Source: Salinivibrio kushneri
Lineage (GTDB): Bacteria; Pseudomonadota; Gammaproteobacteria; Enterobacterales; Vibrionaceae
Direction: 5' to 3'
Length of the DNA stretch: 64,000 nucleotides
NCBI RefSeq assembly: GCF_005280275.1
Contig: NZ_CP040022.1
Location: forward strand, 62,001 to 126,000
Shown here: positions 1-64,000 of the stretch, piece by piece
Position numbering within the stretch: position 1 is the stretch's first letter
How the letters are laid out: each line of letters begins with the position of its first letter
Notes under the pieces: model-generated
Told to the model about the DNA's origin: nothing
Seen by the model: the letters and a program-made list of their open reading frames with translations, nothing else
The model's database searches: none
Made by a program: the position numbers and the translations under genes

Positions 1-173
1 CTGTGACCAATGCGATCTCTGGCATCATCATCGTTGGGGCGTTATTGCAAGTAGGACAAGGCATTGGCTTTGTAACCTTCCTTGCTTTCATTGCCGTGTT
101 GATCGCCAGCATCAATATATTTGGCGGCTTTACTGTTACAAAGCGCATGCTTGAAATGTTCCGTAAAGGGTAA
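1..173 (+). CDS. pntA: NAD(P) transhydrogenase alpha subunit, C-terminal end (partial)
   Basis: Only the last 56 codons are present, read from base 3 to a TAA at 171-173. The peptide is two hydrophobic helices separated by a short loop and ends in a basic tail ([10 protein letters not shown]), as expected for the membrane-anchoring end of PntA. PntA carries the NAD(H)-binding domain of the proton-translocating transhydrogenase, which makes NADPH from NADH at the expense of the proton gradient. The stop codon lies 9 bases before the pntB start with an AAGGAG ribosome site between them, so the two are co-transcribed. The 5' end lies outside the window. Confidence 0.93.
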
Positions 174-182
174 GGAGAAAGA

Positions 183-1559
183 ATGTCTGAAGGATTGGTA
201 CAAGCGGCGTATATTGTCGCTGCGCTTTGTTTTATTCTCAGTTTGGCTGGGCTCTCAAAGCAAGAGTCAGCACGCGCGGGTAACTATTACGGGATTACCG
301 GGATGGCGATCGCACTGGTTGCCACCATCTGGGGGCCGGAAGTGCAAGGTGTGGGCTGGATTATTCTGGCCATGGTCATTGGTGGCGCGATCGGTATTTA
401 TTACGCCAAGCGCGTAGAAATGACGGAAATGCCGGAGCTAGTGGCGATGCTACACAGCTTCGTGGGTCTGGCTGCGGTATTGGTGGGCTTTAATACCTAC
501 ATCGATCACCCGCCGCTGACGGGCGCGATGCTTAACATCCACTTGGTTGAGATTTTCCTCGGTGTCTTTATCGGTGCAATTACTTTCACCGGCTCGATTG
601 TCGCCTTTGGTAAACTTCGTGGCGTGATTTCCTCCAAGGCGCTGATGTTGCCACATCGCCACAAGCTTAACTTGGCCGCTGTGGTTGTGTCGTTCTTGTT
701 GCTAATCAGCTTTGTCAACGCTGAAGGCTCAACAGCGGCACTGCTGATTGTGACCGTCATTGCGCTAGCATTTGGTTATCACTTGGTGGCTTCGATCGGT
801 GGCGCAGACATGCCCGTGGTGGTGTCGATGCTCAATTCCTACTCAGGATGGGCAGCGGCGGCGGCTGGCTTTATGCTGGCAAATGATCTCTTGATTGTGA
901 CAGGCGCGCTAGTGGGCTCATCGGGGGCGATTCTGTCTTACATCATGTGTAAAGCGATGAACCGTTCTTTCATTAGTGTCATCGCCGGTGGCTTTGGCTC
1001 TGATGGCGCTGCGTCTTCGGGTGATGACGAAGTTGGCGAGTATCGAGAAAGTACAGCCGAAGAAGTCGCCGAAATGCTGAAAGAGTCAAACAGCGTGGTC
1101 ATCGCCCCAGGTTATGGCATGGCAGTCGCGCAAGCCCAATATCCTGTTTACGAGGTGACAGAAAAACTCCGTAGTATGGGCGTCGAGGTGCGCTTTGCCA
1201 TTCACCCTGTTGCGGGTCGTTTGCCCGGTCACATGAACGTATTGTTGGCTGAGGCCAAAGTGCCGTATGACATCGTGTTGGAAATGGATGAAATCAATGA
1301 TGATTTCCCTGACACAGATACCGTTTTGGTCATTGGTGCCAACGATACGGTGAACCCTGCGGCGACGGACGACCCATCGAGTCCTATCGCTGGCATGCCG
1401 GTCCTTGAGGTTTGGAACGCCAAAAATGTGGTGGTATTTAAGCGCTCAATGAACACAGGTTATGCTGGGGTGCAAAACCCGCTGTTCTTTAAAGACAATA
1501 GCAGCATGTTGTTCGGTGACGCGAAACAAAGTGTAGAAGCGATTTTTAAAGCGCTATAA
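183..1559 (+). CDS. pntB: NAD(P) transhydrogenase beta subunit
   Basis: 458 residues, the usual PntB length. About eight hydrophobic helices fill residues 1-260. They form the proton channel together with PntA. An acidic linker (around [10 protein letters not shown]) leads to the NADP(H)-binding Rossmann domain III, marked by [14 protein letters not shown] near residue 310 and the family motifs [18 protein letters not shown] and [10 protein letters not shown]. The ATG follows AAGGAGAAAGA at ideal spacing. PntAB supplies NADPH for biosynthesis and redox defence. The gene ends the pnt operon and is followed by a strong terminator at 1586-1618. Confidence 0.97.
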
Positions 1560-1585
1560 TTAGCCTTAATGCTTGATACGCTGTC

Positions 1586-1618
1586 AAAAAGAGCCAGTTC
1601 CGACTGGCTCTTTTTTTT
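1586..1618 (+). terminator. Rho-independent terminator of pntAB
   Basis: A perfect 8-bp stem (GAGCCAGT at 1591-1598 with ACTGGCTC at 1603-1610) closes a TCCG tetraloop and is followed by eight T residues. It lies 26 bases after the pntB stop and separates the pnt operon from the vxr genes. Confidence 0.92.
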
Positions 1619-1699
1619 GGCGTGTCTTGACTAAGCGAGGAATGATGGAACTTACACGGTACTGACATTTTGATAAAAATTGATGATAAGCTTGCGATC

Positions 1700-3139
1700 A
1701 TGCGAATTCTGCTGCTACTCACTCTCACATTGGCTGGCTGGCCAACCTTGGCCGCGAGCACGTTCTCAGAGCAGATGACTGCCTTTCGTGCGCAGTTATT
1801 ACTTGCCGATCCTGTCGCTCGCTACAACTTGATCGGCATTAACCGTGCTTTCCCCCGTGTGTTGCTCAGCCCAAAGAGTTTGCTGCCGCAGAGTGCTCAA
1901 TACCCGTTAAAAGACATTCGCCGCCTATATCAAGCCGCACAAAAATGCCAAGGGCCGTGGCCTGTTAATCCGCAAGTGACCGAACCGTTGGTATTCACGC
2001 GAGCGATGTGTAATCACACCCAGCTTCCTGTGGCGTGGTTCTCGCGGTCTGGCTTTATTCATCCCGGTGGGGGGAGTTACGCGGCAAAATATGCCGAGCA
2101 GTTTCCCGAGCGGCGTAGCGAATTAATGCGCTTCTTTCATATTCAAGAGCGACCTCAAGCAGAACCCGATAGCTTGTTGGGGCGATTGCAGCGGATGGAG
2201 TCTCATGCCGTTGATGCCTTAAATAGCGGCGCTAAATCGTTAATCAGTCAGGATGAGATGTGGGTGCGCGTTGGCAGTTATTATCATTTATACCAAGCCT
2301 CGCAATGGCAGCCATTGCTGGCCGAGTTTGATTTAAGGATCACCCCTCGAGGAGAGCAAGATTTCTGTTTGGCGCGGGTGGGCAACATTTGTTGGAACGA
2401 AGAAAAAGCGCCCAGTTATTGGCCCTACTTGGTTGGAACATTAATCGTTATCAACCTCGTGGCACTGGGCGGTTGGGCGTTTAACCGCTGGACAGTGCAG
2501 CGCCGGTTGATGCAAGAGCGTATGCTGGTGTTGCAAATCCTCACTCATGAGCTTCGTACCCCGATTGCGAGCCTATCCATGACAGTGGAGGGTTTTCGGC
2601 GCAAATTTGACAGTCTACCCGATGATTTTTATGAGGAGTTCCGCCGGCTTTGCGAGGATTCGCGACGTCTAAAACAATTGGCGGAGGCAAGTAAAGATTA
2701 TTTACAATCCAACCAGAAGCCTCTCAGTAAAGAGACAATTCCGTCTGTTGAAGAGTGGTTGGGTTATATTTGCGACGAACACCAAGTTACGTTACACGTA
2801 AGCCAAGATGGGGCGGTGCGAGCGAATGTTTATTGGTTAACAACATCATTGAACAATTTGATTGCTAATGCGGTCAAATATGGCGTAGCACCTGTCGATG
2901 TTCATGCTCACGTGTCTGAGGATCGTTTTACGATCGCGATACGCGATCAAGGGGAACTGACGGCCAAGGACTGGAAACATATACGTAAACCGTTTGTCAG
3001 CCAAAGTGGACTTGGACTGGGGCTGACGATTGTAGAATCCATGATTGAGCGAATGGGGGGGAAGTTAATTTTATCTGGCCCACCCACCACATTTACTTTG
3101 GAGATTCATTGTGACGCAAGCGACGTTACTTCTGGTTGA
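1700..3139 (+). CDS. vxrA: VxrA-like sensor histidine kinase (DUF3404 sensor)
   Basis: Signal-like N-terminus (MRILLLLTLTLAGWPTLAA), a periplasmic domain of about 220 residues resembling DUF3404 with paired cysteines, one membrane helix near residues 241-262, then HisKA (phospho-acceptor His in LTHELRTP, about residue 283), an N box (NLIANAVKYG) and a short G2 box (GLGLGL). I chose the ATG at 1700 because it opens directly into the signal sequence. An in-frame TTG at 1670 would add ten charged residues. VxrA/VxrB (also WigK/WigR) controls cell-wall homeostasis, type VI secretion and biofilm genes in Vibrio. The vxrB start lies inside this gene, so the pair is translationally coupled. Confidence 0.85.
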   Translation: MRILLLLTLTLAGWPTLAASTFSEQMTAFRAQLLLADPVARYNLIGINRAFPRVLLSPKSLLPQSAQYPLKDIRRLYQAAQKCQGPWPVNPQVTEPLVFTRAMCNHTQLPVAWFSRSGFIHPGGGSYAAKYAEQFPERRSELMRFFHIQERPQAEPDSLLGRLQRMESHAVDALNSGAKSLISQDEMWVRVGSYYHLYQASQWQPLLAEFDLRITPRGEQDFCLARVGNICWNEEKAPSYWPYLVGTLIVINLVALGGWAFNRWTVQRRLMQERMLVLQILTHELRTPIASLSMTVEGFRRKFDSLPDDFYEEFRRLCEDSRRLKQLAEASKDYLQSNQKPLSKETIPSVEEWLGYICDEHQVTLHVSQDGAVRANVYWLTTSLNNLIANAVKYGVAPVDVHAHVSEDRFTIAIRDQGELTAKDWKHIRKPFVSQSGLGLGLTIVESMIERMGGKLILSGPPTTFTLEIHCDASDVTSG

Positions 3140-3776
3140 AGATGATGCCAACCTGGCGGACGGGTTACTGGCAAGCTTGGAACAAGCAGGCTACCGCTGC
3201 TTATATGCAGAGAACGCGACAAAAGTGGCCGAATTATGGCGCGATGCCGATCTCGTGATCCTCGATCGCCAATTGCCAGAAGGGGATTCAATTGAGTGGC
3301 TAGCGGATTGGAATAAGCTTAAAACTATTCCTGTGATTTTACTGACAGCCATGGTCTCGGTGCGCGATCGTGTTGGCGGGTTGGATTCGGGAGCCACTGA
3401 TTATATCACCAAACCTTTTGCCGAAGCAGAGCTGCTCGCGCGTGTGCGTGTGCACCTTCGTCATCCCGTGGGGGAGGTAGAAGTCTCAAGCAATGACATC
3501 GTTATCAATGATGTGCGTATCGATACCGCGAGTCGAGCCGTTTTTTGTGGTGACGAAGAGATGACCTTGACGCGCACTGAGTTCGATCTTTTGCACTTTC
3601 TGGCTAAAAATGCCGGACGCGTATTCACGCGTGATGAACTATTGGATCAAGTGTGGGGCTATAACCATTACCCGACGACTCGTACCGTCGATACACACAT
3701 ATTACAGCTGCGCCAGAAGCTACCTTCGGTCAATATCGAAACCTTACGTGGCGTTGGCTACCGTATGAAAGCATGA
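3111..3776 (+). CDS. vxrB: VxrB-like OmpR-family response regulator
   Basis: 221 residues: an N-terminal receiver with acidic pocket E10-D11-D12, phospho-acceptor D52 (VILDRQLPEGD), T79 and K101 (YITKPF), then an OmpR/PhoB winged-helix DNA-binding domain (residues about 125-220, with the recognition region FTRDELLDQVWG...RTVDTHI). It starts at a GTG that overlaps the end of vxrA by 29 bases and itself overlaps the next gene by 4 bases. It is the cognate regulator of the kinase encoded just upstream. In V. cholerae VxrB activates cell-wall synthesis and T6SS genes. The targets in this organism are not visible from the window. Confidence 0.88.
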   Translation: MTQATLLLVEDDANLADGLLASLEQAGYRCLYAENATKVAELWRDADLVILDRQLPEGDSIEWLADWNKLKTIPVILLTAMVSVRDRVGGLDSGATDYITKPFAEAELLARVRVHLRHPVGEVEVSSNDIVINDVRIDTASRAVFCGDEEMTLTRTEFDLLHFLAKNAGRVFTRDELLDQVWGYNHYPTTRTVDTHILQLRQKLPSVNIETLRGVGYRMKA

Positions 3777-4678
3777 TGAAAAAGTGCGCTCTCTTTGGTC
3801 TATTCGCAACAACACTGGGTGCTGGTGGCACGCAGGCAGCATGGTTTGACGGCAATGATGCATTAACCAGTGCCCATCAGCGCCTGTTAGAGGGAAAAAC
3901 CGCGGCGAGTGTCGAATCGATGATTGAGGCGTGGCAACAGCCTAGCCTTTCAGCGTCGCGTCAGAATCACCTGGCTAAGCTATTGGCACTGGCCATTACC
4001 GAAGATTGTGGTCGCAGCTTGAGCCGTCAGACATTGCCAGATTGGTTAAGCAACGTCTCCATTCGTCGAGAAACGGTGCAGACCACCAGTCGCGTTTACT
4101 ATCGCGTCCAAGTCGCGGGAGAGTCGCAGCTTGGCGTTGACGCCTTTACGATGAAAAAATGGCCCGACGAAACCGTCATCAGTGACGATTTATCGGCAGA
4201 GCAGCAACACCGCTGGCGCCTTGTGAAAGATGGGCTATCAGAGCCAGTTTCTGAAGGGCTCTATCAGTTAACCGCTCAGTCAGTGGCTGGAGAGACATGG
4301 TCTAGCTGGTTATTGTTAACACAGCCTCAGCCGCGTCAAACGCTAAGTTGGAAAGACACCCGCAGCTGGCACATTGCGCCTTTTGATGATTTTAACTCAA
4401 CCTGTCAGCGTCCTTTCTTGACGCTGAATCTTTATCCGCAAAACCAAACTGACGGTGCACCGATTTGGTCGGCAGAGAAGCACAAACGACTGCCGACTCA
4501 GTTACCTATGCTGGATGTCCCCAATGGCCAGTATTGGTTCAGTGTTGCCTTGATTGAGCGGCGCTGGCAGGGCGCGCTGTCAATTGAAGAAGTGCAACGC
4601 ATCGGGCGTGCGGTTGATTTGCCGGACTTGGAGCCAGGGGCCCTTGAGGCGATTGCGCCTGAGACTGATAATCCGTAA
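3773..4678 (+). CDS. vxrC: VxrC-like DUF2861 exported protein
   Basis: 301 residues with a short signal peptide (hydrophobic residues 4-16 ending around GGTQAAW) and no membrane helix after it, so a periplasmic protein is expected. The sequence fits the DUF2861 family found immediately downstream of vxrB in vibrios. The start is ATGATG overlapping the vxrB stop, which is strong translational coupling. Its molecular function is not known. Membership of the operon suggests an accessory role in cell-envelope sensing or repair. Two cysteines (in EDCGRS and NSTCQRP) could form a disulfide. The symbol is by synteny. Confidence 0.72.
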   Translation: MMKKCALFGLFATTLGAGGTQAAWFDGNDALTSAHQRLLEGKTAASVESMIEAWQQPSLSASRQNHLAKLLALAITEDCGRSLSRQTLPDWLSNVSIRRETVQTTSRVYYRVQVAGESQLGVDAFTMKKWPDETVISDDLSAEQQHRWRLVKDGLSEPVSEGLYQLTAQSVAGETWSSWLLLTQPQPRQTLSWKDTRSWHIAPFDDFNSTCQRPFLTLNLYPQNQTDGAPIWSAEKHKRLPTQLPMLDVPNGQYWFSVALIERRWQGALSIEEVQRIGRAVDLPDLEPGALEAIAPETDNP

Positions 4679-4801
4679 AGCGACGTTTAGGCGTGTGGGA
4701 TTTTGATAAAGCTCACAGGTTTGAGTGAGGGCTCTCCACCCATTCGTTTTTGCCTCTATCCTTGCTGTTAGTTGCGAAACAAACAATATAGAGGCTGCTC
4801 A

Positions 4802-5932
4802 ATGACTTTTAAAACAAAAGCACTTGTTCTAGCGTTAGCCACGTGCTCTGCCAGTGTGATGGCCGCGACCAATCCAACCGATGCGCGTGGCAATGCCATG
4901 GGCGGAGTGGGTGTGGCATCGGGGGATTATCTCTCTGCTGGCTTTCATAACCCGGCTCTGGCGGCGCTCGATCCAGAGAGCGCGTTTGGTGTTCTCGTAC
5001 CTTATCTCGGCGCTGAGGTGCGTGATCCCGATGAACTCGTCGATGGACTCGATGATGTGGCAGACGCCTTTGATACTAACGATGCCAATCAAATTGAACA
5101 ATCATTACGAGCGGTGCAAGGTGATAAAGCGTATCTGGATGCCGGTTTAGGCGCGGCAGTAGGGATTCCCACAGGCTCTGTCTCTGCCACTCTTTATACA
5201 TCGGGGTTAATTGAAGGCGCGGTGTTACCCGATATCGACACCAGTGACTTTGGCCTCACCTCCAACCCCAATTCAAATGCGACGATCATTGCCGCCGGTA
5301 TTGGTGAATTAGGGGTAGCACTGGCGACCAACCTTGATATTGCCGGCCAGCGCGTCGCGGTGGGTGTGACGCCAAAACTGCAACGGATCACTACTTATAA
5401 TTACGGCGTCGCGGTCGACGATTACGATACGGATGATTGGGATGACAGCCGCTACCGTGAAGAGGACAACACGTTTAACCTTGATCTTGGCGCTGTTTGG
5501 CAATCGGGCCCTTATCGGGTGGGGCTTGCCGGTAAGAATTTGGTTAGCCAAGATGTCGATACTGTGACTAGCGCGAGAACAGGCCACCGTTTTACGTATG
5601 AACTTGAACCACAACTCACACTGGGTTCGGCGTTTGTGTCTGACTTTGTCACCTTGGCGGCAGACTTGGATCTGAACAAGAAGAAAGGTTTCAAAGGTTC
5701 CTTGGATGTGGATGATGACACCCAGTTTTTCCGAGTTGGGGCAGAATTTGATGCCTTTGGCCATGCGCAGTTACGTACTGGTTACCGTGCAGACCTTGAA
5801 GATAATGTCGATAATGCGTTTACGCTCGGCTTAGGCTTATCTCCCTTTGGTGTCGCTAACTTCGATATTGCTGCCAGCATTATCGATAGCAACAGCTATG
5901 GGGGCTCGGCACAGCTGGCGTTTACGTTCTAA
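4802..5932 (+). CDS. Outer-membrane protein of the TraF_2 type (vxr locus)
   Basis: 376 residues from the ATG at 4802, which is preceded by GAGG and opens a clean signal peptide ending at VMAAT. The mature protein begins with a stretch rich in small residues (NPTDARGNAMGGVGVASG...NPA) typical of the FadL-like barrel proteins labelled conjugal transfer protein TraF. Alternating hydrophobic strands run to a C-terminal aromatic residue (QLAFTF), the outer-membrane barrel signature. Despite the family label nothing here suggests conjugation. A gene of this type accompanies vxrABC in vibrios, so an envelope role under Vxr control is likely. It lies 123 bases after vxrC and may have its own promoter. 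Confidence 0.7.
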   Translation: MTFKTKALVLALATCSASVMAATNPTDARGNAMGGVGVASGDYLSAGFHNPALAALDPESAFGVLVPYLGAEVRDPDELVDGLDDVADAFDTNDANQIEQSLRAVQGDKAYLDAGLGAAVGIPTGSVSATLYTSGLIEGAVLPDIDTSDFGLTSNPNSNATIIAAGIGELGVALATNLDIAGQRVAVGVTPKLQRITTYNYGVAVDDYDTDDWDDSRYREEDNTFNLDLGAVWQSGPYRVGLAGKNLVSQDVDTVTSARTGHRFTYELEPQLTLGSAFVSDFVTLAADLDLNKKKGFKGSLDVDDDTQFFRVGAEFDAFGHAQLRTGYRADLEDNVDNAFTLGLGLSPFGVANFDIAASIIDSNSYGGSAQLAFTF

Positions 5933-5955
5933 CGCTGCATTTGGGATGACAAATG

Positions 5956-5988
5956 AAAAGGCAGGCCCTAAAATGGCCTGCCTTTTTT
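5956..5988 (+). terminator. Rho-independent terminator of the vxr locus
   Basis: A 12-bp perfect stem (AAAAGGCAGGCC at 5956-5967 with GGCCTGCCTTTT at 5975-5986) around a 7-base loop, continued by T residues. It starts 24 bases after the TraF-like gene. Confidence 0.9.
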
Positions 5989-6020
5989 GATCACGATGTA
6001 CTACCAAGAGAGCCCCACCT

Positions 6021-6179
6021 ATGTTTGATGGCGTCACGTTAAACCATGAACAACAGCAAGAAGCGGCAGAGCGCATTCATGCGCTGATGGCAGAAGGGAT
6101 GAGCAGTGGCGAAGCGATTATGCAGGTTGCCAATGAAATACGTTCGCAAGCCGCTCAAGCCTCTTCGTCTGAAGAGTGA
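6021..6179 (+). CDS. yoaH: YoaH family (UPF0181) small protein
   Basis: 52 residues, beginning [20 protein letters not shown] and ending in a serine/glutamate-rich tail. The central segment ([20 protein letters not shown]...IR) is the conserved core of the UPF0181/YoaH family: a short amphipathic helix, a Gly-Met-Ser turn and a second helix. The family is common in gamma-proteobacteria and has no established function. The ATG is preceded by AAGAGAG. It lies just after the terminator at 5956-5988, so it is probably transcribed from its own promoter or by readthrough. Confidence 0.85.
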
Positions 6180-6264
6180 GACAAGTTACAAACAAATCGT
6201 CTTTTTATTTACAATTCCACCAATCCCTGATTTATTTAAAGGAGAGCAGTAAAAGGAGTGTCGG

Positions 6265-6819
6265 ATGAGCAATCGGCTTGAAAAGGCGCGCGAGTGGGCA
6301 AGGGTGCGGCACGCACTGCAACGCTATGGAGCCCAGCCTTATCGTTGTCACCTTGATCATGTTGAACGTATTGCCGCGCCCTTTGGGGAGCAAGCACGCA
6401 TTGTGGCGCAATTGCATGACATTCTGGAAGATACCGCCACACGTGTTGACGAAATCTCAGCACTTTTCGGCCCAACCGTTGCTAGAGCTGTGATGCTGGT
6501 GACGGATCCCCGACGGCCCAGTCGGGAAGAGAGAAAGCGCGCCTTAAACCAACGTTTGATTGCACTCGATCCGAGCGATGAAGCCGCGTGGTTAGCATTA
6601 GTGGTAAAAACGTGTGACCGTTTAGCCAATGTGATTGCCAGTAGTGAGCATAGCCCACCGCGTTTTTTACAATATCAACGTGAGCATGGAGGCTTCCGGG
6701 TCGCCGTATATCGACGAGGGTTATGTGATCACCTTTGGCGTGAGTTAGATGGCCTGATTGATGCCGGCCAACAAGCAGACCGGCACCCAGATCATCAACT
6801 GCACGCATCCATCTCTTGA
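6265..6819 (+). CDS. Small HD-domain hydrolase resembling (p)ppGpp hydrolases (SpoT/MESH1 type)
   Basis: 184 residues, essentially one HD domain. The metal and catalytic residues of the RelA/SpoT hydrolase domain line up: H32 (LDHVERI), H51-D52 and E55-D56 in LHDILEDT, and D118 with N122 in KTCDRLANV. In SpoT and MESH1 the HDxxED motif marks hydrolysis of the 3'-diphosphate of ppGpp. There is no synthetase, TGS or ACT domain, so it would be a stand-alone small alarmone hydrolase. The ATG follows AAAAGGAGTGTCGG. No partner gene is nearby. The substrate could be another nucleotide. Domain call is strong, substrate is inference. Confidence 0.75.
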   Translation: MSNRLEKAREWARVRHALQRYGAQPYRCHLDHVERIAAPFGEQARIVAQLHDILEDTATRVDEISALFGPTVARAVMLVTDPRRPSREERKRALNQRLIALDPSDEAAWLALVVKTCDRLANVIASSEHSPPRFLQYQREHGGFRVAVYRRGLCDHLWRELDGLIDAGQQADRHPDHQLHASIS

Positions 6820-6867
6820 CTCAGGCTAAGCCAGACACGCTTTTCTTTTAACGCCTCAGTTCATCAA

Positions 6868-7707
6868 TCAGTTATCGAGATCATAAATTGTCGGAATCGG
6901 TTGACGTTTGTGCTGTGTGGCTTGGTAAACCTGAATAATCTTCTCTTTAACCGCGTCTTCAACCGGCTTACCCTCAAGAAAATCATCGATTTGCTCATAG
7001 GTCAGCTGCAGCGCTTCTTCATCCGCTTTTTGCGGTGATAAGTCTTCCAAGTCAGCGGTGGGCGTTTTATTTACCAAGACGTCTGGTGCCCCCAATGTGG
7101 CGGCGAGTTGACGCACTTGTCGTTTGCTTAGACCAAAGAGCGGCGCAAGATCACACGCACCATCGCCGAACTTAGTATAGAAGCCCGTGATGTTCTCGGC
7201 AGAATGGTCAGTCCCGATGACGAGCCCTTGTGTTAATCCTGCTATTTCGTATTGCGCCATCATTCTTGCGCGTGCTTTGACATTGCCTTTGGCAAAATCA
7301 ACCCGGCTATCACTGTCGGGGAGTAAGCCTACGGCAGACACGGCATCTAAAACTGATTGGTGATTACCATCGACCCCCGGTTTAACGTTGACCGTGACGG
7401 TTTTGCTCGGCTTGATAAAAGACAGGGCGAGTTGCGCTTCGTCTTCGTCTTTTTGTTCGCCATAGGGCAATCTGACCGCAATGAATTGATAGTGATCCTT
7501 GTTTGCTTCTTGGTTAAGCGCTTCAATCGCTAACTGTGCCAGTCGTCCACATGTCGACGAATCGACACCACCACTGATACCTAACACGAGGCTACGTGTC
7601 CCGGAACGTTGCAACATAGTTTTGATAAAGGCGATGCGACGACGGATCTCCGTTTCTGGGTCGATATTGGATTGGACGCGCATTTCTTCGCGGATCTGGT
7701 GTTCCAT
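6868..7707 (-). CDS. nadE: Ammonia-dependent NAD+ synthetase
   Basis: 279 residues, the normal length of ammonia-dependent NadE and without the glutaminase domain of longer forms. The PP-loop ATP site SGGVDSS is at residues 45-51, with the family segments [20 protein letters not shown] and [10 protein letters not shown]. The enzyme adenylates and then amidates nicotinate adenine dinucleotide to NAD+, the last step of NAD synthesis in the cytosol. The start is preceded by GAGAGGAAC on the minus strand. It is divergent from a NadD-like gene, which supplies the same pathway. Confidence 0.96.
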
Positions 7708-7907
7708 CTTATGTTCCTCTCAATCACTCTGGCATACAATGTCAATGAAGACTCTACTGTGAGTTATTGTGCATGATCTCTGTTGGCTTGGGTATAGCGC
7801 AAGTGAATCTCCTCACTCTGATGGCGATAGGTTAGGCTTTTGGTCAAATTCATGGCATCATCTCGCGTAATCCCTAAACGCGAACATGACTTGGCAAAGA
7901 GCGTATA

Positions 7908-8426
7908 ATGACAGAGCAAATAGCCGTATTTGGCAGCGCATTCAATCCACCCACTCAAGGTCACGCGTCTGTTCTGGCGCAATTGTGTCATTTTGACAAG
8001 GTGCTGCTCGTGCCGAGTTATAGACATGCATGGGGAAAAATGATGGCACCTTACGAGACACGATGCGGGTGGGTACAGGCATTGATTCATGATTTGTGCT
8101 TACCGAATCTACACTTGTGTCAGCGAGAGGCATCGTTAGGGCGAGAAGGTGACGCTGTCACAACACACATGCTGCTTTCCGCGTTACAGCACGATTATCC
8201 TGACGCGGCACTCACGTTCGTTGTGGGCCCTGATAACTTACTCAAATTTGACCAATTTGCCGATAGTGCGCAAATACTCTCGCGCTGGTCAGTATTGGGG
8301 ATGCCTGAGAAGGTGGTGGTGCGCAGTACACATATTCGTGAACGACTCGCACAAGGCTTACCGGTAGATGATCTCACCACCCCGACAATCGCAGCACAGC
8401 TGAGCGAAGCCGTATTTTGTCGCTAG
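7908..8426 (+). CDS. NadD-like nicotinate-nucleotide adenylyltransferase family protein
   Basis: 172 residues with the nucleotidyltransferase signature GSAFNPPTQGH near the N-terminus (T/HxGH type), followed by conserved SYRHAWGKMMAPYETR and VVGPDNLLKFDQF segments, and a C-terminal STHIRERLAQG resembling the ISST/R-x-R motif of NadD. NadD transfers AMP from ATP to nicotinate mononucleotide. The protein is shorter than housekeeping NadD (about 210 residues), so it is probably a paralogue. It is divergent from nadE across 200 bases. A specific NAD-related substrate is inferred from the motifs and context. Confidence 0.75.
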   Translation: MTEQIAVFGSAFNPPTQGHASVLAQLCHFDKVLLVPSYRHAWGKMMAPYETRCGWVQALIHDLCLPNLHLCQREASLGREGDAVTTHMLLSALQHDYPDAALTFVVGPDNLLKFDQFADSAQILSRWSVLGMPEKVVVRSTHIRERLAQGLPVDDLTTPTIAAQLSEAVFCR

Positions 8427-8460
8427 CGGCCTATCGGCGCGTTTTTAACAGTGCTTGCGT

Positions 8461-9132
8461 TTAGCGTTCAAACACACAGGCATAACGAGTGTACAGGGTG
8501 TCAGCGTCGGCCGTGGAGACGCCGGCCGACTCAGCCGCGCGCTCCCATGTTTTACCAGACTTTATCGCTGCTCTTAGCTGTCGAACGGTAAAATACTCTT
8601 GCAGTTGTGCAATGGTCAGCTGAGTAAGCGCTTGTAATTGGTAGTGTTGCGCTGTGCTCACCGGCGGCTGGCCTGTTTGGGCATATGCCGTACAATCTGC
8701 CAGCGCTTGGGTGGGCGCATCAAGTTGCTGGGTCGGCGCGAGGTGGGTGATTTGGTCAAGCAGCACGGCTTGAATGTGATGCGACTGCGCTGCCGTCAAC
8801 ACGGATGCTGTTGGCGAGCCAAGCTCCATTAAGCCGGCGGCCAGTAATGGGGGCAACACAACATGTCCCACACTCTCAGGGAGAGAATGTTGTGTGCGTG
8901 GCGATACGGCCAATTGGTGTAAACGGGTATTGGGCGTGATGGTCAATGCATGAAGGCACTCAAAAGGTAGCCAGAACCCCTGACCGGTGTAGACAGGGAC
9001 ATCTGTTTTTCCTAAGCGAACAAGCACTAAACCGTCCTCAACATAAAGCAGGTTCGCTGTGTAGCGGCGCTTTCGAGGGGTGAATATCAATGAGGGTGTG
9101 TGATAAAGAGTGTATTCGCTTGTGGTCTTCAT
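8461..9132 (-). CDS. AraC-type regulator with a diverged DNA-binding domain
   Basis: 223 residues from the ATG at 9132. An earlier in-frame start at 9240 would add 36 residues with no family character. The N-terminal half resembles the cupin arm of AraC-type regulators (YTGQGFWLPFECLHALTI). The C-terminal half contains helices in the place of the two AraC helix-turn-helix motifs (LTIAQLQEYFTVRQLRAAIKSG and TWERAAESAGVSTADADTLY), but the usual GFxxxxxFxRxFKxxxGxxPxxYR signature is missing and the protein stops early. It may be a short divergent AraC regulator or a decaying one. The target is unknown. It is flanked by convergent nadD-like and divergent acyltransferase genes. Confidence 0.5.
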   Translation of the reverse strand: MKTTSEYTLYHTPSLIFTPRKRRYTANLLYVEDGLVLVRLGKTDVPVYTGQGFWLPFECLHALTITPNTRLHQLAVSPRTQHSLPESVGHVVLPPLLAAGLMELGSPTASVLTAAQSHHIQAVLLDQITHLAPTQQLDAPTQALADCTAYAQTGQPPVSTAQHYQLQALTQLTIAQLQEYFTVRQLRAAIKSGKTWERAAESAGVSTADADTLYTRYACVFER

Positions 9133-9326
9133 AACAGTGTCTCGATGTAATAAGGCGGCAATGGTGAGCACTTTTGCTGTTGAGGTCAAGTCAATGACGG
9201 TAAAGGGAACTCTTAACCAGGCTGAAGGTCTGACCTCCAACCTGTGTAAAATTTCGGTGGGTTCACTTTGAATCCTTTGTTGACTGCGTAGAATGGCGCG
9301 GTTTTTACTCGATATAATGGAAGAAA

Positions 9327-10490
9327 GTGCAGACAGTTAACGATCCTTATCAAGAGATTCGTCCTTATCATGACGACGAAGTTCCCAGTGCAATTCAGCG
9401 ACTCATCCAAGATGACGAGTTTATCAATGCGATTCTATCTTATCGCTATCCGCATGCGTCTGGCCCGCTTGGTTGGCTTTTAAAGCCTGCTCTTAAATTG
9501 TATCTAACTAAAAAGTGGAGCAATATTAAAACAGTGCAGGATGTCCAACTGCATGTCGCCAGCTATATGCGCAAGATGATTAAAACAACCTGTGATAAAG
9601 TCACGGTCTCTGGCGTAGAAAAACTGGATCCGAATAAAGCCTACCTATTTGTCTCCAACCACAGAGACATTGCGATGGACCCTGCGCTAGTAAACTGGTG
9701 CTTGCACCAACAGGGGCTCGATACAGTGAGAATCGCTATCGGTGATAACCTGTTACGTAAACCGTGTGCGACTGAGCTGATGAAGCTTAACAAAAGCTTT
9801 ATTGTCAAACGCTCAGCCAAAGCACCACGTGAAATGATGAAGTCATTATCACAGTTATCGGGTTATTTGCGCTTATCCCTCGATGAGGGTCAGTCGATCT
9901 GGATTGCTCAGCGAGAGGGGCGAGCCAAGACGGGCCAAGATGTCACGGATCCGGCAATCTTAAAAATGTTCTTCATGGAAGGGCGAAAACGCAAGCAAGA
10001 CTTTGACAGCTATATGGAAGCGCTTAATGTGGTGCCTGTCGCCATCTCCTACCAAAACGATCCATGCGATCTAGACAAAGCAACTGAATTAGACGCGGTC
10101 AACCGCCTTGGCGCCTACGAAAAAAGCGAGTTTGAAGATATTCAAACCATCGTGAAAGGGATTGTCGGCGACAAACGGCATGTGCACGTGGCCTTTGGTG
10201 AGCCTGTGACCCTGTCACAAGACACACCCGAGTCAATGGCCGCAAAAATTGATGCGCAAATCCACCAGTTATACCGTTTATACCCGGCTAATTATATTGC
10301 CGCTGGGGTAGAGCATGACAGTGTCACGCCGGCTGAGCAGCGCCTCTATGAGCAGAAGCTTGCCCAGGCCCCCGAAGCGGCGCGTGACTATTTGCGTGAA
10401 ATGTACGCTAACCCTGTGCTCAATCAGTGTGCAACAAGCTCAGACAATATCAATCAGGACAGTCCTCTCGCAGCAGAAAATAATAAGTGA
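9327..10490 (+). CDS. PlsC-like glycerolipid acyltransferase
   Basis: 387 residues starting at a GTG preceded by GGAAGAA. The central domain has PlsC/LPLAT features: VSNHRDIAMDPALVNW in place of the catalytic NHxSxxD block, FIVKRSAKAPREMM (block II) and QREGRAKTGQ (block III, normally FPEGTRS). These enzymes transfer fatty acyl groups to glycerophospholipids or related acceptors at the inner membrane. No membrane helix is obvious. The spacing of the first motif is unusual (His to the second Asp is H-X5-D instead of H-X4-D), so substrate and even activity are uncertain. The gene is single and convergent with a LysR regulator, 5 bases apart. Confidence 0.72.
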   Translation: MQTVNDPYQEIRPYHDDEVPSAIQRLIQDDEFINAILSYRYPHASGPLGWLLKPALKLYLTKKWSNIKTVQDVQLHVASYMRKMIKTTCDKVTVSGVEKLDPNKAYLFVSNHRDIAMDPALVNWCLHQQGLDTVRIAIGDNLLRKPCATELMKLNKSFIVKRSAKAPREMMKSLSQLSGYLRLSLDEGQSIWIAQREGRAKTGQDVTDPAILKMFFMEGRKRKQDFDSYMEALNVVPVAISYQNDPCDLDKATELDAVNRLGAYEKSEFEDIQTIVKGIVGDKRHVHVAFGEPVTLSQDTPESMAAKIDAQIHQLYRLYPANYIAAGVEHDSVTPAEQRLYEQKLAQAPEAARDYLREMYANPVLNQCATSSDNINQDSPLAAENNK

Positions 10491-10495
10491 CAGCG

Positions 10496-11431
10496 TCACT
10501 CATGATGGCGATCCCAAATCGGCGGATCGCCGACTTCTTGCAGCATAAAATCGACAAACTCTCTCACTTTGGGCGCAAGATGTTTGCGTCTTGGATACAC
10601 AATGTATATCGGCAGCTCAAGGCAAGGTTGCCATTCAGGCAATAGCTCAATGAGTTCACCTTTTTCTATTTCCTCGTTAATAAGGTAAGTAGCCAAATAG
10701 GCAATGCCGAGTCCCGCTTTAACCGCCTCGAGTACCGCGGGTGCGTTATTAATTGTGTACTGGCCACTGACATGCACCACTTGCTCCATGCCTGCTTTCA
10801 TAAACGGCCATTTATCATAACGGCGCTCACGGCTTTGATAGGTGATGCAATCGTGCTGCCGCAAATCAACCAGTTGTTTTGGGATGCCTCTCGCTTCTAG
10901 ATAACCGGGTGCCGCGACCAGTTTAAATTGGCAATCCGCCAGCTTTCGCGCCACCATGCCTTCTGGGGGATGTTCATGAATCGCGACCCAGCAATCGTAG
11001 CCTTCCTCGACGAGGTTAGGGCGGTGATCAAAAAGATTAATGTTGAGGTTAAGCGCTGGGTAAGTTTGGCGGAATTTAGCGAAATGACGCGTCATTAATG
11101 TATTGCCAAACGACTGTGCGACGCCAATCTTAAGTTTGCCTGTCACTTCATTGCGATAGCCTGCCACCATCGCTTCCGCTTCGTCCAAGGTAGCGATCAA
11201 CTGGCTGCCATACTCCGCATATCTGCTACCGACTTCGGTAAGGGAAACAGAGCGGGTGTTGCGCTGCACCAACTGCACACCTAAGCGATCCTCTAAATAG
11301 CGAACCTGTTTGCTGACCTGAGACTTCGAAATTCCCAGCCTGTCTGCTGCGCGAGTAAAGTGCTGCTCTTGTGCAACAGCGGCTAGCACAACGATTTGTT
11401 GAAGGTAATCGAGCATTCTACGCACATCCAT
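10496..11431 (-). CDS. LysR-family transcriptional regulator
   Basis: 311 residues. The winged helix-turn-helix at residues 8-65 is canonical (FTRAADRLGISKSQVSKQVRYLEDRLGVQLVQRNTRSVSLTEVG), followed by a LysR substrate-binding domain of the CrgA/PBP2 type (IGVAQSFG near residue 97, VLEAVKAGLGIAYL near 245). A second start at residue 6 (MLDYLQQ) is equally possible. It is divergent from chrA across 448 bases that hold two palindromes (11482-11494 and 11569-11582). Control of itself and possibly chrA is suggested by position only. The inducer is unknown. Confidence 0.9.
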   Translation of the reverse strand: MDVRRMLDYLQQIVVLAAVAQEQHFTRAADRLGISKSQVSKQVRYLEDRLGVQLVQRNTRSVSLTEVGSRYAEYGSQLIATLDEAEAMVAGYRNEVTGKLKIGVAQSFGNTLMTRHFAKFRQTYPALNLNINLFDHRPNLVEEGYDCWVAIHEHPPEGMVARKLADCQFKLVAAPGYLEARGIPKQLVDLRQHDCITYQSRERRYDKWPFMKAGMEQVVHVSGQYTINNAPAVLEAVKAGLGIAYLATYLINEEIEKGELIELLPEWQPCLELPIYIVYPRRKHLAPKVREFVDFMLQEVGDPPIWDRHHE

Positions 11432-11879
11432 TTCATCAATAGCGTGAGACTACCACATAACGTCGGTGGTCAGGAATGTGTGTGACAATGTCACGCATGC
11501 GTATTCATCAAAGATAAACGGTTTATACCACTTCGAGTGTATTTCATTAAATGCGTGCACATTGTGACATCGATGCGTCGATGAGGGCACGTCTTTTCTG
11601 CCCTATGAACGATACATGAGCCTACCACTGTTATTTTTACGGCAAGCCTATAAATATATAAATTATTGATTTAAAGCGAAAAATAATGATTGTTTCTTCA
11701 AGTAAACATGGTGAGTGCAGAGCTGTAAGTGCTTACTACTATTTATGTTGTAAAGTTACACAGCGCTTCTGCTTAGCGCTACCTCTCCTTTATTTATTAA
11801 TTTAATCGATTCATAAAATCAAAATGGTCTGTTTTTGTTCATTGTTCTGTTTGCGTACACTCGTGGTAGGAGGTAAACA
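11432..11879. promoter_or_regulatory. Divergent LysR/chrA intergenic region with palindromes
   Basis: 448 bases without a credible gene. They hold a perfect 13-base palindrome GTGACAATGTCAC at 11482-11494, 51 bases upstream of the LysR start, and a second perfect inverted repeat ATCGA-TGCG-TCGAT at 11569-11582 preceded by the related element CACATTGTGACAT. These are plausible regulator sites. The chrA-proximal half is AT-rich and ends with GGTAGGAGG, a strong ribosome site for chrA. No clear sigma-70 promoter pair was found. Confidence 0.5.
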
Positions 11880-13025
11880 ATGATTGAGTTAATCAAGCAG
11901 TTTTTTTTGTTGGGTTGTATGTCCTTTGGGGGGCCTGCCGCCCATGTGGGTTATTTTGAGCGGGTTTTCGTCAAAAATGAGCGCTGGCTCAGTGAAGAGA
12001 CATTTGCATCGGGCTTGGCAATGAGTCAGTTCTTACCTGGCCCGGGGAGTAGTCAGTTAGGCATGTATATTGGCTATCAGCGTGCAGGATACCTGGGGGC
12101 GTTCGGCGCGTTTGTGGCGTTTACTCTCCCTTCCTTTGCCTTATTGACGGCGGCGGCGGTATTAAACAGTAGTGGACAAGCGTCAGACTGGGTATCGACG
12201 ATCATCAGTGCGGCAAAGTTACTGGCGGTGGTGGTCGTGATTGATGCCACGGTGTCGATGGGTAAAAAATTTATCGCCTCGTGGTCGAGTGCTGTTGTCG
12301 CGGTAATAACGATACTTTGGTTGTTACTGACGCCTTCAGGCGTGTTGTACCAAATTTTGCCTATTTTGATTGCTGGAATGGTTGGCGCGATAGGGTTTGC
12401 AAAACCGCAACAGAGCCACACTGCCGTATCTATTGCGTGGCGTCGTAGTGCCAGTATTATTGGCCTGTTTTTATTATTGCTAACGGTGCCTTGGTTGTTT
12501 AACCAGACACTTTGGGTACAAGTGTTTAATCTTTTCTATCAGGCAGGGAGCTTTGTGTTTGGTGGTGGCCATGTCGTGCTGCCTTTGCTCGAGCCTATAG
12601 TGGGTGACGTTGTCACAGACTCTGCGTTGATTGAAGGGTACGCGGCAGCACAGCTTGTGCCTGGCCCTATGTTTACGATGGCGAGCTACCTTGGCGCAAG
12701 TATTGATGGCTTGTCACCGCTTTGGGGCAGTATTATTGCCACTATCGCAATTTTCTTGCCTGGCGCATTGCTGATGTTTGGTGTTTTACCTATCTGGGAG
12801 GCGGTGAAGACACAGCCACGCCTAGCCGGCGCTATCAGCCTCATTAATGCCAGTGTCGTGGGGTTGCTCGCCGCCGCGCTGTATCAACCAGTGTGGGTGT
12901 CTGCTTATACACAACCGCTTGATTTGTTGCCGATAGCGCTAGGTTTGATTGCGCTCATCAGGTGGCGTGTTTCTGTGTTTTGGTTGCTCCTGTTGATGAT
13001 GGTCTATCAGTTTACCATCGCCTAA
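11880..13025 (+). CDS. chrA: ChrA-family chromate transporter
   Basis: 381 residues with about ten to twelve hydrophobic helices arranged as two homologous halves, each with the CHR signature: GCMSFGGPAAHVGYF and QFLPGPGSSQ in the first, GSFVFGGGHVVLPLL and QLVPGPMFTMASYLG in the second. ChrA proteins export chromate, driven by the proton or sulfate gradient, at the inner membrane. The ATG follows GGTAGGAGGTAAACA. The gene is alone and followed by a terminator. Many chromosomal ChrA-like proteins have not been tested for chromate transport, so the substrate is by family. Confidence 0.88.
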   Translation: MIELIKQFFLLGCMSFGGPAAHVGYFERVFVKNERWLSEETFASGLAMSQFLPGPGSSQLGMYIGYQRAGYLGAFGAFVAFTLPSFALLTAAAVLNSSGQASDWVSTIISAAKLLAVVVVIDATVSMGKKFIASWSSAVVAVITILWLLLTPSGVLYQILPILIAGMVGAIGFAKPQQSHTAVSIAWRRSASIIGLFLLLLTVPWLFNQTLWVQVFNLFYQAGSFVFGGGHVVLPLLEPIVGDVVTDSALIEGYAAAQLVPGPMFTMASYLGASIDGLSPLWGSIIATIAIFLPGALLMFGVLPIWEAVKTQPRLAGAISLINASVVGLLAAALYQPVWVSAYTQPLDLLPIALGLIALIRWRVSVFWLLLLMMVYQFTIA

Positions 13026-13035
13026 AGCGACTCTA

Positions 13036-13069
13036 TTTTATAGCCCAGCCATATCCTGGGCTATTTTTT
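13036..13069 (+). terminator. Rho-independent terminator after chrA
   Basis: A 9-bp stem (ATAGCCCAG at 13040-13048 with CTGGGCTAT at 13056-13064), a 7-base loop and a run of T residues directly after it. Confidence 0.88.
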
Positions 13070-13163
13070 CGTACTATAATGCACTATAACTTTAAATAGT
13101 TGAATGAAAAATACTAGTCACACCGATGATGTGACTAGGCTAGGTTTAATCTTTTAAAGGTAG

Positions 13164-14198
13164 TTAGTCTTGGAACTGCCAAGGCTGGCGAGTGCCTGTA
13201 TCGGAGGCTGTTTGTGCCAACTCAATAGCATAGATAACTTTGCTTGCGGAGATGGGGCAAACAGGCGAGGGTTGATCATTGGTAATTGCCTGAGCTAGCC
13301 CGTCAAATAGGCGGTGGTATTGGCCATCTTCAAGCGTAAGCGGGTCAGGTGTGACGCTGTCACCTACTTCGAGCATCCCTTGATACGCTTGTTCACCAAA
13401 ACCAGAGACAGTCACCATCAAGCCAGCGCGTAGTTGCTCTTCTTGAATATCCAGCCCTACGGTACTGAAGGTTGCCTTTTCACCATGAACAACAAAACGC
13501 TCTGTGGTGCCAGAACGATAGGGACTTGAGGAAAGAATTACCTCTTTGTCTGGGTAGTGCAGAGTCACCTGAAAGTAGTCGGTCGTTTCACTGCCTGGGC
13601 GGAGTGCGCGGCAACTAGCGGAAACCGCATTCGGCTCCCCTAATAAGTGCAGTGCTTGGTCAATTAAATGTGAACCCAAATCATACAAGATACCGGCGCC
13701 TTCACCCGGTAGCTCACGCCACCGTTGACGAACCTCTGGGCGGTAGCGATTAAAGCTAGAGTGCATGACTTTGATGTCGCCAAGCTCACCTGCGAGATGT
13801 AAGCCTTTTAGAGTGAGAAAATCCCCATCCCAACGTCGATTGTGGTAAGGACACAACACTAAGCCTTTTTGCTTGGCCAGCTCTGCTAGCTCGAGACCAT
13901 CACGGCTATTGGTGACAAAAGGCTTTTCCACTAAGACATGACAACCGGCTTCTAATGCTTGTTTAACATGCTGGTAGTGAAGATGGTTGGGTGTGGTGAT
14001 CACCACCAAATCCGGGGTTTGTTGGGTGAGTAAGGTGCTGAGATCATCAAAGCAGGCCGCTTTGGGTAACCGCTGTGCAACCTGCTCGGGTTTACTGGAT
14101 ACAACAGCTGAAATCGCAAACTCAGAGATTGCGCTCAGAAAAGGAACATGAAATGTATTGGCAGAAAAGCCAAAACCCACCAAAGCTGTTTTTATCAT
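13164..14198 (-). CDS. Gfo/Idh/MocA-family NAD(P)-dependent oxidoreductase
   Basis: 344 residues from the ATG at 14198, which puts the Rossmann nucleotide site (IKTALVGFGFSANTFHVP) at the very N-terminus. The second start at 14213 adds five residues. Family motifs follow: VITTPNHLHYQHVKQALEAG, the catalytic-site EKPF (lysine of the EKP motif), and a C-terminal alpha/beta domain with YDLGSHLIDQALHL. The protein resembles E. coli YdgJ/YhhX-type oxidoreductases that act on sugars or polyols in the cytosol, but the substrate cannot be read from sequence. It is a single gene pointing toward chrA. Confidence 0.87.
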   Translation of the reverse strand: MIKTALVGFGFSANTFHVPFLSAISEFAISAVVSSKPEQVAQRLPKAACFDDLSTLLTQQTPDLVVITTPNHLHYQHVKQALEAGCHVLVEKPFVTNSRDGLELAELAKQKGLVLCPYHNRRWDGDFLTLKGLHLAGELGDIKVMHSSFNRYRPEVRQRWRELPGEGAGILYDLGSHLIDQALHLLGEPNAVSASCRALRPGSETTDYFQVTLHYPDKEVILSSSPYRSGTTERFVVHGEKATFSTVGLDIQEEQLRAGLMVTVSGFGEQAYQGMLEVGDSVTPDPLTLEDGQYHRLFDGLAQAITNDQPSPVCPISASKVIYAIELAQTASDTGTRQPWQFQD

Positions 14199-14419
14199 AA
14201 AGCTCACTCGCATTGACGACCTATTATCAGCACTTTATCGGACATCGACATGCCAATCAATCCAAGCGAGATGAGGAGTGATAACGCGTCGCTGTTTAAT
14301 GTATCAAGACATACCATACGATGACATCAAGCGTGGTCTGTTAGGGCGTTGATTCGGGTGCGAGGTTTGGTCAACCCAAGACGAAAAAATGTCGCGAGCT
14401 GTGTAAGGCGTTATGTCTC

Positions 14420-14452
14420 ATTGTGGACAAAATTAAACATTAGGTCCATGAT
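14420..14452 (+). promoter_or_regulatory. Imperfect inverted repeat upstream of the first Xre/RES module
   Basis: ATTGTGGAC at 14420-14428 and GTCCATGAT at 14444-14452 form a 7-of-9 inverted repeat with a 15-base AT-rich spacer, lying 32-64 bases before the antitoxin start. The position fits an operator bound by the Xre-type antitoxin. No clean -35/-10 pair was recognised. Confidence 0.35.
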
Positions 14453-14483
14453 GAGAGTGTGCAAACATGAAATGGTGAATGAT

Positions 14484-14888
14484 ATGACAGCAGCACAAGC
14501 ACTAAAAGCGGCAGACAAGAAGAGAATGGCTCAGGTCGGCTTCAAGGCTGCTGTAAACATAATGGAAGGATGGGGATGCACCGGCGCAGACATGCAACGA
14601 ATTCTTCGCATACCAAGGTCTACGTTCCAAAAGTACAAGGCTAACCCAGACACGATATCTATGGATGATGATCAGCTTGAGCGTTTAAGCTACATCGCAA
14701 ACATCCACGGTAGTCTTCGAATTATCTTCGATAACCAAGAGAACGTTCAGGGATTCATGTCTATGGAGAACAAAAACGCTTACTTCGAAGGGCGGACTCC
14801 TTTATCTATTATGAGTAGCGGCAAATTTGCTGATCTCTACGAAGTGTTTTGTCGTGTTGACGCTTTACGTTCAGGTCAGTGGGGATAA
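14484..14888 (+). CDS. Xre/MbcA/ParS-type antitoxin of RES module 1
   Basis: 134 residues from the ATG at 14484 (preceded by GGTGAATG). Earlier in-frame ATGs at 14448, 14451 and 14472 are possible. The N-terminal half holds a helix-turn-helix-like region (DMQRILRIPRSTFQKYK), and the C-terminal part is the MbcA/ParS toxin-binding domain (RTPLSIMSSGKFADLYEVFCRVDALRSG, positions about 97-130). Such antitoxins bind the RES toxin and repress their own promoter. The toxin start follows the stop after one base. Codon use (ATA, AGG in RILRIPRS) differs from neighbours, suggesting acquisition by transfer. Confidence 0.82.
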   Translation: MTAAQALKAADKKRMAQVGFKAAVNIMEGWGCTGADMQRILRIPRSTFQKYKANPDTISMDDDQLERLSYIANIHGSLRIIFDNQENVQGFMSMENKNAYFEGRTPLSIMSSGKFADLYEVFCRVDALRSGQWG

Positions 14889-14889
14889 A

Positions 14890-15576
14890 ATGCTGAATGC
14901 TCGAGAACATCAAGCGGTAGGATATAGGCTCATTCCGTCTAAGTACCCGACGATTGACTTGTTTGATGATGTCCTTAATCCGGAAGACTTTGAGGTGATG
15001 TATCAACTGCAAGCATTGACGAATCCACGTATTCTCGATGAAGTGGGCGATGTTTCCCTGATTAAGCCGGAAGAAATCCCGTACCACTGTGAACGTGGTC
15101 GTAGCTATGCGGTAGCCGCCTTTACGCACATTAACCGTGATGGCTCACGCTTTGCTGATGGCAGCTTTGGAATGCTGTATATCGGCGACACCGAACAGAC
15201 CGCTTTAAAGGAAGTCATGTATCACCAGCGCAAGTATTGGACTGATGTTAATGGGCTTCATTATGATCGCTTGGTGTTTAGGGCGCTTCGTTTCACATTT
15301 AATGACGATCAGGTGATTGATGTGTGCGATAAGCCAATGACAGATCCAATCTACGACCTTATTGATTACTCCGCGGCACAGGCGTTTGGTCGTCAGGTTC
15401 GGCAAGATGATACATTAACAGGGATCCGCTACAACTCAGTAAGAAATGAAAAAGGGAGCTGTTGGGCGATGTCTACGCCACAAGTGGTTAGCGACGTCAT
15501 CCAATGCTTCCATGCAGAAATGATTTGGAACGGGAAAGACATTAGTCAGGTTGAGAAGATTTACGCAATGGACTGA
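14890..15576 (+). CDS. RES-domain toxin, module 1 (NAD+-targeting family)
   Basis: 228 residues. The three residues that name the family are recognisable: Arg13 (VGYRLIPS), Glu in TALKEVMYHQ, and Ser in GIRYNSVRN. RES toxins studied so far either degrade or phosphorolyse NAD+ (Pseudomonas putida Res, M. tuberculosis MbcT) or ADP-ribosylate a protein (Sinorhizobium ParT). Which of these applies is not visible. The start chosen is the ATG one base after the antitoxin stop. It belongs to a longer RES subgroup than the toxin of module 2 (176 residues), so the two modules are not a recent duplication. Confidence 0.85.
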   Translation: MLNAREHQAVGYRLIPSKYPTIDLFDDVLNPEDFEVMYQLQALTNPRILDEVGDVSLIKPEEIPYHCERGRSYAVAAFTHINRDGSRFADGSFGMLYIGDTEQTALKEVMYHQRKYWTDVNGLHYDRLVFRALRFTFNDDQVIDVCDKPMTDPIYDLIDYSAAQAFGRQVRQDDTLTGIRYNSVRNEKGSCWAMSTPQVVSDVIQCFHAEMIWNGKDISQVEKIYAMD

Positions 15577-15951
15577 GTGTTACGGCTGTATGTTAACAAA
15601 CCAATCTTAAGTACGCATTATGTATGTTATGTTAAATAGTGTTTGGGCGTGCTGAAGTAGAACGAGGTTTGTTGTTTATAATATAGAGACCGCTGCTTAT
15701 GCGCCATTACGACCACTGTCGCCCTACTTAGCGACGTGTATTCATGCTTGCCCATCATTCACCATAAACGATATTTACCATAAAATAGCTAATCACCACT
15801 TTCTTTAACCCACTCAGTTCAAATGCTCCGCTTGATCTGAGATGCTTCAAGCGCGCGGTGATGAGCCAGACGGAACGGCTTTACGGGTTATACCAAGCTA
15901 TTTTGGCAAACACTGGGGCTTCACTTACCTTGGCGGGTGGCGCTAATAAGG
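15577..15951. other. Gap between two convergent toxin-antitoxin modules
   Basis: 375 bases between the ends of the two RES toxin genes. I see no convincing gene, no strong hairpin terminator and no complete integron attC site. The left half is AT-rich, the right half closer to the chromosomal average. Short reading frames up to about 42 codons exist on the minus strand but have no recognisable product. Confidence 0.6.
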
Positions 15952-16482
15952 TTATGGCGGCAGCCGTTCAAAGTCATCAATCACTTTAACCATGTTGGGT
16001 GGCGTATCACACCATCGCCAAAATACGATGTTTTTCATCTCTCGGGCGGCGCCATGTGCAAAACTGGGCACAATAATGGCGTTGACCTTTGCACTGATGA
16101 GCTGTTTCGATAAGTGCCAACTATCGGGGGTTTGGTTCTGGGTCACTTGGTCTAACCAGGCACAGCTGAGTGTTGAGGGCTTGATGCCACAGTTTAGCAG
16201 CACTGTTTCATCGGTCAGGTCGAGTACATTGTCACAGTCGACATCATATTGACATATTGTCAAAGGCTGCGCTTTAAAACGAAACCCCTGCTGAGCCTCG
16301 ACCCATGCACCCGATTGAGACAATGAGGTATATAGCGCGGCAACGCCTTTGGGATTAAAGCGCCCACCATTGCGTCTTGCTCCTTCCCCACTGTTAGGCG
16401 CGTATGACCAGCGAGGGATATGGCCACGAAATACCGCACCTTCAAAGCGAAATAGGTATTCCTGTAGCTTTTCTTTACGCAT
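15952..16482 (-). CDS. RES-domain toxin, module 2 (ParT-like)
   Basis: 176 residues with the compact RES layout: Arg in AVFRGHIPRW, the GGRFNPKGVAALYTS core, Glu in SGAWVEAQQ, and Ser in IIVPSFAHG near the C-terminus. The C-terminal ReMKNIVFW segment is typical. Family members consume NAD+ or ADP-ribosylate a target protein. The start overlaps the end of its antitoxin by 8 bases, so translation is coupled, antitoxin first. It ends 375 bases from the oppositely oriented module 1 toxin. Its intactness argues that the module is functional. Confidence 0.87.
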   Translation of the reverse strand: MRKEKLQEYLFRFEGAVFRGHIPRWSYAPNSGEGARRNGGRFNPKGVAALYTSLSQSGAWVEAQQGFRFKAQPLTICQYDVDCDNVLDLTDETVLLNCGIKPSTLSCAWLDQVTQNQTPDSWHLSKQLISAKVNAIIVPSFAHGAAREMKNIVFWRWCDTPPNMVKVIDDFERLPP

Positions 16483-16849
16483 AACCGCCTTCGCTCGTAT
16501 GGTTAAGGTAGGCTCTCAGCGCGTCCATTCGATCGTGTTTAACCAGTTGCTCTGCGGTTAATCCGCCAAACTCTGGTAGCCCTTCGCTCCGATACCATGC
16601 GTAGGCATGAAATTCATTTCCCGTCCACGGAAGGATTCGGTTGATCACTTCTGTGCAGTTACGCAGTTGTTGCTGTGCCTTGATCGTTGAATATCGCTCT
16701 GCGCGGCTTAACGTGGAATAAGGCAATCCAGACAACGACGCAATTTCTTTCAAGTTGGTATGAAAGAACGCGGCCATTTTGCTTGGTTCAACGATACCTT
16801 CTGCGTTCATGACTGCATCTAAAATAGATCGGTTCATTGCGCTCACCAT
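16475..16849 (-). CDS. Xre/ParS-type antitoxin of RES module 2
   Basis: 124 residues from the ATG at 16849. A second ATG at 16837 has a better ribosome site (GGTGAG), and a more upstream one at 16906 would lie inside the promoter described below and is unlikely. The N-terminal half contains a helix-turn-helix region (MAAFFHTNLKEIASLSGLPYSTLSR) and the C-terminal half is the DUF2384 toxin-binding domain (WYRSEGLPEFGGLTAEQLVKHDRMDALRAYL). It should bind and inhibit the RES toxin encoded downstream and repress the shared promoter through the direct repeats at 16882-16904. Confidence 0.84.
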   Translation of the reverse strand: MVSAMNRSILDAVMNAEGIVEPSKMAAFFHTNLKEIASLSGLPYSTLSRAERYSTIKAQQQLRNCTEVINRILPWTGNEFHAYAWYRSEGLPEFGGLTAEQLVKHDRMDALRAYLNHTSEGGYA

Positions 16850-16877
16850 GTCAACAATACCTGACTTATATACATCC

Positions 16878-16906
16878 AATATGATTGTCGTTATAGTGAT
16901 TGTCAA
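16878..16906 (-). promoter_or_regulatory. Promoter with embedded direct repeats for RES module 2
   Basis: Read on the minus strand, a perfect -35 TTGACA (16901-16906) is followed after 17 bases by CATATT (16878-16883) as -10. The spacer and its edges contain two exact copies of GACAATCA, 15 bases apart (plus strand TGATTGTC at 16882-16889 and 16897-16904). Repeats covering the promoter are the usual arrangement for self-repressing antitoxins. The predicted RNA start near 16870 supports the antitoxin start at 16849 or 16837. Confidence 0.65.
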
Positions 16907-17069
16907 GGCGTTCGCTCACGGTGCCTGACGCTCCAATCACGGATCGTATCGGGCGTTAGGTATTGAAAAGTCATCTTATCAGCGAATTCCATCTGTTAAC
17001 CTTTTTAGTCTGCAGAAGGTTTGCTAAAGTCTTGCTAGTTCTCAACTGATTCGTTACATAAGGATAATC

Positions 17070-17960
17070 ATGAAAGCGCACATTTGGGCTTGTTTGCTCG
17101 TGGCGTTGGCATGCTTCAGTGCTAGTGCTGAAGATGAAAACGATGTCAAGCATATCAAAGCGGCGAAAGAGCCGACCTCGTATGCTGAGCAAAGTATTTA
17201 CGATAAACCCCTGATGGAAAGGTACGTTTTGGATGAAATCCGAAACTTAAGAACCGATTTCCAGGCGCTAGAAAAGCGAATGGTGACCGAGATTACCGAT
17301 CGTGAGCTGGACGTAGCGGATAAATCACTGAACTATGCCAATGTAACAGTGACCTACTTCTTTTATCTGATTGCCGGTGCAGCATCATTGATTGCGTTGG
17401 TGGGTTGGCAGTCTTTGCGCGATATAAAAACCAATACTAAAGAACTGGCGGATCAACAGTTATCTGAAATTGCAGAGCAATATGAACGCAAGTTCCAAGC
17501 TTTGGAACGCGACTTGAAGCGTAAAACGCGCATTATTGCTGAAAACAACAAAGAGATTGAACGCATTAACGAGATCCATAACTTATGGTTGCGTGCGCAA
17601 CATTCGCAGACGCCAGAGCAGCGGATGGAAATTTATAATGAAATCCTCAAAATCCGTCCTGGTGACCTTGAAGCGCTCACCCATAAGGCGGATGCTGCGA
17701 TGGAAATGGGCGAATACCATTGGGCGCTGAGTATCAGTAACCGCGTGCTCGAGGTGGATGAGCGTAATGCCAACGCCCTCTTCCAACGCGCATGTGCTTA
17801 TACGAGGTTGGGGGCGGAAGATCAGGCTGTGTCTGACTTAGAGCTGGCGGTTGCAGAGAGTGCGTCACTGCGCGAAGCCGCTCGTGAAGAAGCAGACTTC
17901 GAATCTCTACACGGTAATGAGCGCTTCGATGCCTTGATTGACGCAGACGGTCATACCTAA
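17070..17960 (+). CDS. Membrane-anchored coiled-coil TPR protein
   Basis: 296 residues: a signal peptide (MKAHIWACLLVALACFSASA), a short segment rich in charge, a membrane helix at about residues 93-113 (FFYLIAGAASLIALVGW), a long coiled coil (about 118-170, QLSEIAEQYERKFQALERDLKRK region split by Lys/Arg), then TPR-like helices to the end (LKIRPGDLEALTHKADAAMEMG and LEVDERNANALFQRACAYTRLG). The signal peptide and later helix predict a cytoplasmic TPR domain. It probably serves as a scaffold for other proteins. No partner gene adjoins it. Function unknown. Confidence 0.65.
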   Translation: MKAHIWACLLVALACFSASAEDENDVKHIKAAKEPTSYAEQSIYDKPLMERYVLDEIRNLRTDFQALEKRMVTEITDRELDVADKSLNYANVTVTYFFYLIAGAASLIALVGWQSLRDIKTNTKELADQQLSEIAEQYERKFQALERDLKRKTRIIAENNKEIERINEIHNLWLRAQHSQTPEQRMEIYNEILKIRPGDLEALTHKADAAMEMGEYHWALSISNRVLEVDERNANALFQRACAYTRLGAEDQAVSDLELAVAESASLREAAREEADFESLHGNERFDALIDADGHT

Positions 17961-17974
17961 TAACTGCGCTGAAC

Positions 17975-18006
17975 AAAAAAAAGGCAGCCCACGCTGCCTT
18001 TTTTGT
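17975..18006. terminator. Bidirectional terminator between TPR gene and yciH
   Basis: AGGCAGC (17982-17988), loop CCAC, GCTGCCT (17993-17999), flanked by a run of A residues on the left and T residues on the right, so it can act on both convergent genes. Confidence 0.88.
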
Positions 18007-18029
18007 TTCTATTATGATGTTTTTAGATC

Positions 18030-18353
18030 TTAGCCGCCCGCCAGCTTCACTATATGGCCTTTCTTTTCTAGGTGTGCCTTGAGGGCATCGCGTTTGTCCC
18101 CTTGGATCTCAATAACGCCATCTTTGACTGCGCCACCACAGCCACACACTTTTTTAAGCTCAGCGGCGAGCAGTTTCAGCGCGCCATCATCAAGATCCAA
18201 CCCTGTTACCAAGCTGACGCCTTTACCTTTGCGCCCTTTGGTTTGTCGCTGAATACGAACGATGCCATCACCTTTTGGGCGGCTTGGCTTTTCTGGCTCG
18301 GCTTTAATTCTGCCAGTTTCTGTCGAGTAAACTAAATGATTATTATCAGACAT
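18030..18353 (-). CDS. yciH: YciH, SUI1-family translation initiation factor homologue
   Basis: 107 residues, the usual YciH length. The core SUI1 fold is clear (IVRIQRQTKGRKGKGVSLV, then LKKVCGCGGAVKDGVIEIQG and GHIVKLAGG at the C-terminus). It is homologous to eukaryotic eIF1, which monitors start-codon selection on the small ribosomal subunit. In bacteria it has been linked to initiation fidelity but is not essential. It is a single gene in front of a shared terminator. Confidence 0.95.
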   Translation of the reverse strand: MSDNNHLVYSTETGRIKAEPEKPSRPKGDGIVRIQRQTKGRKGKGVSLVTGLDLDDGALKLLAAELKKVCGCGGAVKDGVIEIQGDKRDALKAHLEKKGHIVKLAGG

Positions 18354-18447
18354 AATTCTGTATCGTTGAAGCGTTTGGGCACACTATATCAAAGCTGAAT
18401 CCACATAGCAGCCAGTGACAGGGAGAGCCACTCAGTGGCTTTCCTTC

Positions 18448-18816
18448 TTAAGCGCGGAGTTGCTCTGCATTTTTGTCAATAAAGTGTTTGAGTGCGGGCA
18501 GCGAGCCTTTCATTAAGTTACCGCGTACAATCATGTACCAGCCCTTTTCATCTTTTTCTGGGTCGTCGTTCATGATACGAAAACCTTTATATTCTTCTAC
18601 CTGCTTTTTTGACGATACGTCATTCTCTTCATCGTCAAAATCAGCGGGCTCCACGAATGTGTTTGTGTCAGCCCACCACTCGATTGACTTTTTTACATTC
18701 TGCAAACTGCCAGAGATCGATTTACCTGCGACTCTAGCCCGGTAAACCTCCGTGGTCTCATTACCACCTTCTGTCTTTTCAATCGTATAACCACGATGAA
18801 AAAGGCGTCGAGTCAT
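18448..18816 (-). CDS. DUF3319-type hypothetical protein
   Basis: 122 residues from the ATG at 18816, which has a strong ribosome site (AAAGGAG). An upstream in-frame start at 18870 is poor. The protein consists of two similar halves: RLFHRGYTIEKTEGG...GKSISGSLQNVKKSIEWW and YKGFRIMNDD...GNLMKGSLPALKHFID, so it appears to be an internal duplication joined by an acidic linker. It fits the DUF3319 family of vibrios. No signal peptide, no cysteine. Function unknown. Confidence 0.65.
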   Translation of the reverse strand: MTRRLFHRGYTIEKTEGGNETTEVYRARVAGKSISGSLQNVKKSIEWWADTNTFVEPADFDDEENDVSSKKQVEEYKGFRIMNDDPEKDEKGWYMIVRGNLMKGSLPALKHFIDKNAEQLRA

Positions 18817-19024
18817 GGTTATCTCCTTTCGCGAACAATAATCCGATACACATACATGGCGTACGAGCATCTTTCATTTTTAGACTATTATCACGCGTTG
18901 TTCTAGAAATTTCACCCGCACAAGGGGCTGTTAGACTAAGGAGTAGGCGAATTGAGATATATTTCAAACATTTTTCACTAAAATCTGATACATTGGAGTT
19001 ATTAATAACAAGTTATAGTGCGTT

Positions 19025-19978
19025 ATGAAAAGACTATTGCCTTTAGACCCAAGTGATATTGAAGAAAGTCAAGCTCGCTTTAATACAGGCACATTGAGCA
19101 TTGAAGAATGGTCTTCTGTCACGCAAAACGTCTATAGTCAAAACTCGCTGTTGAGTTATCGTAATGATTGGCGCGTTTTCGTTGCCTTCTGCCAAGAACA
19201 GAATGTGACGCCACTTCCTTGTGCTGTCACCACGCTGCGCCGTTTTGCTGAAATAACAGCCAATCGGCGTAAGATTTCAGCCGTGCGTAGGATGGTTATT
19301 ACCGTCGGCTTGGTGCACAAGCTTCACCAATTTAAAGATCCCAGTAAGCACCGGGAAGTAAAGTACGCAATGGCGCGCCTACTCCACGCGAAGTTACCAG
19401 AAAGCCGAGAGGCCACTCCCTTTCAATCTCATCATCTAGCGGCGTTAAACCAACAGCTTGCCCGTTCAAAGCGCTTAAAAGACATACGTGATCGTTTAGT
19501 TTGGTCGCTCTCATACGAAGGATTATTAAAGCGCAGCGAGCTAGCCGCCCTGTCGGTAGATGACCTGATCACGGTCGAGGCGCAAGCATTCATTATGGTG
19601 AGAGACCAGCGCGTCCCACTGTCTGAATCCGTCGCTAGGTTATTGATGGACTGGTTAGACAAAACAGGTATCCGCCAAGGCCCCCTACTTCGGCGAATCA
19701 ACAAGCATGGTCAGTTGGGAGAAGCGCCGCTTGACCCATCATCGATTTATCGTGTCTTTCGACGAGCTAGTGCGCTGTTGGATGAGTCCGTCACCTTTTC
19801 CGGCCAGTCACCCAGAGTGGGGGCAAGTCGGTCGCTCGCGAAAAAAGGCATGACGATAAAGCAAATTCAACATATGGGACGTTGGAAAAGCCCCGCCATG
19901 CCGGCGCAATATGTCGGTAATACGGAGGCCAGCGAACAAGCCAAATCGCGTTACCGACGAAAAAAACTTACCGATTAA
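19025..19978 (+). CDS. Cre-like tyrosine recombinase with altered catalytic residues
   Basis: 317 residues: an N-terminal SAM-like DNA-binding domain (about 35-135) and a C-terminal catalytic domain. The segment from residue 158 aligns without gaps to Cre (DIR...Y..LL.R.E), but the position of catalytic Arg173 is Lys (EGLLKRSEL). The second arginine block reads SGQSPRVGAS, where Cre has SGHSARVGAA, so the catalytic His is Gln. The last box is intact: GRWKS (Trp315 equivalent) and the nucleophile Tyr in AQYVGN. It ends exactly where the convergent ddl gene ends. No integrase-linked repeats, prophage genes or tRNA adjoin it, so it may be a domesticated chromosomal recombinase. Confidence 0.85.
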   Translation: MKRLLPLDPSDIEESQARFNTGTLSIEEWSSVTQNVYSQNSLLSYRNDWRVFVAFCQEQNVTPLPCAVTTLRRFAEITANRRKISAVRRMVITVGLVHKLHQFKDPSKHREVKYAMARLLHAKLPESREATPFQSHHLAALNQQLARSKRLKDIRDRLVWSLSYEGLLKRSELAALSVDDLITVEAQAFIMVRDQRVPLSESVARLLMDWLDKTGIRQGPLLRRINKHGQLGEAPLDPSSIYRVFRRASALLDESVTFSGQSPRVGASRSLAKKGMTIKQIQHMGRWKSPAMPAQYVGNTEASEQAKSRYRRKKLTD

Positions 19979-20983
19979 TCAATTAACCCGTCGACCCGTG
20001 GCCGTGCTAATACAGGATGCCAAGTATTCATGGAATGCTAAGCCATGGTGCTCCATCAGTTTGGGGAACATAGAAATAGGCGTCATGCCAGGAAACGTAT
20101 TAATTTCATTGACTAAGATTTCGTTGTCTTCGGTTAAGAAGAAATCGATACGCGACATGTCTTTTAAACGCAGTTGCTTGAATGCCTGATGGGCGTAGGC
20201 ACGGATTGCTGCCACTTGTGCTTCAGTCAGGTTTTCAGCCTCTATATAGGTATTACTGTGGCTCCCTTCGCTGTACTTTTCTTCGTAGGTGTAAAAGCTC
20301 CCTTCGGGACACCGGATTTCACCGGGGCGTGTCACGATAATTTCATCGCCCACTTGAAACGCTGCCACCTCTAATTCACGCGGCTTGATCGCTTTTTCGA
20401 TCAATACCTGATCCGAGAAGGTGAATGCATCGGCAATCCGGGCTTGTAGCTGCGCGGCATCTGTTACGTGGTAACACCCTACACTCGACCCTTGGCTGGC
20501 CGCTTTCACAAACACCGCCTGATGGTCCGCTAGAAACGCGGAGGCACGTGCTTGGCTCTGCTCGCCTTGGTCGGTGATAAACACATAGGGGGTGTTGGGG
20601 ATACCAAGTGCATCAAACCATAGCTTTGACGTTATTTTATTAAAACAGATCTGGCTACCTTCCGCGTCACATCCTAAGTATGGCAGGCCAGTGATCGTCA
20701 GTAATGACTGAATATCGCCGGTTTCGCCTGGGAAGCCATGAAGGCAAGGCACAACATAGTGAATTTGCGTGAGTTCCACTTTACTGCACAGGTTGCCATC
20801 AGTATCAAGATGACAGCGCATACCGTCATCCAGGTGCCACCCGTCTTGGGTCATTTCAACTTTATGCACCTTAACGCGGGGTAACTTAGCTAATTGTGAT
20901 TCAATATATCGGGCAGATACGAGGGAAATATCATGTTCTGCCCCGCCGCCACCGCATAACAAAAGCAGGTTGAGTTTGGTCAT
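19979..20983 (-). CDS. ddl: D-alanine-D-alanine ligase
   Basis: 334 residues. The N-terminal CGGGGAEHDISLVSA is the Ddl glycine-rich motif, and the ATP-grasp domain shows KAASQGSSVGCYHV, IEKAIKPRELEVA, EKYSEGSHSNTY (omega-loop region) and the metal site FLTEDNEILVNEINTFPGMT. It joins two D-Ala for peptidoglycan precursor synthesis in the cytosol. It lies outside the dcw division cluster, so a second ddl copy elsewhere is possible. Start preceded by GAGAGAAG. Confidence 0.95.
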   Translation of the reverse strand: MTKLNLLLLCGGGGAEHDISLVSARYIESQLAKLPRVKVHKVEMTQDGWHLDDGMRCHLDTDGNLCSKVELTQIHYVVPCLHGFPGETGDIQSLLTITGLPYLGCDAEGSQICFNKITSKLWFDALGIPNTPYVFITDQGEQSQARASAFLADHQAVFVKAASQGSSVGCYHVTDAAQLQARIADAFTFSDQVLIEKAIKPRELEVAAFQVGDEIIVTRPGEIRCPEGSFYTYEEKYSEGSHSNTYIEAENLTEAQVAAIRAYAHQAFKQLRLKDMSRIDFFLTEDNEILVNEINTFPGMTPISMFPKLMEHHGLAFHEYLASCISTATGRRVN

Positions 20984-21165
20984 TTTCTTCTCTCATCACG
21001 CGTCTAGACGCGCTGTTCGGACACTAACGCCATAGTAGACAAATGCGGATTCGCTTGCATCTCTCAGAGGCGTTTTTATTCGTTCATTAGAGCCCATTTG
21101 CTGGAGGTTTGTTCAATCTGTGCCGCTAGCGCGTCACCGGCAATACAGGGATAAACGCCACGCAA

Positions 21166-21192
21166 CAAAAAAGCTGGCATTCGCCAGCTTTT
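21166..21192 (-). terminator. Rho-independent terminator of the SPOR lipoprotein gene
   Basis: An 8-bp stem AAGCTGGC (21171-21178) / GCCAGCTT (21183-21190) with loop ATTC. Read on the minus strand it is followed by TTTTTTG. Confidence 0.85.
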
Positions 21193-21212
21193 CAATCACG
21201 CCAACCCGCGAA

Positions 21213-21716
21213 TTAATTCACACGGATCATCTCAGGTGTTGAAGAGCGTTTTATTTTACTGATATCGCGTACAAAAGGACCATATTCCTGAATGGTTTGT
21301 GGCAGTGCCTTAATCGCTCGTTTCGCGGCATCACGGCTTGGATATTCACCGTATAACAAGGTGTACCATGGCAAACCATCTACCATTTTTTTGTTGCTCC
21401 ACAATGGCTGGTCGCTCGGAAGCCGTTTGGCATAATCACTGAACCCTCTATCATGGCTAAGGGCAACGACTTGGATGGTATACCCAGCGCTTTGCGTCGC
21501 GGATTTCACCGCTTGCTTTTTCGGTGCTGGCTTCGGCTCAGGCTTGGCCGTGTTCATCATCGGCTCGGCGTCTGCCGTTTGCGCGGTATCTTCCGTTTGC
21601 ACAGTATCGCGCTTGTCGGTTGATTCAATTGTCTGACTGTAAATTTCAGTGGTAACGCCACCGCCACTGCATCCGGTCAGCAGCATGACGATAGCCAGTA
21701 AGGCCAATTTTTTCAT
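21213..21716 (-). CDS. Lipoprotein with C-terminal SPOR-like domain
   Basis: 167 residues from the ATG at 21716. The lipobox LLTGCSGG gives a lipidated Cys near residue 15. After Cys come an acidic, Thr-rich stretch and a Pro/Lys linker (KPEPKPAPKKQ), then a C-terminal domain with SPOR features (GYTIQVVALSHDRGFSDYAKRL...WYTLLYGEYPSRDAAKRAIKALP). SPOR domains bind denuded peptidoglycan glycan strands, often at the division site. The layout resembles DamX/RlpA-type proteins. Cell-wall binding is an inference. Single gene, followed by a terminator. Confidence 0.75.
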   Translation of the reverse strand: MKKLALLAIVMLLTGCSGGGVTTEIYSQTIESTDKRDTVQTEDTAQTADAEPMMNTAKPEPKPAPKKQAVKSATQSAGYTIQVVALSHDRGFSDYAKRLPSDQPLWSNKKMVDGLPWYTLLYGEYPSRDAAKRAIKALPQTIQEYGPFVRDISKIKRSSTPEMIRVN

Positions 21717-21997
21717 TGTGATTCTGTCAGTTATCCAAGTTTGTTTCATTGTGCCCCCGACCTAGGAGCCATTCAACCAAAAGTTATCCTCTTGCAAGAG
21801 GTTTCCGGCTACAGCTCACAGATAGTCACGTTAAACGTCGCTTTTAGTCTATCTCACTGTTCATTTTCTGCCATGCCGAGATCACATTGCGCTAAAAAAA
21901 ACCGTTGAATTCAAGCGCAAACCGATAAACTGGCCAATAAACACGCTTGCACCTCTGAGCACCACAAGCAAGCACACGTCAACCAACGGAGGGCACC

Positions 21998-24703
21998 ATG
22001 GCCGGTATTGATCAACTCCTCAAGCCAAAGTCCATCGCTGTAGTGGGCGCGTCTGATCACAGTGGTCGTGCTGGCTATGTCGTCACGCGCAATTTGCAGT
22101 CCGGCGGCTTCCAAGGCCCTATCATGCCCGTGACGCCCAAGTACCAAGCGGTTGCCGGTATATTAGCCTACAAAACCGTGGCAGATCTTCCCTTGGTGCC
22201 TGATTTAGCCATCCTCTGTACGCGTGGCGAAATCACCCCTCCTCTTATTGCGCAGCTTGGCGAGCGGGGGGTAAAGCTGGTGATTGTGCTGGCAGCGGGC
22301 ATGCGGGGACAATTAAATGCAGAAGCGATCAGTCAATACGACGCCATGCAACAGATCGCGGCAAAATATACCATGCGAGTCCTCGGCCCTAATAGCCTTG
22401 GCATGATCTTACCTTGGCTCAATCTCAATGCGTCATTTGCGCCGGTCCCTGCCAATAAGGGCAATATTGCCTTTGTCTCTCAATCTGCAGCGGTATGCAC
22501 CACTATCTTAGATTGGGCACGCAACAAACGTATTGGCTTTTCCACTTTTATCTCACTCGGTGAAGCCAGCGATATCGATTTTCCAGAGTTACTCGATTTT
22601 CTTTGTCGTGACAGCAAAACCGACGCCATTTTGCTGTATGTCGACTCAATACGCGACGCGCGCCAATTTATATCAGCCGCCCGCGCCGCTGCCCGTAATC
22701 GGCGGATCCTGGTACTTAAAAGCGGCCGCACACGAGGTGGCTCGGTGGCGCTCGAGCAGCTCAGTCATACCAACATTGGTTTAGATGCCGCCTACGATGC
22801 GGCAATTCGCCGCTCAGGTATGCTGCGCGTTAACAATACGCACGAGCTGTTTGCGGCGGTGGAAACCCTTGCTCACTCGGTGCCACTCCGTGGTGAACGC
22901 CTTGCAATTATTACCAATGGGGGCGGGCCGGCGGTGATGGCCGTCGATACGCTCATGGATGCTGGCGGCAAGTTAGCGACGCTGAGCGAACAAACGCTCG
23001 ACGCCTTGCATCAGGTCCTTCCCAAAAGCTGGTCGCAAACCAACCCCATTGACATAGTGGGGGACGCCGATACGCAACGGTATCAAGCGGTGATTGACAT
23101 TGTGTTAAACAGTGACGATGCCGATGCCGTGCTTATCATGCATTCTCCCTCGGTCACCGCGCCGGGCTTGAGCACCGCCAAGGCCATTATCCATTCACTC
23201 AAAGAAAACCCTCGCGCGCGCCGATTTAATATTCTGACCAACTGGCAAGGCGAAGGCGATGATGCCACGGTAGCGCGTCTCGCTTTTACCCATGCCGGTT
23301 TTCCGACCTATCGTACGCCCGAAAGCGCCGTCACCGCCTACATGCATCTCGTGGAGTATCGGCGCAACCAAAAGCAATTAATGGAAACGCCCACCTCGAC
23401 GGGGAATATGGACTACGACTTGCCCGCCGCTCGCGCGTTTATCGATCAAGCAGAAGATATTGAGCACCTGACCTTAACCACCCACGAAGTCCGCCCCTTA
23501 CTCGAAGCCTATGGCATGCAAGTAATAGCAACCTGGTTAGCTAATGATTCGGTCGAAGCCGCGCAAATTGCTGAACAGGTTGGCTACCCGGTCGCGGTAA
23601 AACTGCGCTCACAAGATATCCGACACAAATCGGATGTACAGGGCGTCATGCTCAATCTACGCACTGGCGCTGAAGTCGCGAATGCCGCCCAAGCCATTGT
23701 GGATCGTGTCACGGTTACCTTTCCAGACGCGCGTATTGAAGGCCTGTTAGTCCAATCCATGGCTCATCGCGCTGGCGCGCAAGAATTGCGGGTGACCATC
23801 AGCAATGATCCCGTGTTCGGCACTATCATTCTGCTGGGTGAAGGGGGCTCGGACTGGGATGTGACCAAGGATGCTGCGGTTGCGATCCCACCATTAAACA
23901 TGGCATTGGCACGTTACCTGGTCATTGGCGCGATAAAGAGCGGCAAAATCAAACAACGTGGTTTTCCGATTTCTATTGATATTCCCCGCTTATGCCGTTT
24001 TTTAGTGACCCTGTCACAGATGATCATTGATTGCCCAGAGATTGATGAACTCGATATTCACCCTTTATTGGTGTCTGGCAATGAGCTGACTATTCTCGAT
24101 GCCTCTCTACGGTTACGTGATTACGCAGGCAGTCAACAAAAGCGGTTAGCGATACGCCCCTATCCGAAAGAGCTTGAGCAGTCTATCCAGCTCAAAAATG
24201 GGCAGACCATTCTGCTTCGTCCTATTCTTCCCGAGGATGAACCGACGCATAAAGCCTTCGTAGAAAAAGTCTCTGAAGAAGATTTGTATCGTCGCTTTTT
24301 TTCCGACGTCGGCGAACTCAACCATGAAGCGCTGGCAAACCTGACCCAAATTGATTATGACCGTGAAATGGCACTCGTGGCTACTTACCATCTTGCGTCT
24401 GGCGAAGAAGAGATTTGGGGGGTAGCACGCTTGCTGGCAGATCCACAAAACACCGACGCTGAGTTTGCCGTGCTCGTGCGTTCCGATCTGAAAGGGATAG
24501 GTTTAGGTCGCGTGCTTATGCAAGCCATCATCGATTACGGTCGCCAAGCGGGATTATCGCGGATCACCGGGATGACGATGCCCAATAACCGAGGGATGAT
24601 AACCTTGGCACAAAAATGTGGTTTTAGTATTGATGTGCAAATGGAAGATGGCATTGTCGATATGCAGCTGTCTTTGCACCCGCATCCGCCAGTTAACGAC
24701 TAA
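21998..24703 (+). CDS. patZ: Protein lysine acetyltransferase PatZ/YfiQ (ADP-forming acetyl-CoA synthetase-like)
   Basis: 901 residues in the full Pat layout: CoA-binding Rossmann domain (residues 1-130, SIAVVGASDHSGRAGYVV), succinyl-CoA ligase-like domains (to about 460), an ATP-grasp domain (about 490-700, GYPVAVKLRSQDIRHKSD) and a C-terminal GNAT acetyltransferase (about 730-895, LKGIGLGRVLMQAIIDYG, MTMPNNRGMI). In enterobacteria this enzyme acetylates lysines of acetyl-CoA synthetase and others, and its N-terminal part senses acetyl-CoA. The ATG follows CGGAGGGCACC. Single gene. Confidence 0.93.
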   Translation: MAGIDQLLKPKSIAVVGASDHSGRAGYVVTRNLQSGGFQGPIMPVTPKYQAVAGILAYKTVADLPLVPDLAILCTRGEITPPLIAQLGERGVKLVIVLAAGMRGQLNAEAISQYDAMQQIAAKYTMRVLGPNSLGMILPWLNLNASFAPVPANKGNIAFVSQSAAVCTTILDWARNKRIGFSTFISLGEASDIDFPELLDFLCRDSKTDAILLYVDSIRDARQFISAARAAARNRRILVLKSGRTRGGSVALEQLSHTNIGLDAAYDAAIRRSGMLRVNNTHELFAAVETLAHSVPLRGERLAIITNGGGPAVMAVDTLMDAGGKLATLSEQTLDALHQVLPKSWSQTNPIDIVGDADTQRYQAVIDIVLNSDDADAVLIMHSPSVTAPGLSTAKAIIHSLKENPRARRFNILTNWQGEGDDATVARLAFTHAGFPTYRTPESAVTAYMHLVEYRRNQKQLMETPTSTGNMDYDLPAARAFIDQAEDIEHLTLTTHEVRPLLEAYGMQVIATWLANDSVEAAQIAEQVGYPVAVKLRSQDIRHKSDVQGVMLNLRTGAEVANAAQAIVDRVTVTFPDARIEGLLVQSMAHRAGAQELRVTISNDPVFGTIILLGEGGSDWDVTKDAAVAIPPLNMALARYLVIGAIKSGKIKQRGFPISIDIPRLCRFLVTLSQMIIDCPEIDELDIHPLLVSGNELTILDASLRLRDYAGSQQKRLAIRPYPKELEQSIQLKNGQTILLRPILPEDEPTHKAFVEKVSEEDLYRRFFSDVGELNHEALANLTQIDYDREMALVATYHLASGEEEIWGVARLLADPQNTDAEFAVLVRSDLKGIGLGRVLMQAIIDYGRQAGLSRITGMTMPNNRGMITLAQKCGFSIDVQMEDGIVDMQLSLHPHPPVND

Positions 24704-24782
24704 AAACGTCTAAACGGACTTGGGCTGCATGCATCGGCCGGACGAGCGCGGCTAAAAACGAGCAAGCGAAACGCTGTTTTAC

Positions 24783-25694
24783 CTACTTGTGACCAATGGG
24801 AATATCCCCTGCTTGCAGGTAGGGCGCTAAGAGCTTGGGAAGCTGGCGTACTAACCATGATTTAGCATTACCCATCCGATTACGTTTCCAGGCCACCCCA
24901 AGCGTTAGCTCGAATGGCTCTCCGCCTTTCAAGCGTTTTAAACGGCCCGCATTGAGATCATCTTGTATCCAAAACCAAGGCAGCGTCCCGATCCCTTGTC
25001 CGTTTAAGATCGCCGCGTATTTATCGTGCATTGAACTGACGGTGAGCCGCGGCTGGTCTTCTAACACATTGAAAGTTTTAGGTTGCATACCACGCGCAGT
25101 ATCCGCCACCGCCACCCCGCGATATTTGGCACGCACATCAGGCTCAACGGGACGCGCCTCTTTGTGAATGGGATGGTCGGGCGCGGCTACCCAATAGGCG
25201 CTCATCTCGCCCAAAGGCTGCACCTTTATGCCCTGCGGCACCGTGTCGGGAATGGGTGCCACCAACACATCAGCGCGGTCTTGGGCCAGCGCTTCCCAGC
25301 ATCCTGCCAAGATTTGCTCGGTCAACTTAAGGCGCGTATTGCTTTTCTTCGCCAAGCGCTCGATCAGAGGAAAGAAGAAGTGGCTTTTAAACAGCCCATC
25401 ATAGGCCAAGCAAATCTCCAACTCCCATCCGTGTGCCAAGGAGGCCGCATCGGCGACCATCTCATCGGCGGCATTCAATAACATCCGCCCACGTTCAACC
25501 AATAAATACCCCGCATCGGTAAATGTGGCGCGATGTCCGGAGCGATCAAAAATCACCAAACCCAGCTCGTCTTCTAGTTTTTGAACCTGGTAGCTTAACG
25601 ATGACGGCGCGCGATTCAATGATTCAGCGGCGGCAGCAAAACTGCCTTTTCTCTCAATGGCATCCAGCACTTGTAGGGCTTCAAACGATAGCAT
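24783..25694 (-). CDS. LysR-family transcriptional regulator
   Basis: 303 residues from the ATG at 25694, which directly precedes the helix-turn-helix (FEALQVLDAIERKGSFAAAAESLNRAPSSLSYQVQKLEDELG). The effector domain is the usual two-lobed LysR type (LLVERGRMLL; VLVAPIPDTVPQG; ILNGQGIGTLPWFW). The start has AAGAGA upstream, and a start at 25745 adds 17 residues of no family character. It is convergent with patZ and divergent from the OLD-like gene. No target or inducer can be assigned. Confidence 0.9.
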   Translation of the reverse strand: MLSFEALQVLDAIERKGSFAAAAESLNRAPSSLSYQVQKLEDELGLVIFDRSGHRATFTDAGYLLVERGRMLLNAADEMVADAASLAHGWELEICLAYDGLFKSHFFFPLIERLAKKSNTRLKLTEQILAGCWEALAQDRADVLVAPIPDTVPQGIKVQPLGEMSAYWVAAPDHPIHKEARPVEPDVRAKYRGVAVADTARGMQPKTFNVLEDQPRLTVSSMHDKYAAILNGQGIGTLPWFWIQDDLNAGRLKRLKGGEPFELTLGVAWKRNRMGNAKSWLVRQLPKLLAPYLQAGDIPIGHK

Positions 25695-25892
25695 GACTGT
25701 CTCTTGATGATCGCCCAATCGGGCTGCGTTGTTAACTCTAAACACTATATCAGGGTTTCGCTCACCACCCTATTGTAAATATGCCCGAGTCCCCACTCGG
25801 TTAAGTGCAATAAATCAGGCATATAGCACAAAACCACAAAGGACTGGGTTTCCTTTTTCAAGAAGGTGTCATACTGTAAAACAGAGGTGACA

Positions 25893-27524
25893 ATGAGACT
25901 AGACCGAATTGAAATAGCAGGCTTTCGTGGTATCAACCGCCTGTCACTGCAAGTAGATGAACTGACCGTTTTAATCGGTGAAAATGCATGGGGTAAATCT
26001 TCTCTACTCGATGCGTTAGAAATTGCCCTCCACCCCAGTGGCGATAAACCTCAATTCAAACGCTCGGACTTTCATGTCGACCATGTTCTGGGGGTCTTGC
26101 CTGAACAACAGTTTCAAATCATTCTCCGTTGGCAAGAGAGCTTTCCCGGTGAGCATAAAGCGCGTCGCTATCGCCGCTTTAAACCCGTTTGGAATGGAAC
26201 CAACGCGGGTTGCCGAACCCTTGATTATTGCTTGAGCGCCACCATCCAAGAAAGCAAGGTCTCGGTACGAAGAGCGTTTTTATCCTCACAAGGCGATATG
26301 ATTGAGCACGAAAACAGTGACGCGCTCGCCAGCCACCTGATGCAAATCCATCCTGTCGTTCGTGTACGTGACGCAAGGCGCATGCGCGTACCAGGACAAG
26401 CGGTGACCAAAGATAACACCCGTCTTGAGCAGCGGTTAGACAACACTTATCGCCGCCTGTTGATGATGCCTGGCCATGTGAATAAAGGCGAGATAAAGAG
26501 CGGCCTGCATGCCATGCGTCAATTGCTCGATCACTATTTTGCCGCCTACGAGCATGACCGCGATCCTTATCCCATTCATGCCCCGGGCGCATTGGCCATC
26601 ACGCATAACCAAATGCACCCGCTCGAAGCGGTGGCCGCAAACACCTCTAATCAAAGCCGGCTCGTGCTCATGGGCCTATTAAGTGCGTTTGTCCGAGCAC
26701 GCGGGCCTAAACAGCTCAAACGCAATGCGCGGCCAGTGATGCTATTTGAAGATCCAGAGGGGCGACTTCATCCAACCTTACTGAACCAAGCGTGGCGCTT
26801 GATTCAGTTGATGCCGATGCAAAAGCTGCTTACTACCAACAGTGGTGACTTGCTCGCGGGTGTACAACTAGACCATATTCGCCGTCTCGTGCGACACCCC
26901 ACCGAAACTCATAGCCACCAAGTACCGTCTCACCTTCTCAGCCAAGACGAGCGTCGCCGCGTCACCTTCCATGTTCGTTTTCACCGACCCAGTGCACTGT
27001 TTGCACGCTGTTGGCTATTGGTGGAGGGTGAAACAGAAATTTGGCTGTTTAACGAGCTGGCGCGATTGCAAGGTTATGACTTAGCGGCAGAAGGGGTACA
27101 CCTTATCGAGTTTGCCCAAAGCGGTTTGCGGCCGTTGATTAAGGCCGCCAAGGCCTTGGGCATTGAATGGCATTTAGTGGCAGATGGCGATATGGCTGGT
27201 AAGAAGTACGCTGCGACGGCGCGCGGGCAAATAGAGCATCAACCAGAGGGCGCGCGTTTAACCGTGCTGCCTGACCGCGACATTGAACACTACCTATATA
27301 ATAACGGCTATGAGCCTTTGTTTCGCGATATGGCCGGCGTCACGGCACAGCAGCCTCATATGAACGACAAACGCATCATCGCCAAAGCGTTAAAACGCTA
27401 TGCCAAGCCCGACGCCGCGCTGGCCATTATCGCTTATACCGAGAACGAGTTAAAAGCCCCGATCCCCAAGCTGTTGCGCTGGGTTATCCAACGCGCAATC
27501 GGTCTAGCCAGGGGGGTTGGTTAA
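25893..27524 (+). CDS. OLD-family ATP-dependent nuclease, YbjD-like (DUF2813)
   Basis: 543 residues from the ATG at 25893 (AGAGGTG upstream). A GTG at 25866 is possible. N-terminal ABC-type ATPase: Walker A GENAWGKSS at about residues 29-37, Walker B region VMLFEDPEGRLHP near 285. C-terminal TOPRIM: LLVEGETEIWLFNELA (Glu) and HLVADGDMAGKKYA (Asp pair). OLD proteins are nucleases or helicase-nucleases, some act in phage defence (OLD of P2, GajA). The E. coli relative YbjD stands alone and has no assigned role, and this copy also has no Gabija-type UvrD partner. Cytosolic. Confidence 0.8.
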   Translation: MRLDRIEIAGFRGINRLSLQVDELTVLIGENAWGKSSLLDALEIALHPSGDKPQFKRSDFHVDHVLGVLPEQQFQIILRWQESFPGEHKARRYRRFKPVWNGTNAGCRTLDYCLSATIQESKVSVRRAFLSSQGDMIEHENSDALASHLMQIHPVVRVRDARRMRVPGQAVTKDNTRLEQRLDNTYRRLLMMPGHVNKGEIKSGLHAMRQLLDHYFAAYEHDRDPYPIHAPGALAITHNQMHPLEAVAANTSNQSRLVLMGLLSAFVRARGPKQLKRNARPVMLFEDPEGRLHPTLLNQAWRLIQLMPMQKLLTTNSGDLLAGVQLDHIRRLVRHPTETHSHQVPSHLLSQDERRRVTFHVRFHRPSALFARCWLLVEGETEIWLFNELARLQGYDLAAEGVHLIEFAQSGLRPLIKAAKALGIEWHLVADGDMAGKKYAATARGQIEHQPEGARLTVLPDRDIEHYLYNNGYEPLFRDMAGVTAQQPHMNDKRIIAKALKRYAKPDAALAIIAYTENELKAPIPKLLRWVIQRAIGLARGVG

Positions 27525-27550
27525 CGCCTCTGACGCGTCCTGTTCGCGCA

Positions 27551-28099
27551 CTATGGCTCTACCCGCTCAAAGAAAAGCGTGACTTTGCCGACTTCTATCC
27601 CCCATTTACGCATCGAAGTGACGTTAAAGAGGCGATCTTGGTCTTGGCGAAACATCCAATCGTCAAAGTGGAGTTGGTATTCGCTGTCGCCAACTGGCAC
27701 CACTAAGTCGTACCGCCAATTAAGCGCATTGCCCGCCACCACCCCTTTTGCCGTCCCGACGATGTCGCCAGCCGTCCCTGTATAAGTCCCGTCAGGGTGA
27801 CGTTTAATCGTCCAAACTCGGGTTTGCGTTTCGCCATCGGCATACACAAAGGATTCGTCCAGTGTCAGTGTGTCTCCCTCTACCACACCTTCGATATCAA
27901 CAACGAAGCGTCGGGTTTGCTCACCGGTAAAATCTTGCACCATACCCCAGGCTTTTGTTTGTCCTTCAAAGTACTCAAATAAATTAAAGTCCGGCTTTTG
28001 ACCTTGGTAATCTTCAATATCGGCAGAGCACGCCACCACCAGCATGGCACTCACCAATACCGTTAGGATCTTGCCTATCGTCTGCGTCATTTTTCTCAT
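27551..28099 (-). CDS. DUF3833 lipoprotein (last gene of the photolyase/Cfa operon)
   Basis: 182 residues. A lipoprotein signal (TVLVSAMLVVACSAD) gives a lipidated Cys at about residue 24. The rest is a beta-rich soluble domain (FNLFEYFEGQTKAWGMVQDF, RVWTIKRHPDGTYTGTAGD, FDDWMFRQDQDRLFNVTSMRKWGIEVGKVTLFF), as in DUF3833. Function unknown. The fold suggests lipocalin-like lipid handling, which is inference. The start overlaps the upstream stop by ATGA and has an AGGAG site. Conserved neighbourhood with Cfa-like and DUF1365 genes argues for a part in membrane-lipid modification. Confidence 0.78.
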   Translation of the reverse strand: MRKMTQTIGKILTVLVSAMLVVACSADIEDYQGQKPDFNLFEYFEGQTKAWGMVQDFTGEQTRRFVVDIEGVVEGDTLTLDESFVYADGETQTRVWTIKRHPDGTYTGTAGDIVGTAKGVVAGNALNWRYDLVVPVGDSEYQLHFDDWMFRQDQDRLFNVTSMRKWGIEVGKVTLFFERVEP

Positions 28100-28629
28100 G
28101 GCGTTTCTCCTAATAATGCTCGACGATGATCTGGATAATCCGTGTCTTCCGATAACCAGATCGCGAGAAATGCATCCGCCAGCTCGGTGTCATCCACTGT
28201 CAATGTCGTTTGCCAGCTTTCTCCTTTTGGCTGGGCGTAAAATATCCCTTTTTGTGCGTGGCGCACGAATGCCAAGCGATCGCCTTCTTCAATATCCCCC
28301 CACGCTTTGTCTAGCGCTTTTTCCCAACGCGCTCGTTGTGTTTCCGTAAAGCCCAAGTGTTCCCACTGATCCTTGGTTGCTTTCATCAGTCGTTGATCAC
28401 TGATGTCACGCGCGTAGGTAATCACTAGCGCGTGGGGTGCTTGCGCTTGATAACGCCCGGTCGGTGAGCGCAGTGATGACTGATAGATGGTCCACCAGCC
28501 CCAAGTTAACGTCGCTTCGCCAACTTGTGGCCAGCTTTGCCATGTCATTGACGACGACGTCGTCCCGACCGCATAGCCAGGCATTGCGAGCGCGAGCATT
28601 AAAATAAGGTGTTTTATCCGCCTATTCAT
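28096..28629 (-). CDS. Chalcone-isomerase-like exported protein
   Basis: 177 residues from the ATG at 28629 (AAGGAGAGAGCC upstream), overlapping the DUF2878 stop by ATGA. A signal peptide (LILMLALAMPGYAVG) is followed by a domain with the pattern of bacterial chalcone-isomerase-like proteins: VGEATLTWGWWTIYQSSLRSPTGRY, ALVITYARDISDQRLMKATKDQW, GDRLAFVRHAQKGIFY, FLAIWLSEDTDYPDHRRALLG. These bacterial proteins have no proven isomerase activity, and some resemble fatty-acid binders. Periplasmic location expected. Its place in the operon suggests handling of an oxidised or modified fatty acid. Role is inference. Confidence 0.72.
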   Translation of the reverse strand: MNRRIKHLILMLALAMPGYAVGTTSSSMTWQSWPQVGEATLTWGWWTIYQSSLRSPTGRYQAQAPHALVITYARDISDQRLMKATKDQWEHLGFTETQRARWEKALDKAWGDIEEGDRLAFVRHAQKGIFYAQPKGESWQTTLTVDDTELADAFLAIWLSEDTDYPDHRRALLGETP

Positions 28630-29144
28630 GGCTCTCTCCTTGTCGCGATAGAACGGGCACGCAACTGATGTTGCAGCCATTGCATCAGGTTAATCAGGAA
28701 GATGCTGTAGACTAACCAGACCCCTATCAGTACCGCGCCAGTGACCCATAGTGACTGTGGGAAGCTTAAAACCCCTAAACGCTCTCCTGCCCAGTAACTG
28801 CTCGCGCCACCCAAACTGCCCAGCGCCGCCATAAACCAAAATGCACGTGCAAGGATCAGGTCACGCATTAACCAGACAAAACTGCAAAATCCTAGCCACA
28901 GTAATAGTAGCCACAGCGGCATCACAACGTACTCAGTATCAACCGCTAACCACTGTGTGTGGAGTAATAGGCTATCACCGATCAACCCAACAGGCGTGAG
29001 TACGGCCATTGCCCACATCACGCTGCGGTCATAAAGGATCGCGCCCAGCAACATCGCGACCATCAACCACTGAAAGCTCGGCGGACCGAGCGCCGCCGAA
29101 AACCAGTAAACATTGAACAATAAAGAAATAACGACAAAGCGCAC
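28626..29144 (-). CDS. DUF2878 membrane protein
   Basis: 172 residues, almost entirely membrane helices (about five or six: VVISLLFNVYWFSAALG, WLMVAMLLGAILY, VLTPVGLIGDSLLL, VVMPLWLLLLWLGFCSFVW, AFWFMAALGSLGG, LWVTGAVLIGVWLVYSIFL). It matches the DUF2878 type, often found beside Cfa-like, DUF1365 and chalcone-isomerase-like genes. The function is unknown. Three bases separate its start from the methyltransferase stop, and its stop overlaps the next start. It could be an inner-membrane subunit that presents phospholipid substrates. Confidence 0.75.
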   Translation of the reverse strand: MRFVVISLLFNVYWFSAALGPPSFQWLMVAMLLGAILYDRSVMWAMAVLTPVGLIGDSLLLHTQWLAVDTEYVVMPLWLLLLWLGFCSFVWLMRDLILARAFWFMAALGSLGGASSYWAGERLGVLSFPQSLWVTGAVLIGVWLVYSIFLINLMQWLQHQLRARSIATRREP

Positions 29145-29147
29145 GAA

Positions 29148-30389
29148 TTATGCCTCTCGCCAAGCGGGGCGACTTAGGAGTAGCTGTACCGCACTGATCG
29201 TGCGCTCCTTAAAACCGCCCTCACAATAACAAAAGTAATAGCGCCACAAACGCGCAAAGCGATCGTCATAGCCGTAGTCGCGCAGTGCGTCTGTCTGCTG
29301 ATTGAAGCGTGTGTGCCAATCCGCCAAGGTTTGTGCGTAATCCAAGCCAATGTCTTTTAAGTCTCTGATCACAAAATCAGTTTGAGCGGTGAGGTGAGAC
29401 AACAACACACTCACTGAAGGTAAGAATCCTCCGGGGAAAATATGCTTTTGGATAAAGTCGACGTTCCGGCTGTAATGTTCGTAACGCTGATCAGCAATGG
29501 TGATCGCTTGGATAGCCATCAAACCATCAGGCTTAAGCAAGGCCTGACATTGACGCACAAAAGTGTCCAAGTACGCTTTCCCCACCGCTTCAATCATTTC
29601 AATCGATACCAGTTTATCGTATTCACCGGTCAGATCGCGGTAGTCTTTTTGTAGCAGCGTGATCTTATCTTCCAGCCCTTCTCGCTCGACACAGGCTTTT
29701 GCCCAAGCATATTGCTCTTGTGAAATCGTGGTGGTGGTCACGCGGCAGCCGTAATGTTTAGCCGCGTAGATCGCCATGCCTCCCCAGCCGGTGCCAATCT
29801 CGAGCAAATGATCATTTGCAGTCAGCGCAAGCTGTCGGCAGAGTCGGTCCATCTTCTCAACTTGGGCTTGTTCCAGCGTCATTTCTTTGTCTGTGTAAAT
29901 AGCGCTGGAATACAGCATTTGCTCATCAAGAAAATGGCGGTACAAGTCGTTGCCGAGGTCATAATGTGCTGCGATGTTGCGGCGCGCGGTCTCTTTTTCA
30001 TTGCGATTGCGCCAGTGAGCAAGCTTGTTACCCAACCCCACCAACCAGCCAGTGTGCTTTTCAATTTTGTCGATAGCAGGAAGGTTGCGAGCAAATACGC
30101 GAATGACGTCAGTTAAGTTTGGCGATTCCCACCAACCATCGATGTATGCCTCGGCCGCCGCAATGCTGCCGCCGGTTAAAATCCGGGTGTAAAAGCGTGG
30201 GTCGTGTACCAGCACGGATGCATGTAATTGTGCCTGAGGATCACCACACTGTAAGGTCTGGCCCTGCTCATCGACCAGGGAAATACACGCCTCATCAACA
30301 TGTGCTAGCAAGGTGTAAACCAACTGCTTGGCGTAGTGCTCTTTACGTGTCAGTGTGCGTTGACTCTGAGGGACGTCCGTTGCAGACAT
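29148..30389 (-). CDS. Cyclopropane-fatty-acid synthase/UfaM-like SAM-dependent fatty-acyl methyltransferase
   Basis: 413 residues from the ATG at 30389, which has GAAGGAG upstream and lies 2 bases after the DUF1365 stop. The earlier start at 30461 runs through the upstream gene. SAM site HLLEIGTGWGGMAIYAAKHYG (shown in part: LLEIGTGWGG) at about 170, active-site EMIEAVG, and YYFCYCEGGF near the end, equivalent to the catalytic-Cys region of Cfa. Cfa adds a methylene across the double bond of membrane phospholipid acyl chains. The close relatives linked to DUF1365 and FAD genes include UfaM, which methylates unsaturated acyl chains on the route to furan fatty acids. Which reaction occurs here is open. 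Confidence 0.86.
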   Translation of the reverse strand: MSATDVPQSQRTLTRKEHYAKQLVYTLLAHVDEACISLVDEQGQTLQCGDPQAQLHASVLVHDPRFYTRILTGGSIAAAEAYIDGWWESPNLTDVIRVFARNLPAIDKIEKHTGWLVGLGNKLAHWRNRNEKETARRNIAAHYDLGNDLYRHFLDEQMLYSSAIYTDKEMTLEQAQVEKMDRLCRQLALTANDHLLEIGTGWGGMAIYAAKHYGCRVTTTTISQEQYAWAKACVEREGLEDKITLLQKDYRDLTGEYDKLVSIEMIEAVGKAYLDTFVRQCQALLKPDGLMAIQAITIADQRYEHYSRNVDFIQKHIFPGGFLPSVSVLLSHLTAQTDFVIRDLKDIGLDYAQTLADWHTRFNQQTDALRDYGYDDRFARLWRYYFCYCEGGFKERTISAVQLLLSRPAWREA

Positions 30390-30391
30390 AA

Positions 30392-31138
30392 TTACTCCTT
30401 CTTCGCACTCGGGTGCGGATAAAACGGTGCGCCCTTTATCCATAGTTTGAGCGCTTGCCAATAAATACCAATGACAACTTTTACTGTTTCCATCGGCGTC
30501 CGGATCAATAACTTATTCAGTGTTTTTGATGTAAACGGACGTCGCTGCAGTCCCAGTGTGGCGTCGAATTCTTTCTGTTGTCGGTGAGCCTCGAGGTGCA
30601 AGTGAACCCGCTTGCCTAAGGGGCGCAGACGCCAGTGATAACGCTGCTTAATAGGATTAAACGGAGAGACATGAAACGCTTTGTCATGTTCATACCGTTG
30701 ACCCGCAGGCACGGCATAATAATGCCGCTCTCCCCACGGGGTATTACTTACCTCGGCTAATAAATAACGCCAGTTATGCGCTTGGTCATAGAGGTAATAA
30801 AAGTTGGCCGGACTAAAATACACGCCCAAATAACGTAGCTGGCACAACGCATACACTTTCCCCTCAATGCGCTCGCCTGTCAGTTCTTGAATCTTATCGA
30901 TGCATGCTGCTTTGGTATCCGCTTGTCCATTCAAATAATCGCGGTGATCAAAGGCGGCTACCCCCCACTTGCCCAAGCGAAACCCTGTGACCTGCGATGC
31001 CAGCAAACTAAGCTCATCCAGATCAATCACAGGCATAAACACCGGGTAATTGAACGTGTGTTTTATTGGGCTAAATCGCCGATGCCGCACGTGTCCGACA
31101 TACAAACCGCTATTTAGTGCTGAAACCGACTCACTCAC
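30392..31138 (-). CDS. DUF1365 protein
   Basis: 248 residues with the family signature: LYVGHVRHRRFSPIKHTFNYPVFM at the N-terminus, FYYLYDQAHNWRYLLAEVSNTPWGERHYYAV in the middle (here seen as NFYYLYDQAHNWRYLLAEV) and KAFHVSPFNPIKQRYHW, then LTIRTPMETVKVVIGIYWQALKLW-like C-terminus. No signal peptide. DUF1365 genes travel with FAD oxidoreductase and Cfa-like genes in many bacteria, but the biochemical role is not established. Start overlaps the FAD gene stop by ATGA, stop is 2 bases before the Cfa-like start. Confidence 0.88.
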   Translation of the reverse strand: MSESVSALNSGLYVGHVRHRRFSPIKHTFNYPVFMPVIDLDELSLLASQVTGFRLGKWGVAAFDHRDYLNGQADTKAACIDKIQELTGERIEGKVYALCQLRYLGVYFSPANFYYLYDQAHNWRYLLAEVSNTPWGERHYYAVPAGQRYEHDKAFHVSPFNPIKQRYHWRLRPLGKRVHLHLEAHRQQKEFDATLGLQRRPFTSKTLNKLLIRTPMETVKVVIGIYWQALKLWIKGAPFYPHPSAKKE

Positions 31139-32394
31139 GAATTGATCCCCTCCACCACATCAAGCGCACTCCGCACACCATCCTCGTGAAAGCCGTTATA
31201 CCAGTAGGCGCCACAGAACCAGCTACGTTGCTGGCCATTCACTCGATGGCGCTGTTGCTGTGCGGCAACACTGTCGGTATTAAATACGGGGTGAGCATAG
31301 ACAAATTGCTTGAGAATTTTACTCGGCTCAATCCTGTCGGTTTGATTTAGCGTCACGCAGAATGTCTCAGGCGCCTGAATTGACTGCAATATATTCATAT
31401 TGTAGGTCAAAGCCGCCGGATCTGTGTCTATTTTATCTGACAACGGCAAATGATAGTTCCAACTCGCCCAGGCGCCTTGACGCTTGGGCAACAGCGATGT
31501 ATCGGTATGAAGCACAACCTCATTGTCTTGATAGGGAATCGCCCCGAGCACCTGTTGCTCCGCTTCACTAGGATCGGCCAGCATGGCCAAGGCTTGGTCA
31601 CTGTGACAGGCAAAGATCACCTGTTCAAACGCCTGTTCACCGGCCTCTGTCGTCACCCATACCGCATCAGGGGTACGGCGAACCTGTGTCACCGGTGAAT
31701 TCAGGTGGATCTTATCCTCAAAGGCAGGCGTGAGCTTTTTAACATACTCACGAGAGCCACCGGGGATCACATACCATTGCGGCCGATTCGCGATATCCAA
31801 TAAGCCATGGTTTTGGAAAAAACGTAGAAAGAACGCCAAGGGGAAACCACGCATATCCGACAAGGTGGATGACCAAATCGCCGCGCCCATGGGGAGAATA
31901 TAGTTTTGACAAAAATAATCGCTGAACCCATGTTGATTGAGAAAATCACCCAAGGTGTTGAGTGCGCCTTGCCGCTCAGCCTCACCCGTGGCATGTGCGT
32001 CGCGCGCAAGGCGATTAAATCGCATAATCTCGGCCAAAAAGCGGTAGAAACGCACATTGATAACATTACGCTTCTGCGCAAATAACGAGGAAAGGCTGTG
32101 CCCGTTATACTCCAGTCCATTCGCATCATTGCGGACACTAAAGCTCATCTGAGAAGGTTGGCGATCCACACCAATTTCATTGAGTAAACGTTCATAGTTC
32201 GGGTAGGTGCGATCGTTAAAAACGATAAAGCCGGTATCAATCGCGTACTGTCCACTGGCGACCTCGACATCGACTGTCGCCGTGTGGCCCCCCAGATAAT
32301 CATTCGCTTCAAACAAGGTGATATCATGCTGTTTATTGAGATAATGAGCACAGGTTAAACCGGCAATGCCTGAGCCGATGATGGCAATTTTCAT
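31135..32394 (-). CDS. FAD-dependent oxidoreductase (amine oxidase/phytoene-desaturase fold)
   Basis: 419 residues opening with the dinucleotide site IAIIGSGIAGLTCAHYL and the second FAD motif EANDYLGGHTATVDV. Later motifs (DTGFIVFNDRTYPNYERLL, GAAIWSSTLSDMRGFPLAFFLRFF, YVIPGGSREYVKKL and the terminal WFCGAYWYNGFHEDGVRSALDV) are typical of the NAD/FAD-binding protein found with DUF1365 and Cfa-like genes. In furan-fatty-acid producers a member of this wider family acts as a fatty-acyl desaturase (UfaD), so acyl-chain oxidation at the membrane is a fair guess. The exact substrate is not visible. Confidence 0.87.
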   Translation of the reverse strand: MKIAIIGSGIAGLTCAHYLNKQHDITLFEANDYLGGHTATVDVEVASGQYAIDTGFIVFNDRTYPNYERLLNEIGVDRQPSQMSFSVRNDANGLEYNGHSLSSLFAQKRNVINVRFYRFLAEIMRFNRLARDAHATGEAERQGALNTLGDFLNQHGFSDYFCQNYILPMGAAIWSSTLSDMRGFPLAFFLRFFQNHGLLDIANRPQWYVIPGGSREYVKKLTPAFEDKIHLNSPVTQVRRTPDAVWVTTEAGEQAFEQVIFACHSDQALAMLADPSEAEQQVLGAIPYQDNEVVLHTDTSLLPKRQGAWASWNYHLPLSDKIDTDPAALTYNMNILQSIQAPETFCVTLNQTDRIEPSKILKQFVYAHPVFNTDSVAAQQQRHRVNGQQRSWFCGAYWYNGFHEDGVRSALDVVEGINS

Positions 32395-32397
32395 GCT

Positions 32398-33123
32398 TTA
32401 GTTCCTTGTCATACGTCGTGCGAGGGCTCGCTGCCAGGACATGGGCAGTAGCGCGAGAAACTTGAGAATAAAGGTAAATTTCCGCGGAAAATGTATTTCC
32501 GTTTTTCCTTTTGCCAATCCTTTTTGAATGGCCTCAGAGGCTTGCTCCACCGTGATGCGCATCGGCATCGCAAAGTCGTTTTGGTCTGTCAGTGGCGTCT
32601 TTACAAACCCCGGCGAGATAAGTGACAGCGTCACCCCTTGCTGTGCCAAATCGACCGATAAGGTGTTGGCAATGTAGCTAATCGCCGCCTTTGATCCGCC
32701 GTATGCTTCCGCACGTGGCAGCGGCATATAACTGGCCGAGGAGCCGACAATGGCAAGATGCGTGCTGTGAGTGAACCGAGCCTGTAGCGCTTCAATACAA
32801 TGGAGAACACCGAAGACATTGATCTCAAACACACGCTTAAACAGTGCCACATCGACTTTGCCATGGTCGATATATTCACACGTCCCGGCATTTAAAATAA
32901 TTAAATCAGGAAAGACGCTTAGGTTACCCAGCGCTTGATGCGTTTGTTCGCTATCCGTAGCGTCAAACGCCAATGCGTCTAGTGATGCGTGATCGCGAGC
33001 CATGGTGTTTAGCTTGTCTTGGTTCCGTCCACAAGCTGTCACCTGCCAGCCTTGACGTGCATAGTCTCTTGCCAATTGCTCACCAATTCCCGACGTCGCG
33101 CCGGTGATCAATACGTGTTTCAT
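32398..33123 (-). CDS. Short-chain dehydrogenase/reductase
   Basis: 241 residues with the classical SDR pattern: TGATSGIGEQLARDY (nucleotide-binding glycine motif at residues 7-13), NAG at ILNAGTCEY, catalytic Ser in IVGSSASYMPL and Tyr-x-x-x-Lys in AEAYGGSKAAI. The C-terminal part (LKFLALLPMSWQRALARRMTRN) is hydrophobic and basic and may touch the membrane. It lies 3 bases upstream of the FAD gene and overlaps the NTF2-like gene by 4 bases. A similar SDR occurs in singlet-oxygen regulated Cfa/DUF1365 loci. The substrate is unknown. Confidence 0.88.
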   Translation of the reverse strand: MKHVLITGATSGIGEQLARDYARQGWQVTACGRNQDKLNTMARDHASLDALAFDATDSEQTHQALGNLSVFPDLIILNAGTCEYIDHGKVDVALFKRVFEINVFGVLHCIEALQARFTHSTHLAIVGSSASYMPLPRAEAYGGSKAAISYIANTLSVDLAQQGVTLSLISPGFVKTPLTDQNDFAMPMRITVEQASEAIQKGLAKGKTEIHFPRKFTFILKFLALLPMSWQRALARRMTRN

Positions 33124-33560
33124 TGTCCTAGCCTCGTTTTGATATGTTTGAGCAAGCGACCTATCACAGGCAGCGCTTCGTACAGCATTTCACCTAAGTC
33201 GAAGTAATCACGATGCCGAATGATTTTGCCGTCACAAAAACATAAGTGAGAACAGCCCTGGACTTGTCGCGTTTTTCCCCCATCCAGCTTGGGGTGCGAT
33301 AACATCATGGTCCAGGTCACAAAGGCATCATCTCCGTCTACCGCGGTCGTGTGTATATGAAATTGACAATCAGTCACGTTTTCGTACAGCAGCGAAAAAT
33401 ACTGGATAAACGCCTCTAAGCCAGTTATCTCGTGCGCCGGGTCGACAAACACAATCTTGGGGTGATAAATCGTCGCCAGTGATGACAAGTTATCTTTATT
33501 GAGCGCTTGATAGGTCGTCACAAATTGCGACACACCGACATGGGTTGGCGAGCGAGTCAT
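33120..33560 (-). CDS. NTF2/SnoaL-like protein
   Basis: 146 residues forming one NTF2-like cone: FVTTYQALNKDNLSSLATIYHPKIVFVDPAHEITGLEAFIQYF followed by strands CQFHIHTTAVDGDDAFVTWTMML and CSHLCFCDGKIIRHRDYFDLGEMLYEALP (quoted in part; the conserved HRDYFD box is at about 118-123). Proteins of this fold bind or isomerise small hydrophobic molecules. The HRDYFDLGEM segment is typical of the nuclear transport factor 2 family members found beside photolyase and Cfa-like genes. Start and stop overlap neighbours by 4 bases. Confidence 0.8.
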   Translation of the reverse strand: MTRSPTHVGVSQFVTTYQALNKDNLSSLATIYHPKIVFVDPAHEITGLEAFIQYFSLLYENVTDCQFHIHTTAVDGDDAFVTWTMMLSHPKLDGGKTRQVQGCSHLCFCDGKIIRHRDYFDLGEMLYEALPVIGRLLKHIKTRLGQ

Positions 33561-34999
33561 GGTGTTTGCTCCTGAGGCTGATTCTTCGCCGCTTCAAATA
33601 TGGCTAGCGCCTTTTTACGCTGAGTGGCGTGATCCACCACCGGACGCGGATAATCAAGGGACTGGGCATACTTATCCGCCCACTGCCAGGGGTTGTGAAT
33701 ATGCTTGCCTGGCACCTCTTTAAGCGCCGGTAACCAGCGACGAATAAAGCGCCCATCGCTATCAAATCGCTCTCCCTGTGTGGTCGGATTAAAGATCCGA
33801 AAGTAAGGTTGAGCATCGGTCCCCACCGACGCAGACCATTGCCAGCCCCCGTTGTTCGAGGCAAAATCGCCATCAATCAGTTTGGACATGAAGTAATCTT
33901 CTCCCCAGCGCCAATCGATAAGCAGATCTTTGGTCAAAAAGCTCGCCACAATCATTCTCAACCGGTTATGCATCCAACCCGTTTGATTAAGCTGGTGCAT
34001 GGCCGCATCCACAATGGGGAAGCCCGTTTTTCCCGTCTTCCAAGCCTCAAACAATGTCGGGTCGTTATCCCATACCACGGATTCGCCCCAGGCTAAAAAG
34101 CTGTACTTTTTGCTGATTGCTGGGTTTTGTGCGCTCACTTCCTGATAAAAATCACGCCAAATAAGCTCCGACAGCCAGGTGGCAGCCCCTGTATCGGGCT
34201 CGCGCCAATCGGCTTGCTCTTCTTGTAAACGCGCCAAGCATTGACGCGGGGATAATGCGCCAATGGCCAAATAAGGAGAAAGCTGACTGGTGGCATCAAC
34301 CGCCGGAAAGTCACGCTGTCGTTTATAATCCGCCACTTGCTCGCGGCAGTAACGACGCATGTGCGCGAGGATCCCTTTCTCATCGGACGCCCAGTCCGAG
34401 ACATCCTCCATCGGATAATCAAAATGAATCGGTTGAAGCTGTGAAAAGATCGCGTCAACGGCTGAGTTTGTCTCGCGCTTGGATGGTTTTTGGCACGGTG
34501 AAACATCCATGCCGTCTAGGGCACGTAAGCAGGCTTTTTTGAAGGGAGTAAACACCTTATACGGTTCACCTTTTCCCGATTTTATGGTGCCCGGGGCAAA
34601 TAAATTGCGGTCATCATAGGCATACCATGCGATGCCTTTATCCGCTAACGCCGCGCACGCCTGTTCATCACGCTTGCTTTCATTAAGCTCGTACTCCTTG
34701 TTGGCAAACACCGCTGTTGCGCCAATGCGGTGCGCATAGTCGGCCACTTTTTCTGCCGATTGAGGAAAATCAGCCGCACGCTCCACCACTAAAGGAATAT
34801 TTTTCGCGCTAAGCTCCTCACGTAACGCGTCTAGCCGCGCCTTAATAAGGCCCGCTTGCTTGGGCGAAAGGTGGTGCGATGCCCACTGTTCCGGTGTCTC
34901 AATAAAAATCCCCACCACGGGCTCGGACGCGTCGCTGGCTGCGCTCAACGCACGATTATCCAGCCCGCGTAAATCGCGCCGAAACCAGACTAGATGCAT
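33557..34999 (-). CDS. phrB: Deoxyribodipyrimidine photolyase
   Basis: 480 residues, class I CPD photolyase size. The N-terminal antenna domain starts LVWFRRDLRGLDNRAL. The FAD-binding half shows the family signatures TWLSELIWRDFYQEV, TGFPIVDAAMHQLNQTGWMHNRLRMIVASFL (in part: GWMHNRLRMI), DWRWGEDYFMSKLIDGDFASNNGGWQW and RIFNPTTQGERFD. The enzyme uses blue light to split cyclobutane pyrimidine dimers. The N-terminal HxxxxxR region is compatible with an MTHF antenna. It lies between the MerR-type regulator (10-base overlap) and the NTF2-like gene (4-base overlap), so it is expressed as part of the operon. Confidence 0.95.
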   Translation of the reverse strand: MHLVWFRRDLRGLDNRALSAASDASEPVVGIFIETPEQWASHHLSPKQAGLIKARLDALREELSAKNIPLVVERAADFPQSAEKVADYAHRIGATAVFANKEYELNESKRDEQACAALADKGIAWYAYDDRNLFAPGTIKSGKGEPYKVFTPFKKACLRALDGMDVSPCQKPSKRETNSAVDAIFSQLQPIHFDYPMEDVSDWASDEKGILAHMRRYCREQVADYKRQRDFPAVDATSQLSPYLAIGALSPRQCLARLQEEQADWREPDTGAATWLSELIWRDFYQEVSAQNPAISKKYSFLAWGESVVWDNDPTLFEAWKTGKTGFPIVDAAMHQLNQTGWMHNRLRMIVASFLTKDLLIDWRWGEDYFMSKLIDGDFASNNGGWQWSASVGTDAQPYFRIFNPTTQGERFDSDGRFIRRWLPALKEVPGKHIHNPWQWADKYAQSLDYPRPVVDHATQRKKALAIFEAAKNQPQEQTP

Positions 35000-35820
35000 A
35001 ACGTTTTGTTCTCCTTAAGTTCTGCCAACTCGTCACCGTGTACGGAGCAGATAAAAGCTTGGCTCACCACCTCAATATCATCTTGAGTAAGGCAATGGCG
35101 TACCTGATTGAGTTGGGCACGATCGAGCCGACGATTTGCCATCAAGGCCAATGTTCTCGCCCCCTGCTCCCGCATCACCTCAACCAACATATTCAACTGT
35201 TGATGCGGGCTTGACAGAATAGTGACACTGTAACCCTTCTCGTTGAGTGCCATGGCCATCAGCACACGTTGGTATTCACTGGTCACGGTTAAGGAGACAA
35301 GCCAGCATCGAGATGGTGCATGCCGTTTTGCATTCGCCGCCAGCGCTGTTCGGCATCGATCGATCACGGCGCTTTGCCACAGGTCGCGCTGTAACAAACG
35401 TACCGCTTCCCCGTCGTCACCTAACCATTGGTCGACTGGGGTAAAGGCATGCTCGACTAACCAATAGAAGGGATACTCTTTTAAAAGCGTGTCCAGAACA
35501 TTCCCTAGCCGTTTAACCGAGAATGTGTGAATACAGTCAATCAGTTCACGTGCCACGCTGTCATCGCCCGTGTCTGCCGACGCGGGACTGTGAGCCAGAA
35601 GTGGCTTGACCTTGCTGATCGGTACGCCTTTATCTAACCATTGAAGAATATGAGCGATAGTCTCTACATCTTCTTGGCTATAAAGCCGATGTCCCTTGGC
35701 CGTCCGCTCAGGCGCAAGCAATCCATAACGTCGCTGCCAAGCACGCAGCGTGACAGGGTTAACCCCGGTTTGATCCGCGACCTGACTGATGGTCAGAGCG
35801 TGAGTCGTGTTAAAGGCCAT
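34990..35820 (-). CDS. LitR/CarH-like MerR-family regulator without cobalamin-ligand residues
   Basis: 276 residues: an N-terminal MerR winged helix (TISQVADQTGVNPVTLRAWQRRYGLL...GHRLYSQEDVETIAHI) and a C-terminal domain shaped like the B12-binding region of LitR/CarH. The residues that bind adenosylcobalamin are missing: the ExHxxG motif reads EYQRVL, and the W-x9-EH motif after QWLGD lacks EH. This is the pattern of class II LitR regulators, which sense light with other help. It overlaps phrB by 10 bases and the upstream DUF523 gene by 11 bases. The paired TGTACA sites ahead of the operon are its likely operators, giving self-control. Confidence 0.83.
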   Translation of the reverse strand: MAFNTTHALTISQVADQTGVNPVTLRAWQRRYGLLAPERTAKGHRLYSQEDVETIAHILQWLDKGVPISKVKPLLAHSPASADTGDDSVARELIDCIHTFSVKRLGNVLDTLLKEYPFYWLVEHAFTPVDQWLGDDGEAVRLLQRDLWQSAVIDRCRTALAANAKRHAPSRCWLVSLTVTSEYQRVLMAMALNEKGYSVTILSSPHQQLNMLVEVMREQGARTLALMANRRLDRAQLNQVRHCLTQDDIEVVSQAFICSVHGDELAELKENKTLCI

Positions 35821-36763
35821 AGCGAAGCCTCAGCGCATCAGGATAAGGCTTGAGATAGGCTTGGTTAGCTAAGTACGCATCAGGGTGATTATGGAGGTGA
35901 TGCGAAATCAACGTCAGCGGTGCCAGTAAAGGCATGGTGCCCTGACGATACGCATGAATAAGGTTCGCTAACTCAGCTTTCTGGCTTTTATCAAGGTTGT
36001 TTTTAAAATAGCCTTGCAGGTGCATCAGCACGTTGGTGTGTTTTTTACGCGTCGCACGAATGGCGATGGCTTGCATAAACGCGGTGCGGTACTGTTCAAA
36101 AAAACGATCAAGGTCATAATGGCCGATGTTGGCCATAAATCGCCCAAGCTCACGGTACTTTTCAGGTGAGTGCGCCATCAGCACCAACTTATAGCGTGAG
36201 TGGAAATCGACAAGGGCTTTCTTGGTCACCCCTTGCTCGACACTCTGGTAAAGATCATCAAGCGCAAATAGCCGAAAAACAAAGTTCTCTTTGAGGATAG
36301 GATCGTTAAGCCGGCCGTCTTCTTCAACAGGTAGCCATGGCATACGCGCCATCAGTGCCTGAGTGTAAAGCCCTACCCCGGAAATATCGGAGGCGTAACC
36401 ATTCTCGCGGTAGACTTTCACCCGCTCCATGCCACAAGTCGGTGACTTAGCACAAACAATGTAGCCACGCAGTGATTGATGAGCGAGCTCCTCCGCTTTT
36501 TGCTCACTGAACGCCGTCATTTTTTCGGTGTAATCTTTTTGCTGATCTTTGGTTTCCACCAGCCTCACTGACAAATCGCCTTTGTCGACTAACCGAATAG
36601 CGGGGCGCGGTACAGGGAGTCCGATCCCGACTTCAGGGCATACTGGCACAAAGTCTACATAGGGTGCCAACTCTTTGCTGACAAAGGGACTCCGCTTATG
36701 ACCACTGTCGAATCGTACTTTTTCGCCAATAACACAGGCGCTAACACCGACGGGGAATGACAT
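35810..36763 (-). CDS. DUF523-DUF1722 fusion protein (YbgA/TudS-like)
   Basis: 317 residues. DUF523 part (1-160): conserved cysteines in VSACVIGEKVRFDSGHKR, VPVCPEVGIGLPVPR and AKSPTCGMERVKVY. In the related thiouracil desulfidase TudS such cysteines hold an Fe-S cluster. DUF1722 part (about 185-305, FHSRYKLVLMAHSPEKYRELGR...LMHLQGYFK) is the domain of E. coli YbgA, which is also encoded just upstream of phr. A sulfur or tRNA/nucleobase-related role is possible. Function unproven. It is the first gene of the operon, its ATG preceded by AGAGG and by the operators at 36805-36882. Confidence 0.86.
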   Translation of the reverse strand: MSFPVGVSACVIGEKVRFDSGHKRSPFVSKELAPYVDFVPVCPEVGIGLPVPRPAIRLVDKGDLSVRLVETKDQQKDYTEKMTAFSEQKAEELAHQSLRGYIVCAKSPTCGMERVKVYRENGYASDISGVGLYTQALMARMPWLPVEEDGRLNDPILKENFVFRLFALDDLYQSVEQGVTKKALVDFHSRYKLVLMAHSPEKYRELGRFMANIGHYDLDRFFEQYRTAFMQAIAIRATRKKHTNVLMHLQGYFKNNLDKSQKAELANLIHAYRQGTMPLLAPLTLISHHLHNHPDAYLANQAYLKPYPDALRLRYGL

Positions 36764-36804
36764 AACTGACCTCTACACTAGCCGCGCCGTATTGGCTACG
36801 GAGT

Positions 36805-36828
36805 TGTACATTTATAATATGTTGTACA
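36805..36828. promoter_or_regulatory. LitR-type operator 1 (TGTACA-N12-TGTACA)
   Basis: TGTACA at 36805-36810 and 36823-36828, exactly 12 bases apart, 42-65 bases before the first gene of the photolyase operon. The inner copy extends to the 10-base palindrome GTTGTACAAC (36821-36830). The spacer holds an AT-rich TATTATAA suited to a -10 region on the minus strand, so bound protein would block transcription. The form matches the TGTACA-N12 operator I recall for Pseudomonas class II LitR. Confidence 0.72.
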
Positions 36829-36850
36829 ACTAAGAGTAGAGGATGGATCA

Positions 36851-36882
36851 AAATTGTACAAAAAAAATTTTTTGTACAATTT
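36851..36882. promoter_or_regulatory. LitR-type operator 2 inside a 32-base perfect inverted repeat
   Basis: TGTACA at 36855-36860 and 36873-36878, again exactly 12 bases apart and 50 bases from operator 1. It lies in a longer perfect inverted repeat: arms of 15 bases at 36851-36865 and 36868-36882 with a 2-base centre. The two operators are in phase by about five DNA turns, which would allow co-operative or looped binding. The rest of the 277-base intergenic region upstream of the divergent EAL gene shows nothing else clear. Confidence 0.72.
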
Positions 36883-37040
36883 CATATTCGGTCGCGTTTA
36901 GGTCAGTGGCTGGATTAATCAGCCCATTCTGTTGGCGCCACGCTACCGGGCAATGTCTCAGTATTGATACGCGCAATCCCCATTCTTCGAACTACACTGG
37001 CAAAATCTGGTTATAACCTTAAGCCTTATGCGCAGGCCCT

Positions 37041-39284
37041 ATGCCTTTATCGACATTCAACGGTCACAACGAGGACCCGATCACACTCGCTAGACGGTCG
37101 GCACAACCCCGTGGACGTGCGATGATTTTCATCGCGCTCGTCTGTTTTGCTGTGCTCGTTGCGACGTTTTTGTTGTATCAGGCTGCCCAATCACAACAAG
37201 CACAACGGATTGAAAAACTTCTCAATGTGGAAGTTCAAGCTTTGTCTCGTGCCGTCGAACGTGACATTGATACGCAACTCACGCGGCTAAGTGCATTAGC
37301 CAGCAATATCGAGTTAGATGTGCCCTCGACCTTCTCGACATGGCAAGCCTTAGTGCAACAAACCCAACAAGACAGTGCCTATATTTCATCATTATTTTGG
37401 GCGGACAGCCGACGAGTAATAAGTTGGCAAACACACGCGGATACCAGCCATGATCAACCGCGCTTTTCATTTGACGTAGTGGGTGAACCAGAGGGCCAGC
37501 TTAAGACAGACCAGCCCGATCTTACCCAATGGCGAATTGCTTATCCGATTTATAGCCGTGACCGTGCAGAGCCAAGCTACTATCTTGGTGCAATCATTAA
37601 TCTTGACGCGCTTATTAACGAGGTTGCGTCCGACTATCTTAACCAACATCAACACCTCACCATCACCCGTTGGGCAAACGACACCGTGTTGCGCGGTGAC
37701 ACTATCTCCCCGTTTGCCGCGGTTGGTTCGGCACCTTTGAGATTGACGAGCACGCAATCGGCGATGCAGCTCACGCTTTGGCAAGAGCCAGGCGCCAGTC
37801 AGTTTATTTCATTACCCATCATGATTTACATCGCCGGCATGCTTGTGGCGCTGTTATTGGGCATCACCTTGTATTTGGCTGAGGTGAATTTGATGTCTCG
37901 CCGGGCGGCACAGACCACGATTGATTATTTAAAAAATGAAATTGAGCAACGCAAAGACGTCGAGCAGCAACTACATTTTATCGCAAACCACGACGCCTTG
38001 ACGTATCTCCCCAATCGTCATGCCCTCACTCGCTATATTCAGCAGCGAGTACATGAATCCAGCACTTACCCACACGATCTCGCGCTAATCTGCGTAGATA
38101 TTGATAACATAAAAGAGATCAATGATTTATATGGACAAGCGGTGCATGATCAGCTTTTAGTTGAATTAGCACAGCGTCTACAGCGCGTCAGGCAAACCGA
38201 TGACTACATTGCCAAAATCAGCGATGACCAATTCGCGATTGCCGGCAGCGAGCTTTCACCGCTGAAAGCGGAGATCTACGCGAAACAGATCCGCAAAACC
38301 ATTGAGCAACCTTTCTTCCATCACGCAGAGGAGATTATTGTCACCTGTGCCGTCGGCATTAGTTACCGTTACGATGCGTCCATGCCGGCCCAGGAACTGT
38401 TACGTCACGCAGACACCGCGGCCCATCGCGCTCGTCAACTCTCTCATCACAGAGTCGTGGTGTTCCAAATGGCCATGCGAGACCATCTGCATCAGAAAAA
38501 AGATACCGAGTACGCCATCCGCAAAGCGATTCAAGGTAACGAGTTGAGCTTACATTTTCAGCCGCAAATCGATTTAAACGATCACAGCATTGCTGGCATT
38601 GAAGCCTTGGTACGTTGGCAAGATACAGAGGGCGCGGTAATTTCTCCTGATACCATCGTTCGTACCGCAGAAGACACCGGGCTTATGCGGCAGTTAGGCA
38701 CTTGGGTGGTTAATGAGGCGCTAGAAACCTATGCAACCTTGCTGGCGCAGCACTGCGCCCCTCCATTTATCGCGATAAATATCTCTGGGCATGAATTCCA
38801 AGACAGCTTCCTCGCCGATACTATTCTCCATGCCATCGAACGCCATCAAGTCCCACCCGAACGAGTGCAAATTGAGCTGACAGAACAAGTTTTCATTGAA
38901 AACCTCAGCCAAAACCAACATACCTTACACACGCTCGCGGCAGCAGGCGTTTCCCTAGCAATTGACGATTTTGGCACGGGGTACTCCTCCCTCGCCTACC
39001 TTAAGCATTTCCCGGTGGACACCGTCAAAATCGATCGCAGTTTTGTCGCCGATCTGCCTCATTGCAAAGACGATATCGTGATTTGCCAAGCCGTCATTAA
39101 GATGGCGCAATTGCTGAAATTAAAAGTGGTTGCGGAAGGAGTGGAACGTGAAGATCAGCGTGACTTTTTGCTTGATCTGGGCTGTCGCTACGCACAGGGG
39201 CACCTTTACCATCCCTCAATGAATATCCATCAGTTAACGGCGCTCCTCACTCAGTCACAACCTATCACCCGCTTATTTAATTAA
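37041..39284 (+). CDS. Membrane GGDEF(degenerate)-EAL cyclic-di-GMP phosphodiesterase
   Basis: 747 residues: membrane helix at about 29-47, a periplasmic sensor domain to about 262, second helix (LPIMIYIAGMLVALLLGITLYL), GGDEF domain (about 310-470) and EAL domain (about 480-735). The diguanylate-cyclase signature is SDDQF in place of GGDEF, so synthesis is unlikely. The EAL residues are intact: EALVRW, NISGHEF, ELTEQVF, IDDFGTGYSSL, KIDRSFV and AEGVE. It should hydrolyse c-di-GMP in response to a periplasmic signal. It is divergent from the photolyase operon across 277 bases containing the TGTACA sites, so common control is possible. It overlaps the convergent GIY-YIG gene by 4 bases. Confidence 0.9.
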   Translation: MPLSTFNGHNEDPITLARRSAQPRGRAMIFIALVCFAVLVATFLLYQAAQSQQAQRIEKLLNVEVQALSRAVERDIDTQLTRLSALASNIELDVPSTFSTWQALVQQTQQDSAYISSLFWADSRRVISWQTHADTSHDQPRFSFDVVGEPEGQLKTDQPDLTQWRIAYPIYSRDRAEPSYYLGAIINLDALINEVASDYLNQHQHLTITRWANDTVLRGDTISPFAAVGSAPLRLTSTQSAMQLTLWQEPGASQFISLPIMIYIAGMLVALLLGITLYLAEVNLMSRRAAQTTIDYLKNEIEQRKDVEQQLHFIANHDALTYLPNRHALTRYIQQRVHESSTYPHDLALICVDIDNIKEINDLYGQAVHDQLLVELAQRLQRVRQTDDYIAKISDDQFAIAGSELSPLKAEIYAKQIRKTIEQPFFHHAEEIIVTCAVGISYRYDASMPAQELLRHADTAAHRARQLSHHRVVVFQMAMRDHLHQKKDTEYAIRKAIQGNELSLHFQPQIDLNDHSIAGIEALVRWQDTEGAVISPDTIVRTAEDTGLMRQLGTWVVNEALETYATLLAQHCAPPFIAINISGHEFQDSFLADTILHAIERHQVPPERVQIELTEQVFIENLSQNQHTLHTLAAAGVSLAIDDFGTGYSSLAYLKHFPVDTVKIDRSFVADLPHCKDDIVICQAVIKMAQLLKLKVVAEGVEREDQRDFLLDLGCRYAQGHLYHPSMNIHQLTALLTQSQPITRLFN

Positions 39285-39556
39285 TCGAGACTGTCACGCA
39301 CATCATCAAAGCGCGCGCATAGCGCCTCCTTGCGCTGCTTCGGCCATTGCTTTATTTGCCATTCGCGCTGCATTGCCGTTCGCTTTTCCATCGGCTGCGA
39401 TTGCCACGCCAGTGACAGCGGTCCTTTCCCTCTTAGCGCTCGCGCGCCTTTACCTTGGCGATGTTGTATCAACCGTCGGCTAACATCCGTGGTGACGCCA
39501 CAGTAAAGCTGCCCTTGGCGCGTTCGAATCAAATACACAAACCAAGGCTTATTCAT
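39281..39556 (-). CDS. GIY-YIG nuclease-family protein (UPF0213, YhbQ-like)
   Basis: 91 residues, one GIY-YIG domain: FVYLIRTRQGQLYCGVTTDVSRRLIQHRQGKG at the N-terminus with the usual Tyr, Arg and His, and a later Glu in QREWQIKQW. Similar to E. coli YhbQ, a small protein with weak DNA endonuclease activity of unclear role. It follows the YceH gene after 5 bases on the same strand, so the two are probably co-transcribed. Confidence 0.9.
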   Translation of the reverse strand: MNKPWFVYLIRTRQGQLYCGVTTDVSRRLIQHRQGKGARALRGKGPLSLAWQSQPMEKRTAMQREWQIKQWPKQRKEALCARFDDVRDSLD

Positions 39557-39561
39557 TGGTG

Positions 39562-40200
39562 TTATCGCTCCAAAACAGCCTCTAACATCTGACGTAGCTC
39601 CGCCACTTCTTGCTCTAACGCACTCACTCGCATCACCAAAGATGCATCAGTGGTAGGTTCTGACTCCTCCTGCGGTACTGAGTGACTCGGCGTATTCACA
39701 CCGTCAGTAAATAAATGTTGATAACGCGACTCGCGCTTCCCAGCCTCACGCGGCAATTTTTTTATCCAGTTTGACGCAATCATGTCAGCCAGTGTGCGCT
39801 CAACATCTTCGACACGATTAAAAGCACAGAGGCGCTGTGTACGGGTTCTCAACTCCCCGGGCGTCTGAGCACCTCGCAATAACATGACACACAGGATCGC
39901 TTTTTGTGGCTCGCTGAGAGTGAGATCGCCAAATTGTGTATTACAGAAACGATGTTGATACTTGGAGACACGACCACCACTGCCCTCTTGCAGGCTCACC
40001 AGACGCCTCTCAATCAAGCTCTCTACGATGTCTAATACCTCTGAATCGGCCATCTCATAGACAGGCTCACGATTGCTTTTTTGATTCACGGCAGTGGTCA
40101 GCGCATTGAGTGTGAGCGGATACTGTTCTGGAGTGGTCACTTCTTTTTCAAGCAAACAACCAATGACACGTTGCTGATACGCTGAGAGTGTCCTTGACAT
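39562..40200 (-). CDS. YceH family (UPF0502, DUF480) protein
   Basis: 212 residues with two winged-helix domains typical of DUF480: QRVIGCLLEKEVTTPEQYPLTLNALTTAVNQKSNREPV (first domain, in part) and LTLSEPQKAILCVMLLRGAQTPGELRTRTQRL (second), followed by a coiled C-terminal tail (ALEQEVAELRQMLEAVLE). The helix-turn-helix fold suggests nucleic-acid binding, but no function is established. First gene of a pair with the GIY-YIG gene. Confidence 0.92.
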   Translation of the reverse strand: MSRTLSAYQQRVIGCLLEKEVTTPEQYPLTLNALTTAVNQKSNREPVYEMADSEVLDIVESLIERRLVSLQEGSGGRVSKYQHRFCNTQFGDLTLSEPQKAILCVMLLRGAQTPGELRTRTQRLCAFNRVEDVERTLADMIASNWIKKLPREAGKRESRYQHLFTDGVNTPSHSVPQEESEPTTDASLVMRVSALEQEVAELRQMLEAVLER

Positions 40201-40419
40201 AACGATGGTCCCATATAGTCGGTTTCATCGAGTTATATCAACTGAATGTCACGCAAGCAATCACTGCGCCGATAACCGCGCAATAATCCATCCAAGGCGA
40301 CGATCACCAATACTGGTAGCGGGATCACACCTTAGTCATCGGGTTGTGCACCAGAGCGCCACCATCGGCGCACAGCTAATGATATACTTGACCAAAATGA
40401 TGTATGTGGAGTGCACGAC

Positions 40420-40860
40420 ATGGGTCTGTTTAGTTCAAAGTCTACCCCGAGTCATGGCTTATCGATCGTCGCCAGAAACTGTAAAGTGGTCGGTGATATT
40501 GATCTTGAAGGGGATATTCAAATTGATGGGTTTGGGGAAGGGAATATCACGCAGGCTAACGCCGTTGTTATCTCAGCGTCTGGCCACTTTCGCGGTACCA
40601 TCAACGCGAAGCATATCACCATCAACGGCTTGGTCGAGGGACAGTGCGATGCAGACGCTATCGATATTCTCTCTCAAGGCAAGATGAAAGGCGTCCTGAA
40701 CACCGAGCAATTGACCATTGAAAAAGGGGGACTGCTTGCTGGTGAGAACCGTGCCACCCTCTCAACAGACACCGTGGTGCCATTGGCGGAGCAAGCAAGA
40801 TCACACGATAAAACAAGCAACGACAAAAAAACACATCCATCCTCCTCAAAACAGTCGTAA
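40420..40860 (+). CDS. Bactofilin family protein
   Basis: 146 residues from the ATG at 40420, preceded by GTGGAG. The core (about residues 14-110) is a beta-helix of short repeats (CKVVGDIDLEGDIQIDGFGEGNIT, ISASGHFRGTINAKHITINGLVEGQCDADAIDILSQGKMKGVL, quoted in part) as in bactofilins (DUF583). The C-terminal tail is polar and Lys/Ser-rich. Bactofilins polymerise without nucleotide and position cell-wall enzymes or shape determinants at the membrane. Usually an M23 peptidase adjoins them; here the next gene is an unknown cytosolic protein 12 bases downstream, which is probably functionally linked. Confidence 0.85.
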   Translation: MGLFSSKSTPSHGLSIVARNCKVVGDIDLEGDIQIDGFGEGNITQANAVVISASGHFRGTINAKHITINGLVEGQCDADAIDILSQGKMKGVLNTEQLTIEKGGLLAGENRATLSTDTVVPLAEQARSHDKTSNDKKTHPSSSKQS

Positions 40861-40872
40861 GGAAGCCTGTGA

Positions 40873-41298
40873 ATGCCCGACGCTAACCAACCAACGGTCA
40901 GCTTTGATAGCTTTTCTCCTGAGCTACAATGCGTGATCCGATACGAGCAAGCCCCTGAAGCCATGTACGCGATGATCGCTTCTGTCCATGACGCGTCCAG
41001 TGCCAGTGTCAAAGAGGCGTGGGAAAAACTGCCTGCCAGTGCGCAAAACATTCTCGACAACTATGATCAATTTCATGCACTCGTCGCCATAAGCCAAAGC
41101 TATGCTGGTATCGATGCACTGAGCGAGCTGGAAAAAGTGGATTTAAGTGATATGTCTGACGAAGAGCGTGATAACTACAAAGCGCAAATTCTTGATAATG
41201 TGCTCAGCTCTTGTGTTAAAGATTTATCGAAGCAACTGAAACAAGCACGCTTAAAGCCAGGATTAAAACGCGAGTTTCAAGCCATTTTCCAAAAATAA
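40873..41298 (+). CDS. Hypothetical protein downstream of bactofilin
   Basis: 141 residues, not recognised. The protein is helical and acidic (SPELQCVIRYEQAPEAMYAMIA; DALSELEKVDLSDMSDEERD), with no signal peptide and no membrane helix. The C-terminal third (CVKDLSKQLKQARLKPGLKREF) is basic. The ATG follows AAGGAAG, 12 bases after the bactofilin stop, so both are one operon that ends at the terminator 41334-41358. The context suggests a partner of the bactofilin filament, but nothing in the sequence proves it. Confidence 0.75.
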   Translation: MPDANQPTVSFDSFSPELQCVIRYEQAPEAMYAMIASVHDASSASVKEAWEKLPASAQNILDNYDQFHALVAISQSYAGIDALSELEKVDLSDMSDEERDNYKAQILDNVLSSCVKDLSKQLKQARLKPGLKREFQAIFQK

Positions 41299-41333
41299 AT
41301 AGGGCCAGTGACACGCACTGACCGCTATGATTC

Positions 41334-41358
41334 GCCCCCACGCGTTGGGGGCTTTTTT
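41334..41358 (+). terminator. Rho-independent terminator of the bactofilin operon
   Basis: GCCCCCA (41334-41340), loop CGCGT, TGGGGGC (41346-41352) followed by TTTTTTG. Works on the plus strand only. On the minus strand the hairpin is not followed by T residues, so aroG has no obvious terminator. Confidence 0.9.
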
Positions 41359-41363
41359 GTAGA

Positions 41364-42446
41364 TTAAGCGGATTCACTGAGTGGCGTGGCCTTTTCGCGG
41401 CGTGCTCGCACAGAGGCGGCCAACTGATGGAGGACGCGCTCGGTATCTTCCCAACCAATGCACCCGTCCGTAATGCTTTGGCCATAGGTTAGTGACTGAC
41501 CGTCAGTTAAGTCTTGGCGACCTTCGACGAGATGACTCTCAATCATCACTCCAAAGATCGCTTTGTTACCGGCTGCAATTTGCCCCGCCACATCTTCGCT
41601 GACTTCTTTCTGCTTTTGATATTGTTTGCTGCTATTGGCATGGCTCAAATCAATCATCAATTTTTGTCGTAATCCAGCATCGGCCAACGCGCCACAGATC
41701 TGATCGACATCACCCGCGTAATAATTAGGTGTTTTGCCCCCACGTAAGATCAGATGACAATCCTCATTACCTCCAGTCGCGACGATCGCAGAGTGCCCAT
41801 ACTTGGTCACCGATAAAAACTGGTGCGGTGAACTCGCTGAGCGAATCGCATCCGTAGCAATCTTGATATTCCCATCTGTGCCATTTTTAAACCCAACAGG
41901 ACAAGATAGCCCAGAAGCGAGTTCGCGATGCACCTGAGACTCTGTCGTGCGCGCCCCAATCGCGCCCCAACTAATTAAATCTGCCATATACTGTGGCGTG
42001 ATCATGTCGAGAAATTCACCCGCTGCTGGCAAACCAGAATCTGCAATGTCTAACAGTAAGTGGCGTCCTAATCGCAGGCCATCATTGATTTTAAAACTGT
42101 TATCTAAATACGGGTCATTAATCAGGCCTTTCCAACCCACTGTTGTGCGCGGCTTTTCAAAATAAACCCGCATCACCACTTCCAGGTCGGCACTCAATGT
42201 CTCACGCAGCTGCTTAAGTTTTTTGGCATAATCACGTGCCGCATTAGGATCGTGAATAGAACAAGGCCCCACAACGACAACCAAACGATCGTCTTGGTCG
42301 TTTAGGATCTGATGGATCGCCTGACGCGCCGCAAAGACAGTCTGTTCCGCCGCGTCAGTTGCGGGAAACTTTTCCAATACAGCAATAGGCGGAAGAAGTT
42401 CTTTTATTTGCTCAATTCTTACGTCATCCGTTGGGTGTACACTCAT
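41364..42446 (-). CDS. aroG: DAHP synthase (AroG-like, phenylalanine-sensitive type)
   Basis: 360 residues, close to E. coli AroG throughout: LLPPIAVLEKFPAT, VVVGPCSIHD, RVYFEKPRTTVGWKGLINDP, AGEFLDMITPQY, GARTTESQVHRELASGLSCPVGFKNGTDG (in part) and DLSHANSSKQ. It condenses phosphoenolpyruvate with erythrose 4-phosphate in the first step of aromatic amino-acid synthesis. The Phe-sensitive subtype is assigned by overall likeness and is less certain than the enzyme. A TyrR-like box lies 94-111 bases upstream. Confidence 0.94.
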   Translation of the reverse strand: MSVHPTDDVRIEQIKELLPPIAVLEKFPATDAAEQTVFAARQAIHQILNDQDDRLVVVVGPCSIHDPNAARDYAKKLKQLRETLSADLEVVMRVYFEKPRTTVGWKGLINDPYLDNSFKINDGLRLGRHLLLDIADSGLPAAGEFLDMITPQYMADLISWGAIGARTTESQVHRELASGLSCPVGFKNGTDGNIKIATDAIRSASSPHQFLSVTKYGHSAIVATGGNEDCHLILRGGKTPNYYAGDVDQICGALADAGLRQKLMIDLSHANSSKQYQKQKEVSEDVAGQIAAGNKAIFGVMIESHLVEGRQDLTDGQSLTYGQSITDGCIGWEDTERVLHQLAASVRARREKATPLSESA

Positions 42447-42539
42447 GGGCTAATCCTGTGTTTGCATGTCGCGGGTTCACGTAGCTGATTACCACGTTTT
42501 CTTTGTTGAACTCTTACGCTAACCTGCCATATTCTTTTG

Positions 42540-42557
42540 TGCAAATATTTTTTTACG
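42540..42557 (-). promoter_or_regulatory. TyrR-like box upstream of aroG
   Basis: Read on the minus strand: CGTAAA-AAAATA-TTTGCA, which fits the TyrR consensus TGTAAA-N6-TTTACA at 10 of 12 positions and keeps the essential G and C. Control of aroG by TyrR with aromatic amino acids is established in E. coli. No tyrR gene is in the window. Confidence 0.5.
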
Positions 42558-42725
42558 CAAAACACAAAAATCAAATCAACAAAAATATTGACACATTCAG
42601 ACCCGTGGATTAAGCGAACAACAATGTGCGCCGTAACTTAAATATGGGTGCAAGATCGGCGAAGTGATTGCACTGGTTGCGTTGAAGCTATTACACTGAT
42701 GTTAAATGCAAATGGAGTAAATGCT

Positions 42726-43265
42726 GTGATCACACGCCTCAGTCAAGCGGCACTATTGGCCATAACCCTGACCGTACCCGCTGTCCATGCGACCAATTTT
42801 GATTACAACCATATTCAGGTCAACGTCCTTGCAAACCCGAGTGGGATTGGCGGGCTAGGACGCTTTGCATTTACCGAAGGCGCACACTTTGTCGCCAAAG
42901 GGGATACGCAGTTTGAAGGAGACTGGTACACCTCAGGCGGTGTGGGGTTTCATGCCCCAATTAACCAGTTTGTCGATGTGTATGGCGAGTTGGAAGGCGC
43001 TTGGTTTCGGCGACCAGACGACGACAAGCATGATACCGGTGATTTTGCTACTGTGATTGGTGCCGGATTACGTGGCTGGGTAGCCCCACCGATTGAAGCC
43101 AATCTCTATGTCGGTTCTATCATCTTTGATCAGGACGACACCACCAGCTTGGTGGAAATTGGCGGGCGCTTTCACTCCACTGAAACCTTGTCGCTCGGCG
43201 CAACGTGGCGTGCCAATGGCTTGGAACAAAATCGCTTGATTTTTTCTGTCAGATACCTGTATTAA
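42726..43265 (+). CDS. Small outer-membrane beta-barrel protein
   Basis: 179 residues from the GTG at 42726, chosen because GGAG lies 8 bases upstream and it opens a standard signal peptide (MITRLSQAALLAITLTVPAVHAT). In-frame starts further upstream (42648, 42699) add residues of no signal character. The mature part is rich in alternating strands with Gly/aromatic pattern (FEGDWYTSGGVGFHAPI, DVYGELEGAWFRRP, VIGAGLRGWVAPP, LYVGSIIF, LSLGATWRANG) and ends with an aromatic residue (FSVRYLY), as in eight-strand barrels. Function not recognised. Single gene. Confidence 0.7.
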   Translation: MITRLSQAALLAITLTVPAVHATNFDYNHIQVNVLANPSGIGGLGRFAFTEGAHFVAKGDTQFEGDWYTSGGVGFHAPINQFVDVYGELEGAWFRRPDDDKHDTGDFATVIGAGLRGWVAPPIEANLYVGSIIFDQDDTTSLVEIGGRFHSTETLSLGATWRANGLEQNRLIFSVRYLY

Positions 43266-43459
43266 TAGCAAACGGTAACCATCTCACTCCCTTGTGTTGC
43301 CGTCCAGTGTGACCTCTCTCACTGGTTATATTGTCAAACTAAACTAAGTTTAAGGTATGGACGTAACCGCTATCAAAAGGCGGGCGTCTTAGTGCGTGGT
43401 GCAACTCCCACAGCGATGCTTGTTGTGATTGTGCGTGGGAACTGTCGGAGGGTATAACG

Positions 43460-43663
43460 ATGGTGATGACTCAACGTATTGATGAATTTGAAAGAAAGAT
43501 CCAAGAGGCCTATCAAGAAGGCAACATTGAGACTGCTCATCGCTTGGAAGAGCAAGTAACGATGTTACGGCGACGTCAACTCAAGCCTGCTGCTGATTTC
43601 CAAGCCGCCAGCCAAGTAGAAGATTTTCATGAAGTGTCAGACGGTGACTATTACGACAGCTGA
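43460..43663 (+). CDS. Small hypothetical protein
   Basis: 67 residues, not recognised. It is mostly one charged helix (QRIDEFERKIQEAYQEGNIE, TAHRLEEQVTMLRRRQLK) that could form a coiled coil, with an acidic tail (EVSDGDYYDS). ATG at 43460 is preceded by GGAGGG at good spacing, and a strong terminator begins 29 bases after the stop. Both support a real gene. A second start at the third codon is possible. Confidence 0.68.
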   Translation: MVMTQRIDEFERKIQEAYQEGNIETAHRLEEQVTMLRRRQLKPAADFQAASQVEDFHEVSDGDYYDS

Positions 43664-43691
43664 CCCCGGGCATCGGAACACATAAACATAA

Positions 43692-43724
43692 AAAAGCCTT
43701 CTCCACGGAGAAGGCTTTTCGTTT
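43692..43724 (+). terminator. Rho-independent terminator after the small gene
   Basis: AAAAGCCTTCTC (43692-43703), loop CACG, GAGAAGGCTTTT (43708-43719), then CGTTTTTG. The A-rich left flank means it could also work on the minus strand. Confidence 0.88.
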
Positions 43725-44217
43725 TTGCTGACTAAAACGAGTGTATAAAAGGGCTCAATCAGCAGATTATTGTGCAGCACGTTCACGGCGAACAATCCAC
43801 GCCGCAGCAGTGATAAAAGCAACGACCAGTGCAGTTTCCACAGCAATTTTCCCAGTTTAAAAATGATAGACAGAGCAATACGTGTTTTCAGCGACTCAAA
43901 CTGTTCAAAGGATAAGCGCTTTCCAACAGATGGGCGTAGTCTACGGATAACTCACTGTAAAATCAGCCATAGAATCGATCTCACGCAAAGAAAAGTGAGT
44001 TTTTTGCTCAACTCGACAGTTGAACGCATAAAATTTCATCACTAAACATTTTGCGGTGCGACAATGCGCAGCTTTCACTACCGCTGACGATTGCGACTAA
44101 CAATTAAAGAGAAAACAATCGCCGGATAGCGAGGGAACAGATACCGCTGCGCTTATGGCGCAGCGAGCAGGTTAACGATTAACACTAAGTGACAAACGCG
44201 TTGTCACCACTGCGAGG
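43725..44217. other. Intergenic region with several perfect hairpins
   Basis: About 490 bases with no normal-sized gene. It holds a possible 24-codon minus-strand gene (43767-43841), a weak terminator-like element CTCAC-N10-GTGAG-TTTTTT on the plus strand (43980-44005), and three perfect inverted repeats: TCAACT-CGAC-AGTTGA (44008-44023), an 8-bp stem CGCTGCGC/GCGCAGCG (44145-44165) and GTGACAA-ACGCG-TTGTCAC (44189-44207). The last one may end the DEAD-box helicase transcript. A small RNA on the plus strand ending near 44005 is possible but no promoter is clear. Confidence 0.4.
43767..43841 (-). CDS. Possible 24-residue membrane peptide
   Basis: GTG start with TGGGA eight bases upstream. The peptide is METALVVAFITAAAWIVRRE followed by RAAQ: one hydrophobic helix with a basic C-terminal end, the form of known small inner-membrane proteins. 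The same frame stays open for about 30 codons upstream without a standard start, so it could also be a gene remnant. Low confidence. Confidence 0.2.
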   Translation of the reverse strand: METALVVAFITAAAWIVRRERAAQ

Positions 44218-45537
44218 TTAGGATTCTGGCTTAGGTTTCTTTTTGACTAAAGGCGCATCACCAGCAGGTACATTGGTGTAAAAGCTTCTATCACGTTTTT
44301 TAGGTGCTTTTTTCTGTACTTTGGCCGGCTTTTTTTTATGTTTAACTGAATCCGACGGCTTTGATTTTTTCGCCTTTTGCTCTTTAAAGCCTTTGAACTT
44401 TCCTTCAAAGCCTTCAATCTTGGTGAAATCGAGTTTTTGCTGCAAAAAGCCTTCGATATTTTTAAAACTACGCCAATCTTTAGGTCCAACCAATGAGTAG
44501 GCCAACCCTTGCTGTCCAGCACGACCGGTACGCCCTACACGATGGATGTATTCTTCCGCATGCTTTGGCATGTCAAAATTAATCACCAAAGACACATTCA
44601 TTAAATCCAGACCACGCGATGCCACGTCCGTGGTCACCAATACCTCATGAAATCCACGCTCAAACTCGTTCATGATTCGGCTGCGTGTGGCCTGATTCAA
44701 TTCGCCACTGAGTGCAATCGCTTGGTAGCCTGCTTGAGAAAAACGCTCCGCCAAACGCTCAGTATCAGCGCGTGTCGCAGTAAAAATCATGACTTGCTTA
44801 TGCGCATTGGCTTTGACCAGTTGCTCAAGCAGCGCGTGTTTATGGTCGAGGTGATCACTCAGCACAAAGTGCTGTTCGATATCGCTATGTAACGCTTCAA
44901 TTTCTCCTACGGCTACACGTTTAGGCGACTTGAGCATCCCGGCTGCGATATCAGTCACTTGCTGATGATCCAAGGTGGCAGAAAACATCAATGTCTGTCT
45001 TAAACGGTGATCAGCATGTTGGTTAACCGTGTCGAGCTGTGCTTTAAAGCCTAGGTCAAGCATGCGATCCGCTTCATCCAAAATCAGCATTTCCAGCCCC
45101 GACAAAGACAGATGGCGTTGTTCAAGGTGATCAGCTAATCGACCTGGTGTCGCGACCACAAAGGTTGGCGATTGACGAAACACTTTCGCTTGCTCGTTAA
45201 AATTCTCGCCACCGAGTACCAAAGCCGGTTTGTGGTTAGTGCCGCTAGTCAGCATACGCAGCTGACCATACACTTGTTTTGCTAGCTCACGGGTCGGCGC
45301 CAAGATCAAAACACGCGGATCGCGACGACTGAGGGGTTTAGAACGCAACACACGCTGCATAGCTGGCAACAAAAACGCCAGAGTTTTCCCCGACCCTGTT
45401 TTTGAAGAGGCCAATAGGTCTTTGCCTGCCATTACAACGGGAATGGCTTGACGTTGAATGTCTGTTGGCTGTTCAAATCCACGGTGGGCAATAAGCGACA
45501 GTAAGCGTCTATCGAGTCCCAGATCGTCAAATTGCAA
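44218..45537 (-). CDS. DEAD-box RNA helicase
   Basis: 439 residues from a TTG at 45537 that has GGAGT nine bases upstream and gives the usual N-terminus MQFDDLGLDRRLL. An ATG at 45585 would add an unlikely hydrophobic leader. Helicase motifs in order: Q motif (GFEQPTDIQRQAIP), I SSKTGSGKT, Ia PTRELA, Ib TPGRL, II DEAD (LILDEADRMLDLGF), III SAT, IV-V (VTTDVASRGLDL), VI HRVGRTGRAG. The C-terminal tail is Lys-rich, typical of RNA-binding tails. Such enzymes act in ribosome assembly or RNA decay, often at low temperature. Not close enough to SrmB, RhlE or DbpA for a symbol. Confidence 0.92.
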   Translation of the reverse strand: MQFDDLGLDRRLLSLIAHRGFEQPTDIQRQAIPVVMAGKDLLASSKTGSGKTLAFLLPAMQRVLRSKPLSRRDPRVLILAPTRELAKQVYGQLRMLTSGTNHKPALVLGGENFNEQAKVFRQSPTFVVATPGRLADHLEQRHLSLSGLEMLILDEADRMLDLGFKAQLDTVNQHADHRLRQTLMFSATLDHQQVTDIAAGMLKSPKRVAVGEIEALHSDIEQHFVLSDHLDHKHALLEQLVKANAHKQVMIFTATRADTERLAERFSQAGYQAIALSGELNQATRSRIMNEFERGFHEVLVTTDVASRGLDLMNVSLVINFDMPKHAEEYIHRVGRTGRAGQQGLAYSLVGPKDWRSFKNIEGFLQQKLDFTKIEGFEGKFKGFKEQKAKKSKPSDSVKHKKKPAKVQKKAPKKRDRSFYTNVPAGDAPLVKKKPKPES

Positions 45538-45670
45538 GGTATCACTCCAAAGGTAAATCAAAAGCAAAAGGCGTACACACGCCAATTAAGGCGGCGAATG
45601 CTATCATACTTTAGCAAAAAACACTGCACCAAAAATACTGATGGCACCACGAACAAAGGATCATACGAAC

Positions 45671-46216
45671 ATGAATGACACGATACGCTACCAGTGGCAA
45701 AAGCTCAGCTTGGTGGAGGCGCATACATACACACCTGATGGCCAGTACCACGCACATCACGTTGTGCGCCACCCCGGGGCCGTCGTGGTATTACCCCTGT
45801 CAGACGCTGGCAATATACTACTGCTCAAGCAATTTCGTCCGGCTATCAATCAATGGATTATCGAAGCGCCAGCAGGGACACTGGAAGCGAAGGAGCCACC
45901 ACGAGACGCCGCCAAAAGAGAGTTAGAAGAAGAGACCGGTTATGTGGCAACTCGCTGGCATCCACTCGGCATCGCGCACCCTGTGCCCGGGTTTTGCGAT
46001 GAAGTGCAGTATTTTTACATTGCCCAAGCGCTCACATCCACCGAGACGCAACTCGATGACGATGAGTTTATCGAGCCTTATTGGGTGAGCCCTCCCCAGT
46101 TACAGGCACTCATTGCCAATGGACAAATCACAGACACCAAAACCTGCGCCATTATTCTTCGTGCCTTATGCAATGGATTAATCCCAACAATGGATGTCGA
46201 ATGCCTGAAAAAATAA
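45671..46216 (+). CDS. Nudix hydrolase (ADP-ribose pyrophosphatase-like)
   Basis: 181 residues from the ATG at 45671 (AAGGA upstream; an ATG at 45641 is an alternative). The Nudix box is complete: G-T-L-E-A-K-E at the start, then RELEEETGY, matching Gx5Ex7REUxEExGU. The N-terminal strand region (VVRHPGAVVVLPLSDAGNILLLKQFRPAI) and WIIEAPAGTLE are typical of the ADP-ribose/NUDIX5-like group that cleaves ADP-sugars. A proline 16 residues after the box region (HPVPGFCDE) is consistent with ADP-ribose specificity. Divergent from the DEAD-box gene. Confidence 0.88.
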   Translation: MNDTIRYQWQKLSLVEAHTYTPDGQYHAHHVVRHPGAVVVLPLSDAGNILLLKQFRPAINQWIIEAPAGTLEAKEPPRDAAKRELEEETGYVATRWHPLGIAHPVPGFCDEVQYFYIAQALTSTETQLDDDEFIEPYWVSPPQLQALIANGQITDTKTCAIILRALCNGLIPTMDVECLKK

Positions 46217-46308
46217 AGCACTAGGCCACAACTTTGTTAACAAGATGTTGACGACAAATTGAGCATCGATGTAGCGTAACAGGTATGACCAGATAACAAG
46301 GAGTGTCT

Positions 46309-46791
46309 ATGTTCTCGTCTCCGTTAGCACGCGCTAATCAACATTTGTCGTTATTCGGCTTCTTAAAAGTGCCGATGATTGGCTGGTGTCGTCCTAAGAT
46401 CCTCTCCATCGACGATAAGCATGTCACAATGCGAATCCCACTGGGGCGGCGTACCAAAAACCACCTCAACAGCATGTATTTCGGCGCGTTGGCGGTTGGC
46501 GCTGATGTCGCAGGTGGCTTTCTTGCCATGGCGATGGCTGAGCAACGCGGGGTTAAAATTAGCTTGGCGTTTAAATCCGTCAACGCTGATTTTCATAAAC
46601 GACCCGAGGATGATGTGGTGTTTACTTGTTTCGATGGCAACAAGATTAACCAGATGATCAGTGAATCAATCGAAACAGGTCATCGTGTTAATCAGCCTGT
46701 CACCATTGTCGCCACTTGCCCGAGCTTACACGGGGATGAGCCTATGGCGACCTTTGAATTGACGCTATCGGTCAAAAAAATCGACGACTAA
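46309..46791 (+). CDS. DUF4442 hotdog-fold protein (putative thioesterase)
   Basis: 160 residues from the ATG at 46309, preceded by AAGGAG. The sequence fits a single hotdog domain of the DUF4442/YiiD_C type: VTMRIPLGRRTKNHLNSMYFGALAVGADVAGGFLAM, with Asn-His and the Asp region that in thioesterases contact the substrate, then ISLAFKSVNADFHKRPEDDVVFTC. Acyl-CoA thioesterase activity is the usual guess for the family; substrate unknown. Single gene downstream of the Nudix gene by 92 bases. Confidence 0.78.
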   Translation: MFSSPLARANQHLSLFGFLKVPMIGWCRPKILSIDDKHVTMRIPLGRRTKNHLNSMYFGALAVGADVAGGFLAMAMAEQRGVKISLAFKSVNADFHKRPEDDVVFTCFDGNKINQMISESIETGHRVNQPVTIVATCPSLHGDEPMATFELTLSVKKIDD

Positions 46792-47076
46792 TCCACCATC
46801 AACGCGCTTATCAGTTCATTGTTTGTCACGTCTTCAGCCAGTCTATCTCCACAATAGACTGGCCCTACTTACCCATATTACCCATAAAGTATAATCAATC
46901 AGTTACATAACCCCCAATACCATTGTGATTTTGGTTCTGAATTCACCATTACATTATTGACTTTACGCAACGCCGATAAAATCGCGAGGTTGCGATGAAA
47001 TTCACCGAGTTATCAACTGTTTTTGTGGATGAAATTCAAGTTATACACAGGCGCTTTTATCTTAAGATTGAAACAC
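46792..47076. other. Intergenic region without recognised gene
   Basis: 285 bases plus the following terminator. AT-rich. It contains one perfect DnaA-box match (TTATACACA at 47041-47049) and a near match on the other strand 15 bases earlier (TGTGGATGA). An 11-base direct repeat GATGAAATTCA occurs twice about 34 bases apart. Nothing further supports a gene or an origin. Confidence 0.5.
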
Positions 47077-47102
47077 AAAAAAAGCACCGTCAACACGGTG
47101 CT
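47077..47102 (-). terminator. Rho-independent terminator of the RND efflux operon
   Basis: AGCACCGT (47083-47090), loop CAAC, ACGGTGCT (47095-47102); on the minus strand the stem is followed by TTTTTTT. It begins 11 bases after the RND gene. Confidence 0.92.
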
Positions 47103-47112
47103 TAAGGTGGGG

Positions 47113-50100
47113 TTATTCAGGGTGATAGCGAATTTGATAGAAGATCCGATATAGCACGGGTACCACTATCAATGTCAGCACGGTGGCAAATCCGAGCCCA
47201 AACATGATCGTCACCGCCATCGGCCGGAAGAAAACATCCGGCAACAAAGGGAGCATCCCTAAAATAGTGGTAATGGCTGTCATGCACACCGGGCGTACCC
47301 GGCTTACCGCCGCATCGACGACCGCTTGATAGCGTTGCTTACCACTGGCCACTTCGATGTTGATCTGATCGATCAACACAATGCCGTTTTTAAGCAGCAT
47401 TCCACTCAAACTTAAAAAGCCCAAAAGCGCCATAAAACCAAACGGCGTATCTAACAACAGCAGCCCTGTGGTGACCCCAACCACCGCTAAGGGAACCGTG
47501 AGCCAAATGATCAATGACTCTTTCACCGAGTTAAACAGCAATATGGTGACCAGGAACATAAACAAATAACCAAGCGGCATAATGCTAAATAAGCCTTCTT
47601 TTGCCTCTTGGGAAGATTCATGCTCCCCCCCCCACTCGATACTGTAACCTTCAGGCAGAGGAATCGACTCAATATCAGCGCGCACGCGGCTTAGCAAGGT
47701 CGCCGCGGTGGTTTCCCGTAACGGATCGGGATCAGCTAACACGGTGAGCATTCTTTTGCGGTTTTTACGCATGATAATCGGATCTTCCCAACGCATGTCG
47801 TAATCGAGAATAACTTGCTGTAAAGGAATGTAGTCTTTCAATACCGGGCTCCATATTTTCATGCCTTCTAAGGTATTGATATTCACACGCTCCTCATCGG
47901 GCAATCGCGCAACGATCGGCATAAGGTTGGTCCCATCCCGGTATACACCAATCCGTTTGCCACTGAATGTCATTGTCAGTAACTCGTCGACATCTTTTTT
48001 GGTGATGCCATAGCGCCGTGCCTGACTTTCATTAAACGCAGGCTCAAGAACTTTGGTGCGATTACGCCAATCATGGCGGATATTCACCGCATCAGGATCC
48101 TGATGCAATCGTGCTTCTACTTGTTTAGCAATTGCGCGTAACTTAGTGGGATCTGAACCAAAAATACGCGCTTCAATTTTCGAGCCAGTCGCAGGCCCCA
48201 AGGAAATAGGCTTCAGTTTAAGCTGCGCATCTGGATACTGGCTACGAACATGCTCACGCACCATGCCCATAGTGGGTTTAACATGTTCGTATTGGTCAAC
48301 GCGGACGATCAGCTCGCCATAGGCGGCATATGTTTTCTCCGGTGAATAGGTCAACATAAAACGTTGCGAGCCTTGTCCGGCACTGGTAGAGACATAGTTG
48401 ACGCCTTGTTGTTTACTCAGCCAGCTCGACACCTCATCCAAGGTGCCTTGTGTTGCACGAATATCAGTGCCCTCTGGCAGCCAAATGTCGACCATAAACA
48501 TGGGCGTGGTAGAGTCTGGGAAAAACGACTGCTTGAGGTGGCCAAAGCCATAAATACTGGCTCCCAATGCCACTACCATTACCAACAAGGTGATATAGGC
48601 GTGATGCATGCAGGCGGTAAGAAAACGTTTATACACCACAAACAGAATCCCGTTGTAGGGATCACTGCCCTCATCCCCTTCGTCGAGCGGAGTTTCTTTG
48701 AAAAACACGCTGGCAAAGAAAGGCGTTAATGTGATGGCGGTAAACCAACTTAACAGTAAGGAGATTAATAACACCGTAAATAAGGTGCCACAGTATTCGC
48801 CCGTTGCGTCTTCGGACAAGCCAATCGGGGCAAACGCCGTTACCGCGATCACCGTCGCCCCCAGCAAAGGCCACTTGGTTTGCGTCACAATATCGTGAGC
48901 CGCCTGTAGACGGGTTCGCCCTCGCTTTAAGCCGACGAGTATCCCTTCGACCACCACGATGGCATTATCCACCAACATCCCTAAGGCAATGACTAACGCC
49001 CCGAGAGACACACGTTGCAGGTTAATCTCAAAGTAGTACATGAATACAAACGTACCCAGTACCGTCAGCAATAACACCAAACCAATTAATAGTCCTGAGC
49101 GCAGGCCCATAAAAAAGAGCAGTACGATAATCACAATCGCTACCGCTTGGCCTAAACTAGAGACAAATCCGCTGACTGAGGTATCGACCTCATTGGGCTG
49201 GTTGTAGACATGATGGACATTGATGCCCACAGGCTGATCACTGTTTAACGCCGCGAGACGCTTATCCACCTTGTCGCCGACTTCTACCACGTTCACACCA
49301 TCAGCGAACGATATCCCTACTTGTAGCGCTTGTTTACCGTTATACGAAATAATTTGTCGCGGTACTTCTTGATATCCACGCTTTACCTCGGCAACGTCGC
49401 GCAAATAAATTAGCCCTTGTGACCCTGCTTCAGTCAGAATTAAGTTACCCAGCTCATCCACGGAGGAAAACTCACCAGTTGGGTGAATGCGAATATATTC
49501 ATCACCCACACGCAAGGCCCCGGCGTTGCTCACGAGGTTTTGTGTCGCCAACAAATTAAACAAGGTATCCGGTGCGATCCCTAGGCTACTTAACCGCTGA
49601 ATCGAGACCTCAATGAAGACTTGCTCTTGCTGCGTACCGCTGACTTGCACCTTGCCTACGCCATCAACAAGCTCAAGCTCGCGGCGTAAAAAGTCGACGT
49701 AGTCTTTCAGTTCGCTGTAGCCGTACCCTTCGCCAGTGACGGCTAACATGATCCCAAACACATCGCCAAAATCATCTTTCACCTGTGGCGGATTGACACC
49801 AGGAGGAAGCGCGCCACGAGCATCATGGACTTTTCGTCGCAACTCATCCCAAATCTGAGGCAAATCATCAGAGCGGTATTTGGGTTTCATTTTGACCGTG
49901 ATCTGGGACAGGCCGCGACTGGAGATCGAACGTACTTCATCCACATAGGTCAGCTGCTGAACCGCTTTCTCCAGCGGATAAGTGACTTCTTCCTCCACTT
50001 GCTGGGGAGTGGCACCTGGATAACTGGTCACCACCATCGCATCTTTGATTGTGAAAGCCGGGTCTTCCAACCGCCCTAAGCCCAAAAATGCAAGGGTGCC

Positions 50101-50178
50101 GCCAATCAGGAAAATCAGCGTGATCATCCAGCTAATCACTTTATTTTGAATAAAATATCCGGCTACACCCTGCTTCAT
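47113..50178 (-). CDS. RND-family efflux permease (VexK/AcrB type)
   Basis: 1021 residues with the AcrB-type layout: helix 1 (WMITLIFLIGGTLAFLGLG), a first large periplasmic loop, helices 2-6 (VAIVIIVLLFFMGL, GALVIALGMLVDNAIVVVEG with the proton-relay Asp, LLGATVIAVTAFAPI), then a second repeat ending in FGLGFATVLTLIVVPVLYRI. It pumps substrates from the periplasm or membrane through an outer-membrane channel using protons. Upstream are two membrane-fusion proteins with ATGA overlaps, the same order as vexIJK in V. cholerae, where VexK exports bile salts and detergents. No TolC gene in the operon. Substrate inferred from synteny only. Confidence 0.9.
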   Translation of the reverse strand: MKQGVAGYFIQNKVISWMITLIFLIGGTLAFLGLGRLEDPAFTIKDAMVVTSYPGATPQQVEEEVTYPLEKAVQQLTYVDEVRSISSRGLSQITVKMKPKYRSDDLPQIWDELRRKVHDARGALPPGVNPPQVKDDFGDVFGIMLAVTGEGYGYSELKDYVDFLRRELELVDGVGKVQVSGTQQEQVFIEVSIQRLSSLGIAPDTLFNLLATQNLVSNAGALRVGDEYIRIHPTGEFSSVDELGNLILTEAGSQGLIYLRDVAEVKRGYQEVPRQIISYNGKQALQVGISFADGVNVVEVGDKVDKRLAALNSDQPVGINVHHVYNQPNEVDTSVSGFVSSLGQAVAIVIIVLLFFMGLRSGLLIGLVLLLTVLGTFVFMYYFEINLQRVSLGALVIALGMLVDNAIVVVEGILVGLKRGRTRLQAAHDIVTQTKWPLLGATVIAVTAFAPIGLSEDATGEYCGTLFTVLLISLLLSWFTAITLTPFFASVFFKETPLDEGDEGSDPYNGILFVVYKRFLTACMHHAYITLLVMVVALGASIYGFGHLKQSFFPDSTTPMFMVDIWLPEGTDIRATQGTLDEVSSWLSKQQGVNYVSTSAGQGSQRFMLTYSPEKTYAAYGELIVRVDQYEHVKPTMGMVREHVRSQYPDAQLKLKPISLGPATGSKIEARIFGSDPTKLRAIAKQVEARLHQDPDAVNIRHDWRNRTKVLEPAFNESQARRYGITKKDVDELLTMTFSGKRIGVYRDGTNLMPIVARLPDEERVNINTLEGMKIWSPVLKDYIPLQQVILDYDMRWEDPIIMRKNRKRMLTVLADPDPLRETTAATLLSRVRADIESIPLPEGYSIEWGGEHESSQEAKEGLFSIMPLGYLFMFLVTILLFNSVKESLIIWLTVPLAVVGVTTGLLLLDTPFGFMALLGFLSLSGMLLKNGIVLIDQINIEVASGKQRYQAVVDAAVSRVRPVCMTAITTILGMLPLLPDVFFRPMAVTIMFGLGFATVLTLIVVPVLYRIFYQIRYHPE

Positions 50179-51269
50179 GATGCGTTTTCCTCTTTCGATG
50201 CCAGCGTCACTTTTTGCCCCTCAGATAGGTGATTGGTTCCTCCCACCACGATACGATCCCCTTTAGACACACCATGGGTGATTTCTAGCCGCTGGCCATG
50301 AATACGCCCCATCGTTACCCGCCGTTTCGCCACGGTTTGCGTGCGACTGTCATAAATCCATACATAGCTATGGGCTCTATCCAGTGGATCGCCGTCTTGA
50401 TTAAACACCGCTTCGATTGGCACAGAGAGCCCGGTGCGTGTCAGTTGTAGTCCTTCCCGAGCGATACTGACCTGTACGGGCATACCATCTAAAATAAACT
50501 GCTGCTGCGGCATTGGCATGGTGAGCGTCACCACAAAAGCACCACTGCTCGGATCCGGCTCTGCCGTGTATTCATCGATGGTGGCGGGGTAAGACTGCCC
50601 TTGCTGAGTTAAGACGTTCGGTTTGAGTCGCGCTTGCACTTCTTCTGCGCTCGCGCCCGTGTTTTGGGTGAATAACACATCCGGCACTTGTACACGAATA
50701 TCAGCACGTGAAGCATCATGAATGTTCATGATCCCTTGTCCTGGCGCGATGGTTTCAAATGGCTCAACATTCAGCTTAGATATCACCCCGTCAGCTGGCG
50801 CTCTGAGCGCAACATAAGACAAACGAAGATTGGCCAGTGCCAGCTCCGCTTGCGCAATTTCACGCTGCGCTTTTAATTCATCAAATTGTGATTGGGCAAG
50901 CATACCTTTCTCTACCAGGGGGGCTGAGCGGCGATACTGCGCATCGGCCACGTCAAAACGTGCACTGGCATTCTCTACCGCTAAGCGGTAATCGGTCGGC
51001 TCCAAACGTGCCAATACCTGTCCCTGCGTCACGCGATCACCCGCTTTGACATTGATCGCTTGAATTTCCCCCGGTACGCGAAACGCGAGCGTGGCTTTAT
51101 CAGCTGCTGCCGCCACCGCGGGGAAAGAGATGCGTTCATTTAATGGTTGTTGGCTCACGGTAAACGTGGACACTACCGGCAAAGGAGCAGGTTGAGACTC
51201 GGTCTCCGGTTGGCACCCAAACAGCGCCCCCACCGCAAGGACACCAATCAGTCCATGTATTGCTCTCAT
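50175..51269 (-). CDS. RND efflux periplasmic adaptor, second copy
   Basis: 364 residues from the ATG at 51269 (AAGGAGAGAG upstream), overlapping the first adaptor stop by ATGA; its own stop overlaps the RND start likewise. Lipobox VGALFGCQPE gives a lipidated Cys near residue 19. HlyD/AcrA-type features: lipoyl half-motifs (FRVPGEIQAINVKAGDRVTQGQVLARLE and APADGVISKLNVEPFETIAPGQGI, in part), an intervening coiled hairpin and a beta-barrel with GMPVQVSIAREG. It links the pump to the outer-membrane channel. Similar in layout to VexJ. Confidence 0.88.
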   Translation of the reverse strand: MRAIHGLIGVLAVGALFGCQPETESQPAPLPVVSTFTVSQQPLNERISFPAVAAAADKATLAFRVPGEIQAINVKAGDRVTQGQVLARLEPTDYRLAVENASARFDVADAQYRRSAPLVEKGMLAQSQFDELKAQREIAQAELALANLRLSYVALRAPADGVISKLNVEPFETIAPGQGIMNIHDASRADIRVQVPDVLFTQNTGASAEEVQARLKPNVLTQQGQSYPATIDEYTAEPDPSSGAFVVTLTMPMPQQQFILDGMPVQVSIAREGLQLTRTGLSVPIEAVFNQDGDPLDRAHSYVWIYDSRTQTVAKRRVTMGRIHGQRLEITHGVSKGDRIVVGGTNHLSEGQKVTLASKEENAS

Positions 51270-52303
51270 AATCCTCTCTCCTTCACCCATGCTTTCACAC
51301 GGTCACCCTCTTTCAGCGCACTGACGCCAGTTGCCACAATCACCTCACCATTTTCTAGGCCCGAAATGACTTTTCCTTCACGCAAGGTGACTGGGGTTAG
51401 CTTAACTTCACCGTTATCACCAACGCGCCATACGGCCGTTCCCTCATTCGTCTCGAGCACGGCAGACTGAGGCACTTGCGTTTGCGACTTAGTAGGAATG
51501 GTGGCATGCACTTTTGCTGCCATTCCCGGCAAAACATTGATGGCGTCAGGTCGATTTAAACTCACAGTGACATGGTAAGACGCCGTTTTAGGATCCGCCT
51601 CTGTATCAATTTCCTTAAACTGCGCGGGAAACTGGCGTGATGGGTGGGTGTCAAATGATACGCTTGGGACCAAATTATCCGCATGCTGTGCAAAGTAATG
51701 GAAATAGCGTTCTGGCAATTGAAAGCTGACATTAATGATGTCTTTGGATTGAATGTGTAGCACTGGCGCTTGTGCTTGTGCGAATTCATTCTCCTCTTTC
51801 ATTCGGAGTGAGACCGTCCCCGCATACGGCGCTTTTAGTTGCGTATAATTCAGATTTGTCTGCGCTTGCTCTAGACCAGCCGCCGCTTCACTGAGTGCCG
51901 AGCGGGCTTCATCGAACCTTTGCTCGGCGATCACTTTATTATTGTGCAGGCGTTCGGCACGGTTAAACTGTACCTGAGCAAGCTGATATTGCGCACGCGC
52001 CTTATCCAATTGCAGCTGATATTGCTGGCTGTCTAACGCCGCCAGGACTTGCCCTTTCGCAACATCCATACCTGCTTTTATCGGCATTGACTCAATCACG
52101 CCTGATACACGAAATGAGAGCAAGGCTTTATCATCCGCTTCAACTTGGGCAGGAAATTGGCGGGCGAGTCCATCTTCATTCGTCACTACCGCCAGTAATT
52201 TTGCTGGCCGAGGCGGTGTTTCAGACGGTGCTGACACCTTCGGCTCACCACAGCCAGCTAGGGAGAGAGCGAGGCAACCGCTCAATACAAAACGCATTAT
52301 CAT
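51266..52303 (-). CDS. RND efflux periplasmic adaptor, first copy
   Basis: 345 residues from the ATG at 52303 (AAGGA upstream); a start at 52372 would run 23 residues upstream without signal character. Lipobox LALSLAGCGEP. Lipoyl half-motifs are FRVSGVIESMPIKAGMDVAKG and APYAGTVSLRMKEENEFAQA (quoted in part), with the helical hairpin QYQLAQVQFNRAERLHNNK between them. Diverged from the second adaptor, so not a recent duplication. First gene of the three-gene operon. RND systems with two adaptors usually need both for activity. Confidence 0.88.
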   Translation of the reverse strand: MIMRFVLSGCLALSLAGCGEPKVSAPSETPPRPAKLLAVVTNEDGLARQFPAQVEADDKALLSFRVSGVIESMPIKAGMDVAKGQVLAALDSQQYQLQLDKARAQYQLAQVQFNRAERLHNNKVIAEQRFDEARSALSEAAAGLEQAQTNLNYTQLKAPYAGTVSLRMKEENEFAQAQAPVLHIQSKDIINVSFQLPERYFHYFAQHADNLVPSVSFDTHPSRQFPAQFKEIDTEADPKTASYHVTVSLNRPDAINVLPGMAAKVHATIPTKSQTQVPQSAVLETNEGTAVWRVGDNGEVKLTPVTLREGKVISGLENGEVIVATGVSALKEGDRVKAWVKERGL

Positions 52304-52426
52304 CAGTTTTTCCTTACAATAAAACCCAGGGTCCGACAGCGTTTGTCGGGCCCTAGGTCTTTGATGGGTCATTGTTTTTATCTTATCCCGCGCTAACGGC
52401 TATGCTAACCAGTGCCGGATAATGTA

Positions 52427-55867
<3,441 letters not shown>

Positions 55868-55869
55868 GA

Positions 55870-57081
55870 TCACACCTGCATTGTCGCCGCCAGGGTTTGA
55901 GTTTGGTATCGGGCTTTCTCAAACGCTTTCAAGACCGCACGCTCCCTTAGCGCCATTTTCTCACACAGTGATCCAACCCAATCCCAATTCGCATGCTCAA
56001 TATGTTTACATAGTTCTAAGAGGTCACCATACGGACCTGATCGTGATAATAATGCTAGTTTTGCCGGTTGGTTGAGGGAAAGCTTTTCTACGACATCCTC
56101 CATGGGCACGCCTAACATCGCATCAAGGAGTGAAAACGCGCCCACCAAAAAGGCTTCATCAGGATCCAGGTCGTTCAATAGTGGACCTGCTTGCTGCATA
56201 AAAATAGCCCGAAGGATCGCCGCATTCTGCAGGTGTGAGCATTCTTGATGATTCATGTTCGACATAATTAACAGCGAGATCAGTCGCCGCAATGACTCTA
56301 ACCCAAGATACACCACCGCTTGTTTGGGATTAGTGATCGCTTTCTTTTTTGACTTCGCTAAGATATTCGCACTTGTGACGACTTTGTAGAGTAACGAGAC
56401 ATCGCGAGAAATAACCTCTGTGATTTCATCGATATCGTGGGGGCTGCGATTAATCACGATACACGCATCCAATAAACTAATCACTGAGGGGGCCACATCA
56501 CTATGGCTTTTAATCACAGGCTGCTCAAAAAAATACCCTTGAAACAAGCTGAATCCGAGTTGTTTGGCCAACACAAACTCTTCGTTGCTCTCTACTTTGC
56601 TGGCCAAAAAGCGTATATCCGGGTAGTTAGCAATCCCCTCCGTCCAATCGGAAAGGTTTTCTGTCGCCATACTGACACGGACAACCCCGAACAGGTGTAA
56701 GTGCCTTTGCCAGCGACTCGTGAAGACATCACTCTCTCCTAAAATGGTAAAGCCAGCTTTCTGGTAAGACTCCAGTTGCTTCACCAGCATCGGCGTCGCG
56801 TTACACTTTGCGGTGACACAAATCACTAGAGATTTAACCGGAATCGAAAAGGGGATCTCATCAAGCAGTGCTGCCTCCGAAAAGCTCACCACGTATCGTA
56901 AGCTATCATCGAGCTCTTTCCCTGACAAAAAGTTGGCACTGAGAATACGTGACGTCGCCGTATCTTCATCAATTGAAGGAAACTTATTTTCTTGGCCCTC
57001 CCTAAACAGAAGCTCATTGCCCCAATGATTTTGCCCTTCGTTAAAGATGGGTTGGCACGAAAAAAAGATTTCACTCACCAC
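55870..57081 (-). CDS. EAL-HDOD (YuxH-type) signalling protein
   Basis: 403 residues starting at tandem GTG codons (GGGAGAG upstream). The N-terminal 200 residues are a degenerate EAL domain: [20 protein letters not shown] has ELLFR where EALxR is needed, and no metal-binding Glu/Asp set is seen ([16 protein letters not shown]). The C-terminal part is an HDOD domain ([52 protein letters not shown], in part). EAL-HDOD proteins such as CdgJ affect motility and biofilm without c-di-GMP hydrolysis. The stop adjoins the kinase start, so both are one signalling unit. Confidence 0.86.
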
Positions 57082-57259
57082 TCACTCTCCCTAAAACAAA
57101 CCTTTACTACAAACGTAGACCAATGGCGCGGGGTCTGAGCCTTTTTTTTGATGTAACTGAGTGTGTTAAGTCCAACTACTTGGCCCACGTTCGTCTTTTG
57201 CTTGGGCAAAATCACGATTTTTGCTAGGCTCTGCGTTAAGCATATTACGAGGTACATTT

Positions 57260-57448
57260 ATGGATATTTTGAATCAACTGGCCGATGACGCCCCCGAGCA
57301 TGAGCCAGAGACATTGCCCTCACTCGACGAACAAAAAGCGATTGTGGCAAAACTCAAAGCGCTTGAGGAGAAAGGTGAGCTCACTGACGAAATCCTAGCG
57401 CAGTATTTTGCCGTTAAGCAAAAAGACACAAGCGACGAAGAAGAGTAG
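57260..57448 (+). CDS. Small acidic hypothetical protein
   Basis: 62 residues from the ATG at 57260 (CGAGG upstream). Strongly acidic (ADDAPEHEPETLPSLDEQ and tail DTSDEEE) with a central helical segment (AIVAKLKALEEKGELTDEILAQYF). Not recognised. A weak hairpin with T-run follows at 57461-57481. The codon pattern and the ribosome site support a real gene; it is divergent from the EAL-HDOD gene. Confidence 0.65.
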   Translation: MDILNQLADDAPEHEPETLPSLDEQKAIVAKLKALEEKGELTDEILAQYFAVKQKDTSDEEE

Positions 57449-57460
57449 GCTCAACACGAT

Positions 57461-57481
57461 AAAGTGACCGTGTCACTTTTT
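57461..57481 (+). terminator. Weak terminator-like hairpin
   Basis: AAAGTGAC (57461-57468), loop CGT, GTCACTTT (57472-57479) followed by TT. A stable but short-looped stem, 12 bases after the small acidic gene. Confidence 0.55.
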
Positions 57482-57636
57482 CAATCTATCCTATTCTACG
57501 GCCAAGAGTCGTAAGAAGAGTAAAAGATTGCCGAGAAGTGGTGATGAGATCGCAGGATGGATACTTGCGTGACTGGGATAGATAGCAAGTGAGCGAAAAA
57601 GAAACGCCCCGAGATCACACTCAGGGCGTTTTTGGT

Positions 57637-57978
57637 TTACTCAGGGACAATGCCGTCGGTTTTCGCCGCACAAATAAAATCATTTTTGTGCAGGCCTTTG
57701 ATCTTATGCGACCACCAAGTCACGGTCACCTTACCCCACTCCAGCAAGATAGCGGGATGGTGTCCTTCTTGCTCAGCCAGCTCAGCCACTTGGTTGGCAA
57801 ACGCCCACGCCAACTTAAAGTTGCGGAAGGTGAACTCACGTTCGAGCTGATCAATCCCATCTCGTGTTACTTTACGCCACTGCGGAATGTCTTTAAGCAG
57901 CGCTGGCATTTCCTCAGCACTGACCAAAGGGGCATCAATATTACAGGCTTCACATTTCAACTCAGTTAGTTCAGACAT
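57637..57978 (-). CDS. phhB: Pterin-4a-carbinolamine dehydratase
   Basis: 113 residues from the ATG at 57978 (AAAGGAAACGCAAC upstream). Family core: [56 protein letters not shown] (key His pair in EGHHP, Trp in VTWWSH). It dehydrates the 4a-hydroxy pterin released by phenylalanine hydroxylase so that the cofactor can be recycled. Its start overlaps the phhA stop by 8 bases, a coupled pair in one operon. Confidence 0.95.
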
Positions 57979-58795
57979 GTTGCGTTTCCTTTTGCTGTTC
58001 TGTCTTTTTCGGTTTGGGCGGGAACAAAGGCGCATGGAGGCCCAGTTCCATGGCTTGATGCACATCAGCAATCAAGTCACGTTGACTGATGGCAAATAAA
58101 TCGTCAATCGACTCAATGGTAAAGTAAATGGGTTGCATGATGTCAATCCGATAGGGCGTGCGCATGACATCTATCACTTCTAAAGGCTTACGCACCGCTT
58201 TGTCGCTATTAAAGGCGTACTCGGTCTCCGCCGGCGACGACAAGATCCCGCCGCCATAAATACTGCGATTGCCTTGCGAATCACTGAGTAAACCAAACTC
58301 GACCGTAAACCAATATAAGCGTGCAAGATAGACGCGCTCTTTGGGCGTGGCTTTCTTACCCAGTTGGCCGTACATGTGGGTAAACTCAGCGAACGCTGGG
58401 TGAGTCAGCATCGCGCAGTGACCGAAAATCTCATGGAAGTAATCCGGCTCTTGCAAGTAATCAAAGTCTTCTTTGGTGCGTAAAAAGGTCGCCGCAGGGA
58501 ATTTCTTGTCCGCCAATAAGGCAAAGAAATGGTCGAAATCAATCAATGCAGGCACAGGAGCCACTTGCCAGCCCGTCTCTCGCATTAACACTTCATTCAC
58601 ATCTGGGATCTGTGGCACCGTATCATGCGGCAAGTCGAGCATGCGTAGTCCATCTAAATATTCCTGACACGCTTTGTCTTTGATACACGCAAGTTGCCGT
58701 GTGACTAACTGGCGCCATACATCGTTTTCTTGTGCCGACCAGGCTACTCGGCCCAGCTCATCAACGGGTTTGGATTGGTATTTACTCTGTTTCAC
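57971..58795 (-). CDS. phhA: Phenylalanine 4-monooxygenase
   Basis: 274 residues from the GTG at 58795, chosen because AAGG lies eight bases upstream and the N-terminus ([13 protein letters not shown]) matches bacterial relatives; an ATG at 58864 would add 23 residues of no family character. Iron ligands are in [15 protein letters not shown] (two His) and FGLL/VEFGLL region (Glu). It hydroxylates Phe to Tyr with tetrahydrobiopterin or another pterin, starting Phe breakdown in the cytosol. Followed by phhB. A TyrR-like box lies 146-163 bases upstream of this start. Confidence 0.94.
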
Positions 58796-58940
58796 GTTCA
58801 CCGCCTTGTGTCGTTGTCTGGCGTAAAAAATCGCGCGTAAACAGCGGCAGTCAGCCTTACGCATTGTCTCCGTTACCCACAGGTTACGTCGACTTTGCAG
58901 AGAAAATCATCTCATTGCCACGGTTTTAATTTTACCTTTG

Positions 58941-58958
58941 CGTAACATTTATTTTACA
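58941..58958 (-). promoter_or_regulatory. TyrR/PhhR-like box upstream of phhA
   Basis: Read on the minus strand: TGTAAA-ATAAAT-GTTACG, 10 of 12 positions of TGTAAA-N6-TTTACA with the key G and C kept. In Pseudomonas and others phhAB is activated by PhhR, a TyrR relative. Only the sequence match supports this. Confidence 0.45.
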
Positions 58959-59065
58959 TTACAGACTGAAAAGGGGGCTGCGACTGATAATGCTTTACCC
59001 TCGAGGGATCCGCGTGCTTGCATGGCTCGTAGTGGCTGGGGAAGGCCTAACCGCAAGGACGAGTG

Positions 59066-59371
59066 ATGAATTTACAACTGAGCGAACTGATAAATTGCGA
59101 CAACATTGACAAGATTCAGATCCGTGGCATTGATGGCATGTTGTATCAAGCCATCGCCTTTTTGCGTCACGGGGATACGGTGGAGCAGAAGCTGATTTAT
59201 CACGGCGATAAGCCCTACTTATCTCGCAGCTTGCTGGCGGTGAAAGAGGATTTTGAATGGGTTAACGCCGCGCAGTACGTGTTAGTGACCGACACGGCAT
59301 ACGATGAAATGATAGGACTAGGAAGCGAAAAGCCTTTGTCGACCCTAGAGCAGCCATTGCATTGGAAGTGA
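59066..59371 (+). CDS. DUF6482-type small protein
   Basis: 101 residues from ATG at 59066 (AAGGA upstream; GTG at 59063 is an alternative). The pattern LQLSELINCDNIDKIQIRGIDGMLYQAI (N-terminal, in part) ...HGDKPYLSRSLLAVKEDF ...YVLVTDTAYDEMIGL fits the DUF6482 family of small cytosolic gamma-proteobacterial proteins. Function unknown. Mixed alpha/beta, no membrane segment. Convergent with the SDR gene, 17 bases apart. Confidence 0.65.
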   Translation: MNLQLSELINCDNIDKIQIRGIDGMLYQAIAFLRHGDTVEQKLIYHGDKPYLSRSLLAVKEDFEWVNAAQYVLVTDTAYDEMIGLGSEKPLSTLEQPLHWK

Positions 59372-59388
59372 CTCGATAATGCCCCAGT

Positions 59389-60123
59389 CTACGGGGCAAT
59401 TTCTTCTCCATCCCATGCAAACAGACGCCCGGTGTGACGACTGTCGAGGCCATCCAATACCGACAATAAGTAGCCAGCCGATTGAGCCGGGCTGAATAGC
59501 TTGCCGGGCTTAACATTGGCTTGAAAGGGCGCGGATAGACGACTGTCGACGGTCCCCGGATGCAGGCCAACCACAGTTAATGATTTATCTTGGCGGCCAA
59601 GTTCGATGCTCATGCCTTTGATTAACATGTTCACCGCCGCTTTGCTTGCACGGTAGGCATACCAACCGCCCGCACGGTTGTCACTGATACTGCCCACGCG
59701 CGCCGACAAGATAGCGAGCTTCGCCTCAGCGTTGCGTTTCAATTTGGCCGCAAGGTGTTTGCTCAACAGCAGCGGCGCCACAGCATTTACATCAAACAGC
59801 TGGTGCATCGCCTCACTGCTGCACGCCGCGAGTCGCTTTTCTGGACTGACCGCATCATCATGCAGCATCCCCGAGGCAATGATCACCGCATCTAAATGGT
59901 TGTCGTCGATGTGTTCGGCCGCTGCTTGTATTGATGCTTCATCGCGAATGTTCACCGCCACAGGAGTGACCTTTTCACTTATCTCAGCAAGTGGCGCGGG
60001 GTGACGCCCCAAGGCAAAGACTTGCTGAATGGATGGCTTGTCGAGCAATGCACGGCAAAAAGCTTCACCGATCGCGCCGCCTACGCCGACAACCGCCACA
60101 CGCTGCATGGAATCACTGTTCAT
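59389..60123 (-). CDS. Short-chain dehydrogenase/reductase
   Basis: 244 residues from the ATG at 60123 (AGGAG nine bases upstream). Nucleotide site VAVVGVGGAIGEAFCRALL (a GxGGxIG variant of the usual TGxxxGIG), VIIASGMLHDD in the NNAG position, catalytic Ser in LSARVGSI and Tyr-x-x-x-Lys in WYAYRASKAAVN. The change from NNAG to IASG groups it with C-factor/CsgA-like dehydrogenases. Substrate unknown. Divergent organisation with nothing on the same operon; the fhu terminator lies just upstream. Confidence 0.86.
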   Translation of the reverse strand: MNSDSMQRVAVVGVGGAIGEAFCRALLDKPSIQQVFALGRHPAPLAEISEKVTPVAVNIRDEASIQAAAEHIDDNHLDAVIIASGMLHDDAVSPEKRLAACSSEAMHQLFDVNAVAPLLLSKHLAAKLKRNAEAKLAILSARVGSISDNRAGGWYAYRASKAAVNMLIKGMSIELGRQDKSLTVVGLHPGTVDSRLSAPFQANVKPGKLFSPAQSAGYLLSVLDGLDSRHTGRLFAWDGEEIAP

Positions 60124-60141
60124 TCTTTTGGCTCCTAAAAC

Positions 60142-60168
60142 AAAAAGAGATGCAAACTGCATCTCTTT
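60142..60168 (-). terminator. Rho-independent terminator of the fhuCDB operon
   Basis: AAAGAGATGCA (60144-60154) pairs with TGCATCTCTTT (60158-60168) around a 3-base loop. On the minus strand the stem is followed by TTG with further T residues (TTTTTGTTTT). 43 bases after fhuB. Confidence 0.9.
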
Positions 60169-60210
60169 AGTTAGGGATGAGGCGATCCTGTCGATCACCG
60201 CACGTTAAAA

Positions 60211-62178
60211 CTATAGCTTACGTAACACAATCATTAGGTAGAGCCCACCTATCAAGGAAGCAATGATCCCAGCCGGCATTTCTTGCGGATACAACCATTG
60301 TCGTCCGAGCCAATCGGCAAACAGCATCAATCCCATACCAATCAATCCGGCGGTGACCATATGCGCCCGGGCATTTTTCGCCCCCCAGCTACGCGCAATG
60401 TGCGGGGCCATCAGCCCGACAAAACTGAGCGGCCCCACTACCAAGGTGGCACTGACGGTCATGACGGCGACGAGGGCCAGCAACAGCATGCGGGCACGCC
60501 CTACCTTAACCCCCAGCGATTGAGCGGTTTCGCCACCGAGTGGCAAAATATCGAGCCAACGCTGGCACATTAATCCTAGCGCCACCAGCACGGCGGTAAC
60601 CAAGGCCAATGTCGTCACCGTGCTGTCAGTCACATAGTAGGTTGAGCCTGAAATCCACGCGAGCACTTGATACGCGCGAGGATCGCCCCCCGCCATCAAG
60701 AAGCTTTGCACCGCTTGCATCAGTGCTGCGATGGCGACGCCAGTGAGCAATACTTTTTCTGGCTGAAAGCCAGTTTTGCGATTAAGCAGCACAATCAACG
60801 CCAAGGTTGCCCCCGCACCGATTAGACCACCGACATACAAGCTCACCATAGATGCGCCCATGCCAGCAAAAATAGTGACAATCAGTCCCAGCGCCGTACC
60901 GGCACTGATCCCCATCACTTCAGGGCTCGCCATCGGGTTAGCACTTAAACGCTGAAGCACGGCACCGGCAACAGCAAGCACACCACCCGCCAATGCCGCG
61001 GCCAGCAAGCGTGGCAAGCGCCACTCCAACAAGGACCAATCGCCGCTGAGCGCCAGCCACTGCCAGCCCTCACTTTGACGCGATACGGTCGCAAAAATCA
61101 CCACACCCAACACCAGTAACATCAGCGTTCGGCCTAGTGGCCAATCCTGACGTGGTGCAGGCGTCCCGGCATGCATTTGTTGGCGTTGGCGATTCCCCAG
61201 TGACACCCGTGGCAGCAACCACAAAAGAAGAGGCGCCCCCAACGCTGCTGTCGCTGCCCCCGTGGGGACCATCATGGCCCGACGGCCAGGTAACAGTTGG
61301 ACAGCCAAATCGGTGGCTGCCAACATCAAGGCGCCTAAAATCATCGCTAGGCTCAATCGGGTGATAAGCTTGCGAGCACCACATAAGCGCGCAATCGCGG
61401 GCGCGGCAAGACCGACAAAGCCAATCACGCCAATCAAGCTGACCACCCACGCGGTCAGAAGCACCGATAGTCCCAGCGCAATCACACGGATTTTCGCCAG
61501 TGATACCCCTAAGCTTTTTGCCCCTTCATCAGACAGACTCAAGACGTTGAGCGGCTTTAATAAGGCAAGGATCAACACGACCGCCAATCCAATACGCGGC
61601 AATAAGGCTTGCACACTGTGCCAGTCGGTTTGCACCATCGAGCCCGCGCCCCACACCATCATGCCGTGTAGCGCTTCTTGATTCATCAAAAGCAACACGG
61701 TGCTGAGCGCGCCGCAGTACAGATTTAAAATCAAACCCGCGATCACCACTACGGTGGGCGATAGGCCGCGTCGCCATGCTAGCGCAAACACCACCAGCAT
61801 GGTCAGCACTCCGCCAGACATCGCCACCATCGCGCTCGACCAAGTCAGTAGCCAAGGGGCATAAAGCGTCGCTAGCATCAGCGCCAAGCTAGCGCCGTTC
61901 GCCACCCCCAGCGTCGAGGGCGAGGCCAAGGGGTTGCGCAATACCTGTTGCATCAAGGTACCGGCCAGCCCCAAACACGCCCCCGCCAGCAATGCGGTGA
62001 CCAAGCGCGGCCACCAGGTTAAATGCATCACCACCCCAATCGACGCACTGTCATCCAGCGACCACAGCGACTGCCAGAGCATAGATGCATTCACATCCCA
62101 CTGCCCCAACTGAGTGGAGGCGAGGCTTAACAGTGCCGCCAGTAATGCCAAGGGCACCCATAACAGACTCAGTTTCAT
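60211..62178 (-). CDS. fhuB: Ferric hydroxamate ABC transporter permease FhuB
   Basis: 655 residues from the ATG at 62178, overlapping fhuD by ATGA; a start at 62259 lies within fhuD and is unlikely. It is a fusion of two FecCD-type permease halves, each with about ten helices and the conserved segments [26 protein letters not shown] / [26 protein letters not shown] (in part) and the cytoplasmic EAA-like loop ([15 protein letters not shown] / [15 protein letters not shown]). Such a double permease is specific to FhuB. It imports ferric hydroxamate siderophores such as ferrichrome across the inner membrane. Confidence 0.95.
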
Positions 62179-63038
62179 GACTGCCCTCCTTGCTCGGTCA
62201 ATGCCGCGGTTACAAGGCGAGCAAATCGTAACGCCGATGGAATCGCACCAAAGCTCCATACCGGATCAATCATCAATGGCGTATGCCCCGTGCGTTTAAC
62301 CAAATATTGCCAAAACATATTAGTCTTTAGGGTTTGCTCCACACCCGCGGGGAGTGGGCGCACAATCACCAGCTGCGCATCAAGGTCTAGCAGCTCGCGG
62401 GTGGAAACCATGCTAAATCCCCAACTGTTGGTGGTGTTCTGCCACGCATTGCTGAGCCCCAATTCACTGATGGCGGCATGATACAAGCTGTTAGTCCCAA
62501 ACACCCGTACATGGTTGGGGTCTAGGAACTGGATCATCAGCAGCGGGGGCTGTTCACCGGAGATGGTCTCGCGCAAGTTCGCCAGTTGCTGTTTCGCATT
62601 GGTAATCAGGGTTTCACCCGCTTCAGGACGGTTGGCCTCGCGCGCAATTTGCCGCGTCACGGTTTTGAGCGATGACCAGCTTAGGCCACTTTCATACAGA
62701 GGAATCGAGCTGACCGGCGCAATAGCGCTTAGCTTGGGCTTCATTGCCTTAAAAATGGGTGAAATTAGAATTTTATCGGGGTGAAGCTCGGCCAAACGCT
62801 CCATGTTCGGCTGGGTGCGAAGCCCAATATCGACAGTGTCCTCTGGAATGGGCGGGGCTTTCACCCACGAATTGTAATCTGCCTTTTGCGCGACCGCGAC
62901 TGGGGTAATGCCTAGCGCCAACAAGGTTTCAGTTTGGGTCCAATCCAGCGAGAGAATACGAGGCGACGCGCTGGCGCTAGCCGACATCATGGCCGCGGTC
63001 AGCCAGACCATAAGCGTCAAGAACGAAGACTTGATCAT
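62175..63038 (-). CDS. fhuD: Ferric hydroxamate periplasmic binding protein FhuD
   Basis: 287 residues, signal peptide ([19 protein letters not shown]) then a class III binding protein: [24 protein letters not shown] at the start of the mature form, [22 protein letters not shown], and C-terminal half around [18 protein letters not shown]. The [12 protein letters not shown] motif and the long helix between lobes are as in E. coli FhuD. It binds ferric hydroxamates in the periplasm and delivers them to FhuB. Both ends overlap neighbours by four bases. Confidence 0.94.
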
Positions 63039-63814
63039 ACCGGAGATAACTCCCCCGGCATCGCAACCGCATAGCCGGCAGCATGATCGGCAATCGGCAT
63101 CTCAATGCCATAAATCGATTTGAGCGCCGACTCTTGAAACACATCGCTAACCGCGCCTTGAGTCAGGATTTGCCCGCTATGCAACGCGACAATCTCATCA
63201 CAAAAACGCGCCGCCATATTAATGTCGTGCACCACGATAATGATGGACTTATCCAGCTCTCGGCTGAGTTTGCGCACCAAGGTCATCACTTCAACTTGGT
63301 GGGCCACATCCAGCGCAGACAGCGGCTCATCGAGCAGTAAGTGACGCGTTTGCTGTGCCAGCAGCATCGCAATCCACAGCCGTTGGCGCTCGCCGCCCGA
63401 TAAGGTATCGACTAGGCGCTCGGCATAATCTTGAGTGCCAGTCAGTGCCATTGCCTCGTTGATCGCTTGGTGATCGGCTTTGGTCAACCGCCCCAGCAAA
63501 CCATGCCAAGGATAGCGACCAAAACTGACCAACTCATACCCGGTTAAGTTATCGGTTGCCGGTAAATGCTGTGGCAAATACGCCACCTCGCGCGCAAACG
63601 CTTTTTCCGACCATTTTGATAAGGGCTTTTGGTCTAATGTGATCTGCCCGCTGCTGGTTGCTTGCTGCTGCGCTAACAGTTTTATCAACGTTGACTTGCC
63701 CGAGCCATTGTGCCCGACCAACGCACAGATTTTTCCTGGCGTAAACGACAAGCTCACCTTATCGAGTAACACGTTTCCGTTGACGGCAAACGCAACGTCC
63801 TTTGCCTCTAACAT
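63035..63814 (-). CDS. fhuC: Ferric hydroxamate ABC transporter ATPase FhuC
   Basis: 259 residues: Walker A GHNGSGKST, Q-loop YLPQHLP, signature LSGGERQRLWIAMLLAQQ, Walker B LLLDEPLSALD and switch His in VVHDINMAARF. Length and order (fhuC-fhuD-fhuB) match the E. coli fhu operon, but the receptor gene fhuA is not upstream of it in this window. First gene of the operon; probably iron-regulated by Fur, although only a weak site is visible. Confidence 0.94.
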   Translation of the reverse strand: MLEAKDVAFAVNGNVLLDKVSLSFTPGKICALVGHNGSGKSTLIKLLAQQQATSSGQITLDQKPLSKWSEKAFAREVAYLPQHLPATDNLTGYELVSFGRYPWHGLLGRLTKADHQAINEAMALTGTQDYAERLVDTLSGGERQRLWIAMLLAQQTRHLLLDEPLSALDVAHQVEVMTLVRKLSRELDKSIIIVVHDINMAARFCDEIVALHSGQILTQGAVSDVFQESALKSIYGIEMPIADHAAGYAVAMPGELSPV

Positions 63815-63898
63815 ATCCCGATCCTACTTTCGCAAACACAAGCGCGTGGCACTTGCCCGTTATCTCTGAGAGCGGTAATTTTCCGATGCTTAAAAGGT

Positions 63899-63913
63899 AA
63901 ATGCAAACCATTT
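63899..63913. promoter_or_regulatory. Weak Fur-box candidate upstream of fhuC
   Basis: AAATGCAAACCATTT has symmetric ends AAATG/CATTT like the outer part of a Fur box, but the centre does not match the GATAAT repeat. Position (85-99 bases before the fhuC start) is reasonable. Low confidence. Confidence 0.25.
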
Positions 63914-64000
63914 TGATTTCGCTTTGTACGCTTAGCGCTTGTTAATCAGAGAAATTAGACCTCAACCCCGTCAGCATCAGGGATCCAAGCGCCATTCAGC

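Follow-up and report, generated by a model that had tools for sequence, protein, structure and literature searches.

Promoters carrying two copies of TGTACA-N12-TGTACA have been described in Pseudomonas mendocina, where light-inducible genes are controlled by PmlR2, a CarH-family MerR protein of LitR class II, together with its LOV partner PmSB-LOV. At the sigma-70 promoter P6650, one site lies over the −35 element and the other between the transcription start and the ATG; PmlR2 protects positions −54 to +37 on one strand and represses transcription in vitro (PMC9758184). One operon under such control codes for PhrB, LitR, and RudS (PMC11417400). According to the P. mendocina study, class II LitR proteins are found mainly in Pseudomonas, and class IV proteins mainly in Vibrio, the latter lack a B12-binding domain, and their function is given as unknown (PMC9758184).

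Two further systems bear on the control of comparable operons by an extracytoplasmic function (ECF) sigma factor and its anti-sigma factor ChrR. In Vibrio cholerae, which has both ChrR and sigma-E, the MerR protein VCA0056 and the photolyase Phr (VCA0057) belong to one predicted operon; expression of VCA0056, phr, and VCA0058 is strongly raised by loss of chrR, the light response that remains in the chrR mutant needs VCA0056, and the chrR-merR double mutant no longer responds to light. The authors did not decide whether MerR and ChrR belong to one pathway, and no MerR operator is given in the accessible part of their report (PMC5241685). In Shewanella oneidensis, the SO_3386 operon (ybgA-phrB-cfa) of the RpoE2-ChrR regulon has a predicted RpoE2 promoter, TGATC-N17-CGTAA, with a spacer that includes TTGTACAA (PMC4336711). 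A review describes sigma-E targets as predicted to be conserved across alpha- and gammaproteobacteria (PMC6852236). From the S. oneidensis prediction and this review, as far as their accessible text goes, sigma-E control of the operon is therefore an already published idea for relatives.

Here we describe a locus of Salinivibrio kushneri in which elements of these systems appear together. It resembles the P. mendocina system in its two TGTACA-N12-TGTACA sites and in its CarH-family MerR protein, but differs from it in three respects: its LitR is of the Vibrio type, none of the genome's 30 PAS_9 matches carries a LOV motif, and a sigma-E-like element lies between the two operators. With V. cholerae it shares the family, a merR gene and phr in one predicted operon, and the presence of ChrR and sigma-E. 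With S. oneidensis it shares a counterpart operon and the 17-bp promoter spacing; there, however, the −10 element is a separate CGTAAT and no LitR operator is named in the accessible text (PMC4336711), whereas here the TGTAC of an operator stands at the −10 place. Among the matches listed by our literature search, neither a class IV LitR operator nor LitR and sigma-E at one promoter was named in titles or opening abstract lines, and the phrase 'class IV LitR' was not found. The operators and the autocontrol would thus be of a known kind, while an overlap of a sigma-E promoter with a LitR operator, as predicted here from sequence, was not found described.

Two exact operators upstream of rudS

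The window (the whole 64,000-nucleotide stretch of DNA that was analysed) belongs to the second contig (0.60 Mb) of a two-contig genome totalling 3.44 Mb. It contains two exact copies of TGTACA-N12-TGTACA, which are predicted to be LitR operators on the basis of the exact match and of counterparts in relatives: a proximal site, op1 (36805..36828), which covers part of the region where transcription of the operon is inferred to start, and a distal site, op2 (36855..36878), neither of them assigned to a strand. The two are 50 bp apart from start to start, leaving a gap of 26 bases, and both lie within the 277-base intergenic region 36764-37040, flanked by rudS (start 36763, minus strand) and a GGDEF/EAL gene (start 37041, plus strand). 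Dinucleotide shuffles of the window (n = 100) yielded a mean of 0.01 such sites, with no shuffle containing two. The hexamer TGTACA occurs nine times in the window; four of these copies are the operator hexamers, and they are the only ones in the intergenic region.

These results bear out what a sequence-only reading of the region had reported, namely two exact operators and four TGTACA hexamers in a 277-base intergenic region, with the pairs 50 bases apart. The same reading had described a 32-base perfect inverted repeat; this has to be corrected, because the unstranded palindrome around op2 (36851..36882) pairs at 15 rather than 16 of its 16 positions (30/32 bases equal to its own reverse complement). 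The palindrome was also considered as a terminator and rejected, as a scan of 36700-37100 gave one terminator-like site, at 36908-36924, which does not coincide with the operators.

Operator conservation in Vibrionaceae and beyond

A search of 101 Vibrionaceae genomes gave 61 litR loci (E < 1e-20, one per genome), and in 60 of them the gene immediately upstream of litR is rudS. A twin operator, defined by spacers of 11 or 12 and a gap of 22-28, precedes the litR operon in exact form in 29/61 loci, in 44/61 at ≤1 mismatch and in 55/61 at ≤2 mismatches out of the 24 half-site bases, compared with 0/1220 dinucleotide shuffles. At ≤2 mismatches it was missed in six loci (L032, L103, L105, L115, L122, and L125). 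In Salinivibrio, all eight loci carry two exact sites at the same 50-bp distance. A universal N12 rule was rejected, since spacers of 11 and 12 are both found among relatives: when spacers of 9-13 and ≤4 mismatches were permitted, 59 loci could be fitted (all except L115 and L122), and their spacer pairs were (12,12) in 25 cases, (11,11) in 16, (11,12) in 16, and others in two. In a second collection of 80 named loci, many of whose genomes are shared with the family set, the layout was detected in 66 at ≤3 mismatches; nine of the 14 misses belong to Pantoea, Erwinia, and Mixta, and one (L207) comes from a short piece of contig.

The only family locus without rudS directly upstream is L101, from a Photobacterium genome (G027) in which a rudS, identified by its Pfam matches, lies ~3 kb from litR and twin operators are found before each of the two genes. 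The rudS promoter of this split operon (L073, 1453-1524), which falls outside the family counts, has twin operators and a TGATC element 17 bp before the operator, and the litR-phr promoter (L101) has twin operators and a TATAGT box.

Across the class, exact double operators were found at two places in 369 genomes: in the S. kushneri genome itself and at one repeat-protein gene. Among 29 class-sample litR loci (searched at ≤1 mismatch over about 1.5 kb), one had the twin layout, one a single site, and 27 neither. The twin layout (L285, 415-487) comes from a gammaproteobacterium outside the family and stands before rudS-litR-phr, with its sites 49 bp apart and one mismatch in each.

The sequence-only reading had proposed searching the genome for further copies of TGTACA-N12-TGTACA. 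This search returned one additional exact site, making three in total. The third site (C1:2392628-2392651; L001, 1501-1524) is located inside the coding frame of a radical-SAM HemN/HemW-like gene and recurs at the same place in L052, which carries another genus code; it was rejected as an operator on account of protein conservation. The three N12 sites with one mismatch all fall within frames, no exact N11 site was found in this genome, and at two mismatches the 64 N12 sites, compared with 75 in the reversed control, amount to no signal. In a subset of sites from relatives, comprising 11 single-site loci (L046, L047, L052, L056, L061, L065, L066, L068, L070, L071, and L073), ten sites are within frames and one precedes the split-off rudS. 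A wider LitR regulon was rejected, no other promoter of the S. kushneri genome having been found with a site (N12 at 0-1 mismatches, N11 exact). As the operators track the head of the operon and no other promoter was found, they look like one dedicated, self-acting target. Control of the operon by its own LitR, as proposed in the sequence-only reading, is very likely from the comparison of the family loci.

A CarH-like regulator lacking the cobalamin motif

The second gene of the operon, litR (34990..35820, minus strand), codes for a protein of 276 residues with a MerR helix-turn-helix (HTH) domain (Pfam MerR_1); PF13411 was detected in 31/31 aligned LitR members. An AlphaFold2 model built with 31 family sequences (mean pLDDT 86.3) has a helical bundle and a Rossmann-like part, and its best PDB matches are the Thermus thermophilus CarH chains 5c8d/5c8e (E 2e-11), with an alignment over the whole chain. 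The whole-chain TM-score is just 0.46, because the domains are placed differently. By its MerR-type HTH and the CarH-like C-terminal fold of the model, the protein is a member of the LitR/CarH family, and its identification as a LitR/CarH-like MerR protein from sequence stands.

The cobalamin-binding motif of class I LitR/CarH consists of W-x9-EH and E-x-H-x-x-G. In this form it was found in none of the 61 family LitR proteins (one of which, L123, is truncated), unlike in T. thermophilus CarH, and class I, the B12 photoreceptors, was rejected for this reason. As a control, 26 of 29 homologues from the class sample were recovered, and 17 of these 26 have W-x9-EH; the litR of L285 is without it. 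Since CarH is the best PDB match of the model and the motif is missing throughout, the Vibrio-type LitR seems to keep the CarH fold but not the cobalamin motif. A C-terminal histidine, H261, is shared by no fewer than 90% of the 31 aligned Vibrio-type LitRs and might mark a ligand site.

Class II was considered as well, the sequence-only reading having compared the sites with its operator. The sites do agree with the class II operator, T(G/A)TACA-N12-TGTA(C/T)A, with two sites around the promoter. Class II was rejected despite this match, the protein being of the Vibrio type and no LOV cysteine motif being found among the genome's 30 PAS_9 matches; this photoreceptor search covered the PAS_9 family, and a DNA-level search for the LOV motif gave a chance-level result. 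Going by its Vibrio-group distribution (61/101 family genomes) and missing cobalamin motif, LitR here is of the Vibrio type, that is, class IV by distribution, under the class definition in the accessible text of PMC9758184.

A sigma-E-like promoter element and its co-occurrence with ChrR

The sequence-only reading was right about the operators and missed a sigma-E/ChrR-like element between them. On the minus strand, 36824-36850 reads TGATC-N17-TGTAC, in which TGATCC (36845..36850) is the inferred −35 element of a ChrR-controlled sigma-E (ECF11) promoter and TGTAC (36824..36828) its inferred −10 element, the latter being at the same time the first half-site of op1. The alternative would be a weak sigma-70 promoter, with TACTCT (36833..36838, minus strand; 3/6 matches to TATAAT) as its −10 element, 17 bp from a TTGTAC (36856-36861) supplied by the inner half of op2. 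No sigma-70 site passed a consensus scan of 36700-37100.

TGATC is found in 32 of the 59 fitted family promoters, and in 31 of the 32 it lies 17 bp before op1; shuffled spacers contained it in 361/11800 cases. Measured from op2, it lies at a distance of 4 in 25 promoters and of 1, 3, or 5 in seven, six of which hold the 17 bp to op1, so TGATC seems to take its position from the proximal half-site. Among the named loci, 20/25 promoters have a spacing to op1 of 17, four have 18, and one has 16, so that it varies more than one would conclude from the family set. TTGTAC occupies the −35 place in 57/59 loci. Matches to the sigma-70 −10 consensus averaged 4.07/6 in promoters without TGATC versus 3.22/6 in those with it (p = 7e-6, ignoring relatedness).

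A related sequence, TGATCC-N15-CGTAY, lies upstream of the ECF sigma gene beside chrR in 8/8 Salinivibrio loci and, by exact pattern, in 15/33 chrR loci across the family. The proposed −10 TGTAC is one base off this genus rpoE −10 (CGTAY), with a spacing one base longer; the regulon pattern tested was TGATC-N16-18-CGTAW, and the operon reads TGATC-N17-TGTAC. The looser pattern TGATC-N15-18-BGTAY is not rare, occurring five times in the window versus 2.4 expected. Its genome count (149 versus 36 in the reversed control) was set aside as evidence, because the reversed control differs in dinucleotide make-up.

ChrR, called as TIGR02451 above cut-off, is present in 8/8 Salinivibrio genomes, and in the S. 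kushneri genome the gene before chrR carries sigma-70 regions 2 and 4 (Pfam). TGATC was found in 32/46 family genomes with ChrR versus 0/15 without it (p = 1.1e-6, Fisher's test), and within one genus code (g8, Photobacterium) in 6/9 versus 0/13 (p = 0.001). It is absent from 14/46 genomes with ChrR, including 10/10 of genus code g12 (Vibrio), and present in 1/20 named Vibrio loci with the layout (V. proteolyticus, at 16 bp). These Vibrio-group promoters, V. cholerae not among them, are thus mostly without TGATC (0/10 and 1/20) and have N11 spacers. On the litR tree each of the two traits changes five times, which leaves two well-supported independent pairs of changes (five on all branches), too few for a tree-corrected test of ChrR against TGATC to reach significance.

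Proposed mechanism and alternatives

The operators, their conservation, the gene order, the predicted CarH fold, the loss of the cobalamin motif, the TGATC spacing, and the co-occurrence with ChrR can be read directly from sequence; from them we infer LitR binding, repression, a light response, the use of sigma-E, and AND logic. We consider it probable, with some reserve, that the operon is self-repressed, with its own LitR on both operators, a promoter read by sigma-E, and a need for both to be released. The two sites would be operators for LitR, which is encoded by the second gene of the operon itself. LitR would occupy both of them in the dark, bracketing the core promoter and blocking RNA polymerase; upon a light or oxidant input it would leave, and the eleven genes rudS-litR-phr-...-cfa-... 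would be made. Because litR is among the expressed genes, the circuit would limit itself. In Salinivibrio, recognition of the promoter would most likely fall to RpoE, the ECF sigma factor held by the anti-sigma factor ChrR until singlet oxygen appears. The −10 element and the operator have TGTAC in common, so that LitR and sigma-E would be in competition for these bases; the operon would be fully expressed only after both release by ChrR and release of LitR. Light induction of the operon is suggested chiefly by the analogy with V. cholerae (PMC5241685). The mutant data reported there fit a LitR that, in the Vibrio group, works separately from sigma-E. We are evenly divided on the more specific proposal that a LitR half-site doubles as the sigma-E −10 element and that the operators stay fixed while the core promoter between them swaps between sigma-E and sigma-70 with the presence of ChrR.

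The main competitor of this mechanism, unlikely in our view though deserving serious attention, supposes a conventional sigma-70 promoter, TTGTAC-N17-TACTCT, that LitR blocks and in which TGATC would be incidental, a remnant, or a sequence with another role, such as Dam methylation of GATC. The near-constant TTGTAC at the −35 place (57/59 loci) and the 27/59 promoters without TGATC both speak for it, as does P. mendocina, whose promoter of the same two-site layout is a sigma-70 promoter (PMC9758184). It accounts poorly, however, for a −10 element with just 3/6 matches, for a consensus scan without any sigma-70 promoter, and for a TGATC that keeps 17 bp from op1 in 31/32 promoters and is missing in 15/15 ChrR-less genomes.

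Repression itself could be questioned, given that LitR has a MerR HTH and that, in V. cholerae, MerR was considered a possible suppressor or enhancer (PMC5241685): LitR might be a classic MerR activator that untwists an over-long promoter spacer. We regard this as very improbable: the operators stand on either side of the core promoter and extend over its ends, not between −35 and −10, and PmlR2 acts as a repressor in vitro from sites laid out in the same way (PMC9758184). Even less credible, to our mind, is that the sites serve another regulator or the GGDEF/EAL gene (37041-39284), although two divergent genes do share the region. The EAL gene was seen to have a counterpart in 6/61 loci, all from Salinivibrio (the loci extend a few hundred bases past rudS, so that a farther EAL gene would escape), versus 55/61 in which operators accompany the litR operon, and in L101 the operators are directly before litR.

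Under the self-repression mechanism with sigma-E, a LitR class described as functionally unknown (PMC9758184) would gain a conserved promoter on which LitR and ChrR appear to converge, making its role testable. LitR and sigma-E should meet at one promoter in Salinivibrio, in Grimontia/Enterovibrio, and in some Photobacterium; for most of the examined Vibrio group, the expected target of LitR is a sigma-70 promoter, with sigma-E playing no part. This would be a case of operators staying in place while the promoter class between them changes.

Genes of the operon

The operon comprises eleven minus-strand genes, overlapping or abutting, from 36763 down to 27551. The first, rudS (35810..36763), codes for a fusion of TudS (2-thiouracil desulfurase; Pfam PF04463) and DUF1722 (PF08349), of the tRNA 4-thiouridine desulfidase type; RudS enzymes take 4-thiouridine off tRNA and are frequent in light-responsive operons (PMC11417400). 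After litR follow phr (33557..34999), a deoxyribodipyrimidine photolyase gene (NCBIfam PRK10674, above cut-off), and genes for a SnoaL-like protein (33120..33560; PF12680), a short-chain dehydrogenase (SDR; 32398..33123; PF00106), a FAD amine-oxidase-like protein (31135..32394; PF01593), a DUF1365 protein (30392..31138; PF07103), a CFA-like fatty acyl methyltransferase (29148..30461; PF02353), a DUF2878 protein (28626..29144), a chalcone-isomerase-like protein (28096..28680; PF16036 at 25.6 bits, just under the cut-off of 27), and, as the last of the series, a DUF3833 protein (27551..28099), all on the minus strand. A single switch would thereby tie removal of tRNA 4-thiouridine by RudS to DNA photorepair and, probably, to membrane lipid modification.

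In Rhodobacter, furan fatty acids are made by UfaD, UfaO, and UfaM (PMC7380195). Within 29148-32394 of the window, the FAD amine-oxidase-like, DUF1365, and CFA-like genes are akin to these three by family: DUF1365 is the domain family of UfaO, and the FAD protein is possibly a UfaD-like desaturase (PMC7380195). By analogy, the FAD protein, the DUF1365 protein, and the methyltransferase may make furan fatty acids here. Beyond the end of the operon, on the plus strand (25866-27524), lies a gene for a DUF2813 protein with an OLD-like TOPRIM domain.
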